A stretch of DNA of 63,411 nt from positions 1 through 63,411 of the IMG/VR virus record IMGVR_UViG_3300030106_000472; one strand, written 5' to 3'. The notes below the pieces were generated by a model. It saw only the letters and a list, made by a program, of their open reading frames with translations, ran no database searches and was not told the origin of the DNA. Both the position numbers and the translations under genes were made by a program. Positions within the stretch are counted from its first letter, which is position 1; every line of letters begins with the position of its first letter. Positions 1-63,411 of the stretch are shown in pieces. This DNA comes from a virus.

Positions 1-32
1 ACTGCAGAAATTGCTTGTTTTTCAATAGCCAT
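1..32 (-). CDS. 5' end of a gene cut by the left edge; possibly the portal N-terminus
   Basis: An ATG at 32 opens ten complete codons (MAIEKQAISA) that run off the left edge, 26 nt after the terL stop. No clear Shine-Dalgarno sequence is seen. In many tailed phages the portal gene directly follows terL, and a portal gene lacking its 5' end lies at the right edge. I infer that these codons may be that missing start. Joining the two edges directly does not keep the frame, so sequence would have to be missing between them. Confidence 0.4.
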   Translation of the reverse strand, partial: MAIEKQAISA

Positions 33-58
33 GTTGATAAATCATAGTATGATTTTGA

Positions 59-1585
59 TTAATAATAAACCCTTTCGCCATCATAATACTCCTCTTCCTC
101 TAAATAGTCACTGGTTAATTGTAAAAAACCACCTTCTCTAAACCTTGCTAACGCTAATGTTGTAGCATCAACTAGGTCATCGTTTTCGCCTCCTGGAAAA
201 TCAGAAACTTCTTCCATGAGTTCTTCTCCGAATCTGTTATCAGGCACCCAAACGCGTCCATCTTGGAAAATAGGTGACACAGAATTTAACCTTGCGATTT
301 TATCTTGACCTTTTCCTGGACTAAAAGTATTTACGGGAATGCCTACTCTACGTAATTCTTGTACTAATGGAATACCACTAGCTTTAGCCTCAATAATTAC
401 GGTGTCTGGTGTCCAATATTCATACAAACGTAATGCTTCTGCTTTTAATTCAGGAAAATCAAAACGTTCTTTGATACAATCTATTAAAATTAAATGTGCT
501 TCGTTACCGTGATATATTTCTTCACCGATTTTCCCTTCAGGATAAAAAACTCCCCACGTTGTTATCGCAGTAAAGTCAGCTCTTTCTGATTTTAAAAACG
601 CTGTATCGTAACTTTGTATTAAATAATCGCAAGTAGGTGGTTTATTTTCATCCCAAATTTTAAACCATTCTTTAGGTATAATCGAAATACCTTCACCTGT
701 TGGTCTTTGCATGTATTGTGCCGCCCACTTAGACGGACTAACCGATGCTTTTATGCTTTCAAGTTCTTCTAGTTTCCAAAATTCTTTCCAAAGAGGGTTG
801 CCGCTAGGTAAAATTGCAGGAAATTCTATAATTTCCCACTGATCAGAACCTTCATCTTGTGCCATTTTTCTAGTTAATCGACCTGTTAAGTCTTTTTTGT
901 TCCAACGGGTCATAACTATAACGATTGCACCTCCAGGTTGTAACCTTTGTCGAGGACCTGCCATAAACCATTCGTAAGCCTCATCCATCGCTTTATCAGA
1001 CATAGCGTCTTGTTCAGAGTGTGGGTCATCAATAATAAACAAATCAGCACCTCTACCCGCTAACGCACCACCGATACCTGCTGCGTAATATTCACCACCT
1101 TTATTAGTTAACCATTTACCTGCAGAACGGCTATCTGCTTTTAGTTCTGTTTCAGGAAATAATTCTTTATATTCTTCACCATCAATTAAATCCCTAACTT
1201 TTCTACCAAAATTAATTGCAAGGTCAGCGGTGTGGGTTGCTTCTATAATTTTTAGTTTAGGGTTTTTACCTAACAGATACGCAGGAAATAAATGTGAAGC
1301 AAACTCAGACTTTGTATGTCTAGGTGGCATATTAATAATTAAACGTTTTAATTTACCTGTAGCTATATCATCAAAAGCTTTTGCCATTTTTACGTGATGA
1401 TCGCCATTAATAAATTCAGACCAAATAGATTTTACAAAATCTAAAAAAGTGCTTGTAGCTTTTTCTTGAAACTCTCGTTTTTCTAATTCTTCTAATAAAA
1501 CTGTAAACTCTTTAGCTTCAGCTTTATCTAAATGTGAAAGGTCTATGTTTTTTAAAGCTTTTAACTTATCAGCGTTACTAGTCAT
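59..1585 (-). CDS. terL: Terminase large subunit (packaging ATPase and nuclease)
   Basis: This is the motor that pumps DNA into the prohead and cuts the concatemer. The N-terminal ATPase half has a Walker A-type loop, PPRHTKS (residues 87-93), and a Walker B strand ending in FIIDDP (183-188). The C-terminal half has the RNase H-like nuclease pattern, with SYDTAF around residue 328 and an acidic DLVDATTLAL near 470-479. The length of 508 aa is normal for the family. The start overlaps the upstream gene by 8 nt and has no strong Shine-Dalgarno, suggesting coupled translation. Unusually, terS is about 5.3 kb upstream rather than adjacent. Confidence 0.95.
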   Translation of the reverse strand: MTSNADKLKALKNIDLSHLDKAEAKEFTVLLEELEKREFQEKATSTFLDFVKSIWSEFINGDHHVKMAKAFDDIATGKLKRLIINMPPRHTKSEFASHLFPAYLLGKNPKLKIIEATHTADLAINFGRKVRDLIDGEEYKELFPETELKADSRSAGKWLTNKGGEYYAAGIGGALAGRGADLFIIDDPHSEQDAMSDKAMDEAYEWFMAGPRQRLQPGGAIVIVMTRWNKKDLTGRLTRKMAQDEGSDQWEIIEFPAILPSGNPLWKEFWKLEELESIKASVSPSKWAAQYMQRPTGEGISIIPKEWFKIWDENKPPTCDYLIQSYDTAFLKSERADFTAITTWGVFYPEGKIGEEIYHGNEAHLILIDCIKERFDFPELKAEALRLYEYWTPDTVIIEAKASGIPLVQELRRVGIPVNTFSPGKGQDKIARLNSVSPIFQDGRVWVPDNRFGEELMEEVSDFPGGENDDLVDATTLALARFREGGFLQLTSDYLEEEEYYDGERVYY

Positions 1586-3383
1586 TCAAAAAAGTTCTTA
1601 TAAAATCATCTAAATCTTCGTAAGGTATTTCGTCTACTATATCTAACTTGCTTGGGTCTAAGGATATTATTGTTTCTGCTTCTCCTGTCATTTTTCTTTT
1701 AGGAAAACGTAATGCATCATATCCTTCTTTAGTAAATATATCAGAGAGTTCTGTATTAATATTTGTCGGGTAATTACCCAAATACTTGTCGCCACGTAGT
1801 ATCGTGTTTAAATCAAAGTCTAGTTTTTCTGACCCTAATCTGCTCGGACGTCCTCGATACATTTCTAAATTTTGTAATTTATTTAATACACTGTCAGGCA
1901 TATTATTTATGTCTAATGTTTTTTCAAAGTTAGGTTGTAAAACATATCCAGATCCTGGACCTCCTCTACTGGGTTTGCCGAAGGCATAATCTTTAAATCG
2001 AGGGTCTGTTGGGTTTACTAAAGTATAAATACCTCCTTCAGAAGTTCCTTGACCTTTAGGAAGTTCTAATTTCTCAAGTTGTCTAGTTTGGCTACCATGA
2101 AACAATAAATCTTGTTTAGGTTTTAAGTCTAATTCTCCTTGTACTACTTTAGGTGGTTCTTTAGGAGTTACTTTTGGTTCTAGATTCGGTTTAGCTTTTT
2201 CTTTAGCTATTATCTCATTTAAAGTTTTTTCATCTTTTTGCCAACTTTTCCTATGTCGTTCTGCGGCATTATAGGCAGCATCACCATCACCTGAAGCAGC
2301 ATTCCGCAGTTCACGTTGTTCGTCAAACTTACCTTGTTTAATTTTTTGTTGTAGTTTTGTTACTTTACGTGCGATAAATGATCCTGGAACAAGAGGTAGC
2401 ATACTTGCCCCCATCATTATTCCACCTGCTAGAGGATTACCTTCCTCTACCATATACTCCCCTTCACGTATGCCTTGTACGTCACCGAATCCTGGAATAA
2501 GTTCAGATAAAAAAGTTATATCTTCCGCAAACTTATTTGCGTAATAAGGGTCTTTATAAGACGAACCAAAACCTTCTTCTGGAGCATATTTCATTATAAA
2601 ACTAGCTATTCCCTGACGTTGTTTTTCTAACGGTGAGGGTTCGTAAGGTCCTATTGTTCCAAGTCTTGGATTATCAAGAGTATAATTACCAAGAATGTCG
2701 GTGTTTAAGATAACATCATCTAACATAGGAAAGTCTCTAAAATCAATCTCTCCACCATTAGATAAACGTGTATACTCTCCGCTAGATATTCCTCGAAGAC
2801 TATCTTTTTCTATTTCATTTAAAATACTTTTTTGTTGTTTCATCGCGTCTAACAAAACAGGGTCCATATCTTTCTCAAAATTTTCAAAATTAAACCTGTC
2901 TGCGTCATATTTTTTCATGAAAATGTCATAGTTTTCTTGTGCTAATTCATTTTTATGGTGACGGTTTATATATCCTGGAAAAGACTCTCCCATCTTATTT
3001 GCACCTTCTAACATAAGCATATAAAGATCATTAAGTTGGTTTGCTTTTGCGACTTCAGGAGGGCGTGTTCCATAAACAGTAATTGCAGAGTCACTAACAC
3101 CTCCACCGTTAGCTAACCCCAAAGGCGTCTCTTCTTTATCGCTGAGTAGTTGTATTAATAATGCTAATTCTTCTTCGTCTAAACTAGCGTCTTCTAACAA
3201 AGATTCAAACTCACTGCCTTCTGGTAGTTCTAACTCCATAGAAGGTCCAGGACGTGGGGTAGGGTCTGTGCCATACCCTAGTTGAGCGGGATATTCTGGG
3301 TCTCCAAGTATTTTATTGGTAATTACGTTAGTAGCTACATTAGCACCTATCTTTGATAACATTGCTGCTAGGATCGGATTCAT
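1578..3383 (-). CDS. Virion-associated-type protein with a possible ADP-ribosyltransferase C-terminal domain
   Basis: This 601 aa protein has no single recognised family. The N-terminus (about 1-60: ATNVITNKILGDPEYPAQ, then a GPSMELE segment) closely resembles the N-terminus of the protein at 37994-38974 (ATNVISSKIAGDPDMPAQ, GPDMEIA), so the two share a phage structural module. A hydrophobic stretch lies near 318-340. The C-terminus (426-585) reads LLFHGS, GGIYTLVNP, DYAFGK, LDINN, GYDALRF, then IISLDPSKLDIV. This order resembles ART-fold domains found in phage polyvalent proteins. A classical catalytic Glu motif is not obvious, so ART activity is only a suggestion. A -10-like TATACT lies 7 nt upstream of the ATG and no Shine-Dalgarno is seen. 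Confidence 0.6.
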   Translation of the reverse strand: MNPILAAMLSKIGANVATNVITNKILGDPEYPAQLGYGTDPTPRPGPSMELELPEGSEFESLLEDASLDEEELALLIQLLSDKEETPLGLANGGGVSDSAITVYGTRPPEVAKANQLNDLYMLMLEGANKMGESFPGYINRHHKNELAQENYDIFMKKYDADRFNFENFEKDMDPVLLDAMKQQKSILNEIEKDSLRGISSGEYTRLSNGGEIDFRDFPMLDDVILNTDILGNYTLDNPRLGTIGPYEPSPLEKQRQGIASFIMKYAPEEGFGSSYKDPYYANKFAEDITFLSELIPGFGDVQGIREGEYMVEEGNPLAGGIMMGASMLPLVPGSFIARKVTKLQQKIKQGKFDEQRELRNAASGDGDAAYNAAERHRKSWQKDEKTLNEIIAKEKAKPNLEPKVTPKEPPKVVQGELDLKPKQDLLFHGSQTRQLEKLELPKGQGTSEGGIYTLVNPTDPRFKDYAFGKPSRGGPGSGYVLQPNFEKTLDINNMPDSVLNKLQNLEMYRGRPSRLGSEKLDFDLNTILRGDKYLGNYPTNINTELSDIFTKEGYDALRFPKRKMTGEAETIISLDPSKLDIVDEIPYEDLDDFIRTFLND

Positions 3384-3453
3384 CTACCAAGTATATGCTA
3401 AACGCTGACCATTTGAAAAGAAAACAAGTAAAATAAAAGTAAAGGAGAAAAGG

Positions 3454-3603
3454 TTAGGAGTGGAGTTCTTGGTTCGCGGGTGGTTTTCTTTTTGTTTCTT
3501 TTTCTTTGGTTTTGAATATTCTATCGAAAGCCTCGTTGAACTTATCGCGGTCAGTGGGTCGTGGTTTGCTGCCTTTGCCTCCGTGCCATTGATCCGTTTT
3601 CAT
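3454..3603 (-). CDS. Small conserved phage-type protein (49 aa)
   Basis: An ATG at 3603 directly follows the stop of the oxygenase gene (TAA then ATG). The frame gives 49 residues starting MKTDQWHGGKGSKPRP and containing FDRIFKTKEKE. The GGKGSKPRP...FDRIF pattern is like that of small hypothetical proteins common in phage structural regions; the function is unknown. The protein is hydrophilic and basic at its end, with no membrane segment or signal peptide. The contiguous stop/start and the lack of another frame here support a real gene. Confidence 0.6.
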   Translation of the reverse strand: MKTDQWHGGKGSKPRPTDRDKFNEAFDRIFKTKEKETKRKPPANQELHS

Positions 3604-4230
3604 TTATTTATATTCTACCCATCCTGTAGCTATATATTTTTCTCCGCTTAGTGGTGGATTACCTCTATGTATGTGGGTAAAGTACGCAGGAAAAATTAAC
3701 ATACGACCTTTTTTAGGTTTAATTCTTGTATTTTGATGCAAAAACTCAGTTTCGCCACCTTCTTCTACATCGTTCAAAAATAAAGACCATGCAAGAACTC
3801 TATTTCTATGAAGAGAGCCTGTGTTTTCTGCGTGCCACTGATGATATCCTTCTCCTGGTAACGTTTTTTGTACCTTTCCTTCAAACACAACTAAGTTATC
3901 TACTAAAACAGGGCAATATTTTTCTGCATAAATTTTTAAAATTACTTCATGCATAAATTTTGTAAACCCGTGAACGTGTAAATTAAACTTAGTTTCTTCA
4001 AGCGGTAGTGCACCTTCTGCACCAAAATTACCAAAACCAACAGAAGTGTCTGCTTTTTCTAAAGTATTATTTGTATCGTATTGGTTTCTTGTTAAAGCGT
4101 GTCCCCGTTGTTTCATTACCTCAAAATGATGTAAAAACTCTTGACAATTATCGTCTTTAAAAAAGTCATCGAATATTGCTATATGGTCTTTTCTAAAATC
4201 AACATTACCATGTATGTCTTTATTCGTCAT
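3604..4230 (-). CDS. 2-oxoglutarate/Fe(II) oxygenase, prolyl-4-hydroxylase-like
   Basis: The C-terminal half has the double-stranded beta-helix pattern of P4H-type oxygenases: HQWHAEN supplies the His-x-acid iron ligand pair, GGETEF follows the next strand, THIHRG supplies the distal His, and GEKYIATGW the 2-oxoglutarate-binding Lys region. Proteins of this group are common in marine phages; their substrates are mostly unknown. An earlier ATG at 4257 exists, but 4230 (MTNKD) has a GGGA purine run upstream and overlaps the preceding gene by only 11 nt, so I prefer it (208 aa). It sits between lysis genes and terL. Confidence 0.8.
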   Translation of the reverse strand: MTNKDIHGNVDFRKDHIAIFDDFFKDDNCQEFLHHFEVMKQRGHALTRNQYDTNNTLEKADTSVGFGNFGAEGALPLEETKFNLHVHGFTKFMHEVILKIYAEKYCPVLVDNLVVFEGKVQKTLPGEGYHQWHAENTGSLHRNRVLAWSLFLNDVEEGGETEFLHQNTRIKPKKGRMLIFPAYFTHIHRGNPPLSGEKYIATGWVEYK

Positions 4231-4585
4231 CTTTATCGTATTCCCTGTAATACTCAACTATGGATAAAATGTTTTTAGTGTACCTAGTTATATCAGCCAT
4301 GTTCATCGATAAATTTTCATATTGTTGCGTGGTTAAAGCATAGTAGGCAACCGCAGGAGCTTTACCTTCTTCAACGAGTTGTAAATATTCAGCCATGATT
4401 TCTGGTGTGAGGACTTTCCATTCAACACCAACGGCTTGAATCTCCATTGGTAATGGTGGGTGGTACATAGGTGCAGGTAACGCAATCGTATTCACCTCAA
4501 CAGGTTTAGTTGGTACTAACGAACAACCTGTAACAAAGAAGAATGAGCTTAGCAAAACTAAATGGTAGGAATTATTGATCTTCAT
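4220..4585 (-). CDS. Outer-membrane lipoprotein, probable o-spanin (Rz1-like)
   Basis: The N-terminus is a lipoprotein signal: a charged start, hydrophobic LVLLSSFFFVTG, then Cys21 in the lipobox VTGC. A Pro-rich segment (PAPMYHPPLP) follows, typical of outer-membrane spanin subunits. The rest is helical and polar (121 aa in all). The gene is 14 nt overlapped with a gene encoding an inner-membrane coiled-coil protein of i-spanin type, the expected two-gene arrangement. Spanins fuse inner and outer membranes in the last step of lysis of Gram-negative hosts, so this also supports a Gram-negative host. Confidence 0.7.
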   Translation of the reverse strand: MKINNSYHLVLLSSFFFVTGCSLVPTKPVEVNTIALPAPMYHPPLPMEIQAVGVEWKVLTPEIMAEYLQLVEEGKAPAVAYYALTTQQYENLSMNMADITRYTKNILSIVEYYREYDKDDE

Positions 4586-4961
4586 TGGGGGATTCCTTCT
4601 GGACCGAAGTTAGCTCTACTAAGTCATTCATGACTTGTTTTGTGCCTTTATTAACAATCTTTTCTATTAATCCTGGTTTGTTCAACGCAAGGTTATCTAG
4701 ATCATGCTTAGCAAATGTGTTTCTAAGTTTATTGACCTCACGGAGTGCGTCTTGTTTTTCCGCTTCTAACGTACCAAGACTCGCGGACAGCTGTTCTTGT
4801 TTAGCTAAGTATTGTTTTATTGATTCGTTTTGTTCTGATATTTTATCTTCTAGAACTATTTGATTGGCTTTAGCTTGTGTTAATTGGTTAAATAGATATG
4901 TAGACCCTGCTAAACTAGCAACCAAGAGACCTCCAAGGATTAAACTAACCTTAAACCCCAT
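4572..4961 (-). CDS. Inner-membrane spanin (Rz-like)
   Basis: One N-terminal membrane segment (about residues 5-25, VSLILGGLLVASLAGSTYLF) is followed by a long coiled coil (about 30-90) and a conserved-looking end with KHDLDNLALNKPGLIEKIVN. That KHDL...LA..KPG..E..VN pattern resembles i-spanins annotated in T4-like marine phages. N-in, C-out topology fits an i-spanin pairing with the lipoprotein encoded next. The start is coupled to the upstream gene by TAATG at 4961. Confidence 0.75.
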   Translation of the reverse strand: MGFKVSLILGGLLVASLAGSTYLFNQLTQAKANQIVLEDKISEQNESIKQYLAKQEQLSASLGTLEAEKQDALREVNKLRNTFAKHDLDNLALNKPGLIEKIVNKGTKQVMNDLVELTSVQKESPNEDQ

Positions 4962-5437
4962 TATGTTTTCAATGAATATCTATTCATAAGGAAATCTTTA
5001 AAAGAACTAGGTAACGCTTGGTGTTTTTCTTTATATGCTCCTATTGCTGGTAACAAATCTTCTGCAAAAGGAGAAAGTGTTCCTGAACCAAACACACTAT
5101 CGAGGTTGTCTGTGTTTTCTATTACTTTAAGAAAGTCTGAAAACTCTTTTTCCATCGCTTGTGGGTTTACTTCGAAATCTACATTAGCATCGTACCCGTC
5201 ACCGAAGAAGCTGTATGGGTTTTTCTTATAGTCTTTTTTATAGATATATTCTGGAGAAAACTTTTGTCTATCTGCTTTTCTTATGTACTGTAACGCATCA
5301 AAACGTTCTTGTTCGCCTAGTTCTGATAATAATTCATTAAGTCTATTTGGTTCTTGTTCTGGTGGGGAATACATGTTTAAAGGACCAGCAAAAGTGTCTG
5401 GTGTATCGGTTTGTAGTATGTCAAGTATTCCTGCCAT
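4961..5437 (-). CDS. Uncharacterised protein (158 aa) beside the spanins
   Basis: I do not recognise this family. The protein is acidic to neutral with no membrane segment or signal peptide. It has a Pro-rich N-terminal stretch (GPLNMYSPPEQEPN) and a helical C-terminus (PSSFKDFLMNRYSLKT). It is the first gene of the leftward group running through the spanins to terL. A TATACT box lies only 6 nt upstream of the ATG, with TTGCGA 16 nt before it, and no Shine-Dalgarno is seen. That suggests a leaderless or nearly leaderless transcript. Confidence 0.6.
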   Translation of the reverse strand: MAGILDILQTDTPDTFAGPLNMYSPPEQEPNRLNELLSELGEQERFDALQYIRKADRQKFSPEYIYKKDYKKNPYSFFGDGYDANVDFEVNPQAMEKEFSDFLKVIENTDNLDSVFGSGTLSPFAEDLLPAIGAYKEKHQALPSSFKDFLMNRYSLKT

Positions 5438-5443
5438 CTATAA

Positions 5444-5471
5444 AGTATATTCGAAAAAAATTTTTTCGCAA
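5444..5471 (-). promoter_or_regulatory. Putative sigma70-type promoter touching the start codon
   Basis: On the minus strand TTGCGA (5466-5471), a 16 nt spacer and TATACT (5444-5449) lie directly before the ATG at 5437. The calculated start of transcription would fall at or next to the ATG. The spacer is an A/T run (AAAAATTTTTTTCG). Confidence 0.4.
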
Positions 5472-5620
5472 AATTTTTACACTAGGGACTTATTCATAAA
5501 TTACTTGCAAAAGCGGATGCAAGTCCAGGGGCGGGCGGGTGGGACCCAGCAGGCGACCGTAAAAGGGGGTATAGGGGTAGCGTATAAGCGATTTAGGGAT
5601 AGAAGTAGATAGGGGAGCGG

Positions 5621-5653
5621 GAAAAGAAAAACCCCGCAAGGAGCGGGGTTTTA
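5621..5653 (-). terminator. Rho-independent terminator, probably bidirectional
   Basis: ACCCCGC (5631-5637) pairs with GCGGGGT (5643-5649), extended by flanking A/T pairs, around a 5 nt loop. On the minus strand it is followed by TTTTTCTTTTC. It ends the transcript of the small gene at 5671-6006. Confidence 0.85.
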
Positions 5654-5670
5654 AGGGAGCGGAAAGGGTA

Positions 5671-6006
5671 TTAACTTACAGTTATAAACCCTTTAGATAC
5701 CAACATACCTTTATAGAAGGACCAGATTTTAGTAGGCGTTTGTACTGTTTGTAAACCTACTTCGTCTAACTTACTATTTAAACCCGCTTCGTCCGTACCT
5801 ACTAACTGCTCTACGGTTAGCGTATGGTTAGGGGCTTTAGTTAAGGCTTCTAGTATTTTACCCGCTTGGGCTGGTACTTTACCTTTATTAGTTATTAAAG
5901 TAATAACCGCGTCCTTGCTATAACTACGTCCGCTAGGGGCTTTATAGTTAGTATCTATTAAGCTAGTTTTAGTAGTAGTAGCGTTAGTTTTATTTACGTT
6001 TTTCAT
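5671..6006 (-). CDS. Small winged-helix-like protein, copy 1 of a duplicated gene
   Basis: This 111 aa protein is about two-thirds identical by eye to the product of 6333-6641 (shared IDTNYKAP, GRSYS, VPAQAGKI, DEAGL, SKLDEVGLQTVQTP, KIW.FYK, LVS.G.ITVS). A weaker relative lies at 12811-13182. The predicted helix-helix-helix-strand order with a final FYK..LV..G.I resembles a winged helix, so DNA binding or regulation is a guess. The DNA is odd: this gene and its flanks contain almost no TGA or TCA trinucleotide, unlike its paralog. It has its own promoter (6082-6110) and terminator (5621-5653), so it is transcribed alone. Confidence 0.75.
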   Translation of the reverse strand: MKNVNKTNATTTKTSLIDTNYKAPSGRSYSKDAVITLITNKGKVPAQAGKILEALTKAPNHTLTVEQLVGTDEAGLNSKLDEVGLQTVQTPTKIWSFYKGMLVSKGFITVS

Positions 6007-6081
6007 TTTTATAGTTTCCTATTTAGCGGTTTATTATAGTTTAGTTATTAATTAGTACCGCTTTAACTAAGTAATAAGGTA

Positions 6082-6110
6082 ATTGTACTACTAACCGCTT
6101 TACTTGTAAA
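6082..6110 (-). promoter_or_regulatory. Putative promoter for 5671-6006
   Basis: TTTACA (6105-6110), 17 nt, TACAAT (6082-6087) on the minus strand, 76 nt upstream of the start codon. It belongs to the TTTAC[TA] family of promoters seen across the early region. Confidence 0.55.
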
Positions 6111-6239
6111 TACCCCTTTACTATTTATTTTAAGTTTATTTTTGGCTCGTCTCTTTACCTATAAGCTACTTACCTTGTTCGTCTCTTCGTCTCTTCTTCT
6201 ATTCTTTGTGGGAGGGCGGGTGGGTGAACAGGCGAAGGG

Positions 6240-6276
6240 TAGAGTAGAGTAGAGTAGAGTGATAGAGTAGAGTAGA
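6240..6276. repeat. AGAGT pentanucleotide tandem repeat, copy 1
   Basis: Four AGAGT units, a short GAT interruption, then about three more units (last one AGAGC). GATAGAGTAGAGTAGAG is shared with the second repeat at 6843-6873. The repeat lies about 235-270 nt upstream of the gene at 5671-6006. Confidence 0.9.
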
Positions 6277-6300
6277 GCAAGAGACGATAGATTTGAACGA

Positions 6301-6325
6301 AAGAAAGGGCGACCGAAGTCGCCCA
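6301..6325 (-). terminator. Rho-independent terminator after copy 2
   Basis: GGGCGAC (6308-6314) and GTCGCCC (6319-6325) form a 7 bp stem; on the minus strand the loop is TTCG and TTTCTTT follows. It lies 8 nt after the stop of 6333-6641. Confidence 0.85.
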
Positions 6326-6332
6326 ATCGTGA

Positions 6333-6641
6333 TTAGCTGACAGTTATCAGACCATCCGAAACCAATCTAGCTTTGTAGAACTGCCAGATCTTTCTAGGTG
6401 TCTGCACTGTTTGAAGTCCAACCTCATCCAGTTTACTATCTAACCCAGCCTCATCTTTACCGATAAGGTCCTGGACTGTCATCGTGTGGTCTTTAGCTTT
6501 CACTAAGCACTCGATAATTTTACCAGCCTGAGCAGGCAGTTTACCTGTAGGCGTTGCAACTAATGTAATAATTGCATCGTTGGAATAACTACGACCAGTT
6601 GGTGCTTTGTAGTTAGTATCTATAGTTTTTTCTGTTTTCAT
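6333..6641 (-). CDS. Small winged-helix-like protein, copy 2
   Basis: This 102 aa protein is the closer-to-normal paralog of 5671-6006, with the same core (IDTNYKAP, LPAQAGKI, GKDEAGLDSKLDEVGLQ, FYKARLVSDG). It lacks the Thr/Asn-rich N-terminal extension of copy 1. Its codon and trinucleotide use matches the rest of the genome. The leader has the AGAAAGGAGAAA ribosome-binding block shared by many early genes. The function is not known; a small DNA-binding regulator is possible from the predicted fold. It is flanked by its own promoter (6695-6722) and terminator (6301-6325). Confidence 0.75.
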   Translation of the reverse strand: MKTEKTIDTNYKAPTGRSYSNDAIITLVATPTGKLPAQAGKIIECLVKAKDHTMTVQDLIGKDEAGLDSKLDEVGLQTVQTPRKIWQFYKARLVSDGLITVS

Positions 6642-6694
6642 AATATTTCTCCTTTCTTGAAAACTGGTAGGCTTAATTACCTAACCATGCATTC

Positions 6695-6722
6695 ATTATA
6701 CTACTTTACTTTAAGAAAGCAA
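6695..6722 (-). promoter_or_regulatory. Putative promoter for 6333-6641
   Basis: TTGCTT (6717-6722), 16 nt, TATAAT (6695-6700) on the minus strand, 53 nt before the ATG. Confidence 0.55.
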
Positions 6723-6842
6723 CCACTAATAGAAACTAATTTACTTTTAATAAATGGATCACAGAAGGCAGGAATCGTCTCTTCTTCTAATCGTCTCTTC
6801 GTCTTTTGTTCTCGGGTATGGGTTCGTGGTCCGTTGGTGTTG

Positions 6843-6873
6843 ATAGAGTAGAGTAGAGTAGAGTAGAGTAGAT
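6843..6873. repeat. AGAGT pentanucleotide tandem repeat, copy 2
   Basis: About five uninterrupted AGAGT units preceded by GAT. It lies just downstream of the terS stop and about 200-230 nt upstream of the gene at 6333-6641. CGTCTCT motifs lie between it and that gene (near 6776 and 6793), as in the copy 1 leader. Confidence 0.9.
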
Positions 6874-6882
6874 TGATTGAGC

Positions 6883-7416
6883 TCAATCCTTTTTGGAGAA
6901 CTCACCTTCGATCACGTTTGACTCGCTTGCTCGCTTCTTGATCATTTCTTCAAGTCGAGTGAGTATGTCGTCTTTGGACATCATATCGATCTTCGCGGTC
7001 AGGATCTCGCGTCTATCAATGTAGAGTCCACCTGCTTTGCCTCGATGGACCTCCGCTGTGATGGCTGCGGATATCTGACCTTGCTCTTTTGCCTCTTCCC
7101 GTAGTTCGTGGAGAGTGGACAAATGGTTCTCTAGAGAAACTGCGTCCTTCTCTGAGGCTGCGATTTCCAAGTCGATGAGGTAGTTTCTAACAACTGGGTT
7201 ATGATTTAGTAGAACACTGCCTTGTGTCTTCGCTCCCTTCCTGTCCTTTGTATACCCTGCTTTAATAGCTGATTCAGTAGCTGTTTGTCCTTTCAAATAC
7301 TCCTTACAAAACAGTTTTTGCTTTGAGTTGAGCGGTTGCCATATCTTACCCTTGTCATCAACATATGCTTTACCATCTTCTGTCGGCATTAATGATGTGT
7401 ATGTTAGCTGTTTCAT
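6883..7416 (-). CDS. terS: Terminase small subunit
   Basis: The protein binds the packaging site and recruits TerL. The N-terminal part carries the Terminase_2-type helix-turn-helix pattern: LNSKQKLFCKEYLKG, ATESAIKAGYT, then a helix ending NPVVRNYL. The middle is helical and probably oligomerises; the C-terminus is charged. I choose ATG 7416 (MKQLTYTS) because AGGAG lies 5 nt upstream; an earlier ATG at 7437 would bury that site inside the gene. An excellent promoter lies at 7443-7471. TerS stands as a separate unit, not beside terL. Confidence 0.85.
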   Translation of the reverse strand: MKQLTYTSLMPTEDGKAYVDDKGKIWQPLNSKQKLFCKEYLKGQTATESAIKAGYTKDRKGAKTQGSVLLNHNPVVRNYLIDLEIAASEKDAVSLENHLSTLHELREEAKEQGQISAAITAEVHRGKAGGLYIDRREILTAKIDMMSKDDILTRLEEMIKKRASESNVIEGEFSKKD

Positions 7417-7442
7417 CGTATCTCCTGGACTTACCAAATGTT

Positions 7443-7471
7443 ATTATAATAATATTAGAAAACTATATCAA
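7443..7471 (-). promoter_or_regulatory. Strong sigma70-type promoter for terS
   Basis: TTGATA (7466-7471), 17 nt, TATAAT (7443-7448) on the minus strand, 26 nt before the chosen ATG. This is the closest match to the bacterial consensus that I found in the window. Confidence 0.7.
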
Positions 7472-7681
7472 TTATATACTTTTCTCATGCCCTCTAGGTA
7501 TCTTACCATACATTTGTAATAACTAATAGAAAATCTATTACTTTTGACAATCACAACAATCCAATAACCAAGAGCCTTGTAGCCTGATTCTATTAGTATA
7601 TTAGTGATATTAGTAGTTTTACGATTATTTTTTCAAAAACTTTTTTCTTTTACAGAATAACAATACACATAGATTCAATAG

Positions 7682-7717
7682 AAAAAACCCTCGACCAACG
7701 GAACGCTGATCGAGGGT
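7682..7717 (-). terminator. Rho-independent terminator
   Basis: ACCCTCGA (7687-7694) pairs with TCGAGGGT (7710-7717); on the minus strand the stem is followed by TTTTTTC. It ends the transcript of 7735-8488. Confidence 0.85.
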
Positions 7718-7734
7718 AGAGGGGAGGGATAATC

Positions 7735-8103
7735 TTACATTCCGTTTTCGTCGTAGTAGACCGCTGACTCGGTCACTCCATAAGGATAGTCTTCTCCGTG
7801 GTCGTGTAGATAACGCCTAGTTATCGTAGCATAATATTGATGACTGTCTCCTTCGCCAAAAATATAATACATTACATCATTACTTCGAAAAACTATTGCT
7901 TTGATCTCATCATTCGGTCCCCAGCCTTTCTTAGTCTCGTCAATCACAACTTCGAAACCATCAACCACTCCTCCTGGTCCAATCAAAGCTACTAACTCGT
8001 CGGCTAACTCACCACCTTCCTCACTGAAAAGAATGGTAGCGTTCCATTCATCTTGCATGTAAGTATCTAACTTACGATTTATCTTAATGTATGCTTCGTT
8101 CAT
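7735..8103 (-). CDS. Uncharacterised acidic early protein, relative of the next gene upstream
   Basis: The protein is 122 aa from ATG 8103 (MNEAYIK), which has AGGAG upstream; the longer frame to 8151 would overlap the upstream gene. The N-terminus (KLDTYMQDEWNATILFSEEGG) matches in pattern that of 8117-8488 (ELDKNRVDEWHSVIPLSEDG), so the two are diverged tandem duplicates. The C-terminal half has alternating strands (DVMYYIFGEGDSHQYYATITR), also mirrored in the relative. No catalytic motif is recognised. Confidence 0.7.
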   Translation of the reverse strand: MNEAYIKINRKLDTYMQDEWNATILFSEEGGELADELVALIGPGGVVDGFEVVIDETKKGWGPNDEIKAIVFRSNDVMYYIFGEGDSHQYYATITRRYLHDHGEDYPYGVTESAVYYDENGM

Positions 8104-8116
8104 TTCTTTCTCCTTT

Positions 8117-8488
8117 TTATCCACAAGTGTAACTATTTTCCCATTCTTCACGGGTCACTATATGTTTTTGTTTGTCGTGTCTCGTGATTTGAGCTAAATG
8201 TCCCGCATGTTGGTCGCCTGACTCTACGGTTAATATATTATAAATATAATCAACGTCTTCAAACAGTAATGAATACGCTGTAGTAGTATAAGAATTCTTT
8301 GGTTGAATCCTCATCGTATCATGTAACGCTAATCCATTTACTCCTTCGATAAGCTCTGGGTTACTCACCTCCGCTAAATCGTCTAGTAAACAAGATCCAT
8401 CTTCTGATAATGGTATCACCGAATGCCACTCGTCCACTCGATTTTTATCCAACTCTCGCTGTATGTTTTCGTATATTTCTTTACTCAT
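8117..8488 (-). CDS. Uncharacterised acidic early protein, tandem relative of 7735-8103
   Basis: The protein is 123 aa. DEWHSVIPLSEDGS near residues 18-31 and YIYNILTVESGDQHAGHLAQITRH near 81-104 align with the neighbouring protein, indicating an old duplication. The gene has a good promoter (8527-8555) and the shared AGAAAGGAGAAA leader, and is followed by its relative in one transcript ending at 7682-7717. The function is unknown. Confidence 0.7.
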   Translation of the reverse strand: MSKEIYENIQRELDKNRVDEWHSVIPLSEDGSCLLDDLAEVSNPELIEGVNGLALHDTMRIQPKNSYTTTAYSLLFEDVDYIYNILTVESGDQHAGHLAQITRHDKQKHIVTREEWENSYTCG

Positions 8489-8526
8489 AATTTCTCCTTT
8501 CTATTATAGTTTTTATTACTAGGTAT

Positions 8527-8555
8527 ATTATAACTAAGAAACAAAGCGAAGTAAC
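8527..8555 (-). promoter_or_regulatory. Putative promoter for 8117-8488
   Basis: GTTACT (8550-8555), 17 nt, TATAAT (8527-8532) on the minus strand, 39 nt before the ATG. Confidence 0.6.
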
Positions 8556-8578
8556 CCAGCCGTCAACCACCGCCCCAT

Positions 8579-8602
8579 AAAAAACCCCGCCGAAGCGGGG
8601 TC
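8579..8602 (-). terminator. Rho-independent terminator
   Basis: On the minus strand GACCCCGC, loop TTC, GCGGGGT, then TTTTT. It ends the transcript of 8629-8958. Confidence 0.9.
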
Positions 8603-8628
8603 AAAGAATAATCCATCGAGGAGTAAAT

Positions 8629-8958
8629 TTAGGGGGTGATGGATTTCTCTTTTTTGTAGGGTAGAAGCTCACACCAATAGCCGTCGGTCTCAGTGCTCCA
8701 GCCATAGGTATAGACAAACTGCTCGCCTGTCTCCATGTCTTCTAATATTTCACCACTAGCAGTTTCATAATTTTGTAGTATAGGATCAGAAGTAAGTGAT
8801 TCAATCGACATATCTAGGTAGAGTTTACTCTCTACTATAGTTTGGTAGAGTTCACCATAATACTCTAGAATATCCTTTACATCGTCGACTGTGCAGACAC
8901 AGACATGAAGTAATACTCCGCCTTCTGATTCAAGATATAATTGGTATAGTTTTTTCAT
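8629..8958 (-). CDS. Uncharacterised early protein (109 aa)
   Basis: Not recognised. It is acidic, with a hydrophobic Cys-containing stretch (GGVLLHVCVCTVDDV) that looks like buried beta strands rather than a membrane segment, and an aromatic C-terminal part (YTYGWSTETDGYWCELL). The gene is monocistronic: promoter at 8991-9019, shared AGAAAGGAGAAA leader and terminator at 8579-8602. Confidence 0.65.
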   Translation of the reverse strand: MKKLYQLYLESEGGVLLHVCVCTVDDVKDILEYYGELYQTIVESKLYLDMSIESLTSDPILQNYETASGEILEDMETGEQFVYTYGWSTETDGYWCELLPYKKEKSITP

Positions 8959-8990
8959 AAATTTCTCCTTTCTTATTTATTACTATATAT

Positions 8991-9019
8991 AGTATAGCAA
9001 ACAGCAACCCCAGTTTATA
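8991..9019 (-). promoter_or_regulatory. Putative promoter for 8629-8958
   Basis: TATACT (8991-8996) on the minus strand with TATAAA 17 nt upstream (9014-9019). The -10 box is good, the -35 box weak. Confidence 0.4.
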
Positions 9020-9029
9020 CCAGTATGCT

Positions 9030-9500
9030 TTACCACCATACGTGCATTACCGCACCACGCTTACCAGCAACACCGAGTAAAGTCGCTAGGTCTTTAACTT
9101 CGCCTAATGTATATTCAGCCCAATCATCTACTTGATAAACTATAGTGTCGTCATCAATATCTAAAGGACAGTTTGTATCATTAGGGTCGCTACCAGACAC
9201 ACCATATTCTTCTCTAACAGTATGTAAAAATTCTTCTAACGCTTCAGCCTGTTCTTTTAGCTCCTCACTTGTAACATATGGAGGAGCATCGTGTTCTGTT
9301 TTATGCCAGATACCTCCCTCATGTTGCATAAGGTCATCTATCAAAGGTTCGTAGACTTTGCCTCTAAACGAGCCATCGCTACCATGACCACTGGTAAACA
9401 TGCTACCACATAATTGGACGTCTTTTAATTCCTCTGCATCTTCGCTAGTAAATGCTTTGTCATGGTCGTTACCATGCACTATATAACAATCAAGACCCAT
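9030..9500 (-). CDS. Uncharacterised acidic protein (156 aa)
   Basis: It begins MGLDCYIVHG and has a glycine-rich FTSGHGSDGSFRGKVY (about 35-50), an opening like that of small phage proteins with a MGLD start. It has no membrane segment. It is the last gene of the transcript that starts at the promoter at 9942-9970, overlapping its upstream neighbour by 11 nt with GGAGAG before its start. The function is unknown. Confidence 0.7.
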   Translation of the reverse strand: MGLDCYIVHGNDHDKAFTSEDAEELKDVQLCGSMFTSGHGSDGSFRGKVYEPLIDDLMQHEGGIWHKTEHDAPPYVTSEELKEQAEALEEFLHTVREEYGVSGSDPNDTNCPLDIDDDTIVYQVDDWAEYTLGEVKDLATLLGVAGKRGAVMHVWW

Positions 9501-9696
9501 TATTACTCTCCATCAATGCGATACGTGCAGGTATCACAACTGTCGCGTTGCAGTCATCACAGCATCTACCATCGTTAATAGGCTGGGCATTATTACCACC
9601 AGTCCACACAACCTCACCTGTTTCAGGGTGTCGTAATGGCTCGATGTAGCAACCTTTAATGCTACATCTCACTTCGTTAATATCAGTTACGTCCAT
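9490..9696 (-). CDS. Small Cys-rich protein, possible zinc binder (68 aa)
   Basis: Cysteines at CSIKGC (11-16) and CCDDC (45-49) could form one zinc site. Start at 9696 with GGGAG upstream. It sits between a second C4 mini-protein and the 156 aa protein in one operon. No family is recognised. Confidence 0.65.
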   Translation of the reverse strand: MDVTDINEVRCSIKGCYIEPLRHPETGEVVWTGGNNAQPINDGRCCDDCNATVVIPARIALMESNNGS

Positions 9697-9698
9697 AG

Positions 9699-9902
9699 TT
9701 ATCTCCCGATACTCTTAGTATCATTTATAGTTATATATTGGTATGCACCTTTATTGTAAGCAGGTGCAGTCTGCTTTTTACGTTGCTCAGTCAGTTTAGA
9801 AGCTACCTGCTCACCGCAATCAATACATGTAGTGTAGCCTAGTCGTGCTCGTGCCTCTGGCACTCGACACTCAGGGTCTCTACAGTAAGAACATATATTC
9901 AT
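9699..9902 (-). CDS. C4 zinc-finger protein resembling the DksA/TraR finger
   Basis: The 67 aa protein has CSYCRDPEC at the N-terminus and TTCIDCGEQ near residues 24-32, separated by VPEARARLGY. The order CxxC...PEAR...CxxCG(E) matches the DksA/TraR zinc finger, and free-standing fingers of this type are common in phages. A role in altering host transcription is possible from the family but not shown here. First gene of its operon, with the shared leader and a promoter at 9942-9970. Confidence 0.65.
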   Translation of the reverse strand: MNICSYCRDPECRVPEARARLGYTTCIDCGEQVASKLTEQRKKQTAPAYNKGAYQYITINDTKSIGR

Positions 9903-9941
9903 AATTTCTCCTTTCTAATAGTTTGATTAACTTACCCTTAT

Positions 9942-9970
9942 AGTATATAAAAGAGCAACGCCAATGTAAC
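9942..9970 (-). promoter_or_regulatory. Putative promoter for the 9902-9030 operon
   Basis: GTTACA (9965-9970), 17 nt, TATACT (9942-9947) on the minus strand, 40 nt before the ATG at 9902. Confidence 0.6.
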
Positions 9971-9975
9971 CTAGC

Positions 9976-10284
9976 CTACGAGTCGCCATCTTTTTTGAAT
10001 AAGCCATCTTCGAGTTTACCAGTGCGGTCTTTTATTTCGTCCCATGCGGCGTCCATACACTCTAATAGAGTCATATTATTCTGTGCTGCTAGTATAATCA
10101 ACACCACCACACAATCACCTATGCCATCTTTTAATCCTTCTTGGTCACCATAGGCGAGTGCTCTAGCCGTTTCACCGACTTCTTCTATTAGTTTGAGCAT
10201 TTGTCTATCTGGGTTTGCTTTATCTCCGATTAAGCCTTTTTCCTTACCCCAGTCTTCTACTCTAGCTATTGGAATCCATCCCAT
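9976..10284 (-). CDS. MazG-like nucleotide pyrophosphohydrolase
   Basis: The protein is 102 aa, one MazG-like domain. KLIEEVGETARAL supplies the metal-binding EExxE (34-38) and LKDGIGDCVVVL the acidic D...D pair (53-57). The C-terminus has the usual KDRTGKLEDGLFKKD. MazG-type enzymes hydrolyse NTPs or dNTPs to the monophosphate. In phages they are thought to clean or shift the nucleotide pool, which would fit the nucleotide-modifying genes further upstream. AGGAG before the ATG supports this start. Confidence 0.85.
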   Translation of the reverse strand: MGWIPIARVEDWGKEKGLIGDKANPDRQMLKLIEEVGETARALAYGDQEGLKDGIGDCVVVLIILAAQNNMTLLECMDAAWDEIKDRTGKLEDGLFKKDGDS

Positions 10285-10307
10285 TTCGTTCTCCTATGTA
10301 TGTGAAA

Positions 10308-10592
10308 TTATTTCTTTGTTTGAATGTGAAAAATGCCCAACCCTTGACTGTCAAATTCTTTAGTCTTACCTTCTAAGTAGTCAGACAAAAATTGCTTTGC
10401 TCGTTTCAGAGTAGGCATCGATTCTACTGGGTGGTTAAGTTGCTTTTCACCATCAAATATATCCCAACCAAAAGATGTATCTTTAATCCTAAAATCACCA
10501 AAGCCATATACAGATTCACCAGATTTGTGATATCCATTTTGTGCAGTCATCTTTGAATATGGCTTATTAAGTCTTTTTAGCTTTAATGCCAT
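10308..10592 (-). CDS. Uncharacterised small protein (94 aa)
   Basis: A basic protein with a beta-rich centre (GESVYGFGDFRIKDTSFGWDIFDG) and an amphipathic helix near the end (LKRAKQFLSDYLEG). No known motif. It has the shared AGAAAGGAGAAA leader and begins at the end of the next gene upstream. Confidence 0.65.
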   Translation of the reverse strand: MALKLKRLNKPYSKMTAQNGYHKSGESVYGFGDFRIKDTSFGWDIFDGEKQLNHPVESMPTLKRAKQFLSDYLEGKTKEFDSQGLGIFHIQTKK

Positions 10593-10750
10593 TAGTTTTT
10601 CTCCTTTCTGAATTTTTCTCGTAAAAACGATTTGTTATTTTGGATATAATCTTCTTTAGATTTTATATCCGTTTCTTGATAAGCAGATTTTTCGTGAAGA
10701 TACTCGTTATACATATGCTCACAAAAGTTGTCAAAAGCTTTATTTTCCAT
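10592..10750 (-). CDS. Small hydrophilic protein (52 aa)
   Basis: Start set at ATG 10750 (MENKAFDNF) because AGGAGG lies 8 nt upstream and the codon overlaps the stop of the upstream gene as TAATG. Charged and helical with no recognised motif. Confidence 0.6.
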   Translation of the reverse strand: MENKAFDNFCEHMYNEYLHEKSAYQETDIKSKEDYIQNNKSFLREKFRKEKN

Positions 10751-11022
10751 TAGTTTGCCTCCTGTATAGGTGCACCCCACTCATCGTGAGGCTCTGCAGG
10801 CGCAGGGTCAACGAAATACTGGTCACACCACAAATCGAAAAAGTATTGAACATCGCCACGCTTGATCGATTGATATGGCTCGTAAACTCGGTGATAGTCA
10901 TATATAACTTCATACACCCATTTATAAGCATCTAAAATCTGCTCATCCGTAAGATTAAGCCACTTAGATAACTCGACAATATGTGGTAATGTTTGCTTTT
11001 TAATCTCTCGTAGACTCAACAT
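10750..11022 (-). CDS. Uncharacterised helical protein (90 aa)
   Basis: It starts MLSLREIKKQ; aromatic-rich middle (YKWVYEVIYDYHRVYEPYQ) and Pro-rich acidic end. It overlaps the upstream coiled-coil gene by 23 nt and the downstream gene by TAATG. No family recognised. Confidence 0.65.
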   Translation of the reverse strand: MLSLREIKKQTLPHIVELSKWLNLTDEQILDAYKWVYEVIYDYHRVYEPYQSIKRGDVQYFFDLWCDQYFVDPAPAEPHDEWGAPIQEAN

Positions 11023-11242
11023 CTTGCATCTCAGTAGTAGGTATAATTCCAGAAATAGTGTCTATGACGCGATTTGTATGCTCTGCCATCATAACTTTAG
11101 TTTCTAGCTCTTTTATGCGTTTAGCTAGGAACTCGTTAGCTTCTAACTGTCCTTGCATAAACTCCTGAACACTACGTTGTGTAGTGACTATAGTATCGAT
11201 AGAGTCAACTATCTTTACTAAGGTTTCTTCTAGGTTTTTCAT
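11000..11242 (-). CDS. Small coiled-coil protein (80 aa)
   Basis: Start set at 11242 (MKNLEETLVK), which directly follows the shared AAGAAAGGAGAAA leader; a longer frame to 11287 would contain the leader. Heptad-like leucines and charged residues from residue 3 to about 60 predict a coiled coil. The function is unknown. Confidence 0.65.
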   Translation of the reverse strand: MKNLEETLVKIVDSIDTIVTTQRSVQEFMQGQLEANEFLAKRIKELETKVMMAEHTNRVIDTISGIIPTTEMQDVESTRD

Positions 11243-11319
11243 ATATTTCTCCTTTCTTAGTTGTGAAATAGGTGAGGCGTTGTTCATAAAGTTTATTGCA
11301 ACTTAACTGGATTTGGTCT

Positions 11320-11427
11320 TTAATAGCTATCCACATTTTCCGCTAACCTCGTTGTGTTGCCTGATAAAGATAAACTATAAAAACCTTTATCAGGACTTGA
11401 AATGTTGTATGTATATAGTTTTAACAT
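11320..11427 (-). CDS. Possible 35 aa peptide
   Basis: An ATG at 11427 opens 35 codons starting MLKLYTYN. No Shine-Dalgarno is seen, but TATAAT and TATACTT lie immediately upstream, as at two other apparent leaderless starts. A 10 bp inverted repeat (11360-11369 with 11385-11394) falls inside it, so the region may be regulatory rather than coding. Confidence 0.25.
   Translation of the reverse strand: MLKLYTYNISSPDKGFYSLSLSGNTTRLAENVDSY
11360..11394. repeat. 10 bp perfect inverted repeat, 15 nt loop
   Basis: CCTGATAAAG at 11360-11369 and CTTTATCAGG at 11385-11394 in the gap between two early genes. No T-run follows on either strand, so a terminator is unlikely; an operator or RNA stem-loop is possible. 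Confidence 0.6.
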
Positions 11428-11454
11428 AAGTATATTATATAGTGCAGCATACGA

Positions 11455-11640
11455 TTATAAACCAGCCTTATGATCATCAGGATAACCTGTTACTTTAATC
11501 CAAATCTGATTATTGTTATCTTCTGGTTTTTCTTGTTTTTTCTTAATTTTATCTAGTGTAAGTTGTAATAAATCGTTGTATGTTTTATTCATAACATCAC
11601 TAGTAAATAAAGTTATTTCTACTTTATCTTGAAAAGACAT
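11455..11640 (-). CDS. Small protein (61 aa), last of a three-gene coupled set
   Basis: It starts MSFQDKVEITLF; contains a Lys/Glu-rich helix (LDKIKKKQEKPEDNN) and a strand-like end (QIWIKVTGYPDD). The ATG overlaps the upstream stop as TAATG. No family recognised. Confidence 0.65.
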   Translation of the reverse strand: MSFQDKVEITLFTSDVMNKTYNDLLQLTLDKIKKKQEKPEDNNNQIWIKVTGYPDDHKAGL

Positions 11641-11963
11641 TAGTGAAGCTCCCTATCAGAACCAACTTCATGGTAGCCCTCGTGATGAGGGTCATACCAT
11701 GATAAGGTTGTTTTAATTAGACCTTCAGTTCCTGGTTTGTATCTATGCCAGTAATCGATATATTTTCTAGATATATCAGATAACAGTTCATTACGTGGTC
11801 GAGTATCGTGTGAAAACTTTTCCTCGAAATCTTTGAGATTAGGTCGTTTATTTTCATCAACAGCTTCATCGATGAACTCGATCATCTCAACATCAACATC
11901 AGTCAATGTATTGAAAAAGTCTACCATTTTCGCAGTCTCTGCCATTAGTTTTTTAAGTGACAT
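11640..11963 (-). CDS. Uncharacterised protein (107 aa)
   Basis: Helical N-terminal half (LKKLMAETAKMVDFFNTL) and a His/Trp-rich C-terminus (YWHRYKPG, WYDPHHEGYHEVG). It is coupled by TAATG to both neighbours, so its product probably works with the YubB/Api92-like protein encoded first in this set. Confidence 0.65.
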   Translation of the reverse strand: MSLKKLMAETAKMVDFFNTLTDVDVEMIEFIDEAVDENKRPNLKDFEEKFSHDTRPRNELLSDISRKYIDYWHRYKPGTEGLIKTTLSWYDPHHEGYHEVGSDRELH

Positions 11964-12472
11964 TAATAATACCCCCCGATTTCCATAGCAGGTTCGTCAA
12001 ACCAAGCAGTTATATGAACGCCCATATCTTCAGTATAGATTTTACGCAAGGCTTCGATTGCTTCTTCTGGTGGCGACCACGCAGTATCAAAATGGTAATA
12101 TAAACAAGTATCGTCATCTATATAAGATAACTCATCACTATAAGTATTCCACTTAGTTCCCCAATTTAGTATTTGCCAAGAATACCACCTATCGTCTTGT
12201 TTACCAGTGCTGGCAAACTTCCAAAATGTGCCGATTGCTTCTGGAAATTCCTCATCTTTTATAGGTAATTCACCAACTTTACCAAGTTCTGATTTTTCTC
12301 CCATAAAATTAGTTTCTTTACCTGTTAATGGTGTTTTCTCAAAATTTGGTTTTGGAACTATATTATTTAAATCGAAACAAGTTTCTTCAGAATGTAAAAA
12401 TTCTTTTATTTCTAAAGTTTGTTCTACTGTTTCACAATGTATTTCTACACGATTTTGACAATGATTTGGCAT
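11963..12472 (-). CDS. YubB/Api92-like ferredoxin-fold protein
   Basis: The N-terminus MPNHCQNRVEIHC, the central WYSWQILNWGTKWNTYSD and the C-terminal FDTAWSPPEEAIEAL...GVHITAWFDEPAMEIGGYY match the pattern of the plasmid and phage YubB/Api92 family. The family has a ferredoxin-like fold and an unknown function. Length (169 aa) is normal. It heads a three-gene coupled operon with the shared leader and a promoter at 12506-12534. Confidence 0.8.
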   Translation of the reverse strand: MPNHCQNRVEIHCETVEQTLEIKEFLHSEETCFDLNNIVPKPNFEKTPLTGKETNFMGEKSELGKVGELPIKDEEFPEAIGTFWKFASTGKQDDRWYSWQILNWGTKWNTYSDELSYIDDDTCLYYHFDTAWSPPEEAIEALRKIYTEDMGVHITAWFDEPAMEIGGYY

Positions 12473-12505
12473 AACATTTCTCCTTTCTTAAATAGTTATA
12501 TATAT

Positions 12506-12534
12506 AGTCTACATACGAAAAACCGCAAAGTAAA
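12506..12534 (-). promoter_or_regulatory. Putative promoter for the 12472-11455 operon
   Basis: TTTACT (12529-12534), 17 nt, TAGACT (12506-12511) on the minus strand. The extended block TTTACTTTGCG matches the family. Confidence 0.5.
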
Positions 12535-12575
12535 CTACTAACAGAAACCACGCGAAAACCAATACTATCTTGTCG

Positions 12576-12761
12576 TTATCGTTCATCATCTCTTACTTCT
12601 GTAAGTTGTTCAATAGCGTCCATAACGCCATTTATAAAGTCTGTTTCTAATGAATAATGATAAGATGTATCTGCTGTTACGTGTGGATATATCGCTTTTG
12701 CTAGAGCGGTCACGTTAGTTGTAAAAGTCGTGCCGTCTCTTTTTTGTATTTTTATTTGCAT
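12576..12761 (-). CDS. Small protein (61 aa) behind a leader hairpin
   Basis: Start set at 12761 (MQIKIQKRDG) with AGGAG upstream; the longer frame to 12854 overlaps the preceding gene and would contain the hairpin. Strands IKIQKRDGTTFTTNVTAL followed by helices. The function is unknown. A hairpin with a T-run (12772-12804) lies in its leader and may limit its transcription. Confidence 0.6.
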   Translation of the reverse strand: MQIKIQKRDGTTFTTNVTALAKAIYPHVTADTSYHYSLETDFINGVMDAIEQLTEVRDDER

Positions 12762-12771
12762 AGTTTCTCCT

Positions 12772-12804
12772 AAAAAGTAGGTGCACAAGTTTCCCTGTGC
12801 ACCT
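12772..12804 (-). terminator. Hairpin with T-run, terminator or attenuator
   Basis: AGGTGCACA (12779-12787) and TGTGCACCT (12796-12804) form a perfect 9 bp stem with an 8 nt loop. On the minus strand ACTTTTTAGGAG follows, so the T-run runs straight into the Shine-Dalgarno of the next gene. Confidence 0.65.
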
Positions 12805-12810
12805 GTTAAT

Positions 12811-13182
12811 TTACGCTTTCGCGAAGTAGCCTTCATCAACGAGTCTTTTTGCATAGAACCTAAAGATTCTAAGCGGGTCTTGACCCGTAGTCAAAGTGCC
12901 TTTCTTCACAGCCAACGCTACCAAGTCCTGTGCAGTGAAACTGGTTATATCTAACTCAGTTTTCTTAGCTTCGACACAGGTAGTAATCAACGCATTCATT
13001 TGCGGTGTCTTACCTTCTGGTGCTTTACCACTATAAGTGTATAAAGTTCTTGCGGAACCTCTACCTGCTTTCGTAGGTTTAGGTATCGCTGTCACTTTAG
13101 CTTTACTCAGCGGCTTTGCAGCTACTTTCGTAGTTGCTATTGGTGCTCTCTTTTTAGAGGGCGTAGAAGTAGATGTTTGCAT
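12811..13182 (-). CDS. Winged-helix-like small protein, distant third paralog
   Basis: The 123 aa protein has a Lys/Ala/Pro-rich basic N-terminal tail (about 1-45), then a domain ending FTAQDLVALAVKKG...DPLRIFRFYAKRLVDEGYF. The end aligns in pattern with the duplicated proteins at 5671-6641 (FYK..LVS.G.I). The tail resembles flexible nucleic-acid-binding tails. DNA binding is an inference. It has its own promoter (13239-13267), the shared leader and a terminator-like hairpin after it. Confidence 0.7.
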   Translation of the reverse strand: MQTSTSTPSKKRAPIATTKVAAKPLSKAKVTAIPKPTKAGRGSARTLYTYSGKAPEGKTPQMNALITTCVEAKKTELDITSFTAQDLVALAVKKGTLTTGQDPLRIFRFYAKRLVDEGYFAKA

Positions 13183-13238
13183 TTGCTTTCTCCTTTCTTC
13201 TTGTTAATAAAATCCACCTTGCGGCAGAACCAGTTTCT

Positions 13239-13267
13239 AGTATGCCTTCGAATAATACGAAAGTAAA
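13239..13267 (-). promoter_or_regulatory. Putative promoter for 12811-13182
   Basis: TTTACT (13262-13267), 17 nt, CATACT (13239-13244) on the minus strand; extended block TTTACTTTCG. Confidence 0.5.
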
Positions 13268-13286
13268 CCAGTACATGATAGGCTTT

Positions 13287-13517
13287 TTAATGTAGCTTAT
13301 CATCAGAAAACTTTACCAAGTCATTTTCTTCTAGGTAGTTTTTCCAAAACATTAGTATAAGCGAGGGATCAGTTACCCCCACTAGTTCTTGACAACCTTG
13401 TGCGATCATAGTATCGGAAACTACACGAGCCAGTTCATCGTTGCCTGACTCGAATAGTTGCTCCCAAACCATACCCAAGACATCAGCGTCTATTTTGTAT
13501 TGTTTAGGATTTTCCAC
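13287..13517 (-). CDS. Uncharacterised protein (76 aa), GTG start
   Basis: The start is GTG at 13517, overlapping the stop of the DUF932 gene as TAGTG. All-helical, acidic, with no recognised motif. Coupling to the DUF932-like protein is the only clue to its role. Confidence 0.65.
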   Translation of the reverse strand: MENPKQYKIDADVLGMVWEQLFESGNDELARVVSDTMIAQGCQELVGVTDPSLILMFWKNYLEENDLVKFSDDKLH

Positions 13518-14545
13518 TAGGCTGCCCTCTGTAGAGCAAGTTCTAGAGCCTTGCTTTTACGATTGGCTGCGGCACCGAACCATGCACTATGTAGAGCATT
13601 ACCTTCGGTTTGCGACTCACGTAAATGGTCTTCGACGTAGGTGACTGCATTTAGTGCACCCCACCACGTGCCTCTAGCAGACTTCAGGTTTGCACCTGGA
13701 CTCTGATCTAGAGCATCGACCACTAATGAAGGAAACTTATTCAGTTTCTCTTTTAGAGGCTCTTGTATACCTATAGCTTTGCCTTCTGCACGTAGCTGTT
13801 GTTCTTTACGATACTCAGCGATCATTAATGGTTGGTATATTTCACCAACATAATCAAGAACATCTGAGTGTTTAGCTTTCGTTTTTGATAGTAGAGTAGA
13901 GTTGTTTCTAAACTCGGTCATAGCTGTCGCAGATAAACCTAATGCTTCTTCTGCAGCTTGTATAACGTCGTCACCGAACTCTCTAACGTGAGGCATACGG
14001 AAAGATGCTGAACCACCGTGCTGTAATGCCATCGTGAGGGTGTTATTACACACAACTCTTATAGGCGTTAGCTTTATGGTCATCGATCTACCAACTATAT
14101 GCGGTTGATTAATAAGAAGATAACCTTTTATAAGGTCGTCTCCCGCCAGTTCGAAGTCTTCTGAGATTTTAGCTAAACCCCATATTTCTCCGCCATCTTT
14201 TAAACTACCTGCGGTTTCCATGGTCATATGACCAGCTTCCGTAAAGCGTTTAAAGAATTTGAATACGTCTTCATTTTGAATAGGAACGTAGTCTCTACCG
14301 CAATGAGATAGTATTCGGTTATCAGAATCACGAACGATGTGAAAAGTATTCTCCGCTTGGATAATACCAACATCGTCGCTCCATTCGGGGGCGTCTAGCG
14401 TGTAACTAGGACGTTTACTAACAGTCCAGTCTAGCTGTGCAGCCTCCTGCATTTGCAATGGTGTAAGGTTAGCGTCAACTTCAACACCTAATCCGTGCCA
14501 AGGTTTGTCACCTGCCCAAGCCATTGTTTCTACTTGATGTGCCAT
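13517..14545 (-). CDS. DUF932 family phage/plasmid protein
   Basis: 342 aa. The N-terminus MAHQVETMAWAGDKPWHGLG and the middle TPIRVVCNNTLTMAL match the DUF932 (phage/plasmid-like TIGR03299) pattern, and the C-terminal WWGALNAVTYVEDH also fits. The family is widespread on plasmids and phages; its biochemical role is unsettled. It has a good promoter (14596-14624) and the shared leader, and is followed by a coupled GTG-start gene. Confidence 0.85.
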   Translation of the reverse strand: MAHQVETMAWAGDKPWHGLGVEVDANLTPLQMQEAAQLDWTVSKRPSYTLDAPEWSDDVGIIQAENTFHIVRDSDNRILSHCGRDYVPIQNEDVFKFFKRFTEAGHMTMETAGSLKDGGEIWGLAKISEDFELAGDDLIKGYLLINQPHIVGRSMTIKLTPIRVVCNNTLTMALQHGGSASFRMPHVREFGDDVIQAAEEALGLSATAMTEFRNNSTLLSKTKAKHSDVLDYVGEIYQPLMIAEYRKEQQLRAEGKAIGIQEPLKEKLNKFPSLVVDALDQSPGANLKSARGTWWGALNAVTYVEDHLRESQTEGNALHSAWFGAAANRKSKALELALQRAA

Positions 14546-14595
14546 ATATTTCTCCTTTCTAAGTTAATGACAGTAGCTTAATTACTACTATGGTC

Positions 14596-14624
14596 ATTAT
14601 AGTTACCAAAGTTACGAAAGTAAA
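14596..14624 (-). promoter_or_regulatory. Putative promoter for the DUF932 gene
   Basis: TTTACT (14619-14624), 17 nt, TATAAT (14596-14601) on the minus strand. The -35 box lies inside the end of the VRR-NUC gene. Confidence 0.6.
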
Positions 14625-15001
14625 GCAGTAGTTAGAGCGTCCCAATCGTAGGGTATTGTGAGCGTTAGTAGAGCGTCAGATTTGTAGCCACCTTTTACTA
14701 GGTCTTTTATTCCTGTGAGGCTGTCAATATGGTAGAGTTTGATTTCGTCATTTTTTCTAGCCATAACAAAGACTTGCCCTCCATGAGATGCTCGTTTAGC
14801 CAACCAAGAGATTTGCATTGGTCGTAGAGTGAGTTGATTACCCGAGTGTATTTCTTTTAGTTCTATCCAGAACTCTTTGCCTTTACCACAACCATTAACA
14901 TCAGGAACACCTGCTCCTGTCATCCCAGTTTCAATTCTCTGTAGATGTATCTGTGTTAGGTTGGTTCTTAACAAGAGCCATAAATTTTTTTCTTTCGCCA
15001 T
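14612..15001 (-). CDS. VRR-NUC-type PD-(D/E)XK nuclease
   Basis: 129 aa, a single compact nuclease domain. GVPDVNG supplies the acidic Asp34 and FWIELKE the Glu47-x-Lys49 pair. LTLRPMQISWLAKRASHGGQVFVMAR is the usual helix-strand that follows in VRR-NUC enzymes. These cut branched or structured DNA, fitting a role in recombination or genome processing. The gene overlaps the upstream zinc-finger gene by 71 nt in another frame. Confidence 0.8.
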   Translation of the reverse strand: MAKEKNLWLLLRTNLTQIHLQRIETGMTGAGVPDVNGCGKGKEFWIELKEIHSGNQLTLRPMQISWLAKRASHGGQVFVMARKNDEIKLYHIDSLTGIKDLVKGGYKSDALLTLTIPYDWDALTTALLS

Positions 15002-15581
15002 GTCTTGCTTTCCTACCGAAACCTTTTTCTATCATAATTTTCTCGTGAGCTTTTTGTCTTCTTAACTCTTCGAAACCCACTTCAGAAACATAAACTGTTC
15101 CATCAGCGTATCTTGCTACAGGAAGTTCTTCCGCTATTATTTTATCTATCTCATTTACGTCTTCCCAAACAAAATTATTATCTGCTTCTGCTTCTACTAC
15201 CCTCATTACTTTTAAAGGTAGAGCACAGGCAGGAAGCCAATCACGTCCTATTTTTCCATCAGTGCGTAAATCTTGCGTAACTCGTTTTTTACCAAAGACT
15301 GATCGATTTTTCTCATACTGTGTTTGTTTTTCACATTCTTTAGAACAATAAACTGATGACTTATGTCTGTCATATTGAAACTTTTTTTCACATCGAACAC
15401 AAACACAAGTCTTTTGTTCATTTACAAAATTACCTCGTGCTTTTTTAGTTGATAAGTCTCTACACTTTTTGCTACAGTATTTTGTTTTTCGTGGAGGGAG
15501 AGGAACTTTTTGACATTCAACACAATAATTATGTTCTGTAAATTCGTATTCCTGGTTTGTTATTTCATAAAAAGTAGCCAT
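14931..15581 (-). CDS. Protein with two CxxC...CxxxC zinc fingers (216 aa)
   Basis: Two similar fingers: CVECQKVPLPPRKTKYCSKKC (about 20-40) and CVRCEKKFQYDRHKSSVYCSKEC (about 61-83), of the treble-clef or FCS-like type. The rest is charged, with GKIGRDWLPACALPLK and a helical acidic stretch. Nucleic-acid binding is likely from the fingers; nothing points to catalysis. The ATG is only 6 nt downstream of a -10-like box and has no Shine-Dalgarno. Confidence 0.65.
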   Translation of the reverse strand: MATFYEITNQEYEFTEHNYCVECQKVPLPPRKTKYCSKKCRDLSTKKARGNFVNEQKTCVCVRCEKKFQYDRHKSSVYCSKECEKQTQYEKNRSVFGKKRVTQDLRTDGKIGRDWLPACALPLKVMRVVEAEADNNFVWEDVNEIDKIIAEELPVARYADGTVYVSEVGFEELRRQKAHEKIMIEKGFGRKARHGERKKFMALVKNQPNTDTSTEN

Positions 15582-15587
15582 ATAAAT

Positions 15588-15616
15588 AGGGTAAAGGAGA
15601 AAAACGCCAAAGTAAA
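15588..15616 (-). promoter_or_regulatory. Putative promoter touching the start codon of 14931-15581
   Basis: TTTACT (15611-15616), 17 nt, TACCCT (15588-15593) on the minus strand. The -10 box ends 6 nt before the ATG, so a transcript would be leaderless or nearly so. CTCCTTTACCC in the spacer makes a ribosome-binding role unlikely. Confidence 0.4.
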
Positions 15617-15799
15617 CTACTAAATAGAGTAAAAAGCCCCTAGAAAGTCTCTTAAAGAGCCTACATCCGATATAAGCTAATCTGGGACGTCCTAAGAGCT
15701 TTTATATAGTTCTGAAGTAAAACCCTCAACTACTAGTAGATCGTTTAACCTGTGGCATCAGGTAGAGTCGATTTTTAGAAAAAGCTTAAAAATTAACAA
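15617..15799. other. Non-coding gap with a possible promoter
   Basis: No gene is visible. On the minus strand TTGAGG, 17 nt, TATAAA (about 15709-15737) could be another promoter directed at the zinc-finger gene. Short palindromes GGGACGTCC, CTCTTAAAGAG and ACCTG-6 nt-CAGGT are present without T-runs. Confidence 0.4.
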
Positions 15800-16165
15800 C
15801 TACCAATCCCACCCTGTATGAGGAGCAACTTTTTGGTTATCTGACGCTAATTTGATTTCACGATCACTTAACCATTCATTAAATGCTCTTTGTGTTTGAT
15901 CAATATCTGAATAGAGTTGTTTAAATTCTGACCATTTATTACGTGCAACGTGCACACCATAGTAGTAATCACCATCACCTAACTTACAACGTGTGATAAT
16001 TTGCCACATACGTTGTTTTGTAATATCGTATTCTTTTCCTAGTTCTTCTAATGTAATTTCTGAATTATTCCATTTATCATACATATCTCTGTATCTAATG
16101 GAGTTTTCTTTTGCTTTTTGTTGTGAGATACCTTTCATGTTTTTATTTCCTTTGTTTCGCCCCAT
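15800..16165 (-). CDS. Helix-turn-helix protein resembling sigma70 region 4
   Basis: 121 aa. ITLEELGKEYDITKQRMWQII (about 37-57) has the spacing of a sigma region 4 helix-turn-helix. The C-terminus is Trp-rich with no further motif. No sigma region 2 is present, so it is not a full sigma factor; a regulator or anti-host DNA-binding protein is possible. ATG 16165 has AGGTG upstream and overlaps polA by 31 nt; ATG 16138 is the alternative. Confidence 0.6.
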   Translation of the reverse strand: MGRNKGNKNMKGISQQKAKENSIRYRDMYDKWNNSEITLEELGKEYDITKQRMWQIITRCKLGDGDYYYGVHVARNKWSEFKQLYSDIDQTQRAFNEWLSDREIKLASDNQKVAPHTGWDW

Positions 16166-18003
16166 GACACACCTAGTTCTTGATCCACTAATAGGGGAAC
16201 AGCAAGTTCGACACAGTTCTCCATTATTCTTGTTACTGTGTTAGCTTGTTCTGTGTTCTCTATTGAAATATCAACTTCATCGTGGACTTGTAGGTGAGGA
16301 ACTATTCCTTCCTCCCATAAACCTATCATTGCTAACTTAGTCATGTCAGCAGCAGAGCCTTGTATTAAACGATTTAGAGCCTTGTATGTGTATGACCTTT
16401 TTAAGTCTTCACCATATTTTTCTTTTGCCTCATCTAGAGGTAGAGGTAGAGTGCGTTCATATCTGCTTTCCCACAAATCGAAACGACAGTGTCTACCTGC
16501 GAACGTTTTGATATAGCCACGTTCCATAGCCACCCTTGCACATTGGTCTTGTAGAGCTCGAATAAAAGGAACGTTAGCGTGATACTGCTGAAATAAACTT
16601 TCAGCTTCTGTATCATCTATACCTAGTTCCTTAATTAACTTTTCTTTACCCATTCCATAACTTAATCCTAGATTAATTGTCTTAGCCTGTTTACGTGGTA
16701 TGTTAGCCATGTCTGCAACTATTTGATGAAAGTCTGCGTTATCGTCTCTGTATTGAGCGACTGCATTCTCAGCACCACTTAGTTTCATTTGATTAGCGTA
16801 ATGCACTGTTAATCTAGGTTCTTGTTGTGAATAATCAAACACACCCCACTGACACCCTTCTTCAGGAATAAACAACGAACGTATAAGGTTGCCTATTTCT
16901 GGGTCACGTGCAGGGACTTGTTGTAGATTAGGATTACTATAACTAAATCTACCACTGACTGTGCCGCCACGATCATTACGCATAGGATGTGCTTCTGCAT
17001 GTATCCTACCGTTAAATGCGTGTTCCATAATCATCTTATCGATAAACGTAGTTCTAGCTTTGTTGAGTTTTCTAGCTCTAACAATTAATTGCGGAAGTTC
17101 ATGTTCGTGACCTTCTAACCAGTCTTTTTGAAAACTAGCCATTCCCTTTTCTGTGCGAGGGAACCACAATTTATTTTTAGTAAAAATATTTTCAAGAGAA
17201 GCATTAGCCCATAGATTAACATCACTACCATACTTACGCTTTATCTCTACTTGTATTTTCTGTTCCTCAGTCGATAGTTGTTTACTAACTACTTCGGCTT
17301 TTTCTTCGTCTACTCTAACACCTCTCCATCGCATTTCTAATAGTAGAGGAATCAGCTTAGACTCCATTTCAAGTATTTTATCTAGTCCTTGTTCAGCTAT
17401 TTCTAGTTTGAGTTTATTCCATAACTTTAATGTAAGTGCTGCATCTTGTTGACCGTAAGGTCCAACATATTTAGCATGTAGCTTATACATTTCTGACTTA
17501 GGGTTGATACCGAAAGCCAACGCTGCATCTTGTAATAAAGACTCATCTTTCTTTTCATCACAGTAAGCAACACCTAAGTTATCAAGTGAATAAGAAAACC
17601 TGTTCTCGTTTATTAAGGGAGCCGCAACAATCGTATCGAGTATTTTACCTTTTACAATAATGCCTTCTCTTCTTAACCACCCTACATCGTAGAGAGCATT
17701 ATGAAATATAACGTCTCTCTTAGTAGAGTTGAGTAGATTTGTTAACCAACGTAGAACAATACCTTCATCTAGATTACCACCACCTTCATGACGGATAGGA
17801 AAATAACCAGACCAATTCTCTGTTGCTACTCCAACACCCACAATATGCCCACGACCTGTAGCCCATCCTGGACCACAAGTCGTTAGGTGAGGGTCATAAG
17901 TTTCTAAATCGATAGCCACTGTCTCTGTCTCAGAAAACTGAGGAAAGACATCAGGCACTGTCCAGGAACTTTCAGGAGCGAAAAGAGAATTCTGCAAGAT
18001 CAT
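16135..18003 (-). CDS. polA: Family A DNA polymerase with 3'-5' exonuclease domain
   Basis: 622 aa. The exonuclease domain begins AIDLETYD (Asp32, Glu34) and includes NALYDVGWL. The polymerase domain has motif A DYSQQEPRL (Asp390), motif B RKQAKTINLGLSYG (437-450) and motif C QVHDEVD (His574, Asp575). There is no 5' nuclease domain, as usual for phage PolA. The residue equivalent to E. coli Phe762 is Leu445, a variant that studies of viral PolA have linked to temperate or slower replication. It starts ATGA-coupled to the gene upstream and is surely the replicative polymerase here. Confidence 0.95.
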   Translation of the reverse strand: MILQNSLFAPESSWTVPDVFPQFSETETVAIDLETYDPHLTTCGPGWATGRGHIVGVGVATENWSGYFPIRHEGGGNLDEGIVLRWLTNLLNSTKRDVIFHNALYDVGWLRREGIIVKGKILDTIVAAPLINENRFSYSLDNLGVAYCDEKKDESLLQDAALAFGINPKSEMYKLHAKYVGPYGQQDAALTLKLWNKLKLEIAEQGLDKILEMESKLIPLLLEMRWRGVRVDEEKAEVVSKQLSTEEQKIQVEIKRKYGSDVNLWANASLENIFTKNKLWFPRTEKGMASFQKDWLEGHEHELPQLIVRARKLNKARTTFIDKMIMEHAFNGRIHAEAHPMRNDRGGTVSGRFSYSNPNLQQVPARDPEIGNLIRSLFIPEEGCQWGVFDYSQQEPRLTVHYANQMKLSGAENAVAQYRDDNADFHQIVADMANIPRKQAKTINLGLSYGMGKEKLIKELGIDDTEAESLFQQYHANVPFIRALQDQCARVAMERGYIKTFAGRHCRFDLWESRYERTLPLPLDEAKEKYGEDLKRSYTYKALNRLIQGSAADMTKLAMIGLWEEGIVPHLQVHDEVDISIENTEQANTVTRIMENCVELAVPLLVDQELGVSWGETKEIKT

Positions 18004-18317
18004 TTCTTCTTTTTAACCCTCACTACTTTTACTTTTGGTTTTTTAGCAGCTTTTTTCTTAGGTGCTTTACCACCTTCCCAAGCTTCGTTTACATCAGGAG
18101 TAGATTTGTCATCAGCGACATATCTTCCCTTTTTAGTCCTAGCACGTTTAGGTGTTACAGGCACTATACCTTCTTTTACATTCTTAGCCGATGTAAAAGG
18201 TTCAAGTTCTACCGTAGCCTCCTCTACTGCTGCTTTTACTATTTTTGCTTTTGCAACTTCATCCACCTTTACTGGCGGAGGTGTTATAAAAGATAAAAAT
18301 TTTGACCACCAACCCAT
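18000..18317 (-). CDS. Small protein with a Lys-rich tail (105 aa)
   Basis: Start chosen at 18317 (MGWWSKFLSF) because GAGGAGG lies just upstream. The centre RARTKKGRYVADDKSTPDVNEAW looks like a conserved marine-phage motif, from memory of similar proteins; the last 20 residues are almost all Lys, Ala and Val. It probably binds nucleic acid or an acidic partner. It sits directly before polA in the coupled replication operon. Confidence 0.65.
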   Translation of the reverse strand: MGWWSKFLSFITPPPVKVDEVAKAKIVKAAVEEATVELEPFTSAKNVKEGIVPVTPKRARTKKGRYVADDKSTPDVNEAWEGGKAPKKKAAKKPKVKVVRVKKKK

Positions 18318-18318
18318 A

Positions 18319-18678
18319 TTAGTCCTCCTCTCTGTTTTCTTCAACAGAGTAATTTACATCATCAGCTTCTTCTACTAGGTTTTCTATATTAGTAGTATTA
18401 GTCATGATGTGTTCTTCAGTTAATAATAAATACCTACGCAAATCCCGTATATCATCGAGTAGACCTGCCTCGCCTTTATAGACTTCACCTGCCTCGAATA
18501 TATCCCAACCATGCTTTTCAGCTTGGTGCTCGATCCTATCGAACTTACGTGCTAACATCATAAAAGCACCTACACCTCCACGACGTTTCCAAGAGTCGCC
18601 ATACGACGTTTCGGCTCGTTTAAGAGCTTCTAAATCGTTTTGAGCAGACTCTTTCATTTTTTCCCATTTATTACTCAT
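18319..18678 (-). CDS. Conserved phage-type protein of the nucleotide region (119 aa)
   Basis: The N-terminal half has YGDSWKRRGGVGAFMMLARKFDRIE and the middle DIRDLRRYLLL, a pattern I associate with small conserved proteins of marine phages. Its function is not known. Mostly helical and charged. It overlaps the thymidylate-synthase-family gene by 8 nt. Confidence 0.7.
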   Translation of the reverse strand: MSNKWEKMKESAQNDLEALKRAETSYGDSWKRRGGVGAFMMLARKFDRIEHQAEKHGWDIFEAGEVYKGEAGLLDDIRDLRRYLLLTEEHIMTNTTNIENLVEEADDVNYSVEENREED

Positions 18679-19717
18679 GAGTTTCTCCTTCGTCCGTTTT
18701 GTTAATAATCGTCTTGTCTCTTTTACGGACCCAATCGAAACAAGCCGTTCTCCAATCAGAAGCTTTTATCAAATTTATCTTGTCGTAGACTTCTTTAAAA
18801 TTCTTCATTTTATATGCTGCATAAACCTCCATCATAGGAATCGCTATATCAGTAAACGCGGGGTTGACCCAACCGTGATCATAAGAACTTATGTCCATAG
18901 GATGCATATTAAAAAATCTATTAAGTTCCCAATCTAACACAAACATATCTTTGAATAATAAACTAGGCTTATAATCCTTTAGAGTATCATAAGGATTCTT
19001 TATATCTCTATACGTGTATACATCTATCTCCATATGTTTAACTTTGTCCCAAACAGGGTTCAAATAAATATGAAAACTATCACTAACTTGTCTATACACA
19101 CCAACCTCGACCTCTAGATGAGCAGCTATGTATTCTTGTAATACTGACATGTGAACCACGTTAGCACCATAAGCCCCCCACAACATATCGTTTGATCGAT
19201 TACATACTGTCATGTTTAATTTGTTATCTCGTATCTTAAAATAAATGTTAGTATTACAAGGAACATCTTTGCCTTGTTTATCTAAATCATGAACTGCATC
19301 CCACATTTGTAAAACAGCACGTCTGTCTTCAGGATTCTTTTGTAACATTTTAACAATAACATCTAACTGATTTTTAAGAAAATACGTTCTCCATCTATAA
19401 CCATAGGCTCCCCATAAAGTCTCGCCATCATCTGAAAAATCTGCCATAGATTTAACAAAATAAGTTAAGGGTTTTAAATCGTTATGTCCTGCTAACATCC
19501 AAAGACTTTCTACGAAGTGGAAAAAAGGATTAGCATCTCTTTGTTTAATTAAACATACTCGTTCACAAGGTTTACTATAAACTGTTGTGACAGGCTCTAA
19601 AGCCTCATATGTTGTTCCATTACGACTTTCTTGTACTCTATAAGATGTATCATCTAAAAATAAATCGATACCAAGTAACATAGCATCGTTTACATTTCTT
19701 GCGTTAATCACCCTCAT
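18671..19717 (-). CDS. Thymidylate synthase family enzyme: dTMP synthase or dUMP hydroxymethylase
   Basis: 348 aa. The ThyA-type core is clear: DRRAVLQMWD, the catalytic Cys154 in DVPCNTN, CNRSNDMLWG with the phosphate-binding Arg174-Ser175, NVVHMSVLQEY and DSFHIYLN (Asp213, His216, Tyr218). Asn186 sits where Asn selects dUMP; dCMP hydroxymethylases carry Asp there. Phage members of this family make either dTMP or 5-hydroxymethyl-dUMP and the motifs alone do not decide. The coupled neighbour at 19922, of the 5-hmdU-kinase/pyrophosphorylase type, favours the hydroxymethylase. Confidence 0.85.
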   Translation of the reverse strand: MRVINARNVNDAMLLGIDLFLDDTSYRVQESRNGTTYEALEPVTTVYSKPCERVCLIKQRDANPFFHFVESLWMLAGHNDLKPLTYFVKSMADFSDDGETLWGAYGYRWRTYFLKNQLDVIVKMLQKNPEDRRAVLQMWDAVHDLDKQGKDVPCNTNIYFKIRDNKLNMTVCNRSNDMLWGAYGANVVHMSVLQEYIAAHLEVEVGVYRQVSDSFHIYLNPVWDKVKHMEIDVYTYRDIKNPYDTLKDYKPSLLFKDMFVLDWELNRFFNMHPMDISSYDHGWVNPAFTDIAIPMMEVYAAYKMKNFKEVYDKINLIKASDWRTACFDWVRKRDKTIINKTDEGETHE

Positions 19718-19935
19718 AATGTATCCTGATACCCGTCTATTATTTCACCGATAAGAAAACTTATCTCACTTTCATTTAATCCAGGAAGTTTTCTCTTTAT
19801 AAAAGCTACAGCCATTTTATGGTCAGCAGCAACCTTTAAAAAGAAAGCAACTTCTAAGAACTGGGTATAATATATGTCAACCGAGTCGCCCCAATCTTCT
19901 AAAAGCTCAACTGAATATTCGTTAACTTTTCCCAT
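19714..19935 (-). CDS. Small acidic protein inside the base-modification cassette (73 aa)
   Basis: Not recognised. Helical with aromatic residues (YYTQFLEVAFFLKVAADHKMAVAFI). It overlaps the gene before it by 14 nt and the gene after it by 4 nt, so it is translated with the thymidylate-synthase-family enzyme and the helical protein. AAGGAG precedes the start. A subunit or accessory role in that pathway is an inference from position. Confidence 0.7.
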   Translation of the reverse strand: MGKVNEYSVELLEDWGDSVDIYYTQFLEVAFFLKVAADHKMAVAFIKRKLPGLNESEISFLIGEIIDGYQDTL

Positions 19936-20854
19936 ATTTACTTTCTCCTTCTATTAAATCTTCTACTATAGGAAGATTATTTTGTTTATATATAGACCTT
20001 GTTCTGCCTTCTCCTCTGAGAATACGTGAGTATTTATCGAACTCACAAAGTCCTCCTTCTATTTCGCGTAACTCATATAATCTATCGTTACGCATGGTTA
20101 TATGTGGTGGTAGTCTATCCACAACCAGTGCATATAACTCTTGCATTTCTCTATTCCAATCATGACTACGATGAGAAAAATCTAATTTTCTGCCTGTTAA
20201 CCTGTTAAGTCCTCGCATAGCTCCTGGACCTGCATTAGCCCACGTCATAATATCTGTAGCTTCATCCAACACATACGTATGTCTTAAATCAGTAACTACC
20301 TCGTATGCCATAAATGGACCCATGTATGGGTATTGTGTTAGTAGAGTCCAAGCAGACTTTAAAGAACTTATTCCCTCTCCTTTATCAAACTCTAAGCGTT
20401 TAATTAACCAAGTCTTTTCTGCCCATAAATTATTTATACAATCAACAACACCTGTAACCTTATCCATACCGTTTGGTGTTTTAATAATATAAGAACCAGT
20501 AATCCACTGAGGTTGTTCTGTTATAAGTTTGATAGCTTTATCACCGTCCCAGTTCACTAATAAGTCATTCTCTATAAGCGTTCTACCTGTAGGTATAAAA
20601 TTAAACCAACGAAAAATAATCGTAGCCATAATAACATCTGAACTATTTGCTAGAGGTTCTCTAATATGTGTTCTAAACCACCTAGTCGTTCTGTCATCTT
20701 CTCGGAATACTTGACAAAATTTAAACTCTTGCAAAATAGGGTCGTCTGTCCAAGGTGGAGAAAATTTAGACTCTTCTTTTTGAAGTCTAATCTTCTCCCT
20801 CTCTGTTTGCCAATAGCAAAAACGATTTACTTCTTCTGCAAGAAACTCAGTCAT
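19922..20854 (-). CDS. 5-hmdU DNA kinase / glutamyl-putrescinyl-thymine pyrophosphorylase-type helical protein
   Basis: 310 aa from ATG 20854 (MTEFLAEEV), a TAATG start with AAGGA upstream; a TTG start 21 nt earlier is less likely. FCYWQTEREKI, PPWTDDPILQEFKF and FCQVFREDDRTTRW (12-59), then WANAGPGAMRGLNRL (205-219), match the helical domain found in phage 5-hmdU DNA kinases and thymine pyrophosphorylases. That group is proposed to be related to HhH DNA glycosylases. No P-loop kinase domain is present. It would act on hydroxymethyluracil in DNA to build a hypermodified thymine. Confidence 0.75.
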   Translation of the reverse strand: MTEFLAEEVNRFCYWQTEREKIRLQKEESKFSPPWTDDPILQEFKFCQVFREDDRTTRWFRTHIREPLANSSDVIMATIIFRWFNFIPTGRTLIENDLLVNWDGDKAIKLITEQPQWITGSYIIKTPNGMDKVTGVVDCINNLWAEKTWLIKRLEFDKGEGISSLKSAWTLLTQYPYMGPFMAYEVVTDLRHTYVLDEATDIMTWANAGPGAMRGLNRLTGRKLDFSHRSHDWNREMQELYALVVDRLPPHITMRNDRLYELREIEGGLCEFDKYSRILRGEGRTRSIYKQNNLPIVEDLIEGESKYGKS

Positions 20855-21765
20855 TACTTTTTCCTTAAAACCCAAGAACAGTTGTTAGCGTACTCAGGGT
20901 ATGGTGTTGCTGCTACTACACGTAAAAACTGTCTACCATACCTAGACTCTAACATTTCTAATTGTTCAGGTGACCATGCTCTAGGGTATCGTTTTACATT
21001 TGAATAAGTAGGTATTCCATCTACAGAAGGTTCTACTTGTTCCTTCATAGCTTTCCTTAGATTAGGAAGTTGTATAAACGTTCCTGTAACATCTACTATT
21101 TCAAAATTACGTTCTAGTTCTTGTTTAAGTTCTTCAAAACCCCACTCATATACGTGGTCTTCAGGTAGTTTATCGTTAGAACCGTCATGGTTAGGTGTAG
21201 ACACAAAAGCCAATGCGTTAGGTCTCATTGTCCTAGCGGCATCGTCTAACCAAGGACCAACAAACTGTCTCCCCATGTGTTCAATAACTTCAGTAGTCCA
21301 GAAAAAGTCTATACTTTCATCAGCTATATCAAATATTTGTTTAGGGTTTTGAAGGTCTCTTATTACAGTTAAGTCTTGTATTCTTATTTCTCCGTTAAAG
21401 TTTTTAAACCATGTAGAGTCTTTTAAAGGCTCTCCACCATTAGACCAAAAAGGGTTTTCTAACTCACATGCAGGATCAATATCGTAGCCAAGATAAGAAG
21501 CAATAACATCTGATTTCTTTATGACATATGCTTTATATAAATTTCTTAAAGTCCAACACTCACCACAACCTACTTCAAAAGTATCTAGTGGTCTACCTAA
21601 CCGCTTAGCTTCTTCAATACACATAGAAGCTATCTTATCGAAACGACTCATATGAGCTATCTCATCTGGTCTCCAGTTTGCTAGTACACCTGCACTAGCT
21701 ATATCCATTCTTGTATTTTTACTGTCGTTTTCATTAACAGTTAATTTCTTTCTTATTGATGACAT
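20854..21765 (-). CDS. SAM-dependent methyltransferase-like protein
   Basis: 303 aa from ATG 21765; a TTG start 21 nt upstream is possible. Rossmann motif I reads FEVGCGECWTLRNL (near 63-76), followed by LGYDIDPA and later DFFWTTEVIEHMG, FVSTPNHDG. There is no DNA-methylase DPPY-type catalytic motif, so the substrate is open: a small molecule, protein or the modified base. It is coupled by TAATG on both sides to the cassette genes. Confidence 0.75.
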   Translation of the reverse strand: MSSIRKKLTVNENDSKNTRMDIASAGVLANWRPDEIAHMSRFDKIASMCIEEAKRLGRPLDTFEVGCGECWTLRNLYKAYVIKKSDVIASYLGYDIDPACELENPFWSNGGEPLKDSTWFKNFNGEIRIQDLTVIRDLQNPKQIFDIADESIDFFWTTEVIEHMGRQFVGPWLDDAARTMRPNALAFVSTPNHDGSNDKLPEDHVYEWGFEELKQELERNFEIVDVTGTFIQLPNLRKAMKEQVEPSVDGIPTYSNVKRYPRAWSPEQLEMLESRYGRQFLRVVAATPYPEYANNCSWVLRKK

Positions 21766-22256
21766 TATTGATTTACCTCCCACCAACTTGGTTTATTTCT
21801 ACCCTTTTCCCATTTAGCGTAATGTTTTTCGTTTATAACATAATTACGATAAGCGAGAATAGAGTCCTCGTTTTTATACTCATCTGGCATAGCTTGTGCT
21901 ACGTCAGTCATGAGACCTCTAGTAATGTTTTTAGGCATTACATATAAAGCATCAGCTAATTTTTTAACACTAGCATGAGTACGTTTGTAGCGATAAGAAT
22001 ACTCATTACCTAACGCTAAAAAATGTTTATAGAGCCACCAGTAGTTACCACTACATTCTCTAGCCCATATGGTGCACGGATGATTCATGTAAGCTTTCTT
22101 GTATAAACCAACTTCGTCTGCATAATCATCTCCGTCTAATATTCGGTGAGCAGTGCATAACATCTGTGCAGTTTCTAGAGGCATCTTGACCAACATCTTG
22201 TCGGGCTGAGCTTTAGCAGAAACTACAGGATCCTCACTAAAATAAAATATGTTCAT
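21765..22256 (-). CDS. Conserved protein heading the modification cassette (163 aa)
   Basis: MNIFYFSEDPVVSAKAQPDK, LVKMPLETAQMLCTAHR, MNHPCTIWARE and NYWWLYKHFLALGNEY look like a strongly conserved phage family that I cannot name. Invariant-looking His, Cys, Trp and Arg suggest an enzyme. It has a promoter (22296-22325) and the shared AGAAAGGAGAAA leader, and heads the coupled run that continues to polA. It may act in nucleotide or base modification, by position only. Confidence 0.7.
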   Translation of the reverse strand: MNIFYFSEDPVVSAKAQPDKMLVKMPLETAQMLCTAHRILDGDDYADEVGLYKKAYMNHPCTIWARECSGNYWWLYKHFLALGNEYSYRYKRTHASVKKLADALYVMPKNITRGLMTDVAQAMPDEYKNEDSILAYRNYVINEKHYAKWEKGRNKPSWWEVNQ

Positions 22257-22295
22257 GGTTTTCTCCTTTCTTTAAACATAGAATATATAATAACC

Positions 22296-22325
22296 TTTAT
22301 ACTTTACTTTTATATGCAAAGTAAA
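22296..22325 (-). promoter_or_regulatory. Putative promoter for the 22256-15800 run
   Basis: TTTACT (22320-22325), 18 nt, TATAAA (22296-22301) on the minus strand; a GTATAA at 17 nt is the alternative -10. It lies in the only gap between the UvrD-like gene and the modification cassette. Confidence 0.5.
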
Positions 22326-22331
22326 GAACTT

Positions 22332-23828
22332 TTATATTTGATAGTGCCGTGGCGATTTAGGCTCAATCAGATATAAATTTTCTTTTGTCCTCGTTATACC
22401 AACATAAAACACCCTGTTTTCATCATCAGGATTTTGTTGATAGTTTTTATATACTCTAGTCGTTATGTCCGTTAACAGCACTACGTTGGTAGCTTCGCCT
22501 CCTTTAGCGGCATGAATAGTAGACAATCGTATACGTGGTTGTTTTGTTATTTTTTCTCCTCTACGTAACATAGCTCTTATATAACTTATCTCGCTAGGAC
22601 TTAGTAGAGTAAAAACGTCATACCAATGACCATCAGGTAAATCAGAAAAGTGTTCTTTTAGGTCTTGATATTGAAATGTTAAATTAGAATCTAACATATC
22701 TAACTTCTTATGTTTTTCTACTTTTACAAACTTTAATATATTAGCTGATTCGGTAAGACTTATAGACTCTCCTTTTCGTAACCTTTCCCAATATATGACA
22801 GCTCTCACTTTTGCTTCAGATATACTTGGTCTGCCTTTTACCTCGAAAAACCATCCCTCGTTTCTACAATACTCATCTACGTCTTCTAATAAGTAATTAG
22901 TTCTAGCTAAGACTAACCAATCTCCTTTTTCCATGTTTACTAGTTCTATGTTAGGTTCCCACCTAACCATCCCTTGTTCTTTTCTAGGTGTCCATTCCTT
23001 ATATATCCTAGATCGAACTTGACCAATACATTGTCTAGCGACCTCATGAACAGCAGCAGGGACACGATAAGACTGCTCTAACACTAAAGCATCTTTTGAG
23101 TTTTGTATCAAATAATCAACATCGGCTCCTGCCCACTTGTATATAGCTTGATCATCATCACCTGCTACATATATCTTCTTAGCTTTTTCTGCAATCTTGC
23201 GTACTACAGCCCATTGTAAAGGTGATAAATCTTGAGCTTCGTCTACAAACATAACATTTAGTTCTGGTATATCTCCTTCTTCTAAAAACTTATGTAACAT
23301 ATCCGTGTAGTCAACTAACAACCTGTCTTCTTTAAATAACTGTAATCCTTTAGCAAAACGCTCTAGTTCAAACCAACCCACAGCGTCTTCTACATCATGC
23401 CATTGTTCTTTTAACGGCACATTACGCATCCTAGCTAAGTTCTCTATAAACGCTAATCTATCATCATGAGTCATACCAAATATATGACCATCATCAGATG
23501 TCGTTCTTCCTGTAAGTCGTAAATTAAGTTTGTCGTTTAAGTCTTTTATGTCTGTATGACTTACTACACTTTCTCTTGTTAAACCTAGTTGTCTAAAAGC
23601 TAACGAGTGTAACGTTCTAAAGAAAGGAAGTTCTTTATCGCTGATATTGAACTTAGTCATGGCTCTTTGCTTACCTTCGTTCACTGCTTTTTTAGTAAAT
23701 GTAAAAAACCCGATAGAATCAGGGCTAGTGCCGTTTTGTAATTCGTCTTCTATAAGCCCGAGTAGAGTGCTCGTCTTGCCTGTTCCAGGAGGTCCAAGAA
23801 TAACTTGTGTGTGGCTAGGTAACGTCAT
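22332..23828 (-). CDS. UvrD/Rep-type superfamily 1 DNA helicase
   Basis: 498 aa. Motif I GPPGTGKTS (12-20), motif II FVDEAQDLSPLQW, motif III AGDDDQAIYKWAGA, motif IV-like LEQSYRVP, motif V STIHAAKGGEA and motif VI FYVGITRTKENLYLI are all present in order. It is shorter than bacterial UvrD, closer to phage Dda or RecD-like sizes. It unwinds DNA ahead of or behind the fork. It is ATGA-coupled with the AlkB-like gene and follows the primase gene, so it belongs to the replication operon. Confidence 0.9.
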   Translation of the reverse strand: MTLPSHTQVILGPPGTGKTSTLLGLIEDELQNGTSPDSIGFFTFTKKAVNEGKQRAMTKFNISDKELPFFRTLHSLAFRQLGLTRESVVSHTDIKDLNDKLNLRLTGRTTSDDGHIFGMTHDDRLAFIENLARMRNVPLKEQWHDVEDAVGWFELERFAKGLQLFKEDRLLVDYTDMLHKFLEEGDIPELNVMFVDEAQDLSPLQWAVVRKIAEKAKKIYVAGDDDQAIYKWAGADVDYLIQNSKDALVLEQSYRVPAAVHEVARQCIGQVRSRIYKEWTPRKEQGMVRWEPNIELVNMEKGDWLVLARTNYLLEDVDEYCRNEGWFFEVKGRPSISEAKVRAVIYWERLRKGESISLTESANILKFVKVEKHKKLDMLDSNLTFQYQDLKEHFSDLPDGHWYDVFTLLSPSEISYIRAMLRRGEKITKQPRIRLSTIHAAKGGEATNVVLLTDITTRVYKNYQQNPDDENRVFYVGITRTKENLYLIEPKSPRHYQI

Positions 23829-24409
23829 AAACCACTTCTAAAAGTTAAATTGATTCTTTCACCTGCTTTTTCTAAATCAGGAACAGCGTGAGTAGACGTC
23901 ATTTGATTATGTCCGTCAAACATTAAAACATCACCATGCTCTAGTAAAAAGAACTGTTCATTTATTAAAAAGTTTTCTTTCCTGACCTCTATCTCACTGG
24001 TGTCTGTTTGCATTTTAATTGAGTTCTCATACGTTCTTTGAACAAAAACTCTAGGAGCACCTAACGAAATTGAAACAACGATATCGTCTAATGTAGGAAC
24101 CGTGTCTGAATGATGAGGAATCCCTTTGCCATCAGTACCGTAGTAACCACATAAACAAAACGTAAATTGTTTATCAACTCCTAACTCATTCCACACAAGT
24201 TTTTCTGCTTTTTGTTTGATATGATACATAGAGTCAGTCCAAGGAGTAGGCTTATACAACTTACCTGCGTAGTCAAAAGAAGAACTACCAAAACCTTTTG
24301 TAGGTCTGCCTTTTACAACTTTGCCTTTAAACTTTCTTTCTCTAGGCTTGTCCCATTCTGTAATATTTGGGTCGCAGTTTTCAAAATATTTTTTAATATA
24401 AATGATCAT
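23825..24409 (-). CDS. AlkB-like 2-oxoglutarate/Fe(II) dioxygenase
   Basis: 194 aa. Iron ligands His100 and Asp102 in IPHHSDTV, distal His174 in TSTHAVP, and Arg185/Arg191 in GERINLTFR. SISLGAPRVFV and HGDVLMF complete the AlkB pattern. The family removes alkyl groups from damaged nucleic acids by oxidation. Repair of phage DNA is the default role; oxidation of a modified base is a possibility given the nearby cassette. Coupled to helicase and primase genes. Confidence 0.85.
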   Translation of the reverse strand: MIIYIKKYFENCDPNITEWDKPRERKFKGKVVKGRPTKGFGSSSFDYAGKLYKPTPWTDSMYHIKQKAEKLVWNELGVDKQFTFCLCGYYGTDGKGIPHHSDTVPTLDDIVVSISLGAPRVFVQRTYENSIKMQTDTSEIEVRKENFLINEQFFLLEHGDVLMFDGHNQMTSTHAVPDLEKAGERINLTFRSGL

Positions 24410-25929
24410 AATAAATTATCGTTAAACTCTGGTAAGTCATGAGACTCATCCTGTGCTTTAAACTCTTGTATAAACCATACATTTACACCTTTGCCTTTTA
24501 TGTTGAAAAAGTACGGCTCTCCCTCTAACTGTTTTAATCGTGCTGTTAGTTTATTTCTTTGATACTCTTTAAAATTATTTCTGTGTAAGTAATCCATCAA
24601 ATCCATAAGCCTAAAATAAGTTCTACCTTTGTTTGTCCAAGGTTTATGTAATAGCAATTCATCACGTTCTCTAGCAGGTCTTTCCGTACAGAAAGCTTCT
24701 AATAACTCCATAAAATAACCCTCTGTAGAACTTTCTTTAGGAACTTCTACTATTGTTATAGAGTCTAATAACTGTTGTATGATTTGATTCCAGACGTTTT
24801 CTTTTACCTTTGGAGGTATTTTATTTAAAGCATCCATACACTTACGTTGAAACCTGTTTTGATTTAACAGATCATCTGTCTCTAATTCTAGTCTACCTCC
24901 CTCTACATCAAGAAACCATATCGGTGGATCGCTATCCTGTTTTGTAAGGTTACTGAACAAAGGTGTACCGCCGTTAGCACCAATACCAAACTTACGAGTT
25001 CTACATAAAGGGCTATTACAATGACTTGCTATAGGTTGGTCATTACATCTATAAAAATAGTCTTTTCTTTGTAACTGTTTACCTACGGTTAAAACTTCTT
25101 GTGCCCCTAGTGGAGGTTGCATATATTTTATGTTTACATCTTCTAATCTTTTTTCCCAATCATCAGGAAACTTTTTACGTAAAAACACACCTACATTAAA
25201 CAATCCTGAATTTCTTGATCCTTCAGGAAATCCTTGAACAACTAAATGTTGTATACATGGTGGGGCTTGGTCTAACCACTCCATAGTTTCATTTAAGGGA
25301 CTAGCTTCTAATCTTTCTAATGTGCTAGGTTTTAGTTCTATTTCATTACAATAGTTTAAAAATTCTTCTGGGGTTAACGCTTGTCCTTCTTTTCCATAAG
25401 CGTATCTAGTAGAGTTCTCTCCACCAAAATAAGGCATATTTAATGTACTGCCTCTGTCTCCTCTATCTAACAATAGTTTAGTTTGTTTAGGGAATATCTC
25501 TACTTGTCCATACCCTATCGCAGCAGCAATCTGTCTTAGTTTTCTTTGTACCATTGATGCTGCTACTGGTTCACTAAGGAACATATAGATGTGTGCTCCA
25601 CCGCTTTTACTACGGCAAAGAACCAATGGTAACTCCTGCTTGGCTATTTTGATTGCTAAATCTTTTAAATCTAGCTGATACTCGTCAACGTCGATGGCAC
25701 CCCAGACACATTTATTGTCCTCGTCTATCGCTACAATCCCTACACTTTGTTGACCAGACAAATGGTCTTCCCATAACTTTAATAAGTCGTCGTCTGACAA
25801 CTCCTTAGAAATAGTAATGTTTTTACCACTTGCCTTGCCATCCTCTCTAGTTTCATTGTTAGCTGTAAAAGTTCCATACGCTTGACGTAGTCCCGCATAG
25901 CGTACAGCAAACTCCTTTGCTAACGACAT
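24406..25929 (-). CDS. Archaeo-eukaryotic-type (AEP) DNA primase
   Basis: 507 aa. The N-terminal catalytic domain has WGAIDVDEY (Asp80, Asp82), LCRSKSGGAHIYMF (105-117) and QVEIFPKQ, the AEP pattern. A Cys/His cluster (YRCNDQPIASHCNSPLCR) in the middle may bind zinc. The C-terminal third is helical (YFRLMDLMDYLHRNNFKEYQ) and may be a primase-associated domain. No DnaG-type TOPRIM or DnaB/gp4-type helicase is seen in the window, so this AEP enzyme is probably the replicative primase. Confidence 0.85.
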   Translation of the reverse strand: MSLAKEFAVRYAGLRQAYGTFTANNETREDGKASGKNITISKELSDDDLLKLWEDHLSGQQSVGIVAIDEDNKCVWGAIDVDEYQLDLKDLAIKIAKQELPLVLCRSKSGGAHIYMFLSEPVAASMVQRKLRQIAAAIGYGQVEIFPKQTKLLLDRGDRGSTLNMPYFGGENSTRYAYGKEGQALTPEEFLNYCNEIELKPSTLERLEASPLNETMEWLDQAPPCIQHLVVQGFPEGSRNSGLFNVGVFLRKKFPDDWEKRLEDVNIKYMQPPLGAQEVLTVGKQLQRKDYFYRCNDQPIASHCNSPLCRTRKFGIGANGGTPLFSNLTKQDSDPPIWFLDVEGGRLELETDDLLNQNRFQRKCMDALNKIPPKVKENVWNQIIQQLLDSITIVEVPKESSTEGYFMELLEAFCTERPARERDELLLHKPWTNKGRTYFRLMDLMDYLHRNNFKEYQRNKLTARLKQLEGEPYFFNIKGKGVNVWFIQEFKAQDESHDLPEFNDNLL

Positions 25930-25943
25930 ACAATATCCCCTTG

Positions 25944-26717
25944 TTAGATAGTGTCGTTAACAACGTCATTCTGCTGTTCTTGTTTTACTTCTACATCTCC
26001 AGACCTAGCAGCACTCATGAAGTCTTTAGCCATCATAGCCATAGACATATCAGTAGCACCCTCTTGGTTAATACTATAACCATTCCAACTACCTTTATCG
26101 TTAGACTGTGTAGTCGTAGTGAGTCTGTAAGTGTACGCAAACATAGGAGCCTCTACTGATTCTCCTTTAGAGTTTTGTACTCTAGCCATTCTTAACATAG
26201 TTAACCACTTTCTAGAAACTCCTAATTGCGTAGATGTAAATGCTAGAACTGCTTGTTGTGCAGTGCCGTTTTCTACAACTAACACAAAGAACTGTGCGGT
26301 TTCAACAATTTCATTACCTTCAGGAGTGTAATATCTTCTAGACTCCTCGTCTCTCGTACACTTAGAAAGTATAGATATGTCATGACTAGCGTTTACAAGT
26401 CCGCCACCTTTTTCTCTAGGAATCCACTCAATGTACTTCTTATTATAAGCACAAGGAATTATAGAGATTCCTTTTTCTCCATCATGAGCTTCACCTGTAA
26501 CTGTGTTGTACAGATCCCCTGCACTAGCACCCGCTACAAAACTCCCATGTTGTTTTTGTAATTGTGGTGACATGGGTTGTAAAACTCTTATAAAGGGGAT
26601 TGCAAAATCCTCAGTAGTTGTTTCTTCTAACCCAGTACCGCCTGATAATAAAGTATCGTCAAACGTACTTATTGCTGTATTTTTATTTTCAGCTATTTCA
26701 TTTTTATTTTCTGCCAT
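25944..26717 (-). CDS. Conserved replication-region protein, possible ssDNA-binding protein
   Basis: 257 aa. FIRVLQPMSPQLQ, AGDLYNTVTGE, GISIIPCAYNKKYIEWIPRE and GNEIVETAQFFVLVV form a pattern I associate with conserved phage proteins encoded beside primases. The predicted beta-rich core and a final charged Gln/Asp-rich tail would suit a single-strand-binding protein. That is an inference. AAGGA lies before the ATG. Confidence 0.6.
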   Translation of the reverse strand: MAENKNEIAENKNTAISTFDDTLLSGGTGLEETTTEDFAIPFIRVLQPMSPQLQKQHGSFVAGASAGDLYNTVTGEAHDGEKGISIIPCAYNKKYIEWIPREKGGGLVNASHDISILSKCTRDEESRRYYTPEGNEIVETAQFFVLVVENGTAQQAVLAFTSTQLGVSRKWLTMLRMARVQNSKGESVEAPMFAYTYRLTTTTQSNDKGSWNGYSINQEGATDMSMAMMAKDFMSAARSGDVEVKQEQQNDVVNDTI

Positions 26718-26721
26718 AATA

Positions 26722-27297
26722 TTAATCCTTTTTAATAGTAGCTTTAGTACCTATATAGATACCAAAGGGCTCTGTTGGTATATCGTTCCCACTAGTAAAC
26801 TGCTCTTTTACAAAAGCTTTTAATGTGCTAGGGTGAACACTCTGACGCACCTCTGGTGATAGTCCTCTAGATTGTAAAGCTGAAACAGTTTGTTCAACTA
26901 TTTCACTTTCATCACGTCCGAACTTCATTAGAACTTCGTTCTTAATCAGTCCTTCGTGACCATTAGATACTAGCCATTCATACGCTTTTTCTTGGTTTGC
27001 CTTCGATATGTGAGCGTTATAAAACTCATTAATAGTGATGTTTTCTCCACTACTAAGTCTTATTTGAGTTAATCCTGCGGCTTGCATAGCATCAGGCAAC
27101 TCTTGCTCGGAAGTCAAACGAAGTTCTTCCTTCTTAGCTTTTAAACTAGCTTCAAGCTCAGCTACTTCAGTAGCGAGTTTTAACTGTTTATTAGCTAGGT
27201 TAGAAACTATAGAAAGTTCTCCATCGGTAACTTCATTAGTCCATTCCTGGACATCTGCTGATCCGACTAAGTCCTCAAAGGTTGGTTTCTTGCTCAT
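26722..27297 (-). CDS. Conserved replication-region protein with a coiled coil (191 aa)
   Basis: A coiled coil at about 30-65 (LANKQLKLATEVAELEASLK) is followed by a compact domain with LSSGENITINEFYNAHI, AYEWLVSNGHEGLIK and VHPSTLKAFVKEQ. The end is basic (GTKATIKKD). I have seen this type next to phage primases but cannot name its function. Shared AGAAAGGAGAAA leader; it overlaps the upstream gene by 23 nt. Confidence 0.65.
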   Translation of the reverse strand: MSKKPTFEDLVGSADVQEWTNEVTDGELSIVSNLANKQLKLATEVAELEASLKAKKEELRLTSEQELPDAMQAAGLTQIRLSSGENITINEFYNAHISKANQEKAYEWLVSNGHEGLIKNEVLMKFGRDESEIVEQTVSALQSRGLSPEVRQSVHPSTLKAFVKEQFTSGNDIPTEPFGIYIGTKATIKKD

Positions 27298-27616
27298 CTA
27301 TTTCTCCTTTCTGGTGTAAATTGATATCAACGGGGTAGTATAAACCTTCCTGCCTATCCCACTTTAAGATACTATATTTACCTCGATTATAAAATGCAGC
27401 GATAGAACACGCTACGCCAATGGCTGCAGGGTCGCCTATTAATAATAAGTAATCACCTTCTTTATAGTCCTGTAAAAGACTTTTCATCCTACGAACTGAA
27501 GGAGACGCACTTAACATAATTTGAGTATTAGAAGGTAAAAGGACTTGAAAATCACCATACTGCCTAGCAGAAGCAATGTTTCGTCCTGGAACTTCTTGTA
27601 CGACATATACTGTCAC
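27275..27616 (-). CDS. Conserved early protein (113 aa), GTG start
   Basis: It starts with GTG at 27616 after the AAGAAAGGAGAAA leader. YVVQEVPGRNIASARQYGD, DYLLLIGDPAAIGVA and LKWDRQEGLYYPV look conserved among phages; no function is known. It is the first gene of the large leftward replication run, with a promoter at 27648-27676, and faces the rightward helicase across an AT-rich gap. Confidence 0.7.
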   Translation of the reverse strand: MTVYVVQEVPGRNIASARQYGDFQVLLPSNTQIMLSASPSVRRMKSLLQDYKEGDYLLLIGDPAAIGVACSIAAFYNRGKYSILKWDRQEGLYYPVDINLHQKGEIDEQETNL

Positions 27617-27647
27617 TTTTTTCTCCTTTCTTATTTCTAGTTATTAA

Positions 27648-27676
27648 ATAATATATACCAATTAAGGCAAAGTAAA
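27648..27676 (-). promoter_or_regulatory. Putative promoter for the leftward replication run
   Basis: TTTACT (27671-27676), 17 nt, TATTAT (27648-27653) on the minus strand, 31 nt before the GTG start; extended block TTTACTTTGC. Confidence 0.55.
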
Positions 27677-27855
27677 GCTATTACCGATATGTCTTTTTAA
27701 AATATAAAAAAGTTTTCTAAAAAATTTTATAAGAATAGCTAATATTACTAATAAACTAATACTGACTACTATAAAACACAGTGTTTAAGAGAATATACCA
27801 GTATTAGATTTAAAATATCAATATTAGAGGGCATGGGGAATCTATTAGCTTGGGC

Positions 27856-27882
27856 TATATATTACTCAGATTGTAATATATA
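27856..27882. repeat. 10 bp perfect inverted repeat before the rightward helicase
   Basis: TATATATTAC (27856-27865), TCAGATT, GTAATATATA (27873-27882). It lies 31 nt before the ATG at 27914. It may be an operator or a stem in the leader. Confidence 0.75.
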
Positions 27883-27913
27883 ATCTCAATTAGAAATTAG
27901 AAAGGGTATATAC

Positions 27914-29356
27914 ATGAATTATAAGTTTAAGACTAAACCATATAAGCATCAGTTATTAGCATTAACTAAATCATGGAACAAACGTGAGTACGCTTATTTT
28001 ATGGAAATGGGAACTGGTAAGTCTAAAGTTCTTATAGACAACATAGCTATGCTTTATGATAAAGGCGGCATTAATGCTGCAATAATAGTTGCTCCTAAAG
28101 GTGTTTATAGAAACTGGTCAGAAAAAGAAATACCGTCCCATATGCCAGAACATATAGAAAAACATATTGGTGTATGGACTCCCGCACCTACGTTAAAACA
28201 AAAGAAAGAACTAATGAAGTTGTTTGAGGTAGGACATGATTTAAAAATACTTATTATTAATGTAGAAGCTTTTAGCACTAAAAAAGGAGTGGCTTTTGTT
28301 GAAAGATTTATTCTAGGACATCATGCTTTAATTGCTGTAGATGAATCAACCACTATAAAAAACCCAAAAGCTCAAAGAACTAAAAACTTATTGAAGTTAG
28401 CAATCAACACTAAATACAGAAGAATACTAACAGGGTTTCCTGTTACTCAATCACCTTTAGATTTATATAGTCAAAGCAGTTTCCTATCCCCACAATTATT
28501 AGGTTACACATCGTTTTATTCTTTTCAAAACAGATATGCTAAATTAATCAATCGTAAAATGGGAACTAGATCTTTTAGACAAGTTGTTGGGTATCAACAT
28601 TTAGACGAGTTAACTAAAAATGTAAATGAGTTCTCTTATAGAGTGCTAAAGAAAGAATGTTTAGACCTTCCTGATAAAGTATATCAACGTAGAGAAGTAG
28701 AACTAACAGCTGAACAAAAGAAAGTTTATAAAGAATTAAAAGACTATGCTATAGCTGAACTAGACTCTCATGAAGTAGTTAGTGTAACTTCTGTTCTTAC
28801 ACAAATACTCAGATTACACCAAGTTGTTTGTGGTTTTGTTAGACACGACAACGGTGAAGAAGTAGAAGTTAAAAGCAATCGTTTAGATGAGTTAATCAAT
28901 GTATTAGAAGAAGTACAGGGTAAAACTATTATATGGGCTAACTACCAATATGATATAAAACGAATATTAAAAACATTACACAACATAACAGGTGTTGATA
29001 GTGTAGCTACTTATTACGGAGAAACACCAGACCAAGAGCGTCAGGAAATAATTAGAAGATTCCAAGATCCAAATTCAGACCTACAGTATTTAATTAGTAA
29101 CACACAAACAGGAGGTTATGGCATAACACTTACTGAAGCAAGTAACGTTATTTATTACAGTAATAACTACGACTTAGAAAAACGACTACAGTCTGAAGAC
29201 CGTGCTCATCGTATAGGACAAACTAATAAAGTAACTTATATTGATTTAGTAGCTAAAGGAACTGTTGACGAAAAAATTGTAAAAGCTTTACGTAACAAAC
29301 TTAGTTTAGCCCAAGAAGTTCTTGGCGATGAAAAGTGGAAAGACTGGATAGGCTAA
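27914..29356 (+). CDS. SNF2/HepA-type superfamily 2 helicase
   Basis: 480 aa, the only clear rightward gene. Motif I MEMGTGKSK (30-38), motif Ia VAPKGVYRNW, motif II VDEST (142-146), motif III LTGFPVTQSP, motif V around GYGITLTEA and motif VI QSEDRAHRIGQ are present. The SNF2 spacing and the RAHRIGQ end are typical. Such enzymes translocate on duplex DNA and remodel protein-DNA complexes; phage versions are thought to assist replication or recombination. A weak AGAAAGGG lies before the ATG. It converges with the structural genes at 29353-29356. Confidence 0.9.
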   Translation: MNYKFKTKPYKHQLLALTKSWNKREYAYFMEMGTGKSKVLIDNIAMLYDKGGINAAIIVAPKGVYRNWSEKEIPSHMPEHIEKHIGVWTPAPTLKQKKELMKLFEVGHDLKILIINVEAFSTKKGVAFVERFILGHHALIAVDESTTIKNPKAQRTKNLLKLAINTKYRRILTGFPVTQSPLDLYSQSSFLSPQLLGYTSFYSFQNRYAKLINRKMGTRSFRQVVGYQHLDELTKNVNEFSYRVLKKECLDLPDKVYQRREVELTAEQKKVYKELKDYAIAELDSHEVVSVTSVLTQILRLHQVVCGFVRHDNGEEVEVKSNRLDELINVLEEVQGKTIIWANYQYDIKRILKTLHNITGVDSVATYYGETPDQERQEIIRRFQDPNSDLQYLISNTQTGGYGITLTEASNVIYYSNNYDLEKRLQSEDRAHRIGQTNKVTYIDLVAKGTVDEKIVKALRNKLSLAQEVLGDEKWKDWIG

Positions 29357-30066
29357 GCCATTTTAAATTTCATAAGATCAGCCATAGCTTGATCTTTATC
29401 AGAAACACCTCTACCCATTTGACCTACAACATTTTTCATAGCTTGTTCTTGAACAGCAGGTTTTTGTAGATTTTCCATAATCATTTGTCTTAGTATATCA
29501 GTATCACCCATAGACATACCATCAGCCGCGTACAGAGGTCCACCCATATTCATAAAGCCCATGTTGTTTCTAACATCTTTAGGAAGTTTAGGCAATCCTT
29601 TGTTACCTGCGGGTATTGGTTTTAATGCACCACCACCGTTCATCCTTTGAGGATTTTGATCCATAGCACTTTCAACACCACCTGCCATACCTCCTGCTGC
29701 ATTTTCAACACTAGCAATCAACATAGCTTTTGCATTATCTAACACAGCAATAGCAGCACCTATATCACCTTGTGCTCTACCAACTACAGCTTCAGCTAAC
29801 ATCATTGAATCTTGTTCTAAGTTCATTCCTGGTGCTTCCATTGGTGGTGCTTCCATAGCAGCCATTTCGCCCATTCCTGGTTCAGGCATAGGGGAAGACA
29901 TGGGGGGTCTTTCCGTAGCAGCCATTTCACCCATCGGAGGCATTGGAGGTTGTCCGCCACCCATCGGAGGCATTGGGGGTTGTCCGCCACCCATCGGAGG
30001 CATTGGAGGTGCGTTTTGCGTGCCTCCCTGTGTTCTTATATTCATTAAATCTTCTATGCCTGCCAT
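29353..30066 (-). CDS. Met/Pro/Gly-rich phage structural-type protein (237 aa)
   Basis: The N-terminus has tandem PPMPPMGGGQ units (about 19-46) from a 30 bp DNA repeat, then more Met/Pro/Glu segments. The middle (about 85-120) is an Ala-rich helix (DIGAAIAVLDNAKAMLIASV). The end carries GGPLYAADGM, like the glycine motifs in the other large proteins here. Probably a virion-internal or assembly protein; no function is assigned. It is the last gene of the leftward structural run and its stop meets the helicase stop head-on. Confidence 0.6.
   Translation of the reverse strand: MAGIEDLMNIRTQGGTQNAPPMPPMGGGQPPMPPMGGGQPPMPPMGEMAATERPPMSSPMPEPGMGEMAAMEAPPMEAPGMNLEQDSMMLAEAVVGRAQGDIGAAIAVLDNAKAMLIASVENAAGGMAGGVESAMDQNPQRMNGGGALKPIPAGNKGLPKLPKDVRNNMGFMNMGGPLYAADGMSMGDTDILRQMIMENLQKPAVQEQAMKNVVGQMGRGVSDKDQAMADLMKFKMA
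29931..30010. repeat. 30 bp tandem repeat, about 2.7 copies
   Basis: Units start CCATCGGAGGCATTGG at 29931, 29961 and 29991; one unit differs by a single A/G change. It encodes the PPMPPMGGGQ repeats. Confidence 0.85.
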
Positions 30067-30068
30067 TA

Positions 30069-31238
30069 TTATCTCCTTGGTCGGAATCCGCTTTGGAATA
30101 CCTGTGTTGTTAGTGTATCACCTTGTCCGTTCATCGGCAACATGGAAATACCTTTGTTTAAATATCCACCGCCTTTTGCTCCTGTTGGTGCCATAGCGAT
30201 AGGTCTGAGTCTTTCATCAAAATCATCAGGAGGAGGAACACGTATTATATCGTCTCTAGGTGGTTTTCTTGGTGGTGGTTTTACTATAACTGGTGGAGGT
30301 GGTAGTTCAAATCCAGGAGCTTGACCAAACTGTTGAGGAGTCATTTTCTTAATTAAAGGTGCTGTTCCACTGTCTGTTGAATACGGTGTGTATGGATTAC
30401 TGATTGGTTCGCCTGTGTAATAGTTTGTTGGTCCTGTGGGTGTTTTTATTATATCATCTATGCCTGGATCTATAGGATCAGGGTCTATGATTGGTGGGGT
30501 ATATGGTGGGAAGATAGTGTCATCAAACGGTGGTTCACCAATACCGTTATAAAAATCTTCTTCATTAATATCAAAATATCCAGGAATCATTCCAGCAAGA
30601 TCGTTTCCAGGAATATTAAAAATATTAGTGTATGGATTGTCTACAGGAGCAACTGGATTTGCTGGAGGCGTGTTTATAGGAATAACTGGTTCGTCTACTA
30701 TATAGTTTCCAAAACCAGTGTCTTTAAAATCTCTTACAAAATCTTCTCGTCCTCCTTCTCCTGGAAAAGGTAAACTAACCACAGGATCTGTTGCTGGAAT
30801 AATATCAGGAGCAGCTTCTACTGGTTCTCTTTCAGACCTTATAAGTGGAGGTACAAAAGGTACACTAATTTCATTAGGCATACGTGATACTGTTGGTTCT
30901 CTTGGTGGTGTAAAAGCAGCTATGCCTTCAGGAACAAAAGGAACTTGTGATAAATTTAATATTTCAGGAAGCGTGGCTATACCTTGTTCTATCTCAGTTG
31001 CTTGGGTGTTTTTAAAATCAGCAACATCAGCCTCGTATTGATCAGTTGCATTATTAATTGCGTCATTCGCTTCTTTTCTAACAGTTACTGCTTCAAGAGC
31101 TTTATTAATAGAGTCTTGATCAACATTAGGAGCTACATAATCAAAAGAAGGAACTCTAAGCTCAGGTTCTCTTTCTATAGACATGAAGTCGTCTCTAGGC
31201 AGTCCTGGAATTCTAAATCCTCTTATTCCACCTATCAT
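30069..31238 (-). CDS. Pro-rich virion-type protein (389 aa)
   Basis: Low-complexity, Pro/Asp/Ile-rich through most of its length (TPPANPVAP, DPDPIDPGIDD, PPPPVIVKPPPRKPPRDD). One helical stretch near residues 40-80 and a Gly end with GAKGGGYLNKG. Such extended proteins in this position are usually internal or tail-associated. It overlaps the 1136 aa protein gene by one base and has GGAGATAAT-type spacing to the next gene. Confidence 0.6.
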   Translation of the reverse strand: MIGGIRGFRIPGLPRDDFMSIEREPELRVPSFDYVAPNVDQDSINKALEAVTVRKEANDAINNATDQYEADVADFKNTQATEIEQGIATLPEILNLSQVPFVPEGIAAFTPPREPTVSRMPNEISVPFVPPLIRSEREPVEAAPDIIPATDPVVSLPFPGEGGREDFVRDFKDTGFGNYIVDEPVIPINTPPANPVAPVDNPYTNIFNIPGNDLAGMIPGYFDINEEDFYNGIGEPPFDDTIFPPYTPPIIDPDPIDPGIDDIIKTPTGPTNYYTGEPISNPYTPYSTDSGTAPLIKKMTPQQFGQAPGFELPPPPVIVKPPPRKPPRDDIIRVPPPDDFDERLRPIAMAPTGAKGGGYLNKGISMLPMNGQGDTLTTQVFQSGFRPRR

Positions 31239-34200
31239 TATATTCCTCCTGTCATTTCTAGAACTCTTTCAGGAATAGGAAGCACTGGTGTTTCTGGGGT
31301 TTTTTGTGTTTTATCTATTTCGTCATAATATTGCATTTCGTTTCCTAAATCTCTAGCATGTACAAAACCATAAGCACTTAAAAATCTTATAAATGTTTGT
31401 GTGTTTTGAACACCTTGTGCCATTTTCATAGTCTGCTCAAATAATTCAGGGTCTAATAACATTCTTCCGATAAACTCACGTGAACGATTAGCTTGGCTAT
31501 TTGAAATAGCTGTTATTCTTCTACCTGTTTGTGTTAAAGGAGCAATTAATAATCTTTGTAACATCCTAGCACCTTCGATATTAGCACCTGCTCCGTACTC
31601 ACCTCTAGTTAAATCACGTACTACACCCTCACTAGGTAATGCTCCTAGTTCTCGTTGTACCATATCGTCTAATATTTTAATATTTTTTACAAAGTCTGGA
31701 CCGTCTTTACCTAATAAAGGAACTATAAAATTGTCAAACGTAAGTGCGGGACCTACAACATCTTCGGGACCAAAACCTTCAGTCAATAATTTATTTAAAG
31801 CTATATCGTCTAACTCAAAAGCACCACCTGTTCCTTGTCTAGGTTTTAATATTTCATCTAAAAGATATCGTTTAGTGACTTGTGCCATCTGTTCTTCTAA
31901 TATAGGGTCGCCTTTAACTATGTTTGTGATATATTGAATATCATCTAATAAAATTCCTGATTGTTTTTGTGTTCTACCTGTAGCTAGGATAGACTCAACA
32001 ATATTAGCTACTCGTCTATCGGGATCAACAGAAGATAAACCAACACGAGCTTCTATTTTTAAAATATTTTGTTCTATTTTCGTTAAATCATCGATAACTT
32101 TATCAAAACTTCTTTTATTATTAAATCTAGAAATAAAATTATCATCTCCAAAAATTGCTCTTAATGTTGCTTCGTTTTCTTTTCTAAATTTTCTAAAATC
32201 ACGTGCTATTTGCAAAGGTGTTCTGTCAGGGTTTTGTAAAATTTCTCTTTGTATATAAGCAGCTACACCGTTTTGTATATCTAAAACCTCATCAGCCCCA
32301 TCACGTTTTAATAACGTCATTAAATCAGTAACTACTGTGTTTGTTTTACTACCTTTTGCTGTAGTGTTGAGTAAATACTCTGCAACTTTTTCAGGTCTTT
32401 GTTCTAATATAGAACGCACTGCTTGTGAATTAGCTAACTCTATTGCTGCTTTTTGATTTGACCAAGCGATTTTTAAATCATCGCCGTATTTATTTGTGTT
32501 TATCCAATTTTCTAGTTCTGCTTTTCTTGTAAGTGGTATACCTGATTCAGCCGAAGCCCCTTCTCGCAACAACCTATTCATTTGTTGTTCTAAACCACGT
32601 TCTAAGTTTCTTGCTTGTTGTGCTGCTTTTATATTATTAGTTGTACTAGCGAACTCGTTTAATGCTACTCTAGAATCATTAAGTTCTTTTAATGAAAAAT
32701 TAGGAGATTCAAAACCTCCTTTGCCTTTTGGACCTATGCCTCTTAATCTATTTAAAGTATTTCTAGTTCCAGCAGGTATTTGTTCAAATAATAATTTAAC
32801 AGCTTCGTCAGATTCAACAGAACGAAATAATTTATCCGTCTCGCCTTTTCTTAAATTTAACCAATCCTGTGCGGGTTTTCTTGTATATCCTGCTCCCGTT
32901 GTTAAGTTAACATAACGTGGGTTGTTTAAAGCGTCGTTCCATGCTTGATTATACGGAAGCATATAGTTTGTTTTTATTTCTTTTAATCTACTTTGCGTCC
33001 TTTCGAACAAAGGTCCACTAGAAGCGTTAGGGTTGTCAACTTGTTTAAGTAATGTGCTACCTGCTAATGATGCATCGTCACCGACAGCCCCGACCTGAAG
33101 TCTTACTTTATCAATCATTTCGTAAGCTTGGTCATTAAAAGCATCTATATCTTTTTGAGCTAAATCTCTAATACCCGTACCTAACGTTGCTGCTGTAACA
33201 TCTGTTGTTGTTTTAGGTCCTATTTTTTCACTTAAAGTTATTACAAACCTATCAATAACTTCTTGATTACCTAATTTTATTTGTTCATACGCTTCTCTTA
33301 AATCAACGTCGTCAGCATATTTCAAAAATAAAGTTTCTAAATCAGCTCCTTCTGTTGTACCTGAACGAGCTCCAAGTGTTGGGTTGTAATTTTTTAAGTC
33401 TAGTTCAAACCGCTTAGCTAGTTCTTCTATTTGCTCATTAATTTGTTTTACTGAAGTTGCATCACCATATAATATTCCTGGTGTTAAACTCGGGTCTCCT
33501 GTTTCACGGGCTCTTGCTTCTTGTAAAAGGTCGTCTATTTTTTCATAATAACTTGGCGGTACGTCTTTACCTGTCATCATTTTCCAAACTTTAGGTATTA
33601 GTTGTGCTCCTGTACTTATAACCGCAGTACCACCAAAAGCAAAAGCACCAATCATTCCTGACTCTCTTAATATTTCATCAAAATCTCTGTCATGAGCCCC
33701 CATTTGTAATCCAGCAGTTAAACGTAGAAAATCTCCACCTGCTGCACCTGCTGCTGCTAAACCAGACAAACCTAAAACTTTTCCTGCTTTTTTGTATAAT
33801 TTGTCATCTAAACCAGTGCTTTTAGTAAATTTTTTACTACCCCAAACTGTTAAAGCTATGTCTCCCGCGAGAGCTGGAAACTCTTGTACTATAAAATTAA
33901 AAGTATCTTCTTTAGTAACGAAAGGCGTGTTTAATAATTGATACTCGTCAGCTCCTTCAGGTCTGTACGCTAACCCTAACGAAGGTTCACTAGGGTTTAT
34001 GTATCTAAACTCACCGTCAGGTAGTCCGTGTTGTTCGGCTAAATATTTAAAATCTTCTATAGTCATGTTTCTAGGAGCAAAAGCTAATTTACTTCTAAAA
34101 CCTGCACCATTTAAAAAAGTATCAAACTGTAATTCATTCGCAGGATCAAAACCAAGAGACGCTATCTTTTTTGCTTTTTCTAATCCCCAAGGCTCACCAG

Positions 34201-34648
34201 GAGCTGCACCCAAATTTTGTAAGTTAGGATCATCAGGCATAGGTGGTCGTGTGTATGCACCAGGATTGTCTTCAGACCATTTACGAAGTTTTTCGTTATA
34301 CGCATCTCTTTTATCTTGGTCTGCGTTATAGCTGTCTAACTGAGCCATATACTGAGGATGACGTTCATACATATCGTATTCAATAGGTGGTCTATTATAA
34401 GGAGCAACTCTATTTTCCCAATCAATAGCGTTTTCTATTTTTGCTAATTGTTCTTTATCATAAATAAGAGCAGCTCTTGATTTAATATCAGGACTAAACA
34501 CATGAGTTGCTAATTCTAATTCTTTAGGAGATAACAAAGAACCATAAGTAACATTTGGATTATCTTTAAGAGTTTTATTAGCTAAACTATTCGCTGCTTG
34601 ACTTCTTAAACTTAAAAACTCATCTAACTGTTCTTGAGTAACGTCCAT
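31238..34648 (-). CDS. Large internal virion / DNA-ejection-type protein (1136 aa)
   Basis: The largest protein of the window. Mostly helical, with a hydrophobic, Ala/Gly-rich region at about 255-350 (GLSGLAAAGAAGGDFLRL, GAFAFGGTAVISTGAQ) that could enter a membrane. Long charged helices follow (LEQQMNRLLREGA, KVIDDLTKIEQN). Size, position next to other Gly/Ala-rich proteins and the absence of a tape measure suggest an internal core protein like those that podoviruses eject, such as T7 gp16. I see no lysozyme or other catalytic motif. Confidence 0.6.
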   Translation of the reverse strand: MDVTQEQLDEFLSLRSQAANSLANKTLKDNPNVTYGSLLSPKELELATHVFSPDIKSRAALIYDKEQLAKIENAIDWENRVAPYNRPPIEYDMYERHPQYMAQLDSYNADQDKRDAYNEKLRKWSEDNPGAYTRPPMPDDPNLQNLGAAPGEPWGLEKAKKIASLGFDPANELQFDTFLNGAGFRSKLAFAPRNMTIEDFKYLAEQHGLPDGEFRYINPSEPSLGLAYRPEGADEYQLLNTPFVTKEDTFNFIVQEFPALAGDIALTVWGSKKFTKSTGLDDKLYKKAGKVLGLSGLAAAGAAGGDFLRLTAGLQMGAHDRDFDEILRESGMIGAFAFGGTAVISTGAQLIPKVWKMMTGKDVPPSYYEKIDDLLQEARARETGDPSLTPGILYGDATSVKQINEQIEELAKRFELDLKNYNPTLGARSGTTEGADLETLFLKYADDVDLREAYEQIKLGNQEVIDRFVITLSEKIGPKTTTDVTAATLGTGIRDLAQKDIDAFNDQAYEMIDKVRLQVGAVGDDASLAGSTLLKQVDNPNASSGPLFERTQSRLKEIKTNYMLPYNQAWNDALNNPRYVNLTTGAGYTRKPAQDWLNLRKGETDKLFRSVESDEAVKLLFEQIPAGTRNTLNRLRGIGPKGKGGFESPNFSLKELNDSRVALNEFASTTNNIKAAQQARNLERGLEQQMNRLLREGASAESGIPLTRKAELENWINTNKYGDDLKIAWSNQKAAIELANSQAVRSILEQRPEKVAEYLLNTTAKGSKTNTVVTDLMTLLKRDGADEVLDIQNGVAAYIQREILQNPDRTPLQIARDFRKFRKENEATLRAIFGDDNFISRFNNKRSFDKVIDDLTKIEQNILKIEARVGLSSVDPDRRVANIVESILATGRTQKQSGILLDDIQYITNIVKGDPILEEQMAQVTKRYLLDEILKPRQGTGGAFELDDIALNKLLTEGFGPEDVVGPALTFDNFIVPLLGKDGPDFVKNIKILDDMVQRELGALPSEGVVRDLTRGEYGAGANIEGARMLQRLLIAPLTQTGRRITAISNSQANRSREFIGRMLLDPELFEQTMKMAQGVQNTQTFIRFLSAYGFVHARDLGNEMQYYDEIDKTQKTPETPVLPIPERVLEMTGGI

Positions 34649-34649
34649 A

Positions 34650-36335
34650 TTATTTATATAAATCCTCTATGGCTTTTAAATCTTCTTCTAATTTAGTAGT
34701 TACATCTACTTTTGTTTGGTTTGGGTTAGGATTAAATTCTGTTCCTGCACGTCTTTTATGTTTTTGATAAAGTACAACATCAGGCACTTTACTGTAACGT
34801 GAATAAAAGTTTTTAAATTGATATCCTTGTGAATTAGTAAAATCAGGAACTCCGTCAACCATAGGAGGCTGCCAATAACCAGCAAGAATACTTGTAAACA
34901 TTTGATCACCTAAATCATAACGACCTGATTGTATGTTATTTAACGATATAGTTCCTTGTACTACGTTATCTGTTTGTCTAACTAACGTATCTACAAAACC
35001 TAATATATTATCTTTAGCTGTTTGTGCATCTTGTGTAGCACCGAAACCTACCATTTGTAAATGGAAAGCTAAATCTTTATCAGATAATGTTCTACCTGTT
35101 TGACCATTAGCCGCTGCTGCTGCATAAGCTAACTGTAACATCGTAGCTCTAGTTCTTACATTGTTATACGCCATGTCTCCTAACGAAGCTCTAAAGCTAA
35201 CTTCTGGATTACCTTTTTCAAAAGCTTCCATAGCCGCTATCATTTGTTTATCATCTCCAGACTGTATAGCTTGGTATAGTTGTTTAGCTAATTGACCAGA
35301 ACCTTCTCTACCGTTTGATCCTGCTACGTTATTTTGTATATCATCTGCGTTAGCGAAAGCTCTCAGTACATCTCCACCACCCATATAAGATAATACTTGG
35401 TTTGCGTTAGCTGTTGCACTGTTTAAAAAGTTACCAATACTAGTTACTGTGGTTAATGGGTTTTGAGTAGGATCTGCTATACCTTGATCAAGCATTCTAA
35501 CCATTTCGTTAGTAAGTGTCATTGTTCCTAATAAAGCAGTATCTTTAGCGTTTAATTCTCCATCTTTTTTACTTAAATCAACTAGACGTGGGTCTTTTAA
35601 TTGAGCAGCTAATGATTGTGTTGGTTTATACTTTTGTTCTATCCAGTTACCTTCTAGTTCTCGAATGTTTGTGTATCCTGATTTATCATCATTCATTACA
35701 TAACTCTCTCCTCTTGGATCAACAAAACCACTACGATAATCATTAATACCTAATCTAGCTTTATCCACATCTTCAAATGTTTTATATTGCAAATTGTTTA
35801 CATCTTTTAATGCTTCTTTTAAAAACGCTGCTCTGCTTGTTTCTTTACTTAGTCTAGATTTTTCTTTTTGAGCATCAATAGCCAAAGAAGTAGCGGCATA
35901 ATCTTTTGCTCCTCTACCCATTTGACTACCTATAATCATATTAATAATTTCGTCCATGCCAAATCTATCTTTTTCTTCAGGTTCGCCGAACTGTCTATAT
36001 GCGTCTAGTTGTGCCATTTTTCTTTGATTACTTAACACATCATCTAAATTAGTTCCCTCACTTAATCCACCAATACTTTCTAAATATTGTGCGTCAGTCA
36101 TAGTTTCAGGTTTACCTTTAAACAACCCCATAATCCCCTCTACTGCTATAGGTAAAAGAGGAGCTAGTGTTTCTTTTAATTCAGGTTCAGGTGTACGTCT
36201 TACAGGTCCACGAGCCGTTGGAAACCTCATTTGTGTCGGAGCTAGTTTAACAGGGGTGATTCCTAAACCTTCTTTAGGACCTCCAAAAGTTGGAAAAGGT
36301 AAAAACCCTCCTATACCTCTATTACCGTTAGCCAC
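34650..36335 (-). CDS. Structural-type protein (561 aa), GTG start
   Basis: It starts GTG at 36335 with AGGAGG 8 nt upstream. The N-terminus is Gly/Pro-rich (GGFLPFPTFGGPKEG); the middle is helical, with NFLNSATANANQVLSYMGGGD and MLQLAYAAAAANGQTGR; the C-terminus is charged (KVDVTTKLEEDLKAIEDL). Probably an internal or ejection protein, by context. Confidence 0.6.
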   Translation of the reverse strand: MANGNRGIGGFLPFPTFGGPKEGLGITPVKLAPTQMRFPTARGPVRRTPEPELKETLAPLLPIAVEGIMGLFKGKPETMTDAQYLESIGGLSEGTNLDDVLSNQRKMAQLDAYRQFGEPEEKDRFGMDEIINMIIGSQMGRGAKDYAATSLAIDAQKEKSRLSKETSRAAFLKEALKDVNNLQYKTFEDVDKARLGINDYRSGFVDPRGESYVMNDDKSGYTNIRELEGNWIEQKYKPTQSLAAQLKDPRLVDLSKKDGELNAKDTALLGTMTLTNEMVRMLDQGIADPTQNPLTTVTSIGNFLNSATANANQVLSYMGGGDVLRAFANADDIQNNVAGSNGREGSGQLAKQLYQAIQSGDDKQMIAAMEAFEKGNPEVSFRASLGDMAYNNVRTRATMLQLAYAAAAANGQTGRTLSDKDLAFHLQMVGFGATQDAQTAKDNILGFVDTLVRQTDNVVQGTISLNNIQSGRYDLGDQMFTSILAGYWQPPMVDGVPDFTNSQGYQFKNFYSRYSKVPDVVLYQKHKRRAGTEFNPNPNQTKVDVTTKLEEDLKAIEDLYK

Positions 36336-38001
36336 CGTACATTCCTCCTAGTCCAGGAAGGTTCGTGAAAGGATATTGGAATGATGGAGGTTGTTGAATA
36401 CTTGCTATACCTCCGCCCATTCCACCGACTGGACCGTATTGACTTAAAGTATTTGGTGAACCGCCCGCATAACCAAAACCACCTGCCATAGGTCCAAGAG
36501 AAGCTGTAAGTGCTCCAACGTTTTGTAATGTTTGCATAGGTAAGTTGTATTGACCAACAAAGTTTTGGTAATTTAAGTCCATTAACGACTGTTGTCTACC
36601 TCTACCTAATCCGCCCATACCCATCATTGATTGAATATCTTGTTGTTGTAGTTGTGGTAATAAACTAGCCATACCGCCGTATTGACCACCGAAACCACTT
36701 AACGCACCTGCTGTTTGTTGACCTAGTCCTGCTAATCCTTGACCGCCTTGTAAACCCATACCAAATTGCTGTTGTCCTAAAGAACCTAATTGTGCTCCAC
36801 GTTGCATTTGGTTAGTAAATTGTTGTTGGTCTAATGTATTTAAAGCTTGACCCCTAGCTAGTGCGTTATCAACTGCTGCTTGTTCCGAAGCATTTAATGC
36901 TTGACCTGTTGCTAATTTAGCTTGTGCTTGTTGTGCTTCTAAACTACCGAGTTGTGCTGCTCTGCTTAATGCGTTTTGAGCTTCTGTTGTAGAAAGGTCT
37001 CCGAATTGTCTTCCTCTGGCTAGTGCTGCAGAACCTTCTTGTCCTGCGAAGCCTCCTTCTTGTCCTGCTAACCCTGCTTGTAACCCAGCAAAACCTGCTT
37101 GTCTAGCTTGTTGTGATTCAAATGCTTGTTGTGCTCTATTAGCTGCGTCTTGATAACCTCCACTACGAATAGCTCCTATTTGTTCTGCTGCTCCTCTTCC
37201 TATGTCTGCTGCTAATTCTTCACGTCTCATTCTTGATCTAGCACCACCAAAAGCACCACCACTAACAGCTTCATCTCTAAGCCCCATGTCGCTTTTAGCT
37301 AAACCTTCTCTAACATCTTTTAATGTTTGTTGTACTACATCTTCTTCAAACGGATTATAAAAACTTCCTATTCCTCTAGGATCAAAACGACCTGTAGAAC
37401 CATAACCTGCTTGTTCTGCTCTACTTAATCCTCTCCTTGCTCCTCTAAAATCTGGTCGTGCTGAAGCTGTTTCTAATCTAGCTAAGTCTAAATTAGGTGC
37501 TCCTGCTCTTGTTAACTGTTGAGCTTCCCCAAAAGAAGGAACTCCTCCTCTAAGGTAATCTCTGCCTGATTGACCAAATCTAGCACCTTCTATAAGTCCT
37601 CTACCTGATTGATCAAATCTTGCGTCTTGTGTAATCCCTGCTCCTAATGCAGATAATCCTCTACCCGCACCAAGTCCTCTAGATATTTCGTCTTGACCTC
37701 TCATGAGAGAGCCTCTAGAAATACCTGCTGCTTCGTCTAATAAACCTGCTTGTGCTCCTAAATACGGTCTATAACTACCAATCGCTTGATCTGCAAGTTG
37801 CATACCATAAAGTTCTCTAGGGTCGAAACCCGCTACCCTTTGTCCTGTATACGTAAACGGACTAGAATCCGCTTCACCCAGTTGACTAAATTGTTGTCTT
37901 AAAAACTGTTGTGCGTACGGGAATATATCCTGTTGTAAAAATTGCCCTATATACGGGGCGGGGGCTTGACTGGAATATTCTTGTTCTTCTCTACTAGCCA
38001 T
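36328..38001 (-). CDS. Gln/Gly/Ala-rich internal virion-type protein (557 aa)
   Basis: Start set at 38001 (MASREEQEY), which slightly overlaps the upstream gene. A conserved-looking core reads FYNPFEEDVVQQTLKDV then AVSGGAFGGARSRM (about 210-260), which I recall in other marine podovirus proteins. Long Gln/Ala repeats follow (ALARGQALNTLDQQQF) and a Gly-rich tail ends the protein. Likely part of the internal core or ejection machinery. Confidence 0.65.
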   Translation of the reverse strand: MASREEQEYSSQAPAPYIGQFLQQDIFPYAQQFLRQQFSQLGEADSSPFTYTGQRVAGFDPRELYGMQLADQAIGSYRPYLGAQAGLLDEAAGISRGSLMRGQDEISRGLGAGRGLSALGAGITQDARFDQSGRGLIEGARFGQSGRDYLRGGVPSFGEAQQLTRAGAPNLDLARLETASARPDFRGARRGLSRAEQAGYGSTGRFDPRGIGSFYNPFEEDVVQQTLKDVREGLAKSDMGLRDEAVSGGAFGGARSRMRREELAADIGRGAAEQIGAIRSGGYQDAANRAQQAFESQQARQAGFAGLQAGLAGQEGGFAGQEGSAALARGRQFGDLSTTEAQNALSRAAQLGSLEAQQAQAKLATGQALNASEQAAVDNALARGQALNTLDQQQFTNQMQRGAQLGSLGQQQFGMGLQGGQGLAGLGQQTAGALSGFGGQYGGMASLLPQLQQQDIQSMMGMGGLGRGRQQSLMDLNYQNFVGQYNLPMQTLQNVGALTASLGPMAGGFGYAGGSPNTLSQYGPVGGMGGGIASIQQPPSFQYPFTNLPGLGGMYGG

Positions 38002-38974
38002 ATCTCTTATTACCTGCTTTATTAAATGCATCTAATCTAGCAATACCCATAGCATGACTACCGTCGCCTGCTGCATCGACTGCCGCTTTCGATAACATAT
38101 ATTCTCCGTTACTCGCCATAACAGGAATTAAATCATCTTTAGGACCTCCTGGACCGTGCATAGCACCACCATGAGGCATGAACATAGGTCTTTGTAATAC
38201 TTTACCTTCGTTAGCAAAAGTAACAGTTGAACCACCTATAGGATTCATTTTTAATTTTGATCTTCTTCTAGCTGCGTTTCCAGGAAGTGTTTCAGTTCTA
38301 ACTAAACTTCCTCTAGGTTTATCTTTCCCGCCTAATAATCTTTGGAATATTGCTGTTCCTATGTCTCCTAATCCTTTATACATCGCAGCAGAAACCATAG
38401 GGTCTTGACCCTCTATAAATTGTTCCATTTTTTCCAATCTACTTAATTCCATTTCAGGAAGTTCTGGAGGAGTTATTTCAGGACTCAAATCCGCAAACAT
38501 CTGTTCTTCCATTAAGTCTTCAGGATCAGGCATTTCTATTTCAGAAAAATTTACATCTAAAACACCTGTTGTCATTTCAGGAGGGTCTTCAGGAATTAAA
38601 CCTTCTTGTTTTAATAATTCTATAATACCTAAATTACCGCCGTTAGCTCTGTTTAGATAACCACCTACAGCCATACCTGCAAGACCGTATTGATCTAAAT
38701 CAGCTACGTCTACACCCGCTTCTTGTAATTGTCGTAATATAAGTTCTTGTTGACCGTCATCAGGTTTGGCTAAATTTTCGAATTGAAAATCTCCAAACTC
38801 TTGTACTTCACTACCTGCAACAGGAGCTATTTCCATGTCAGGTCCAGGACTTAATGAGGGTGAAGTACCACTGCCGATTTGTGCGGGCATATCAGGATCG
38901 CCAGCAATTTTACTACTTATAACATTAGTTGCAACGCCTACCGCTGTTAATGTTGCTATTACTCCTAAACTCAT
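37994..38974 (-). CDS. Virion-type protein with the GPGGPKDD...GEYMLSKAAV motif (326 aa)
   Basis: The N-terminus matches that of the 601 aa protein at 1578-3383. The C-terminal region GPGGPKDDLIPVMASNGEYM, LSKAAVDAAGDGS and GIARLDAFNKAG is a motif common in phage tail and internal proteins. Glycine motifs (VGGYLNRANGG, MPHGGAMHG) occur in between. It is probably a virion component; no enzymatic motif is seen. Confidence 0.65.
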   Translation of the reverse strand: MSLGVIATLTAVGVATNVISSKIAGDPDMPAQIGSGTSPSLSPGPDMEIAPVAGSEVQEFGDFQFENLAKPDDGQQELILRQLQEAGVDVADLDQYGLAGMAVGGYLNRANGGNLGIIELLKQEGLIPEDPPEMTTGVLDVNFSEIEMPDPEDLMEEQMFADLSPEITPPELPEMELSRLEKMEQFIEGQDPMVSAAMYKGLGDIGTAIFQRLLGGKDKPRGSLVRTETLPGNAARRRSKLKMNPIGGSTVTFANEGKVLQRPMFMPHGGAMHGPGGPKDDLIPVMASNGEYMLSKAAVDAAGDGSHAMGIARLDAFNKAGNKRYG

Positions 38975-39519
38975 GTTAAATCCTCTATAATTTTATCTAT
39001 TTGTTTTACATCGAAACCTTTTAATTTTAGTTTAGAAAAATCATCAACGGTTATTTCGTTTACAACGTCATCAATATTTAAACAATCTGTTCTATGTACT
39101 GTTATAAAAGTACATTCTTCATGTATATATAAAACTCTTTTTGTACCTGCTTCAGTTATTCCATGAAAAGGTGCTTTTATACGCTCTACACCTTTATCAC
39201 TATAAATAGATGCTTCGCCTTTCATAATAAAGAAAGGATGGTTTTTAGAATGTATTTTAGTTGAAACTAGTAAATTTTTAGGCATAACTATTTGTCTTAT
39301 ATACTGACCATCTGCAAAGTTATGCGTAACAGCTCCTTCGGTTTGACCTGTTATTTGATTACTTAGTTCTTGGTTGTTGTTTTCTTCACAGTGTTTAGTA
39401 ATTGCTGCTTCAAACTTTTTTATTTTGTTTTGAAATTTTATTTTGTTTTCTTTATAATCGAAAAACTCGCAAGCTTCCTGATACGATAGTTCAGGATTTT
39501 TAACTAATGCTTTACTCAC
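38971..39519 (-). CDS. Cupin-like protein (182 aa), GTG start
   Basis: A helical N-terminal part (1-60) is followed by a beta-barrel pattern: GQYIRQIVMPKNLL, HSKNHPFFIMKGEASIYS, APFHGITEAGTKRVLYIHE and TFITVHRTD. The His residues fit cupin metal positions, but the role is unknown. Similar proteins are frequent in marine phage structural regions. It starts with GTG, overlapping the stop of the 35 aa gene as TAGTG, and couples ATGA-wise to the next gene. Confidence 0.7.
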   Translation of the reverse strand: MSKALVKNPELSYQEACEFFDYKENKIKFQNKIKKFEAAITKHCEENNNQELSNQITGQTEGAVTHNFADGQYIRQIVMPKNLLVSTKIHSKNHPFFIMKGEASIYSDKGVERIKAPFHGITEAGTKRVLYIHEECTFITVHRTDCLNIDDVVNEITVDDFSKLKLKGFDVKQIDKIIEDLT

Positions 39520-39626
39520 TAGAAGCGGCTCCTAGTTTTTTGTTTCTTTCCTTTAGACGTGTAAATATAGAAGTCAGAACGACTCCCTTTTTTCTTTAGA
39601 TATGTCTTTTTATCTACTCCAGTCAT
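39519..39626 (-). CDS. Small basic protein (35 aa)
   Basis: MTGVDKKTYLKKKGSRSD, then YIYTSKGKKQKTRSRF. GGAG lies 6 nt before the ATG and the stop overlaps the next start as TAGTG. A short palindrome CGTGTTTACACG lies directly upstream (39639-39650). The strong ribosome-binding site and coupling make it a likely gene; its function is unknown. Confidence 0.6.
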   Translation of the reverse strand: MTGVDKKTYLKKKGSRSDFYIYTSKGKKQKTRSRF

Positions 39627-39711
39627 TGGTTCTCCAGCGTGTTTACACGTATTTGCGAGTTAAAGCTCACCCCGTAAGCTGCAGCACAATAGCTGATATA
39701 TTGATTATATA

Positions 39712-41445
39712 TCAAAAAGTGTATATTTTTAAAGGTTTTTCTTTACCTTTTACTTTTATTGGTTTTAACGGTCTTAGTGTTATACCACAGTAAAGCTCTG
39801 TTTCTTTCCCTATTAGTATGTTTACACCTGCTTCTTTAGTTGCTGATTCTAGTCTAGCAGCGGTATTAACAGCATCTCCTATGGCTGAATAATCGAACCT
39901 AGTATCACTACCCATGTTGCCTATAACCGCTTCACCTGTATTTACACCTACACCAATTTCTACACCAATATCAGCGTTTATTATATTTTCTTGTATTTCT
40001 TTTGCACATTTCACAGCTACTTGTTCGTGATGTTTTAAATCCATAGGTGCATTAAATATTGCCATCATAGCATCGCCAATATACTTGTCTACCATTCCTC
40101 CATATTTTTGTACTGCATCAGATTGTATTGTTAATGCTTTATTCATTATCGAAGTTACTTCTTCTGGTGAAAGTGTTTCAGATAAAGCTGTGAATCCTCT
40201 AACGTCTGTGAACAAGAAAGTACACCTTCTTTTTTCACCACCTAATTTCAATAAGCTAGGGTCTTTTTGTAAACGTTTAACTTGTCTAGGGTCAAGATAA
40301 TGTTCAAACTGTTTTTTAATTTGTTGTCTAAGTTTGTATTGTTCTCTAAATCTTAAATAAAAAGCTATAGCTCCTGCGATAAACTGCGAAACTAAAGACC
40401 ACGTAACATCTATCAAAAGACCTGTGGTTATCGTGTAGTAACCGTATACGCCCGTTAAAGCCATCGTAAGTAAAGCTAAGCTTACGCCCCACGTTATCCC
40501 TAAATAGCTTATAAACGCCCATACGAGCACCACAGACACTATAAATATTAAAAGTTCTAAAGCTAATGCGTAATCAGGTATATAAGGACTATCTTGTATA
40601 AGAATGCTTTCTGCAAGTGCTGCTTGTATTTTATGTGGTTCAAGTAAACCAACAGGAGTTGCAACTTGCGGCATTACTCCATTAGCGGTAACGCCTACAA
40701 ATACGAATTTACCGTTTACGTCCATTTCCTGTAAATCTGTTTGTGGTGTATCTACCCAACTAATCCACTTACGACCAAGACTATCTGTTTTAACTGGTGG
40801 TATTCCTCTAACAGCTATTTCTTGTACACCATTTTCATTAGTCGTAATAATATACGTACGGGCTTCTGTTAAACTTTTTAACACATGTGTTCCGAAAGAA
40901 GCAGTCCAACCGTCAGGAGTTCTTAATAAAAGTGGAATACGTCTAACTAACTGGTCTACTTCAGTAGGGGCTATAGCAACTCCTTGTGGTACGTCATCGT
41001 ATAGATAAAAATTTCGTTTTACTCCTGTAGAAGAAAGACCACCAACATCAGGTCCTTTAATTACTGTTCCTGTTGTTTTAGGATAGTTTTGATTACCGTC
41101 TTCAAACGTAGCTATTACACTTGGTGCATAACCTAACGAACTAGCAAATCTTTGGTCTCCGCCCATTCTGTCTGCTTGTGGAAAAGAAATAACCCAACCA
41201 ACACCTATGGCTCCTTTGCCTAATATTTCTAACTGTATATTAGCTAAACGTTCTCTAGGTAATGGATAACCCCCTTCTCTTTCTACATCGTCTTCAGTTA
41301 TATTTAGAATAACAAAATTACCAGACGGTTCTTGTTCTTGTATTAAGGCATCAAACGTTTTTAATTTAAGTATTTCTGTCGGCGTTGTTTGAAATAATAA
41401 AGGTAATACAAGTATTGCTAATATAGGTATTATCAGTTTTTTCAT
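39712..41445 (-). CDS. CHASE2-domain class III adenylate/guanylate cyclase
   Basis: 577 aa. N-terminal membrane segment (4-18), an extracytoplasmic CHASE2 sensor domain (about 25-290; FDALIQ, VILNITEDDVEREGGYPLPR, GKFVFVGVTA), three membrane helices (about 292-366), then a cyclase catalytic domain (about 405-577). Metal Asp414 (FTDVRGF) and Asp458 (YIGDAMM), Lys454, and transition-state Asn527/Arg531 (DAVNTAARLE) are all intact. Ser520 stands where class IIIb enzymes usually have Thr and IIIa Asp. ATP to cAMP is the likely reaction. It is the last gene of the CsgF-CsgG-curlin-FecR run. Such an intact receptor cyclase is very unusual in a phage. Confidence 0.9.
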   Translation of the reverse strand: MKKLIIPILAILVLPLLFQTTPTEILKLKTFDALIQEQEPSGNFVILNITEDDVEREGGYPLPRERLANIQLEILGKGAIGVGWVISFPQADRMGGDQRFASSLGYAPSVIATFEDGNQNYPKTTGTVIKGPDVGGLSSTGVKRNFYLYDDVPQGVAIAPTEVDQLVRRIPLLLRTPDGWTASFGTHVLKSLTEARTYIITTNENGVQEIAVRGIPPVKTDSLGRKWISWVDTPQTDLQEMDVNGKFVFVGVTANGVMPQVATPVGLLEPHKIQAALAESILIQDSPYIPDYALALELLIFIVSVVLVWAFISYLGITWGVSLALLTMALTGVYGYYTITTGLLIDVTWSLVSQFIAGAIAFYLRFREQYKLRQQIKKQFEHYLDPRQVKRLQKDPSLLKLGGEKRRCTFLFTDVRGFTALSETLSPEEVTSIMNKALTIQSDAVQKYGGMVDKYIGDAMMAIFNAPMDLKHHEQVAVKCAKEIQENIINADIGVEIGVGVNTGEAVIGNMGSDTRFDYSAIGDAVNTAARLESATKEAGVNILIGKETELYCGITLRPLKPIKVKGKEKPLKIYTF

Positions 41446-42563
41446 TAATCACTTTGAGTAATAGTAATTACGCTATCACTTCCTCCATTAACTTTAATTA
41501 TATTAGATACCCCGTCCTGTATCAAAATAACCGTATAAGCATTACCACCATCTAAATCAACTCGTACACTTTCATTTACTTGTCTTCGTAAGCTAATAAC
41601 ATTGCCTGTTATTAAAGTTGTTATCTGTGTATCTGGGTCTTTACCTAAAAGAGTTCCTGATATTTGTGTGCTTGTTGCTTGTGCTAATTGATCTTCTTCT
41701 TCTGCTACAGCTAATGCATCTAATACATTTAATAAATCTTCTAAATAATTTACGTCAAGATAATTTATATCTAGTTCAGTAAATTCTAAATTATCTTCTT
41801 TTAAAAAATCTTCTGCAAGATAGTCTATGTCTAAGTCGTTAAAATCTAATACGCTATCTGTTTGTGCTGTAGTAGTTTCTTCTTCAATACTTTGTTCTTC
41901 TTTGGGAGGAGTGACGATGAGCATATTATCTATTACATCTAACGTTAAATCCAGGATAACAGGTTTAGTAGGAGCAGATTCAAATACACTTACTGTAGTT
42001 GCTTCATACGGTTTGTTTAATATAACGGTTCCCATAGCAGTAACTACTTCTATTTCTCCACTAGATAAACCTAAAGGGTCTGGAAGTAAAATAATAAGTG
42101 AACGTCCTAGTTCGTCAACAGTCGCTGTGAAATCTGTTCCACGAATTGCTATGTTTGCCGTAGGTGTTTTAAGTGTGATGTTTTGTTTATCTATACGGTT
42201 TAGATTACCTGTAATAAACCTTGCTGTGCCAAGACCAAACGTAAGAGCCATTTTTGCTTTACTAGGATCAGGGTCATAGATGTATTCATCTATAAGAAGT
42301 TGAGAGTGTTCGGTAAGTTTTACTGTAGAATTATCAAGAAATGTAATAGCCATACGACCATTTGTTGTTATGGCTTCATCGTTGCTTTGAATAGCAAACT
42401 TTAAATTAGCTTCGTATGGTTTGTCTCTTAGTATTTGTGCTGAACCGTTTAATTCAGATATGCCACCAATATCAGCATCCGAGACTTGTGCCTTGATCGT
42501 TTTGAACGACACACACAGAAGAAGCAGCATTACCACCGACGGATATAATTTTAAGCCAGTCAT
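41445..42563 (-). CDS. Exported FecR-domain protein
   Basis: 372 aa with a signal peptide (hydrophobic VVMLLLLCVSFKTIKAQ). The FecR domain spans about 30-200 (LNGSAQILRD, NGRMAITFLDNSTVKL, TPTANIAIRGTDFTATVD). An acidic Leu/Asp-rich linker with LDIDYL-like repeats (about 230-290) and a beta-rich end follow. FecR-domain proteins act in the periplasm, often in signalling or envelope assembly. TAATG couples it to the cyclase gene, as in some bacteria where FecR and CHASE2 genes are neighbours. The start overlaps the curlin-like gene by 92 nt; ATG 42530 is an alternative. Confidence 0.8.
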   Translation of the reverse strand: MTGLKLYPSVVMLLLLCVSFKTIKAQVSDADIGGISELNGSAQILRDKPYEANLKFAIQSNDEAITTNGRMAITFLDNSTVKLTEHSQLLIDEYIYDPDPSKAKMALTFGLGTARFITGNLNRIDKQNITLKTPTANIAIRGTDFTATVDELGRSLIILLPDPLGLSSGEIEVVTAMGTVILNKPYEATTVSVFESAPTKPVILDLTLDVIDNMLIVTPPKEEQSIEEETTTAQTDSVLDFNDLDIDYLAEDFLKEDNLEFTELDINYLDVNYLEDLLNVLDALAVAEEEDQLAQATSTQISGTLLGKDPDTQITTLITGNVISLRRQVNESVRVDLDGGNAYTVILIQDGVSNIIKVNGGSDSVITITQSD

Positions 42564-43203
42564 TATCTTGGGTACTCAGTTGTTGGATATTAAATGTTCT
42601 TTGTCCGCCTGTATGATCTAGGTAAAAATATCCACCTGCTGAAGCATTTACACCTGTTCCTAAATAAGTAACTGTGTTATCACTACCGTCAATATCCATA
42701 AAGTTAGTAGCCCCATCAATATTTATTGTTGATGTGACCGTGTTATTAGATCCTTGTATTATCCAGTCTAAATCTAAAGATGCTGCTAACGCTGTCGTTC
42801 CTTGATTTAAAGTGAACGTATTGCTACTGCCTGTAACAGCAACATTGTGGTTAGAGCTATTAGCCCCATAAGTATTCGTTGGGTCTACTTGTATAGTGAA
42901 ATTATTAGTTGAGCCTGTAAAGTTGTAAGCTCCTGTAAAACTATTAGCTGTTATATCTCCAAGAAATTTATTAGTTGCACCAATCATATTGATGTCTAAT
43001 GTCATTCCTGTTCCATCTAAATCGAAAGGATTCAAGCTGCCTGATGTTGAATTAAGACCACCAATAATATTAGAAATACCTAGTTGCTCTAGGTCTATAT
43101 TGGCACCAGTTCCTGACTGATCTACATATATCTCATTATCAGCCGCAAATAACGGAAATAAAGTAAGACATAACAAAAGTTGTATGCACTTCTTCATCAT
43201 CAT
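42472..43203 (-). CDS. Secreted curlin-like repeat protein
   Basis: 243 aa with a signal peptide ending near PLFAADNE. The first repeat, NEIYVDQSGTGANIDLEQLG, has the Q-x-G-x-G-x-N...Q pattern of curlin (CsgA/CsgB) repeats. The rest has degenerate Asn/Thr/Gly repeats (SNTFTLNQG, SNNTVTSTINIDG) that suggest a stacked beta solenoid. A Cys is the last residue. The adjacent csgG and csgF genes make it the likely secreted substrate. Too diverged to be called csgA. Confidence 0.7.
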   Translation of the reverse strand: MMMKKCIQLLLCLTLFPLFAADNEIYVDQSGTGANIDLEQLGISNIIGGLNSTSGSLNPFDLDGTGMTLDINMIGATNKFLGDITANSFTGAYNFTGSTNNFTIQVDPTNTYGANSSNHNVAVTGSSNTFTLNQGTTALAASLDLDWIIQGSNNTVTSTINIDGATNFMDIDGSDNTVTYLGTGVNASAGGYFYLDHTGGQRTFNIQQLSTQDNDWLKIISVGGNAASSVCVVQNDQGTSLGC

Positions 43204-43207
43204 AATT

Positions 43208-44044
43208 TCATTCTACCTTTTTTTCCTCGTTTTGTAAAACCCAATAACCTCTTTCATAACCTTGTTTAATTATTTCTAACACACCACCCTCAATAGCTTT
43301 CATTAAAGCTATGGTAGATGACTCGTTTCTTGCGTTACCCATTTCTATTTCTACTAGTTCAGTACCTGCTTCAATAAATCTAAATACGTCATTAGATTTG
43401 CCATAACTAAAAATAGTTTTCTGGCTTAATACTTCTAACAATACTTCTCCTGTAGCTACAGAAACCATTCTAAGACTAACTGTAATATTATCTTCCCTAT
43501 ATTGAACGCTAGTACCAATACCTAAATATCTTGCACCAGAACCCCCAGATTCTAAATTAGATTCATAAGATATAACAGCACCTTCTATTAAAATACCTGC
43601 GAATAATAACGGTGCTAATTGTTTTTTCTTTTCTTCTTCGCTTGCAAACTGTTCCCTTGCTGAACGTATTAATTGTCTTTCTTTAGTTAGGTTATCTAAA
43701 CCAACTCTTTCAACAACTCTAAAAAACTGACCATTACCTGCGTGTTTTAAAGCTCGGATAAGAAGTGCGTTTGGTTGTTGGGTTATTGCGGTACTAAACA
43801 AAGCAAACTCACTGTTACTTTTACGTTGCCCTGTTTGATCAGTAAATGCCGTAGGATATACAGCAACAACAGGACTGACTTTAGGAACTTCTACATCACG
43901 TAAATAAGGAGATTGTAGTTCTTGTATAGAAACTACATTATGTGCTTGAAACCTATGTTCGTACGTATCTTCAAGTTGATCAAAAGTAGAACAACTAGAA
44001 AGTAAAAGTACCGATAGGAATAACGATCGTTGTAATTGTACCAT
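43208..44044 (-). CDS. csgG: CsgG-type outer-membrane curli secretion channel
   Basis: 278 aa lipoprotein: lipobox LLSSC with Cys18. VVAVYPTAFTDQTGQRK, ALIRALKHAGNGQFFRVVER, RQLIRSAREQ, LLFAGILIEGAVISYES, ARYLGIGTSVQYREDNITVSLRMVS and ATGEVL match CsgG across its length, including the region of the membrane hairpins. In bacteria nine subunits form the pore that exports curlin. Start at 44044 overlaps csgF by 50 nt. Confidence 0.85.
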   Translation of the reverse strand: MVQLQRSLFLSVLLLSSCSTFDQLEDTYEHRFQAHNVVSIQELQSPYLRDVEVPKVSPVVAVYPTAFTDQTGQRKSNSEFALFSTAITQQPNALLIRALKHAGNGQFFRVVERVGLDNLTKERQLIRSAREQFASEEEKKKQLAPLLFAGILIEGAVISYESNLESGGSGARYLGIGTSVQYREDNITVSLRMVSVATGEVLLEVLSQKTIFSYGKSNDVFRFIEAGTELVEIEMGNARNESSTIALMKAIEGGVLEIIKQGYERGYWVLQNEEKKVE

Positions 44045-44528
44045 CTGACTCAGTTATAGTTAGGGTTAATGTTGTGCCATCGCTTGTATATTCAATGGTG
44101 TTGCCCTCCAAGGTTATTGTACCTGAATTTTGAGGTGTTTCCCCAAACAGGTTTGCCACTAACTGTCTAGATAACTCAGCATACACTCTTGATTCAAGAT
44201 TACGCATAAATCTTGCAAGAGTAGAATTTTCTTTTTCTCTTTTAATTTCGTCTTGTAACGCTTTTATTTCTTCTTTGAGTGTAAGTTTACGACTAAATTC
44301 TTGATTCTCTATCGTTAGGTAATGTGATGATGTACCAACTCCGTTAAAACTAGGTGATTTAAATTTATGTACTATTTGGTCAGACCAAACATTTTGAACA
44401 AATATAGCTCCTAATAAAACTACACCAATAACACCGACTATACGAGCAATTAAAACTTTTTCAGCTTCTTGTTTTCTTTGTTTTAGTTCCGCGTTGCTTG
44501 GTCGTCCTCTTTTCTTTTTTATTGTCAT
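43995..44528 (-). CDS. csgF: CsgF-like protein with an N-terminal membrane anchor
   Basis: 177 aa. Residues 53-75 (VHKFKSPSFNGVGTSSHYL) resemble the mature N-terminus of CsgF, which plugs into CsgG. Residues 104-177 (LARFMRNLESRVYAELSRQL...ITESDGTITTIVIP) match the CsgF C-terminal half. Unlike E. coli CsgF it begins with a basic stretch containing the AT-hook-like KKRGRPSNAEL (5-15) and an uncleavable-looking membrane segment (26-46). That suggests anchoring in the inner membrane. GGAGG precedes the start. It overlaps csgG, so the two are made together. Confidence 0.75.
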   Translation of the reverse strand: MTIKKKRGRPSNAELKQRKQEAEKVLIARIVGVIGVVLLGAIFVQNVWSDQIVHKFKSPSFNGVGTSSHYLTIENQEFSRKLTLKEEIKALQDEIKREKENSTLARFMRNLESRVYAELSRQLVANLFGETPQNSGTITLEGNTIEYTSDGTTLTLTITESDGTITTIVIPIGTFTF

Positions 44529-44766
44529 TCAATACCTCCTGCTCTTTTAGCTGTAATACTGTATTGACTTTTTGTTGTAATCGTATCATGTCTTGGTCTA
44601 ATAAACGAAGTTGATCTGTTAATCTTATAATTGTGCCTTTCATTTCTTGCACTGCTGGGTCTATTGTATTCGTTATCGTTTGCCATACATAATAAACGAA
44701 GTAACCCAGTCCTACCACCATCACTACAGGAAAACCAAAATCTGCTATTAATTGAGCTACATCCAT
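44461..44766 (-). CDS. Small membrane protein with coiled coil (101 aa)
   Basis: N-terminal membrane segment (about 11-32: FPVVMVVGLGYFVYYVWQ), then an amphipathic coil and a basic tail. It resembles in layout the next protein upstream, so the two may be tandem relatives. Holin or membrane adaptor are the main options. TAATG-coupled to the upstream gene; overlaps csgF by 68 nt. Confidence 0.65.
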   Translation of the reverse strand: MDVAQLIADFGFPVVMVVGLGYFVYYVWQTITNTIDPAVQEMKGTIIRLTDQLRLLDQDMIRLQQKVNTVLQLKEQEVLNDNKKEKRTTKQRGTKTKKTRS

Positions 44767-45062
44767 TAATCCCTTCTAGCATCTATCTTTCCATCTTCTA
44801 CAAAATTTTCTGCTCTTGCTATCCTGTCTAGGTCTGGTGCTATGTTTAATGCACTCGATACGCTTGTATCTATTCTTATCATGTCGTTATTCATAATAGA
44901 CGCTCTGGTAATTAACATTTTAGTAATACCTTGAACTGTTTTTATTTCATCAACTAAACCACCCATAAGTTGTTTCATAATTAAAAATATAAAATACGCC
45001 ATGACTAACGCACCTGCAATAGGAACGCCAACTTCGGCTATTAATGCAAAACCCTGTTCCAT
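44766..45062 (-). CDS. Small membrane protein with coiled coil (98 aa)
   Basis: Membrane segment at about 12-33 (VPIAGALVMAYFIFLIMKQL), then a polar helical part with NNDMIRIDTSVSSAL. Same layout as 44461-44766 (FGFPVV versus VGVPIA). AAGAAGG lies before the ATG. Holin-like, not proven. Confidence 0.65.
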   Translation of the reverse strand: MEQGFALIAEVGVPIAGALVMAYFIFLIMKQLMGGLVDEIKTVQGITKMLITRASIMNNDMIRIDTSVSSALNIAPDLDRIARAENFVEDGKIDARRD

Positions 45063-45223
45063 TCTGTACCTTCTTCGTTATTAATAATAGCGGTTACTAT
45101 ACCAACAACAATAACACCATAAACTACTGCTTCCATTTCAGCTTCTTCAAAAGAATTAGCATAAATATATGGTCCGTCGTATATTTCATCTCCGACCTTA
45201 AATTCAGTAGCAAATACTTTCAC
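45041..45223 (-). CDS. Small conserved protein (60 aa), GTG start
   Basis: MKVFATEFKVGDEIYDGPYIYANSFEEAE is the main feature; the end is hydrophobic then polar. The start is GTG at 45223 with AAAGGAG upstream. Overlaps the next gene by 22 nt. The function is unknown. Confidence 0.65.
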   Translation of the reverse strand: MKVFATEFKVGDEIYDGPYIYANSFEEAEMEAVVYGVIVVGIVTAIINNEEGTEWNRVLH

Positions 45224-45546
45224 TTGTCTTCTCCTTTAAATTTTTTACTTTGCCCTGATGTTCCTGCATATATTCCAAACACTGCTGCCATAGCTCCTAC
45301 AACGATAGACACAAGACCTGCTTGTTCTAAATTAGGTTCTGGCAGTTCCATAAACCAAATAACTACTTTATACAATAAAACAATATAAACACTAACAAAC
45401 ACTCTAGGAAAAATACGCCAAGCATCTATAGTCTTAGCTAGATGCACCCATTTTATATAAGGATTATCACCATCGTTTTTAGACGTGACATCTATATCAA
45501 GTTCTAGTTTTCTTTTTATTGTTTCATCTATTATTTTTTCTTCCAT
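45220..45546 (-). CDS. Two-helix membrane protein, holin candidate (108 aa)
   Basis: Membrane segments at about 48-66 (VFVSVYIVLLYKVVIWF) and 74-93 (EQAGLVSIVVGAMAAVFGIYAG), a charged N-terminus and a basic C-terminus. Size and layout fit class II holins. The lysozyme gene is 1.7 kb upstream. Coupled to 45041-45223 by overlap. Confidence 0.6.
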   Translation of the reverse strand: MEEKIIDETIKRKLELDIDVTSKNDGDNPYIKWVHLAKTIDAWRIFPRVFVSVYIVLLYKVVIWFMELPEPNLEQAGLVSIVVGAMAAVFGIYAGTSGQSKKFKGEDK

Positions 45547-45547
45547 A

Positions 45548-45973
45548 CTAATCCTCTACGGGTGTAAATTTCCCTAGTTCTATTAACTTTTCCCTATTGA
45601 TTAAATGCTCTGCTTCTACATCATTTTTAGATTGACCAAAGTAAGCAACAGCTAAATGATTTATTACCATAGTTTCATTAATATTTAATCCATCAACAAT
45701 AACATTACCTAAAACTCTGCCGTATTTACCTCTAGAATCTTTTAATTTAGTTTCTATAACAATTTTAGTTCCCTTATCTACAGCATTCTTTAAGAAAGTC
45801 GCAGCCATTTTTCCTCTAACTTTCTCATCTTTGTCACGAGTACGTGACTCGGGAGTATCAATACCATATAAACGAACACGAGACTTAAACCTAATGTCAA
45901 ACCCAAGATCCAAAACAACGTCAATAGTGTCCCCATCAACAACTCTTTCAACCGTACAACCATATTCATACAT
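45548..45973 (-). CDS. Staphylococcal-nuclease-type (thermonuclease) protein
   Basis: 141 aa from ATG 45973 (TAATG coupling with the upstream stop). VVDGDTIDVVLDLG, RVRLYGIDTPESR (Arg and Glu catalytic positions) and GKYGRVLG are the family motifs. It has no signal peptide. Phages may use such nucleases to degrade host DNA or RNA. Confidence 0.85.
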   Translation of the reverse strand: MYEYGCTVERVVDGDTIDVVLDLGFDIRFKSRVRLYGIDTPESRTRDKDEKVRGKMAATFLKNAVDKGTKIVIETKLKDSRGKYGRVLGNVIVDGLNINETMVINHLAVAYFGQSKNDVEAEHLINREKLIELGKFTPVED

Positions 45974-46272
45974 TAGCACTTCCACCTTTTTCTTGCTTGT
46001 CGCAATCTTGAATTAGGATTCTTAGCCGCTTTAGGAAATTTCTTCATCTGTCCTGCACTTCTAGCACAATAAGACTTTCTTCTTTTTGCTGCTTTGCTTC
46101 CTTTTTTAACTTTTCCTGTTACAGCTGTTTTTAATTTACTTCCAGGATTCTTTTTTCTATATGCTTTAACGCCTTTCTTAGTCATGCCTGCCCCACTTTT
46201 AGTAGGACGGTAATTTGCACCTTTACCTTTAGTGGTACGTCTTATAGACTTTTCTTTACGTTTTTTAGCCAT
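45973..46272 (-). CDS. Lys/Arg-rich conserved phage protein (DUF6321-like)
   Basis: 99 aa, very basic. GAGMTKKGVKAYRKKNPGSK, LKTAVTGKVKKGSKAAKRRK and SYCARSAGQMKKF followed by RKRWKC match a widespread phage protein family of unknown function. Basic charge suggests nucleic-acid binding. Coupled to both neighbours. Confidence 0.75.
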   Translation of the reverse strand: MAKKRKEKSIRRTTKGKGANYRPTKSGAGMTKKGVKAYRKKNPGSKLKTAVTGKVKKGSKAAKRRKSYCARSAGQMKKFPKAAKNPNSRLRQARKRWKC

Positions 46273-46469
46273 TATTTTTTCTTACTTTTCTTTTTAGGTT
46301 TTTTAGCTGTTTTAGCAGAACGTTTAAAAGCAGCCGCTGTTGGTGCACCTTTAGCTCCTTTTTTACGCATTTTTCTGCCTTCTTTACGTTTTTTATTTAT
46401 GTTGTAATAAAGACCTTTTTTAGCTATTCTGCCGTCTTTAGTTTTATGTGTTTTCTTTTTTGCTGCCAT
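46272..46469 (-). CDS. Lys-rich small protein (65 aa)
   Basis: Lys/Arg/Ala-rich throughout (KKTHKTKDGRIAKKGLYY, AKKPKKKSKKK at the end). Histone-tail-like composition suggests DNA binding or packaging in the virion. One-base overlap with the DUF6321-like gene. Confidence 0.65.
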   Translation of the reverse strand: MAAKKKTHKTKDGRIAKKGLYYNINKKRKEGRKMRKKGAKGAPTAAAFKRSAKTAKKPKKKSKKK

Positions 46470-46471
46470 AT

Positions 46472-47146
46472 TTAATCCTCATATAAATTATTAAAAGTTA
46501 TTGATGGGTCTAGATAACTCTCATGTCCTTCTGCAGAGTGAGTGTGTTGTGAAGGAGTAAAGTCAGGTGCTCCTTCTCCAGTCACCCATAACGCAGGACT
46601 AGTCGCTCTTACCCTGTTATTAGGTAAAGCAACTATGTTGCCTTTCCATTCGCAATCTTCAGTTATATATAATACATGAGATTGTTTATGTTGTGCGGGA
46701 CAATCAGCAATAGCGTTATTTGTATAGTCCACCGTAAACATATACTTACCAGTATAAAACTTTCCGTCTATTTTGCAAAGCCATGGACTAGAACTAACTC
46801 TATCCATAACTATAACAGAATGGTCTCTTGATTCACAATCCCAAGGTTGTGCTATATGGTCTTCCATAGGAATAGCCCAGTCTTCAACAGGAATATCAGC
46901 TATTAATCCCTGTATTGGCATTCTAGCCCACATAGCTCCTCCGTGTATATTTCCTTCTTCCCAATCATCATATTCTGTTTCACAACCTGTAAAAACAACT
47001 TGAAAACTTAACGACCTATCTGGAATAGTGTTCACAGCAAAAGCTATTGCATGAAGAAACTCACCATGATATTTTTGGTGATTAGCAGTAAATTCCCTAC
47101 GTACCCAACATTTAAAATGAGGGATATTACTTATGAGGGAAGGCAC
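46472..47146 (-). CDS. Conserved protein, probable virion or tail component (224 aa), GTG start
   Basis: Starts with GTG at 47146 directly after the stop of the 38 aa gene. Trp/Cys-rich and beta-type (FKCWVRREFTAN, WDCESRDHSVIVMDRV, GKFYTGKYMFTVDY, LYITEDCEWKGNIVALPNNR) with a His-rich stretch (PSQHTHSAEGHESYLDP) near the end. No function is assigned. Confidence 0.65.
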   Translation of the reverse strand: MPSLISNIPHFKCWVRREFTANHQKYHGEFLHAIAFAVNTIPDRSLSFQVVFTGCETEYDDWEEGNIHGGAMWARMPIQGLIADIPVEDWAIPMEDHIAQPWDCESRDHSVIVMDRVSSSPWLCKIDGKFYTGKYMFTVDYTNNAIADCPAQHKQSHVLYITEDCEWKGNIVALPNNRVRATSPALWVTGEGAPDFTPSQHTHSAEGHESYLDPSITFNNLYED

Positions 47147-47263
47147 TTACTTCTTCTTGCTTTTCTTCTTTTTCATGACTCTTTTCTTAGAGCCGCCTTT
47201 TTTCTTATATTTAGAGCTTTTTATTGCTCCACCTTTTCTCATGTATTTAGCTTTTTTCATCAT
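47147..47263 (-). CDS. Very Lys-rich mini-protein (38 aa)
   Basis: MMKKAKYMRKGGAIKSSKYKK followed by a run of Lys, Gly, Ser and Arg. GGAG lies 7 nt before the first ATG, and ATGATGA overlaps the lysozyme stop. Third basic mini-protein in this run, with 45973-46469. Confidence 0.65.
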   Translation of the reverse strand: MMKKAKYMRKGGAIKSSKYKKKGGSKKRVMKKKKSKKK

Positions 47264-47709
47264 AAGTTTTCTCCATTTAAAACTCTATCTTTTAATCTTA
47301 TAGCTCGTGGACCTACCTGTTTAGCCCAACGACTATCTAACATTTCAACTGCAGCTTTATCCCAATTATGGTTTTCCATTGCACTTAAAAACTTTTTAAA
47401 CTTTAATAATCTAGTTATACCTAAATTAAAACACATATTAGCCATAACTCTTTGTAAATCTTCTGGTAAATTTTTCCACCAAATCATGTTTCTATCTAAA
47501 TCATTAATCACGTTTTGTATGTCTTTTTCAAAACACTCTGTTATTCTTTCTTCAGATACAGGCGTATCAACGTCTTGACCATGCTCAGGGTCTGTTTCTA
47601 ATATTAAATGACCTATACCAAATGTTGGATAACCTAGATGATCTAGATAAACTTTATCGATACAGCCCTCATCAAAAGTTAATTCTTTTTGTAGTTTTTT
47701 CATATCCAT
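47260..47709 (-). CDS. T4-type lysozyme (endolysin, GH24)
   Basis: 149 aa from ATG 47709 (MDMKKLQKEL), with AGGAG 7 nt upstream; the longer frame would overlap the gene before. The catalytic Glu14, Asp23 and Thr29 have the same spacing as T4 lysozyme Glu11, Asp20 and Thr26 (DEG, YLDHLGYPTFGIGH). Cuts peptidoglycan during lysis. It has no signal peptide, so it needs a holin; candidates are at 44461-45546 and 49967-50310. Confidence 0.9.
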   Translation of the reverse strand: MDMKKLQKELTFDEGCIDKVYLDHLGYPTFGIGHLILETDPEHGQDVDTPVSEERITECFEKDIQNVINDLDRNMIWWKNLPEDLQRVMANMCFNLGITRLLKFKKFLSAMENHNWDKAAVEMLDSRWAKQVGPRAIRLKDRVLNGENL

Positions 47710-47720
47710 AACTCGTCTCC

Positions 47721-48086
47721 TTACGTGTACCAGTTTTCGGTTCCGTAGCCAGACGCTATGTCCCCTATCACTATTGTTGTGTCCCCACCAGTCGAAACAC
47801 TTATTTGTCCTAATTGAGAAATACCCTCTACCCCGTTTTCGGAGCCTTTGTATATATCTACCCATTGTGTTCCTGTCCATAACTGTAATTGTTGTGTCGC
47901 TAAATTCCAAATAATATCGCCAGTATTAAACTGACTAAGATTTCTTTCTGTTTCATTAACATTTACAGTTGAATTTACATCAACTTTATTTAAACTTAAT
48001 TCTAATACTCTAACTAAACGATTAAATAATGCTGGATCAATAGGTCCTATAGCTACAGGAAGTTTTGTTTCTAATAACTTAGCCAT
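47721..48086 (-). CDS. Tail-associated small protein (121 aa)
   Basis: Hydrophilic with beta-type end (GQISVSTGGDTTIVIGD) and QLQLWTGTQWVDIY, a segment seen in some phage tail proteins. The one-base overlap with the 623 aa tail protein suggests it is a partner of it. The function is not assigned. Confidence 0.6.
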   Translation of the reverse strand: MAKLLETKLPVAIGPIDPALFNRLVRVLELSLNKVDVNSTVNVNETERNLSQFNTGDIIWNLATQQLQLWTGTQWVDIYKGSENGVEGISQLGQISVSTGGDTTIVIGDIASGYGTENWYT

Positions 48087-49957
48087 TATCTTTTACCGTC
48101 TGCTTGGGTTTCTATACGTGTAGCTCCCGCTCTAAAACTCATTCCAATAACTGTTGTATCTGTATCGTTAGATTGTAGTCTTAGCACTGCTTGTCTTCCT
48201 CTAACTCTAGTGTCTATTTTAGTAGTAACTGAAGTACAAGCTCCTGTTACAGCCGTAGTTAAATCTTCTCCTGGATAATTTCTTCGTTTTAAAACGATAT
48301 CTAAAGTTTGCCCACTAGCACCTGTATCAGCGTTACCTGTAAATTTAATATCAGGAATAACTTTACTAATAAATTGGTATTCGTCTCCTTCTCCTAAATC
48401 AAAATCACTAGACTCTATAAACACGTTAGTCATGGCAGAGCCGTCGGCGTCTACCCCTGATTCATGATTATAAAGATATCCAACATCATTAGAGGAAGAA
48501 GTTGCTTTAGGGTCTGGAAAAATACCTTCATCTAACCAACAGGTTCTAGAAAGATTTCCTATCATCCAAAGATTTTCTTCGTAATTATACGTAACGTATT
48601 TATCTATAACTGTTTCATCCTCTGAACAATAAAACCAACCAACTTCATCGAAAGCTTTATTAACAAAACCAAATATTTGATAACTTTGTGTTTGGTTAAT
48701 ATCACTAAAAACATAATCAGTAACAGAACAAGGCAATTCTTGAACTTGTCCTGTGTAGGTATAAAAACCTTTTTTATCCATCCAAAAAACACCTTTAGGA
48801 GTGTTTACCATAGCATTAGGTCCAACAAGACCTACACCTTCATTAACTAAATTAACTGAAAAAGTAAACGGTTGACCTACAAAAGTCATTGAATATAATG
48901 ACGTATCTGTCCAAACTAAAGTTTCTTGTCTTGCTCTTACTGCACCTACTATTGCAGAACCTGCTGAGAGTCTAAAAGAACCTGCTGTATTTGTTGGTAA
49001 TGGTTCCCATTGCGTAACATTTTCTTGGTCACTCCATGCTATAAACATTGGGTCTATTGCTCCAGTTCTAGCGGTTCCTGAATCGTTTAAAGGATCTGCA
49101 CCAAAACAAATAACATGTCTATCTACGTCTGAAACCATAACTTGTAATGCTAGTGTAGGAGTTAGGTTTGCTCCTGTAAGGTCTGATAAAGCCACTGCTC
49201 TCGTTTCTACCCCAGAACTTTCATCCCAATAAAAAACACCAGAACCACGAGCATTAATTATTAAATCTTCGCCAAAATTATCATGTGTCCAAATACGTAA
49301 CTGATTTGTTGCACCTAGTGCAGATACACTGCCCCATGTTCCTGCTCCCCAATAATCAGATCCCCACCCAGTAGAGGGAACATAAACATCTAAACCAACG
49401 TTTAATTGATAAACAGCATCTGCACCAGAACCACCGTTACCACTATCGCTAGAATTTGCTGTGGCTGTTGCAGTAAACGTAAATGTATTTGTACTGGGGA
49501 CTGAAACAACTTGGTATTCTTGATTTAAAACAGAGGCTGTAATATTCCCTCCTAAACTTACAGCTCCTGAAATAGTTACAAAATCTCCTGTAACTACTCC
49601 ATGACTTGAATCTGTTGCTGTTATTGTAGCAGAACCATCAGTTGCTGCAAAAGTAATACCGTTAGTTGTTGTTGCACGTATTGGTGTTATATCATGAAAA
49701 GTCGAACCATCTAATACGTAATATTTCCAAGTAGTGCCTAATCCAAGATACCGAGTGCCGTTTAAATCAACCCATGCGTGAAGTGCTCTACCTGTTGCTT
49801 TGAAAGAATTACTAGAGGCTTTTATCCACCCACCTATTTTTTCTGGTAATCCTTTACGAAAACGCACTAGATTAGAATTGAACCATCCCCCCTCATTAGA
49901 GTAAGCGGTTCCTTCTTTATTTATTCCTGGTTTAAATAAAAGTTTTTGCAGAGGCAT
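48086..49957 (-). CDS. Large tail/connector protein, P22 gp10-like (623 aa)
   Basis: N-terminus LFKPGINKEGTAYSNEGGW and NLVRFRKGLPEKIGGW are typical of P22 gp10-type DNA-stabilisation or tail proteins found in many podoviruses. A beta-propeller-like, Gly/Thr-rich body follows (TRYLGLGTTWKYYVLDG, FCSEDETVIDKYVTYNYEE region). It probably closes the tail below the adaptors. GGAG precedes the ATG. Confidence 0.7.
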   Translation of the reverse strand: MPLQKLLFKPGINKEGTAYSNEGGWFNSNLVRFRKGLPEKIGGWIKASSNSFKATGRALHAWVDLNGTRYLGLGTTWKYYVLDGSTFHDITPIRATTTNGITFAATDGSATITATDSSHGVVTGDFVTISGAVSLGGNITASVLNQEYQVVSVPSTNTFTFTATATANSSDSGNGGSGADAVYQLNVGLDVYVPSTGWGSDYWGAGTWGSVSALGATNQLRIWTHDNFGEDLIINARGSGVFYWDESSGVETRAVALSDLTGANLTPTLALQVMVSDVDRHVICFGADPLNDSGTARTGAIDPMFIAWSDQENVTQWEPLPTNTAGSFRLSAGSAIVGAVRARQETLVWTDTSLYSMTFVGQPFTFSVNLVNEGVGLVGPNAMVNTPKGVFWMDKKGFYTYTGQVQELPCSVTDYVFSDINQTQSYQIFGFVNKAFDEVGWFYCSEDETVIDKYVTYNYEENLWMIGNLSRTCWLDEGIFPDPKATSSSNDVGYLYNHESGVDADGSAMTNVFIESSDFDLGEGDEYQFISKVIPDIKFTGNADTGASGQTLDIVLKRRNYPGEDLTTAVTGACTSVTTKIDTRVRGRQAVLRLQSNDTDTTVIGMSFRAGATRIETQADGKR

Positions 49958-49966
49958 TTAATGCTC

Positions 49967-50149
49967 CTATAAAAACTTAGCTAGGATGATTGATCCTACT
50001 ATAAATGGATATATTCCCCAAAGAAGCATTTCGAGTCTTTTAAACTTTGCAGAGCCTTCGTCAAGTCTTTTTTCTATATATTCGTAACGAATTGCACATT
50101 CTCTTTCGTGTGCATTTAGTTCTGCTAATGCGTCTTTAACTGTAGCCAC
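49967..50149 (-). CDS. Small XhlA-like membrane protein (60 aa), GTG start
   Basis: A charged N-terminal coil (LAELNAHERECAIRYEYIEK) and a C-terminal membrane segment (LLWGIYPFIVGSIILAKF). This layout resembles XhlA, which assists holins. The start is GTG, with TAGTG coupling to the 53 aa gene. Confidence 0.6.
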   Translation of the reverse strand: MATVKDALAELNAHERECAIRYEYIEKRLDEGSAKFKRLEMLLWGIYPFIVGSIILAKFL

Positions 50150-50310
50150 TATTTATCCTTTGCTTTACCTATGTTTATTGCAAATAAATCAATGATAGAA
50201 TAAACTTTTTTAAAAAAGTTATCATCTTTTGGTGTAGGTGTAAGTGCTGCAATTAAACTTGCTATTGTAACAATAGCGTTAATTATCATTATAATTTTTA
50301 AGATACTCAT
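50149..50310 (-). CDS. Small hydrophobic protein, holin-like (53 aa)
   Basis: A membrane segment at about 3-24 (ILKIIMIINAIVTIASLIAAL), then TPTPKDDNFFKKVYSIIDLF. The start overlaps the upstream stop as ATGA and the stop overlaps the next start as TAGTG. With the XhlA-like gene it could form a holin pair. Its function is inferred only from layout. Confidence 0.6.
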   Translation of the reverse strand: MSILKIIMIINAIVTIASLIAALTPTPKDDNFFKKVYSIIDLFAINIGKAKDK

Positions 50311-50567
50311 TTTTTCTCCTGTGTGTTTTCATCTTTTAATATTTCATCAGCTACTTCTTGTGTAGACTGTATAAAAGTGTTTTGAAAAACATTTAAAGCA
50401 GCTTCGATTTGATCTAAATCAAATGTTATTTTTGCTTTTTTGTTTCTTAGGTCTGTTATTTGTTTAGCAAGATATTGTTGTTCAGGAGTCATTTCTGACT
50501 CTAATATTTCTTTATCACCTATAACAGCTTTATTTTCTTCTTGTTTGACAGTTTCTTTATTATCCAT
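50307..50567 (-). CDS. Small coiled-coil protein (86 aa)
   Basis: Acidic N-terminus, then a helix with heptads (QQYLAKQITDLRNKKAKITFDL). GGAGG precedes the ATG. Unknown function; coupled to the holin-like gene. Confidence 0.65.
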   Translation of the reverse strand: MDNKETVKQEENKAVIGDKEILESEMTPEQQYLAKQITDLRNKKAKITFDLDQIEAALNVFQNTFIQSTQEVADEILKDENTQEKK

Positions 50568-50625
50568 ATAATCCTCCTATGGTTTTATGCACACTTGTCG
50601 GTGTGGTTAGTTTAATAATTAAAAA

Positions 50626-50910
50626 TTATTCGCCGTAATTCCAAGTTTCATAAGCATTTTTAATGTCTGTTGTCCAAGTAGCGTTTGCTATTGCTTGAAC
50701 TTTAGAGTCTTCTCCGCTGATATCTGGGTCATACCAACCAGAATCATTTTTAAGTCTAGGCTCTAAGACATGTCTATGAAAACTTCTGCTAAGCTCAGTA
50801 TATCCTTTAGCGTCTGTTCCTTCTTTTACAATCGTAGCTGTTCTTATATGAATAACTCCGTTTTCTAACGAAGATATTTTGTCAACTACTGTTTCTTTTA
50901 CTAATGCCAT
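50626..50910 (-). CDS. Conserved small structural-region protein (94 aa)
   Basis: MALVKETVVDKISSLENGVI then IRTATIVKEGTDAKGYTELS and HRHVLEPR. Such proteins often lie beside tail fibres in marine phages; the role is unknown. GGAG precedes the start. Confidence 0.6.
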   Translation of the reverse strand: MALVKETVVDKISSLENGVIHIRTATIVKEGTDAKGYTELSRSFHRHVLEPRLKNDSGWYDPDISGEDSKVQAIANATWTTDIKNAYETWNYGE

Positions 50911-50925
50911 TTCTTCTCCTATTTA

Positions 50926-50982
50926 TTATCGTGCTTTATTGCACCTGTCCATGTTAAACATCCATTCAACATAAAATTTCAT
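50926..50982 (-). CDS. Possible 18-codon peptide
   Basis: ATG 50982 overlaps the tail-fibre stop as TAATG, and the frame MKFYVEWMFNMDRCNKAR ends at 50926. It is short, but the coupling is of the same type as at certain genes here. Weak support otherwise. Confidence 0.3.
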   Translation of the reverse strand: MKFYVEWMFNMDRCNKAR

Positions 50983-53351
50983 TAATCACTGGTTTGAAAA
51001 GATATTTGTCCAGCAAAATATCCTGTGGTCACGTCACCTGTATAGTTACTTTGCGTTACACCTGTGGGCATAATCGTTAAATTACCCCCTGTCATATAAA
51101 ATCTTGTGACGGCGTCTGGCCAAACGTCATTATATCCAATCGTACCTACTTGCTGATATGAGTTTTGATTGTTAGTAAATGGCAATCCATCGACAGACTT
51201 GTTGCCAGCTCCCACATTACTTACAGAAGTGACTATTATAAGAAAAGTAGCATGTACTATATCTCCTACTTTGACATAATCACCAACCGCAGTACTTGTT
51301 CCGTATACAGGGTTAGTTGTACTTCCAATAAGCGTTGGTGTCCACGTTCCTATTTCATAATCATCTAAAGCATTAGCTGCTGCTGTATCACTACCAAATT
51401 TAAGTCCATCGCCATCCACTCTTATTCTTACTGTAGTGTCTGATCTAAGTATGTGTGCGTTCGCTATAGCTCCAAATTCTATATTCGCTGAGCTGCTATT
51501 ATCTCTAAATGAAGCAAAACAATTAGCATCTGTGCTTTCTCCAAAAAGAACTTCATCGCCACTACCTGCTTTTACTGAAAGTATTTGGGAACTATAACCA
51601 TCATTCTCAAGTCCGATTGCTACACCACCATCGGATCTAATTCTCATTCGTTCAGAGTTAGAACCACCTGTAGCTTGTGTAAAGAAACTTAAATCAGCAG
51701 CATCATTATTGCCACCTACTCTACTAGCTCTTATCATAGATACACTATCAGTATTGTTTTCAAAAGTAATACTAGCTACCGCACCATTAGATGATTTATT
51801 ACCATTAAGTGTTAAATCAACTCCTACATCTGAAGCTGAAGTTGCTATTTCTAATTCTGTTGCTGTAACTTTATTGTTAAATGTAGCTGCACCTGCTGCT
51901 GACATATCAAGGGTAAGGGCATTAACTGTAGAACCACCATCATTACCTTGAAAAATAATATCTGCATCAGAAACAGCACTATATATTTTCATAGTCGCAC
52001 CATCTTTTGCAAATTGCATTAAAGTTGTGCCATCATCTTTAAATCTCCACACACCACTATCTGCATCAAGAATAATATCTGTATGTGCATCTATAGTTAG
52101 ACTACCACTTGATAAATCTATTTCTGTGCCATCAATAGTAATATTATCTATTTTTACCCCTGCATCTGCTGTTACTACTCCATTGAATGTAGCTGCACCT
52201 GCATCAGACATATCAAGGGTAAGAGCTGTGATTGTTGAACCACCATCATTACCCCTAATTACTAAATCTTTATCTGATTGTTCTACGCCTAAATATGAAT
52301 CTCCACTTACATTAGAAATTGAATAAAAGCTAGAACCTCCCGCTTTATAAAAAATATTATCCCCATCAGCATCAAGAATAATATCTCCACTTGAATCAAG
52401 AGTTATATCTGTACCATCATTAGTTATAGTGTCTAAAGCTATTGAACCTACATTAGTTATATCGGCATCGTTAAATGATGTAGCTCCAAAAGTGTTAGCG
52501 GCTGCTGTAGAAGTAATACCGTTTGCTGCAGTAATACCGCCGCCATCAGCAATCGTTATAGCGTTGTCGCCATCTGTATAGCCTATATTAGCTGTTTGTA
52601 CTTCACCGCTTACTAAAGCATTGCCTGAAATATCTACAGCACCGTTTATATCAATAGTGGTAGCGTTTATTTCTATTTCAGTATCAGAAACTAAATCTAA
52701 TACTCCGTCTGCTGATTGATGTATGTATGTACCAGAGTCACCGAATTGTAATTGTCTTGTGCTGTTTAATAATAAACCTGTATCAGCTACGTGTGTTAAT
52801 GTTACATCAGTGTCAGCACCGAAACCCAAAACACCTGCGTCTGAAGATAAAGTTAAATCGTCTCCTACCGTCATGTCTGCTGCTGCTGCAACATTACCTG
52901 CGATACTAAGTGTTCCTGCTAAATCTAAATCAGTAAAAGCATTTACTACTGCTGCTCCTGAACCTGCTCCATCTAAATAAACAACAGATACTCTTCCTGT
53001 CGGAATAGTTACAGTTGCTCCTGTTCCTTGTTTGATTATTATTGACTGAGAGCCTGAAGTAGCGTTTTCAATAATTTGCACTCTTTTCATAGTGTTAGGT
53101 GCAATAGTAATAGTACAGGTTGAGTCTAATGTTCCTGTGTATTTAACATACATAGCTCTTGCTGCATCAGAAGCACCGTCAGCTACTGTTGATGTATGTG
53201 TGTCTGCGTTTGTTGTTATGGCTTCTGTGCCATAGCCTAACGCTTCTCCGATTAACTCTAAGTTAGTGTTAGTTGTTGTTCCCCAAGTTCCACTGGCATC
53301 TCCAGTAGCCATCTCATTTAATCTTAGGTTGTTAACATATGTACTTGCCAT
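50982..53351 (-). CDS. Tail fibre protein (789 aa)
   Basis: N-terminal attachment part (MASTYVNNLRLNEMATGD, SGTWGTTTNTNLELIGE) followed by many Gly/Asp/Thr-rich beta repeats (GNDGGST.TALTLDMS.AGAATFN occurs twice). The C-terminal part (ANALDDYEIGTWTPTLIGS onward) looks like a receptor-binding tip. It probably recognises the host surface. The repeat units are also repeated in the DNA (51880-51947 and 52186-52253). Confidence 0.85.
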   Translation of the reverse strand: MASTYVNNLRLNEMATGDASGTWGTTTNTNLELIGEALGYGTEAITTNADTHTSTVADGASDAARAMYVKYTGTLDSTCTITIAPNTMKRVQIIENATSGSQSIIIKQGTGATVTIPTGRVSVVYLDGAGSGAAVVNAFTDLDLAGTLSIAGNVAAAADMTVGDDLTLSSDAGVLGFGADTDVTLTHVADTGLLLNSTRQLQFGDSGTYIHQSADGVLDLVSDTEIEINATTIDINGAVDISGNALVSGEVQTANIGYTDGDNAITIADGGGITAANGITSTAAANTFGATSFNDADITNVGSIALDTITNDGTDITLDSSGDIILDADGDNIFYKAGGSSFYSISNVSGDSYLGVEQSDKDLVIRGNDGGSTITALTLDMSDAGAATFNGVVTADAGVKIDNITIDGTEIDLSSGSLTIDAHTDIILDADSGVWRFKDDGTTLMQFAKDGATMKIYSAVSDADIIFQGNDGGSTVNALTLDMSAAGAATFNNKVTATELEIATSASDVGVDLTLNGNKSSNGAVASITFENNTDSVSMIRASRVGGNNDAADLSFFTQATGGSNSERMRIRSDGGVAIGLENDGYSSQILSVKAGSGDEVLFGESTDANCFASFRDNSSSANIEFGAIANAHILRSDTTVRIRVDGDGLKFGSDTAAANALDDYEIGTWTPTLIGSTTNPVYGTSTAVGDYVKVGDIVHATFLIIVTSVSNVGAGNKSVDGLPFTNNQNSYQQVGTIGYNDVWPDAVTRFYMTGGNLTIMPTGVTQSNYTGDVTTGYFAGQISFQTSD
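51880..51947. repeat. 68 bp direct repeat in the tail fibre gene, copy 1
   Basis: It shares AATGTAGCTGCACCTG, GACATATCAAGGGTAAG and GAACCACCATCATTACC with copy 2 at 52186-52253; a few bases differ. Confidence 0.8.
52186..52253. repeat. 68 bp direct repeat in the tail fibre gene, copy 2
   Basis: Second copy, 306 bp from the first and in the same frame (306 is a multiple of 3), so recombination between them would keep the reading frame. Confidence 0.8.
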
Positions 53352-53393
53352 TTTTCAGTCTCCGTTTTGATTATACCTTATTTTTCATAAATA

Positions 53394-53864
53394 TTAAGCA
53401 ACTTCTTGCCAATTTGGTGTTTGAGTGGTGGAAACAGGAGTATACGTTGTTGATACCCCTTGTGCTACCTGTCCCCAAACATTAACTGTGTTCAGTGCAG
53501 AGGTTAACCCAAAACCTTCTGTAATCGTGACTATTGCGTCTGCTGTAGGCGTCACACTTCCTAAAGCACTTGTACCAGCAAAACCTGTAACATCCAGGTT
53601 GTTGTTAGTACTTAACGACTCCGTACCTAATGCCGAAGTTCCTACGTTTCCTGTAACGGCTACATTAGCAGCAGCAGATACTGATTCGTCACCTAGTGTA
53701 CTAGCTGACGCGACTGCTGAAACACCTGTAACAGCTGCCGCTTGAACTGCAGTACCATCATCTAGTGCTGTAGTTCCGACTACTCCTGTAACGGCTACAG
53801 GAAGTGGTTCACCAAAGGTTAGTTGACCCCAAGTACCTCTACCCCAACCGTTAATATTAGCCAT
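53394..53864 (-). CDS. Repetitive virion-type protein (156 aa)
   Basis: N-terminus NINGWGRGTWGQLTFGEPLP, then three to four degenerate units with VTG..GTSALG. The C-terminus is NVWGQVAQGVSTTYTP. Surface decoration or minor tail protein by context; no function is known. Confidence 0.6.
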   Translation of the reverse strand: MANINGWGRGTWGQLTFGEPLPVAVTGVVGTTALDDGTAVQAAAVTGVSAVASASTLGDESVSAAANVAVTGNVGTSALGTESLSTNNNLDVTGFAGTSALGSVTPTADAIVTITEGFGLTSALNTVNVWGQVAQGVSTTYTPVSTTQTPNWQEVA

Positions 53865-53872
53865 AAGCTAAA

Positions 53873-54304
53873 CTACGCGATTCTTATTATCGCGTTACTT
53901 GCATCAGCAGCTGGAAATTGAATAGTAAAATCTCCTGCTGTAGAAGTTTTATCTCCGCCAAATGCTAAAATTGCAACCGCAGGGTCTCCTGAAGCACTAT
54001 CATTAAAGATCATTGCTCCGTTTGCAGTTACAGTGGCATTTGAAAACGTAAGGTCAGCAAAATCAGTTAACGCTGTTGTTCCTGAAGATGTTGGTGTTAC
54101 GTTTGTTAAAGCACCGCCTTTTGCAGTATAGTTAGTTCCACTTGCTTCATTACTTGTTGTATAAGCAGTTGTACTTGCACCTAAACTAGCACTACTTGTG
54201 TATAGTGCCAAGTTAAATGTATTTCCAGAACTGTTTGTAAAATTATGTACGCCTTTCAACAGTTCTACTTTAAATGAAGTGCACATTGCTTGGGTTATTG
54301 CCAT
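53873..54304 (-). CDS. Small virion-type protein (143 aa)
   Basis: Thr/Ser/Ala-rich beta pattern (ALYTSSASLGAS, LTDFADLTFSNATVTANG, AVAILAFGGDKTS). Start MAITQAMCTSFKVELLKGVHN. Structural protein of the neck or tail, by position. Confidence 0.65.
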   Translation of the reverse strand: MAITQAMCTSFKVELLKGVHNFTNSSGNTFNLALYTSSASLGASTTAYTTSNEASGTNYTAKGGALTNVTPTSSGTTALTDFADLTFSNATVTANGAMIFNDSASGDPAVAILAFGGDKTSTAGDFTIQFPAADASNAIIRIA

Positions 54305-54594
54305 TATAGCCTCCTTATAATATCAGCCATTTCTTTATGACCTTGTTTTTCTAGTAAACCTGCTACAGTCGCTCTATCGCTTAATATAGCTTGTTTCATA
54401 TACAACAAAACGACTTTTTGTATAGTTTCTTTAAACGCTTCAGCCTGTGCTTTTACCATAGGATCTGCATTATCACTAACCGCAACTAGTCGTTCCATTA
54501 TTCTTTCAGTCCAATACTCTGGACTTAAACCTTTGTTTTCTGTTGTTTGAACTCCAACTTTTCCTAAACTACTTGATACATCTACACTAAACAT
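54304..54594 (-). CDS. Small helical protein (96 aa)
   Basis: GLSPEYWTERIMERLVAVSD then long helices (AEAFKETIQKVVLLYMKQ). Chaperone or minor structural protein; unknown. Coupled by one base and 8 nt overlaps to its neighbours. Confidence 0.65.
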   Translation of the reverse strand: MFSVDVSSSLGKVGVQTTENKGLSPEYWTERIMERLVAVSDNADPMVKAQAEAFKETIQKVVLLYMKQAILSDRATVAGLLEKQGHKEMADIIRRL

Positions 54595-55255
54595 TTGTCG
54601 TTCCTTGCGGCATTATTTTTATTTGATCGTTTCTAGCTTCATCTCTTACGTCTTTATACTCACCTAAAAGTTTTAACATAGCTAATGCTTCTTGATATTT
54701 TTGTTCGTACATCATAATCGTGTCTGGTGACATTTTCATAAAAACAGCTCCTTCTACTAAAGAACCGTATAACATAGCATTAGGGGCGTTTTCAGATAAC
54801 CAACTTTGATTACTATCACCTACAGTGGTTAAAGAAGCAGGTCTGTAGTTGTAATGTAATTCGAAACTTAATGCACTTGGTGGAGTAGGTGCCAGTATAA
54901 AAGTGTTGTTATCAAATAAAGCATAGTAAATGGGTTGCCCTGTTGTGGCTCGTGCTGGTGTATAGTCTCTGATCCAGGTTACGTGTTTAAGTTGTAAATA
55001 GGTGTAGTTATTGCTTGAATCTATTACAGCTAAACTAAAAGGTGATAAAAAATCGTCTGGTGTTTGTAAATATTCAACATCAGCAGTAGCACTACCTGTT
55101 ACATTTTTACGAAACACAGGAAGTTGTACCGATTTTAAAATACGTTCTTCTGTTGTTTGTATAAAGGTGTCTAACGTATTAACAAAAGTTGTTTCAGTAT
55201 TATCTAAATAATTTTGTACTGCTGTTTTTAATCCGCTATATGTAAATCCTGCCAT
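54587..55255 (-). CDS. Head-tail adaptor-type protein (222 aa)
   Basis: LKTAVQNYLDNTETTFVNTLDTFI, ERILKSVQLPVF, DFLSPFSLAVID, LQLKHVTWIRDY and LEL.YNYRPASL match the style of adaptors (T7 gp11 or P22 gp4 position). The C-terminus is helical. Connects portal ring and tail. Confidence 0.65.
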   Translation of the reverse strand: MAGFTYSGLKTAVQNYLDNTETTFVNTLDTFIQTTEERILKSVQLPVFRKNVTGSATADVEYLQTPDDFLSPFSLAVIDSSNNYTYLQLKHVTWIRDYTPARATTGQPIYYALFDNNTFILAPTPPSALSFELHYNYRPASLTTVGDSNQSWLSENAPNAMLYGSLVEGAVFMKMSPDTIMMYEQKYQEALAMLKLLGEYKDVRDEARNDQIKIMPQGTTNV

Positions 55256-55590
55256 TATGTATTCACCGTTACGTTTCCTATTTCAGTAGTTGCTCCAAAA
55301 CCATCAAAATCAGTTCCTATTGGGTCCGAAGCAAAAGTCATTCCACTGCCTGCGTTTGTAGTGATTATAACTCCTAATTGGCTTTGCGGCAAAGGAACAT
55401 CAGGTCTAGGTTTCCATAAAGACTCTGCGTCTGCCGTTATATGTGGTGGATCAAGTTGTGGATGTTTAGGTTCGTAACATTCAGAACACGTTCTAAAATT
55501 TTCCCAATTACCTTTAGCTTTTTTATAGGGGTATCTAAAACCACAAGTGTCACAGATAAAGTAAGCGTATTTACCTGAAGCATGTGCCAT
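55255..55590 (-). CDS. Zinc-ribbon structural protein (111 aa)
   Basis: CDTCGFRYPYKK (13-24) and CSECYEPKHPQLDPP (35-49) form a C4 zinc ribbon; the C-terminal half is beta-rich. Coupled TAATG to both adaptor genes, so probably part of the neck. Confidence 0.65.
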   Translation of the reverse strand: MAHASGKYAYFICDTCGFRYPYKKAKGNWENFRTCSECYEPKHPQLDPPHITADAESLWKPRPDVPLPQSQLGVIITTNAGSGMTFASDPIGTDFDGFGATTEIGNVTVNT

Positions 55591-56261
55591 TATATATACT
55601 CATGTTTAGGAACAATTCTTAAAGGAGAGCGGTCTTCATCGTACCTCATAGCGTTTCTTAAATCTTGTTCGTATTGTTCTTTCATTATAGGAAGTTTCTG
55701 TATATTCTTTTTTAAACAAATATAATAAGCCAATCCTGAAACTAAACACGGCATAAACCTAGTAGGTATATCAACATCATTGATTTGAGCAGAAGAGTCT
55801 TCTATAGTTCTCCAAACATAGTAAATGAGTTTGTCGGTTGAGTTCTCTGGTGTTGGATAAAGATGTATAACAGGACTTTTTAGCCTTTCTAACCAATACT
55901 CAGTTGCTCTAGCCTTAGTTGCTTTATTAGGAATATTAACAAACTCATTCCTATCTACTCTGTCTAAAGTATAATCAGTAACTGTATCGTTAACCGTTCT
56001 TTGGATATATGCATCTAAGATGTCTATATCAAAAGAATTGATTGTATATTCACTAGTTCCTTCAGTAAGCGTAAGCTCTACTTTAGAAACTTCCCACATT
56101 TGAATACCTCTGTTTGACCAATCGGCAAACATAATATTCATAGAACGACGAGCTGTGACTGCATCATAAGAAGTACGAGCTTCCAATCCTGCAAGCTCGT
56201 ATGCTTCTTCTATTGCGGTCGCTACATCTAAACTAAATGCACGAGTTCCTGACGTAGCCAT
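55590..56261 (-). CDS. Head-tail adaptor protein, P22 gp4-like (223 aa)
   Basis: IEEAYELAGLEARTSYDAVTA, RRSMNIMFADWSNRGIQMWEV, EYWLERLKSPVIHLYPTP and DIPTRFMPCLVSGLAYYIC match gp4-like adaptors that bind the portal. The length fits. Confidence 0.75.
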   Translation of the reverse strand: MATSGTRAFSLDVATAIEEAYELAGLEARTSYDAVTARRSMNIMFADWSNRGIQMWEVSKVELTLTEGTSEYTINSFDIDILDAYIQRTVNDTVTDYTLDRVDRNEFVNIPNKATKARATEYWLERLKSPVIHLYPTPENSTDKLIYYVWRTIEDSSAQINDVDIPTRFMPCLVSGLAYYICLKKNIQKLPIMKEQYEQDLRNAMRYDEDRSPLRIVPKHEYI

Positions 56262-56263
56262 TA

Positions 56264-56680
56264 TTAATAACTTTTAACAAATTCGGCTACTATAGTGTAA
56301 TGATCATGGTTAGTGTGTCCATGAGTCGTTAAATCTAAATCGCCAGTTATACCACTACCTGCGTTATTAGGAATACCGCCCCATTCTCTAAAATCCATAT
56401 GACCTGAAACTACTCCTGCTGCTGCACTTCCTCCTAAGACAGTACAAACAACATTAGACGTCGCATCCCATTCAAGAGTTACTCTTATACCGCCTATGTC
56501 ATACCATAGTTGCGATAAAGTTACTCTCGTACAGGTTTCTCCTTCGTTATTAGTGTTCAGTCCAGAGACGTCTACTTTATTAACAGAAGATTCTCCTGTG
56601 CCGTCAGAGATATTAGTGAATTTATAAACTAGCTTCCTATCAGTATCTACAATTTTTTGACTTGTAACTGCGTCTGCCAT
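56264..56680 (-). CDS. Structural-type protein (138 aa)
   Basis: Beta-rich (RKLVYKFTNISDG, TRVTLSQLWYDIGGIRVTLEW, MDFREWGGIPNNAG) with a His-rich stretch (THGHTNHDHYTIVAEF). Probably a minor head or neck protein; no family recognised. Confidence 0.6.
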   Translation of the reverse strand: MADAVTSQKIVDTDRKLVYKFTNISDGTGESSVNKVDVSGLNTNNEGETCTRVTLSQLWYDIGGIRVTLEWDATSNVVCTVLGGSAAAGVVSGHMDFREWGGIPNNAGSGITGDLDLTTHGHTNHDHYTIVAEFVKSY

Positions 56681-56689
56681 AGTTTACTC

Positions 56690-57595
56690 CTAGCCTAAAT
56701 TCATATTAATCAATGAATACTCAGTGCTTGCTGAAACAGCCATAACGTCACCAACTTCTTGTAAAACGTTATCTGTTGCTGGAGCAACTCCTCCTGCAGT
56801 ACCGCCTGATCTAACTGCTGCATTACCTACAACTAGAGTTCCTACAGTCAGTAAAGCTGCGGGTCCTTTAATAACAGCCCAACCAAAATAGTCTGCTGTC
56901 ATATCAATAACTGTAGCCCCCATTAACGCACCTGTTTCTGTTGCTGGTGCAACAATAAGGTTTGTGTTAGGATTTTCAATTAAAGATAGTTGTGAGCTTG
57001 TTGTTAATGCAGTTGCAAGTGCATCATAACAAGTGATAACTACTGATGGATCTGCTGAGTGATCGTGTGCTGGGTTAGATTTTACTCTAAGCATTTGACC
57101 TTCACCGTTTACATCATTAACCCAAAGATAACCGTCTGCGTATTGGTTAAGTGTTAGGTCAGTTCCACCTGTTTCTACAGAAATAGCTGTTTCACCTGCT
57201 GCTACTGCTGCTGTTGCAGTCATGTTTGCATGATCAGAAACAATAGCTTTATGTTGTAGCAGTTTACCTGCTGTTACCGCAGTTCCACCTATTTCAACAT
57301 AACGATAAACGTTGTTACCGTAAACTAATGTGCTTCCTAATGGAAACAACTGTGTAGCACTTTCTGCATAAGGGTTAGCTGTGCCGTATTGACTACCACC
57401 CTTACCTATAATTAAATCAGCAGGTCCATATCCTGTGGTAGCTGCATATTGAATATGCCCACCATTATCAGTATAGACATTACCATCTGAGTTTATTACT
57501 AAACCGTCAGTAACTGCTCCTGTTGATGAGTTTACGTCAATGGTTTTAAAACCATTTTCAGACCTGACTGGTCCGTTAAAAGTCGAATTTGCCAT
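56690..57595 (-). CDS. Head decoration/structural protein (301 aa)
   Basis: ANSTFNGPVRSENGFKTI and a Gly/Thr/Ala-rich beta body; KGPAALLTVGTLVVGNAAVR and NVLQEVGDVMAVSA near the end. It follows the capsid terminator, so it has its own transcript. GGAGGAAATT precedes the ATG. Decoration or head protein by context. Confidence 0.65.
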   Translation of the reverse strand: MANSTFNGPVRSENGFKTIDVNSSTGAVTDGLVINSDGNVYTDNGGHIQYAATTGYGPADLIIGKGGSQYGTANPYAESATQLFPLGSTLVYGNNVYRYVEIGGTAVTAGKLLQHKAIVSDHANMTATAAVAAGETAISVETGGTDLTLNQYADGYLWVNDVNGEGQMLRVKSNPAHDHSADPSVVITCYDALATALTTSSQLSLIENPNTNLIVAPATETGALMGATVIDMTADYFGWAVIKGPAALLTVGTLVVGNAAVRSGGTAGGVAPATDNVLQEVGDVMAVSASTEYSLINMNLG

Positions 57596-57705
57596 AATTT
57601 CCTCCTACGGAAATAAGTCTTATCATCTCGGCTTGTCTGCTAGGTCAGTTGATAAAACAAGTTAATATAATCCTAGTCCTTATGATTGTATATCATTCGT
57701 CTACA

Positions 57706-57732
57706 AAAGAAAAGGGACCCGAAGGTCCCTTT
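57706..57732 (-). terminator. Rho-independent terminator after the capsid gene
   Basis: AAAGGGACC, CGAA, GGTCCCTTT (57711-57732) on the plus strand. On the minus strand the loop is TTCG and TTTTCTTTT follows the stem. Confidence 0.9.
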
Positions 57733-57751
57733 AATTTTTCACATAAGTGAA

Positions 57752-58660
57752 TTATGCTCCAGGGGAACCGAAAATACCTCTCCAGTCACTCCAACCAAAG
57801 CTGTAACGTTCTCTTGCCTTGTATCTAACATTACCAGTTTCGAAGTCGCCTTCCATACTAGTTGATACAGGTGTTCTAACGAAATGTTTTAATCCGTTAG
57901 GTACGTCAGTTTTGATAAAGAAAGCATCAGTATCTGTTAGATAATGATTTACAACATAGCCTTCAGAAATCATTCCCATGTTTCTGATTGCGTTGATGTC
58001 ATTATCTGAAGTACCAACTCTTCCAGGAGTTTCCATGAGTCTATCAGCAACAAACTGTAATGCAGGCGGAATAATTAATTTTTTCGCTTGTGCATTAACT
58101 TTAAGATTTCTCTCATCTTTGAAATCAGCGATGTCAATCAACGCTTGTTCAAGAGAAGTCTCGTTTAAGTCAGCTGCAGTAGTCAACTCATTTTTTAGAT
58201 CCACGTTAGCAACAGTAGGGTGGTCTGTAGCACAAAGCTCTTTTCCATCTCCACCAACATATGAAGAACTAAACGCATTGTTTAATACGTTAGCTGCTTT
58301 CACTTGTTTAGTTTGTTGCATAGACCTAGCTAAAGCTCTTGTGTATCTTGAAGATAGTGTATCGTAGAGATTGTCTTCGATCGCTTCTTCTGTCAACGCA
58401 AACGCTAATGCTATGGTCTCGTGTGTGAAACGTGATGTCCAGGATTCTTGAGCTGTATCATAAATGACCGCTGCTCCTTCTCCTTTAGTCGGTGCTTCAC
58501 CAAACCCACTTAACATTACTTCTTCCTCGAATGCTCTTTCAGAACTCTCGGTGTCGAAGATGTCTTCGTGCTCGTTATTGTATCTCTCATACTCTAATCC
58601 AAAGAGAGCATGGAGTCCGGGTACTAGTTCTTTGACTAGTTGGGCTCTATTAATTGCCAT
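57752..58660 (-). CDS. Major capsid protein (HK97-fold type)
   Basis: 302 aa. YNNEHEDIFDTESSERAFEE, ETIALAFALTEEAIEDNLYD, ARALARSMQQTKQVKAAN (a long helix), LCATDHPTVANVDLKN and RYSFGWSDWRGIFG are typical of capsid proteins of the Mu/HK97 type. AGGAG before the ATG and a strong terminator after it fit a highly expressed single gene. Scaffold and decoration genes lie upstream. Confidence 0.85.
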   Translation of the reverse strand: MAINRAQLVKELVPGLHALFGLEYERYNNEHEDIFDTESSERAFEEEVMLSGFGEAPTKGEGAAVIYDTAQESWTSRFTHETIALAFALTEEAIEDNLYDTLSSRYTRALARSMQQTKQVKAANVLNNAFSSSYVGGDGKELCATDHPTVANVDLKNELTTAADLNETSLEQALIDIADFKDERNLKVNAQAKKLIIPPALQFVADRLMETPGRVGTSDNDINAIRNMGMISEGYVVNHYLTDTDAFFIKTDVPNGLKHFVRTPVSTSMEGDFETGNVRYKARERYSFGWSDWRGIFGSPGA

Positions 58661-58677
58661 TATTTATTCTCCTTAGA

Positions 58678-59217
58678 TTATACAGCAAATGTGTTAGTAG
58701 GGAATGTGAATAATCCTCTCGCATAAGCACCTATTGAGTTGCTTGGTTGCGAAGCGAATCCAACACATAACGCTACACCACTTGATGTTGTTGCAGTCAC
58801 ACCCTCTTTTGATCTACCGTTGGTTGTAGAACCAGCAGTAGTGGAGAGAGTGTATTTGTTACCGATGAAGCTTACGGCAGGTGTTCCTGCTGTAAATTGA
58901 GCCTCGTAAACGATGCCAGGATCGTTATAAACGAGAGCTTCTGCATCGGCACTTCCTAGTGTCGCAGTGTCAGCAGTCCATACTTTCGAGAAAGTAGGAG
59001 TACCGTCAGTTGCGGTATAGTATACCCCGTAAAATACACCTGCAGGAGTACCAGTCGCCGTGCCTTGAATGACATATCCGCTAGATAGATTAACTACATC
59101 ACCTGAAAATATTGATGCGTTAGTTGCACTAGCAATTCTCATTTTAGCAGGACGAATAACACCACCGTACATATGATATGCGGGAGTAAAACCATCTGGT
59201 TTATTTGTATTAGCCAT
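58678..59217 (-). CDS. Head decoration-type protein (179 aa)
   Basis: ANTNKPDGFTPAYHMYGG starts it, followed by a beta-rich Thr/Gly/Ala body (VIQGTATGTPAGVFYGVYYTA). Sits directly before the capsid gene in transcription, typical of decoration or capsid-accessory proteins. GGAG precedes the start. Confidence 0.65.
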   Translation of the reverse strand: MANTNKPDGFTPAYHMYGGVIRPAKMRIASATNASIFSGDVVNLSSGYVIQGTATGTPAGVFYGVYYTATDGTPTFSKVWTADTATLGSADAEALVYNDPGIVYEAQFTAGTPAVSFIGNKYTLSTTAGSTTNGRSKEGVTATTSSGVALCVGFASQPSNSIGAYARGLFTFPTNTFAV

Positions 59218-59250
59218 GATTGTCTCCTTTGCTTATATACATTGTTATTA

Positions 59251-59742
59251 TTAATTTCCTTTGTCGGTAGGTTTACTACCGAAAGCAACTTTAGAAGTCC
59301 TTTGGATATCACTATCTTTTATAGGCATTCTAGCGTCGCTTTCTCGCATATAGTTCTGGTCTACACCGTCCATAGCAGTTTTTGCTTGGTTTTGAAAATA
59401 CGCTGTGCGTTCTTCGGCGGTTTCAACAGGTACTTTAGCGAGGATTAAACCTCCAACCCCAATTACTCCTTTATTACTTCCGCTATCTACAGTTGGAGCT
59501 TCAAAATCAGGATAATCTTCTGCTCTCACAGGCTCATATCCTTCTCTAATACGTTTAGACATATTAGATTTATCATCTATCCCTCTAGTAGCTTCTCTAA
59601 TCCACCTGAATTGATATCCAGGAGGAGCTTCTGGTGCGTCTAACATTGACGGGGGTTTCCAAGGCGTTCTGCGAGTTTGAGAGTCTCGTGTCTCGGCAGA
59701 TCGTGAGTTACGATCAGTTTTGACTTTCATTTCATCTGTCAT
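59251..59742 (-). CDS. Charged head-assembly-region protein (163 aa)
   Basis: Start at 59742 (MTDEMKVKTDRN) with AAGGAG upstream. RTPWKPPSMLDAPEAPPGYQ and RWIREATRGIDDKSNMSKR are conserved-looking; the C-terminal half contains VGGLILAKVPVETAEER. Likely a head protein; no function assigned. Confidence 0.65.
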   Translation of the reverse strand: MTDEMKVKTDRNSRSAETRDSQTRRTPWKPPSMLDAPEAPPGYQFRWIREATRGIDDKSNMSKRIREGYEPVRAEDYPDFEAPTVDSGSNKGVIGVGGLILAKVPVETAEERTAYFQNQAKTAMDGVDQNYMRESDARMPIKDSDIQRTSKVAFGSKPTDKGN

Positions 59743-59743
59743 T

Positions 59744-60637
59744 TTATACTCCTTCGATATGCTTAGCATATTCTTCTAGCGGCACATTTAATCTTTTAGC
59801 TATTGCTACTTGACTTGGTGTGAGCTTGATTTTGCGTGATGATTTTTTACCACTAGCACCTCTGCTACTGGCAGCAACCTGTTGCACGGGGGCAGATTGC
59901 TCGTTAGAAAACTTGTGTGGAAAATTTTCAGCCATACGTTTATCAACTTCGGCATAATAAGCATCTGAAGTCGGGTCTATCCCTCCCTCAACTAATTCTT
60001 TATGTATTCCAAATGCTGCAAACGTCATTGCTTGGTCATCTCCGAACCATGTGTTTCGTTTTGCCCACTCCTCTGCTTTTGGATCAGGTCCAGCAGCCTG
60101 AGGCTGTAACGTAGGCTTATACGCTTCTACAGGAACTTCTTGAGGTTGATTTTTCTCTCTAAGCTGTTGCTGAGCTGATAATCTTCTAAGATTTTCTGCT
60201 TCGGCACTTGCTCTAGAAAGTTTTTCAGTTGCTTCTACAACTGCTGCACTATCTCCCACTTCTTGAGCTTCTTTTAAAAGCTGTTTAGCTCCCGCTATTT
60301 CAGATTGTACTCTATTATCATACTCTTTGAAAAGGGAAGAGTCTGAATTCTTTAATTTTTCTTTTAAAGTAGATGCTGTTTGATTAACACTTTGAGCGTA
60401 ATTAACGGCTTCATCTCGCTGTCTTTCTGCTTCTCGCATCTTATAGGTTAGTTTATCAATACGTTTTTGTACTGATTCACTAATCTGATCTAGCTCGTCT
60501 TTTGGTTGAGCTTCTTCTTCTACAGGTTGTTCTTCAACTATTTCGTCTTTAATTGAATTATCAACATCTGCTTCTCTTACGTCAACTTCGCCTTCGGGAA
60601 GTTCTAGTTCTATTTTTTCTGCTTCATTATTTTGCAT
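59744..60637 (-). CDS. Scaffolding protein
   Basis: 297 aa, very acidic N-terminus (IELELPEGEVDVREADVD), a long coiled coil (about 55-150: RIDKLTYKMREAERQRDEAV) and a basic C-terminus (GASGKKSSRKIKLTPSQVA). That charge layout and its place between portal and capsid genes define a scaffold that directs prohead assembly and leaves afterwards. Confidence 0.85.
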   Translation of the reverse strand: MQNNEAEKIELELPEGEVDVREADVDNSIKDEIVEEQPVEEEAQPKDELDQISESVQKRIDKLTYKMREAERQRDEAVNYAQSVNQTASTLKEKLKNSDSSLFKEYDNRVQSEIAGAKQLLKEAQEVGDSAAVVEATEKLSRASAEAENLRRLSAQQQLREKNQPQEVPVEAYKPTLQPQAAGPDPKAEEWAKRNTWFGDDQAMTFAAFGIHKELVEGGIDPTSDAYYAEVDKRMAENFPHKFSNEQSAPVQQVAASSRGASGKKSSRKIKLTPSQVAIAKRLNVPLEEYAKHIEGV

Positions 60638-60655
60638 GAGTCCTCCTCAAGATTG

Positions 60656-61108
60656 TTATGATAAAATTGCTTCGGGATCATCAATAGTTGCTAAAATTTC
60701 GTCATCATTCAAAAGTCGCATATCGCCACCTTCTATTTGAAAACGAGCTCCAGCATATCTACCAAAAATTACCCAATCACCTTTTTTGCACCAAGCTCCT
60801 TCAGGAAACTTGTGCGGGTCACTATAAGCGTCTGGTCCCATTTCGACAACATAACCAACTACCGTTGCAAGTCTTTCTTTGTCAACAGTTGCTTTAGCTA
60901 AATGTATGCCGCCTTTGGTCACAGAAGATTGTGTGAAAGGTAATATTAAAATACGATACCCCGTTGGACGTGGTAACGATTCCGCATGAGAGTCTAAGTT
61001 ATCGGGGGTGATTATAGGCTCATCTGCTTGTGCTAAAGCAGCAGCTCCTCCACTACCAAAATTATTTACTCTATCAGGAACAGTTTTTGTTTCGACTTTA
61101 TTCGTCAT
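60656..61108 (-). CDS. GroES-like co-chaperonin
   Basis: 150 aa from ATG 61108, which has GGAGG 6 nt upstream. RPTGYRILILPFTQSSVTKGG, GIHLAKATVDKERLATVVGYV, WCKKGDWVIFGRYAGARF and EGGDMRLLNDDEILATI match Cpn10 with the GGI mobile-loop region. The N-terminal 50 residues are an extra flexible extension. Phage GroES homologs replace host GroES to fold the capsid protein; its place beside scaffold and capsid genes supports that. Confidence 0.85.
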   Translation of the reverse strand: MTNKVETKTVPDRVNNFGSGGAAALAQADEPIITPDNLDSHAESLPRPTGYRILILPFTQSSVTKGGIHLAKATVDKERLATVVGYVVEMGPDAYSDPHKFPEGAWCKKGDWVIFGRYAGARFQIEGGDMRLLNDDEILATIDDPEAILS

Positions 61109-61298
61109 TTGCATCCTCCATATTAGAATGTAAAGTTTGAATTTCCTGTTCAGCGAAACTCAAACCCGCTATTTCGCCAACTATCCTTTGGTATTGTTCA
61201 AAATTCTCAACACTTCCAGAAGCTAACGTTTGCGTGAGAGCTTCTTTTCTCTCACGATATTTACGAAGCAAATGCTCCGTAGCTAAGATATAGTCCAT
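61098..61298 (-). CDS. Small helical protein (66 aa)
   Basis: MDYILATEHLLRKYRERKEAL and helices throughout; overlaps the GroES-like gene by 11 nt. Unknown; often small helical proteins sit between portal and scaffold. Confidence 0.65.
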   Translation of the reverse strand: MDYILATEHLLRKYRERKEALTQTLASGSVENFEQYQRIVGEIAGLSFAEQEIQTLHSNMEDANDE

Positions 61299-61526
61299 TT
61301 ACTTAATGTAATTATACCAAAGAAGTCCTTTAGTTTGTCCGTAAGCAGCCTTTACTTTAGACTCTTTACCGACAACCTTGCCTTTTGCGTCAGTGTTTAC
61401 TTCGCCAGCAGTAACAGACTTAGTTTTAGTGCTATCAACCATTGCTGGTTCACTAGGTGCAGGTCTATTAGCCTTTTTTGAAGGTGACGGATAGGCTTTC
61501 ATCTTGTCGTCGTAATACTCTCGCAT
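61299..61526 (-). CDS. Small charged protein (75 aa)
   Basis: MREYYDDKMKAYPSPSKKANR, a Lys/Thr/Ala-rich middle and GLLWYNYIK at the end. GGAGAAAAATA precedes the ATG. Coupled to the portal gene by one base; function unknown. Confidence 0.6.
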   Translation of the reverse strand: MREYYDDKMKAYPSPSKKANRPAPSEPAMVDSTKTKSVTAGEVNTDAKGKVVGKESKVKAAYGQTKGLLWYNYIK

Positions 61527-63411
61527 TATTTTTCTCCATTTTGATTTCTACTATCCCTAACTGTTTTTACCAGTTCGTTATAGTTTTTATCAGCGTCGGC
61601 TTTCGCTTTCAGCTCTAATTCTTGTAATTCTATAGCAGATTTAGTGTCTTGTACTCTTAAATCCGCTTCTATCTTCTCACGTTTAATTTGTGCATCTAAT
61701 TCAGTTTTCATAGCAGCTAGTTGTGCATCTCTTGCATCATCTTCTGTTTTTTGCATTAATTGTTCTTTTTCTAATTGTAACTGCTGCTGGAACATTTCCA
61801 TTTGTGGGTTTTGTTGTGCTGCTGCTGCGGCTTGTGCCATCGCTTGTGCTTGACCTGTAACTTGTTGTGTTGCTTGTGCTGCCATCATAGCTATTTCGTT
61901 CATCATTTCAGGCGGCATAGGTTGGTCTAGTTGTGGAAGCGGTTGTCCCATTGCTTGTTCTACTTGTTGTCTATATAGCATTGCCTGATGTTCTTGTATA
62001 TTTGCACCTATCGCTTGCATAGCTACAGGGTTTTGTTGTATCATCGGGTTTTGCATAAAAGCACTATGTGCTTGTATATAAGCTTCGTGATTTTGAAACG
62101 GATAAGCTTTTATAGGATTACCAGTCATAGCTGATTGTTGATCACTAATAGGGTCACGTGGAGGTACTTCTTGTTCTGGAGGTAGTAACGCATCAATATC
62201 TTTAATATTTAACGCTATATACATTTTTCTATAAGATTCTCTCAAATCATGTAATTCAGGTGCCGCTTGTGCCATTTGTAGTTGGGCTTGGGCTAAAGTT
62301 ATTCTTTGAGTCATACTAAAAATATTAGGATCACTTACAGGAATAACATCTACTGAATTATCAAAATCTTGTTTAAATACGTTTTCTGAAGCCCCTTGTA
62401 CTTGATAAGGATATTCAGCAGGTAAAAACTCACCAAACACTCTTTTTAATATTTTAAACTCACATCTTTGTGCATAATGTAATCTTTTATGAATTGCGGA
62501 CATAACTCTTTGTCCTTTTTCCATAAGTGCTACGGTTGTTCCTACAGGAGCTTCAGAGTTGCCATCTCCTGTTGGGTTTTCTACTGTAGCCGCAAATCTT
62601 TTACCAGAATCAACTAAAGCTCCTAATAACGTAGTTAAAGTGCCGCTTGGCTCTTTATAAGGTAAAGGAAGGAAAGCATCTTGCAATCTCCCGCCTGGAG
62701 CGTCAACATCACGCCATTCTCCTGGTTGTAACGGGTCATCATGCTTTTGAATATTTAATCCGCGTGATTTAAACCCTGCTGGTAGGTTAGAAAGTGTTCC
62801 TGCGTCTATTAATTGACGTAAAATCGCTGTAACTGACTTAGTTAAGCCTCCCATCATGTGAATTAACCCAAAACCGTAAAAACCTAGTCCTGGAAGGAAC
62901 TTATAATGCGTAAAATGTTCAATTTTCTTACGCATAGGGTCTTTTTCGTCATAATTTGGTCTAATTGCAAGAACTTTGTTGTTATCTTTGCAAATAGTTA
63001 CAATATAAGGTAACGCTAAGCCTGTTTCTTCACCGTTTTCGTCTTTATCTTGATATCCTTCTAAATCTAAGTCAACATGCATCTCTAAAAGCGTAAATTC
63101 TTCATCATTTATAGTTCTAGTTAGTCCTTGTAACTCATCTAGCTTTTCATCAACGTCTGTTTCTTGTATTCCGCTTCCTGGAGACGCCATATCAGTGTCT
63201 ACATAAAAACCCGATAGTTGTAATTTACGTAATTCATTCTCATTCATGTGAATTACGTGTGTAATTCTAGGAGAAGTTAATAAATCTACTGCGTAATACG
63301 GAACAACTAAATCTTCTGACTTAACAAACCGTGCTACGGCACGTCCAACTGCAGGATCATAGTAAACTTTTTTAAATGCAGAACCAGATAACGGTAAATA
63401 AAATAAAAGCT
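61526..63411 (-). CDS. Portal protein, 5' end cut by the window edge
   Basis: The frame is open to the edge: upstream of the first Met at 63247 it continues with LLFYLPLSGSAFKKVYYDP and GRAVARFVKSEDLVVPYYA. So the gene starts outside and the internal ATG is not the start. Portal features: LPYIVTICKDNNKVLAIRPN, FLPGLGFYGFGLIHMMGG, EPSGTLTTLLGALVDSGKRF and a Gln/Ala/Met-rich coiled-coil C-terminus (MAQAAAAAQQNPQMEMFQQQ). It forms the 12-fold ring through which DNA enters. About 630 residues are visible. Confidence 0.9.
   Translation of the reverse strand, partial: LLFYLPLSGSAFKKVYYDPAVGRAVARFVKSEDLVVPYYAVDLLTSPRITHVIHMNENELRKLQLSGFYVDTDMASPGSGIQETDVDEKLDELQGLTRTINDEEFTLLEMHVDLDLEGYQDKDENGEETGLALPYIVTICKDNNKVLAIRPNYDEKDPMRKKIEHFTHYKFLPGLGFYGFGLIHMMGGLTKSVTAILRQLIDAGTLSNLPAGFKSRGLNIQKHDDPLQPGEWRDVDAPGGRLQDAFLPLPYKEPSGTLTTLLGALVDSGKRFAATVENPTGDGNSEAPVGTTVALMEKGQRVMSAIHKRLHYAQRCEFKILKRVFGEFLPAEYPYQVQGASENVFKQDFDNSVDVIPVSDPNIFSMTQRITLAQAQLQMAQAAPELHDLRESYRKMYIALNIKDIDALLPPEQEVPPRDPISDQQSAMTGNPIKAYPFQNHEAYIQAHSAFMQNPMIQQNPVAMQAIGANIQEHQAMLYRQQVEQAMGQPLPQLDQPMPPEMMNEIAMMAAQATQQVTGQAQAMAQAAAAAQQNPQMEMFQQQLQLEKEQLMQKTEDDARDAQLAAMKTELDAQIKREKIEADLRVQDTKSAIELQELELKAKADADKNYNELVKTVRDSRNQNGEK

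Follow-up and report, generated by a model that had tools for sequence, protein, structure and literature searches.

Gene content suggests a methyltransferase variant of thymine hypermodification in ocean phages

Background

The closest described systems are those of the Pseudomonas phages M6 and PaMx11, which contain a dUMP-type ThyA-family enzyme and a protein of the HMUDK_hel family (HEL), in the same order near polA as in the DNA studied here. Both phages also carry a 5-hmdU DNA kinase (PF18748), an amino acid:DNA transferase (PF18724) and tailoring enzymes. HTVC023P-type pelagiphages have a pair of ThyA and aG/PT-PPlase1 that a 2022 publication describes as thymidine hypermodification (PMC9599517); a function of the M6 type is assumed there, and the main text contains neither the word ‘methyltransferase’ nor any kinase other than histidine kinase.

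We analysed the 63,411-base virus record IMGVR_UViG_3300030106_000472, the whole of which is referred to as the window. Its ThyA-family enzyme and HEL are 42–44% and 37–43% identical, respectively, to those of M6 and PaMx11, whereas the kinase, the transferase and the tailoring enzymes of these phages are not found in it and the slot of the PF18748 kinase is taken by a methyltransferase (MT). The window shares the same two genes with the HTVC023P-type pelagiphages and is of the same phage kind (curli module and polA): its curli secretion module comprises CsgG (43208–44044; PF03783, 9.7e-47), FecR (41445–42563) and an adenylate cyclase (39712–41445). Together with polA and ThyA/HEL, this module fits, in gene content, the HTVC023P-type pelagiphages with T8SS of PMC9599517.

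Organisation of the cassette

On the minus strand the order is an optional Pyr_excise-like gene, MT, HEL, a 73 aa gene, the ThyA-like gene and a 119 aa gene, with overlaps between neighbours; a 114 aa gene and then PolA follow downstream. In the listed relatives, too, PolA adjoins the cassette. The features are as follows.

21765–22256, minus strand: Pyr_excise-like protein (pyrimidine dimer glycosylase family), optional neighbour; PF03013 1.4e-7, phrog_624 8.6e-57
20854–21786, minus strand: MT, class I SAM methyltransferase, 310 aa (TTG start) or 303 aa (ATG at 21765); Methyltransf_23 slightly below cut-off, Foldseek
19922–20875, minus strand: HEL, HMUDK_hel protein, 317 aa (TTG start) or 310 aa (ATG at 20854); PF18723, DNA-glycosylase-like model
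19714–19935, minus strand: 73 aa protein between HEL and ThyA, found in 50 of 78 related loci
18671–19717, minus strand: ThyA-family enzyme, 348 aa, predicted dUMP 5-hydroxymethylase; phrog_5131 1e-109, active site, Asp151
18319–18678, minus strand: conserved protein of 119 aa whose gene overlaps the ThyA stop; homologues adjoin ThyA in Pam3 and also in distant viral contigs
16135–18003, minus strand: family A DNA polymerase (PolA); PF00476 2.5e-62

The initial annotation had described a cassette of five ORFs joined by start-to-stop overlaps, and all five are found at that place on the minus strand. Its lower edge was drawn too early, since the 119 aa gene extends the cassette further. The fifth ORF (163 aa), given there as a conserved unknown protein within the cassette, is the Pyr_excise-like gene and does not appear to belong to the core of the pathway, because only 46 of 74 related loci have it. 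As a whole, that interpretation is partly supported.

At their ATG starts, MT and HEL each overlap the stop of the preceding gene by one base, the TTG starts lying 21 nt upstream; the ATG starts are more likely, because the N-termini are conserved (MSSIRKK for MT). Concerning the two small proteins, the 73 aa protein matches no family above cut-off among the Pfam, PHROG and NCBIfam profiles. The 119 aa protein is a probable member of the cassette. Its assignment to a known nucleotide-modification family found no support, as it matches no Pfam or NCBIfam family.

The ThyA-family enzyme

The active site of the ThyA-like protein is complete (C154, R174-S175-x-D177, N186, H216, Y218). As claimed in the initial annotation, the base-selecting residue is Asn186, of the uracil (dUMP) type, where Asp would denote cytosine; it is invariant with M6, PaMx11, Sonora and Pam3, and the GAN motif is present in all marine relatives read. 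Three residues ahead of the catalytic Cys154 there is an Asp (Asp151), aligned with Leu143 of the E. coli thymidylate synthase (TS) and likewise Asp in the CMP hydroxymethylase MilA, which is also the best PDB match. In T4 dCMP hydroxymethylase the equivalent Asp145 is required for activity and has been proposed to activate the added water, Leu being found at this position in thymidylate synthases (PMC6400193). The motif DxPCN is present in at least 149 of 162 relatives, the remainder not being cleanly read.

SPO1 gp29, annotated as a dUMP hydroxymethylase, shares the motifs KDxPCN and RSND...GAN with the window enzyme. The Ser-x-Tyr signature of T4 dCMP hydroxymethylase is replaced by Gly103-Ala104-Tyr105 in the window and by Gly-Ala-Tyr in M6, PaMx11, Sonora and Pam3; Ser-x-Tyr is probably specific to the cytosine enzymes. 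Membership of PF00303 (1.1e-22) is what an ordinary TS, in a phage with normal thymine in its DNA, would also display. This reading is very improbable given the replacement of Leu by Asp151, the match to MilA and the scores of the NCBIfam thymidylate synthase models, which all fall below their own cut-offs. Based on these signatures, the enzyme is very probably a dUMP hydroxymethylase.

The HEL protein

The helical protein had been assigned to the 5-hmdU-kinase/pyrophosphorylase type, and the HMM search bears this out: HEL matches PF18723 (HMUDK_hel) with an E-value of 2.1e-40 and 139.3 bits (curated cut-off 25), and phrog_2396 with 5.9e-60. Its identity to the homologues of M6, PaMx11, Sonora, Epa5 and Pam3 is 35–45%. 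Fifteen residues are invariant across 13 HELs, taken from loci with a kinase, a glycosyltransferase or a methyltransferase and from unassigned ones.

No solved structure was found by sequence search for either HEL or MT. The AlphaFold model of HEL (pLDDT 87, pTM 0.86) is closest by VIA to the DUF2419 queuosine salvage enzyme, PaMx11 gp46 and 8-oxoguanine glycosylases, with no clear winner. For the PaMx11 gp46 glycinyltransferase (8z2n) the VIA Z is 10.4 (240 aligned, rmsd 4.3), and for the 8-oxoguanine glycosylases it is about 10, values which are not decisive for helical proteins; Foldseek gives only weak matches (best E 0.11). Profile comparison found no significant sequence homology between HEL and the amino acid:DNA transferase; their folds do resemble each other. 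From the model, a DNA-glycosylase-like protein with a base-presenting role may reasonably be inferred, and we moderately favour HEL as the presenter of the substrate.

The methyltransferase and the kinase slot

MT scores 4.7e-6 and 26.9 bits against Methyltransf_23 (cut-off 27), has a Gly-rich SAM-binding motif (E-V-G-C-G-E-C), and its Foldseek matches are SAM methyltransferases, with E-values down to 3e-10. Across 33 relatives it is 60–97% identical. The survey set consisted of 80 IMG/VR loci retrieved with the HEL of the window. MT lies upstream of HEL in all 74 related loci with enough flanking sequence; scoring one gap per locus, it abuts or overlaps HEL in 69 and is farther off in 5. ThyA follows HEL in 78 of 78 related loci with enough sequence. 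Recurrence of MT and ThyA at these rates is more than chance. Also, HEL is present in all 78 loci retrieved with MT (L087–L164), a set which overlaps the HEL-query set in many contigs.

In M6, PaMx11, Sonora and Pam3 the kinase lies directly before HEL, as MT does in the marine loci, and an amino acid:DNA transferase is found near HEL in the same four phages. In the window, METHYLTRANSFERASE holds the kinase slot, in a pathway with neither kinase nor transferase. No kinase or transferase is found in the 37 HEL loci having 9 kb on both sides. The window and its 30 long relatives together make 31 marine records; many are fragments, so that the evidence for absence lies in their number and not in any single one. 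PF18748 is missing from all 31 and its controls are found; PF18724 is likewise missing, with seven controls found. The PaMx11 kinase scores below cut-off with PF18748; a kinase profile of eight sequences, which detects it at 3e-76 and finds the kinase-type controls, has no match in the 31 records either. The earlier remark that no P-loop kinase is visible thus holds for the window and its 30 relatives, and the idea of a kinase hidden elsewhere in the genome was rejected, since the profile searches found none.

The homology of the window HEL and ThyA to those of M6 and PaMx11 would suit a route of the M6 type: 5-hmdU in DNA would be phosphorylated by a kinase of the host or by an unrelated one, a group derived from an amino acid would be added, and MT would methylate this group. 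We consider this quite unlikely, as both PF18748 and PF18724 are missing from the marine records and no homologue of radical SAM, PLP, FAD or GNAT tailoring enzymes is found in the window. Since MT sits where the kinase would be, the methylated or otherwise new final group suggested in the initial annotation is still the guess to be preferred.

Partner classes of HEL

A wide HEL scan together with known phages gave 257 HEL loci, a set skewed by the queries and including repeated contigs, in which the partner is MT in 180, a kinase in 35, a TET-associated glycosyltransferase (PF20691) in 17 and none identified in 25. After dereplication the counts are 31, 27, 14 and 20, respectively. Two narrow single-protein scans of six loci each served as controls. 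The glycosyltransferase profile was built from four sequences, each a Pfam match; Pfam confirmed nine of ten further calls, the exception being L193, a weak profile hit. With this profile, no such glycosyltransferase is found near HEL in the window.

No locus (0/257) contains two partner classes. Outside the MT clade, about six overlaps of kinase and glycosyltransferase would be expected if the two were independent and none is observed; related loci are themselves not independent. In a quick HEL tree with some long branches, the MT loci form one clade (support 99) beside a kinase/glycosyltransferase HEL group which includes PaMx11, and the supported branches imply at least six changes of kinase label and at least five of glycosyltransferase label. 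Judged from this single clade, the replacement of the kinase by MT would be one event. Cassettes with HEL and the TET-associated glycosyltransferase, such as that of Brevibacterium phage LuckyBarnes, also cluster HEL with a dUMP-type ThyA, and carry PF20691 where the window carries MT. The simplest common denominator of kinase, glycosyltransferase and methyltransferase may be the 5-hydroxymethyl oxygen as acceptor.

Methyltransferase relatives outside HEL loci

Five MT-homologous records are found in the phage collection: two that are copies of the one AXL3 genome, one of PW916 and one of each of two metagenome phages (MW202510 and MW202621). Their proteins align end to end with the window MT at about 25% identity, and all five have a ThyA-family hydroxymethylase at most three genes away. 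Residues His211 and Glu214 of MT are conserved in distant homologues. Cellular genomes contain one clear relative (a Maricaulis metagenome bin) and one weak match. With the MT of AXL3 as query, 22 IMG/VR loci were retrieved, to which the four phages were added. The hydroxymethylase is present in 25 of the 25 AXL3-type loci with room, mostly accompanied by MazG, a nucleotide kinase and a dCMP deaminase, and HEL is absent from all 25. These clusters resemble the window in having the same MT subfamily near a hydroxymethylase; they differ in carrying a nucleotide kinase of their own together with MazG and a dCMP deaminase, in the lack of HEL, and in a hydroxymethylase that is apparently of the dCMP type, as it has PYDV wherever the motif was read.

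Of 37 enzymes, only two cut the DNA of AXL3, and the sites of both consist of A/T alone (PMC7504290). This pattern fits modified cytosine without implying MT as the cause, plain 5-hmdC also resisting many enzymes.

The strongest competing reading places methylation ahead of polymerisation, as the AXL3-type MT occurs without HEL: MT would act on 5-hm-dUMP or its triphosphate and HEL would do other work on DNA. The HEL-free combination of MT, hydroxymethylase, nucleotide kinase and MazG speaks for this order of events, which is nevertheless unlikely, given that MT and HEL are inseparable in the marine phages and that the slot taken by MT belongs to a kinase acting on DNA. In a further reading, the final base would be plain 5-hmdU, with the target of MT elsewhere and HEL simply binding or protecting 5-hmU DNA. 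SPO1-type phages use unadorned 5-hmdU, and the substrate of MT is putative; against this, MT is strongly conserved, always adjoins HEL, and has distant kin tied to hydroxymethylases, so that we regard a plain 5-hmdU as improbable.

Proposed pathway

In the first step, which the active-site signatures support, the ThyA-family enzyme would turn dUMP into 5-hydroxymethyl-dUMP. Host kinases would then give the triphosphate, and the phage PolA would insert 5-hmdU into the DNA, replacing T wholly or in part. HEL would bind the DNA and present the 5-hmU base, and MT would move the methyl group of SAM to the hydroxymethyl oxygen, yielding 5-methoxymethyl-dU. Methylation of the hydroxyl is inferred because of the slot replacement and the link of MT to hydroxymethylases.

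The gene content and the hydroxymethylase signatures are well supported, and a 5-hmU-derived base in the phage DNA is, on this sequence evidence, likely. For the action of MT on the 5-hydroxymethyl group the chances appear even, and the methyl ether product and the role of HEL are likewise proposed from gene context and the model. The whole scheme, an MT branch of thymidine hypermodification that builds a 5-hydroxymethyluracil-derived base, is plausible at a little under even chances. Counting against it are the broad fold of MT, which serves many acceptors; the AXL3-type MT without HEL, so that MT may act on nucleotides; the moderate fold match of HEL; the missing Ser of the T4 signature; and the single clade of MT. 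More tentatively still, HEL may be an interchangeable 5-hmdU targeting module for kinase, glycosyltransferase or MT, with 5-methoxymethyl-dU made by the pelagiphage MT and 5-methoxymethyl-dC by the AXL3-type MT.

Significance

Four points appear to be new, as they were not found in the searchable literature: the absence of kinase and transferase, the MT in their pathway's kinase slot, partner classes that exclude one another, and the connection with AXL3-type clusters; a literature search also found no paper joining methoxymethyl bases with phage DNA. The results suggest that the cassette is a methyltransferase variant of thymine hypermodification, widespread among ocean viruses, with a base that is perhaps undescribed. 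If this is true, the list of bases known from phage DNA would gain a methyl ether, carried by a widespread ocean phage group, and the assumption that ThyA with aGPT-PPlase1 denotes M6-type hypermodification in pelagiphages would be corrected. To test the question, three or four genes in a laboratory E. coli strain would be enough. The reading of MT could also be relevant to the resistance of AXL3 DNA to restriction, so far unexplained, and the purpose suggested for HMUDK_hel would be that of one targeting protein for several chemistries.

HEL partners and neighbouring genes

Apart from the methyltransferase setting, clusters of HEL (the HMUDK_hel protein), ThyA and a TET-associated glycosyltransferase that lack the kinase are found in the compared viral locus L178 and also in L242, L255, L171, L172, L199 and L201, predicting glycosylated 5-hydroxymethyluracil. 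In some contigs (L192, L201 and L260) HEL is directly adjoined by a radical SAM gene, possibly an additional partner class.

L178:1762-5777, glycosyltransferase cluster
L192:4622-5548, radical SAM gene
L201:4907-5965, radical SAM gene
L260:6831-8165, radical SAM gene

A 119 aa protein (window 18319-18678; invariant motif YG.SW..R.G.GAF), which has no match in Pfam or NCBIfam, is kept next to ThyA in loci of the kinase, glycosyltransferase and methyltransferase types. The 5-hmdU DNA kinases of the Pseudomonas phages PaMx11 (L002:8423-8992) and M6 (L003:8447-9010) are labelled 'terminase small subunit' in RefSeq.

Other genes of the window

The window also encodes two 2OG-Fe(II) oxygenases. It further carries a curli/type VIII secretion module, a feature reported from some HTVC023P-type pelagiphages (PMC9599517). 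Probable curli repeat and CsgF genes adjoin the module's other genes.

3604-4257, 2OG-FeII_Oxy_3 oxygenase (9.2e-13)
23825-24409, AlkB-like oxygenase (PF13532, 8.9e-20)
39712-44528, curli module: CHASE2 adenylate cyclase, FecR and CsgG (Pfam)

Base selection in AXL3-type loci

The ThyA-family genes of L173, L165, L166, L174 and L268-L289 are annotated as thymidylate synthase or deoxyuridylate hydroxymethyltransferase; given the Asp at their base-selecting position, they look like dCMP hydroxymethylases. This reading fits the cleavage of phage AXL3 DNA only at A/T-only sites (PMC7504290).

Follow-up and report, generated by a model that had tools for sequence, protein, structure and literature searches.

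The genes csgF and csgG have been reported in pelagimyophages (PMC7029224), and CsgF, CsgG, a curlin, a FecR protein and an adenylate cyclase have been described together as a type VIII secretion (T8SS) module that HTVC023P-type podophages share with myophages and that is expressed in metatranscriptomes (Wittmers et al. 2022; PMC9599517). The lining of the CsgG channel in E. coli is provided by the first 27 residues of CsgF (PMC7304575). The CsgE plug stimulates curli formation, yet it is not essential (PMC7029224), and alphaproteobacterial curli modules also do without it (PMC9599517). In bacteria, FecR proteins occur with a CHASE2 kinase in a Burkholderia biofilm operon (PMC5192318) and with CHASE2 cyclases in gene clusters of Campylobacterota (PMC9239204), and in Sinorhizobium a barrel protein of the outer membrane mediates the response of CHASE2 cyclases (PMC13001267).

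The window analysed here, the whole 63,411-nucleotide stretch of IMG/VR virus record IMGVR_UViG_3300030106_000472, carries these genes on the minus strand at 39712–44528 in the transcription order CsgF, CsgG, curlin-family protein, FecR protein and CHASE2 class III cyclase (Table 1). An earlier note, made from the sequence alone, had claimed five coupled leftward open reading frames for a curli block with an intact cyclase; all five are present at the coordinates that it gave, their overlaps and junctions of 1–4 bases were found as described, and the observation is confirmed. The module boundary was drawn too tightly, as two more small genes at 44461–45062 (S1 and S2) belong to it. Pfam profiles directly place four of the five proteins (CsgF, CsgG, FecR, and CHASE2 plus Guanylate_cyc for the cyclase), and existing PHROGs phage families likewise cover four of the five. 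Signal peptides and a lipobox-like LLSSC at the N-terminus of CsgG were read by eye.

Table 1. Genes of the curli module in the window, with the family assignment of each.
Gene product	Position	Strand	Profile match
CHASE2–transmembrane–class III (class IIIb type) adenylate cyclase, predicted	39712..41445	-	PF05226 1e-22, PF00211 1.5e-20
FecR-domain protein, exported, curlin-like C-terminal strand	41445..42563	-	PF04773 5e-10
Curlin-family protein (CsgA/B-like), exported, predicted beta repeat	42472..43203	-	family profile
CsgG, outer-membrane curli pore	43208..44044	-	PF03783 1e-46
CsgF, curli channel accessory protein	43995..44528	-	PF10614 4e-15
S1, 101 aa, paralogue of S2, overlaps CsgF	44461..44766	-	weak holin-profile similarity
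S2, 98-aa small membrane protein, first gene in module	44766..45062	-	phrog_18771 1.7e-23

The terminase and DNA polymerase are closest to those of HTVC023P, HTVC027P and 023Pt_psg01 (52–58% and 48–54% identity, respectively), with DSL-LC04 similarly close, and by these two proteins we class the window as an HTVC023P-type relative. The same gene order recurs in many independent IMG/VR contigs, which, together with a GC content matching the surroundings, rules out a chimeric assembly join. Among loci picked by their closeness to the window, so that the fractions describe its relatives, curlin, FecR and cyclase follow in every one of the 47 CsgG loci that extend 4.5 kb or more downstream, and S, CsgF, CsgG, curlin and FecR are all present in each of the 38 cyclase loci that extend 4.2 kb or more upstream. 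All seven module genes are under purifying selection, with median dN/dS values against the window of 0.08–0.15. The myophages HTVC008M and Melnitz carry the block at another genomic place, and it is not bound to one location. In the GenBank record of HTVC008M, CsgF, CsgG, the cyclase and a curlin protein labelled CsgB-like are already annotated. That of Melnitz lists a FecR protein along with two curlin-repeat proteins, in agreement with Pfam, and the published statement that Melnitz has no fibre genes (PMC9004378) is contradicted. The combination of curlin, FecR and cyclase with csgG and csgF, which the earlier note took to be new, had been published as a pelagiphage set in 2022 (PMC9599517).

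For the published module, Wittmers et al. (2022; PMC9599517) describe one or two histidine kinase genes ahead of CsgF in every case. In the window, this place is held by S1 and S2, which run into CsgF. S proteins are of about 100 residues with a single hydrophobic segment and a coil-like region, and all belong to phrog_18771. All 101 loci with enough upstream sequence have S genes ahead of CsgF, singly in 71 and as a pair in 30, and HTVC008M and Melnitz also carry them before CsgF. None of 14 S members matched a kinase Pfam family, HATPase_c was found in none of four phages (the window, HTVC008M, Melnitz and 023Pt_psg01), and a histidine kinase identity was rejected for these small membrane proteins. 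Because S genes occupy the described position yet carry neither a kinase family nor HATPase_c, position and domain searches together suggest that the published kinase genes are most likely the S genes and that the label is wrong. We read the absent kinases as a mislabel in PMC9599517 and not as grounds against module membership.

The block sits in a run of co-oriented late genes, 2.7 kb downstream of a lysozyme gene. Directly downstream of the cyclase, positions 38971–39519 match the phage tail-fibre/adhesin families phrog_12032 and phrog_24280, so that virion genes on the same strand come after the curli block. The interval between lysozyme and block encodes a staphylococcal-nuclease homologue (45548–45985; PF00565) and very Lys/Arg-rich small proteins at 45973–46272 (DUF6321) and 46272–46469, which look histone-like by composition. 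A promoter and terminator scan gave signal no better than shuffles, and neither Rfam families nor tRNAs were found in the window. The lysozyme gene invites a reading in which CsgG, with or without CsgF, has been repurposed as a pinholin- or secretin-like envelope pore that times lysis, the fibre being secondary and the S proteins holin-like helpers. Such a role of CsgG was proposed for Melnitz (PMC9004378); a lysozyme also lies near the block in related podoviral loci and in the phage contig L214, and S proteins, S1 among them, have weak similarity to a holin profile. We consider this improbable, as only 20 of the 67 loci that extend far enough have a lysozyme homologue in the neighbourhood of the block (divergent lysozymes could escape detection), whereas curlin, FecR and cyclase are always kept; the Melnitz record contradicts the absence of fibre genes, and the channel-binding segment of CsgF is conserved.

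This segment, of the CsgG-binding type FxxPxFxG, follows the signal region of CsgF and reads VHKFKSPSFNGVGTSSHYL in the window; its F56, P59, F61 and G63 are invariant, being kept in 25 of 25 aligned phage proteins, and it resembles the corresponding stretch of a CsgF from a cellular alphaproteobacterial curli operon, L211 (VHQFTNPSFGGNPFNSSHLL). Its conservation argues against phage CsgF having stopped pairing with CsgG. An unusually long charged region (KKKRGRPSNAELKQRKQEAEK) stands ahead of the hydrophobic segment at the CsgF N-terminus; it contains an AT-hook-like RGRP, and its length differs among relatives. CsgE (PF10627) was not found in the window, HTVC008M or Melnitz. Of the components of curli (type VIII) secretion, the window thus has the CsgG pore and CsgF, together with a curlin subunit recognised by family profile, and no CsgE.

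The curlin assignment comes from the phage family; the window protein has degenerate repeats and gives no direct match to Pfam Curlin_rpt. The family profile retrieved two cellular curlin-type proteins (E values of 1e-4 and 3e-4), and the one from L211 matches Curlin_rpt at 7.5e-17. Myophage members of the family also match Curlin_rpt directly (5e-8 for the second curlin of HTVC008M, 9e-6 for the first of Melnitz, and 2e-4), and by this route the curlin-like protein claimed by the earlier note is supported as a curlin-family member. An AlphaFold model (mean pLDDT 81) is an all-beta repeat. Foldseek returned no significant match to it (best E 0.5), and in a VIA comparison SufB/SufD beta-helices ranked first, with the CsgA fibril at Z 11.8 over 110 residues and an rmsd of 8.8. 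The model supports a predicted beta-solenoid and no more specific fold.

For the FecR and CHASE2 genes, bacterial genomes provided the comparison. Among 133 CHASE2 matches listed from 142 alphaproteobacterial genomes, at least 32 have a FecR gene within 3 kb, where gene density would predict about 0.6 such pairs, taking a 4 Mb genome. FecR lies upstream of CHASE2 in 20 of the 24 same-strand bacterial cases among the matches listed, as it does in the phage; in the window, the FecR gene stands directly upstream of the CHASE2 enzyme gene on the same strand, the arrangement of the bacterial sensory pair. FecR–CHASE2 is a pre-existing bacterial sensory pair. A locus in a Pelagibacter-type family genome (L217; G013:C1:321000-330000) encodes a CHASE2 protein in a 683-aa open frame, followed some 2.4 kb further on by FecR and without a class III cyclase match; it could be a chromosomal counterpart of the phage sensor pair.

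In the phage FecR protein, the FecR domain (PF04773) was the only domain found, with no sigma-binding N-terminal domain, and the window, possibly a fragment, gave no Sigma70_r2 match. The sigma-binding domain and partner ECF sigma factor of iron-responsive FecI–FecR regulation were thus both missing from view, which makes such a regulator unlikely here and the 'iron regulator' label doubtful. The same findings bear on the proposal that the channel imports nutrients or cofactors such as siderophores, with FecR as an iron-responsive regulator (PMC9599517). The name of the FecR domain speaks for it, as does the lack of a CsgE plug, by which the channel could remain open. We nevertheless give this proposal little credence: the partners of FecR in phage and bacteria are CHASE2 enzymes, the domain stands alone with no sigma factor region 2 in the window, and import leaves the curlin unexplained.

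The cyclase residues Asp414, Lys454, Asp458, Asn527 and Arg531 lie exactly where the earlier note had placed them, and at least 125 of the 127 unique phage homologues share them. They comprise the metal-binding D414 and D458, K454 of the base-recognising pair, and the catalytic N527 and R531; the second base residue is S520, a position that is Ser or Thr in 126 of the 127 unique phage proteins. When aligned to CyaC (1wc1), K454 and S520 coincide with the CyaC Lys and Thr, a pair that we take to mark class IIIb adenylate cyclases. Judged by these residues, the phage CHASE2 protein is an intact adenylate cyclase of the class IIIb type, predicted to make cAMP.

A reader of this cAMP was sought through cNMP-binding domains. 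Four phages gave no match, and among 60 genomes of unstated completeness from the family of a Pelagibacter assembly, just 2 contain such a domain. A class III cyclase was likewise present in 2 of the 60 Pelagibacter-type family genomes, in both cases on contigs bearing the phage block. If the host is SAR11, the phage would supply a second messenger without a visible standard receptor. This scarcity of receptors in the phages and in most SAR11-family genomes is what might be expected if cyclase and FecR were passengers inherited with the curli genes, their signal unused by the phage; in a related, more distant phage contig (L214), moreover, FecR is present and the cyclase missing. Passenger genes are hard to reconcile, however, with catalytic residues so widely kept, with purifying selection and with retention of the cyclase in all 47 close relatives, and we hold this explanation to be very unlikely.

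The C-terminus of the FecR protein offers a candidate link to the fibre. Of the unique phage FecR proteins, 121 have intact ends; they are related and do not count as 121 independent events. Every one of them finishes in [VI]x[VI]xQ plus 1–3 residues, a pattern found in none of 1574 background ORFs, and 117 of the 121 have a curlin-like half motif (hxhxQ[DN]GxS) within the last 45 residues. Similar C-terminal ends occur in the curlins of HTVC008M, Melnitz and L211; the tail is absent from three cellular FecR proteins adjoining CHASE2 genes. Profile methods do not establish the tail as a curlin homologue: hmmsearch gave no significant curlin match (best E 0.32), and hhalign gave an E value of 0.0045 but a probability of 7.8. 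The C-terminal part of the FecR AlphaFold model, with a pLDDT of about 30–48, was left unused. That the tail couples the sensor physically to the fibre is a testable lead suggested by these motifs. Extended further, FecR could report physically on the state of the curli machine: its curlin-like strand would dock on curlin or inside the CsgG channel, and its FecR domain would tell the CHASE2 cyclase if fibre export proceeds. If true, the phage would encode a feedback sensor, and an as yet unrecognised SAR11 receptor would read its cAMP, but we think this unlikely in its full form.

Our preferred reading, in which we place somewhat better than even confidence, is a pelagiphage type VIII (curli) secretion module that builds a fibre on the infected cell and couples it to an envelope-sensing cyclase. 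CsgG would form an outer-membrane pore, lined and anchored by CsgF, through which the curlin-family protein would reach the surface of the infected cell and form a fibre there. The CHASE2 cyclase would sit in the inner membrane with its sensor outside and catalysis inside, and with the exported FecR protein it may monitor either the envelope or secretion itself and control how much cAMP is made. The fibre, the stimulus that is sensed and the role of the cAMP are inferred here, and the benefit is most likely a changed surface of the infected cell, through aggregation or superinfection exclusion, both earlier proposals. The reading draws on the Pfam families, the curlin link, the fixed gene order, dN/dS, the CsgF segment, the catalytic residues and the FecR–CHASE2 linkage, and further on the same block in HTVC008M and Melnitz, the published precedents and the co-oriented late-gene setting. 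Against it stand the few cAMP receptors, the lack of CsgE, the degenerate curlin repeats and the absence of a Foldseek match, as well as the culture of Melnitz, in which neither fibre nor clumping was observed (PMC9004378). The pore, fibre and cAMP proposed at the outset were a sound inference, save that the cAMP has no known reader, and that first interpretation of the block as a whole is partly supported.

The phages that carry the module are relatives of those infecting the ocean's most abundant bacteria, hosts without curli of their own. The picture is sharpened in three respects: the small genes at the head of the module are unlikely to encode kinases, FecR more probably works with the cyclase as a sensor than as a regulator of iron, and almost none of the host-family genomes sampled has a known receptor for the cAMP.

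A CsgG scan of cellular genomes yielded five loci, four with the phage-type block (L165–L168), which look like phage contigs binned in MAGs, and one (L169) with CsgG and no block partners; a cellular source of the whole module was rejected on these grounds. The phage-block contigs L165, L166, L167, L168, L213, L214, L215 and L216 are filed in public databases as parts of cellular assemblies under the names Maricaulis, Flavobacteriaceae, Rhodobacteraceae and Pelagibacter, where surveys would read them as host curli or cyclase genes. A 1499-base record of Salmonella phage S.Kent 1-2-1 (OR851715.1) also encodes CsgG and is probably a host fragment.

Compared with known systems, the window is nearest to the T8SS module of Wittmers et al. 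(2022), with which it shares an identical order of small leading gene(s), CsgF, CsgG, curlin, FecR and cyclase; the leading genes, called histidine kinases there (PMC9599517), are small membrane proteins in the window, and the second curlin gene of HTVC008M and Melnitz is absent from it. The two cellular alphaproteobacterial curli operons examined (L211 and L212) have CsgF, CsgG and curlin-repeat proteins in common with the phage module but, unlike it, have no FecR, CHASE2 cyclase or S genes nearby. Since the FecR–CHASE2 pair is bacterial and these curli operons carry neither of its members, the phage module appears to join two bacterial units. The Campylobacterota clusters share the exported FecR-domain protein beside a CHASE2 cyclase; as described, they contain no curli genes and, unlike the phage, add a phosphodiesterase and a TPR protein. 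The Burkholderia BiofilmReg operon pairs FecR with a CHASE2 histidine kinase, also without curli genes, where the phage has a cyclase. The class IIIb cyclases CyaC (Spirulina, 1wc1) and CyaB (Pseudomonas aeruginosa, 3r5g) have the same catalytic domain with its metal and base residues; the predicted phage cyclase differs in its CHASE2 sensor and phage context. The module itself was already described (PMC9599517), and what is added here is the probable identity of the published kinase genes with the S genes, the lack of a known cAMP receptor in the phages and in most SAR11-family genomes, the FecR–CHASE2 pair and the FecR tail.
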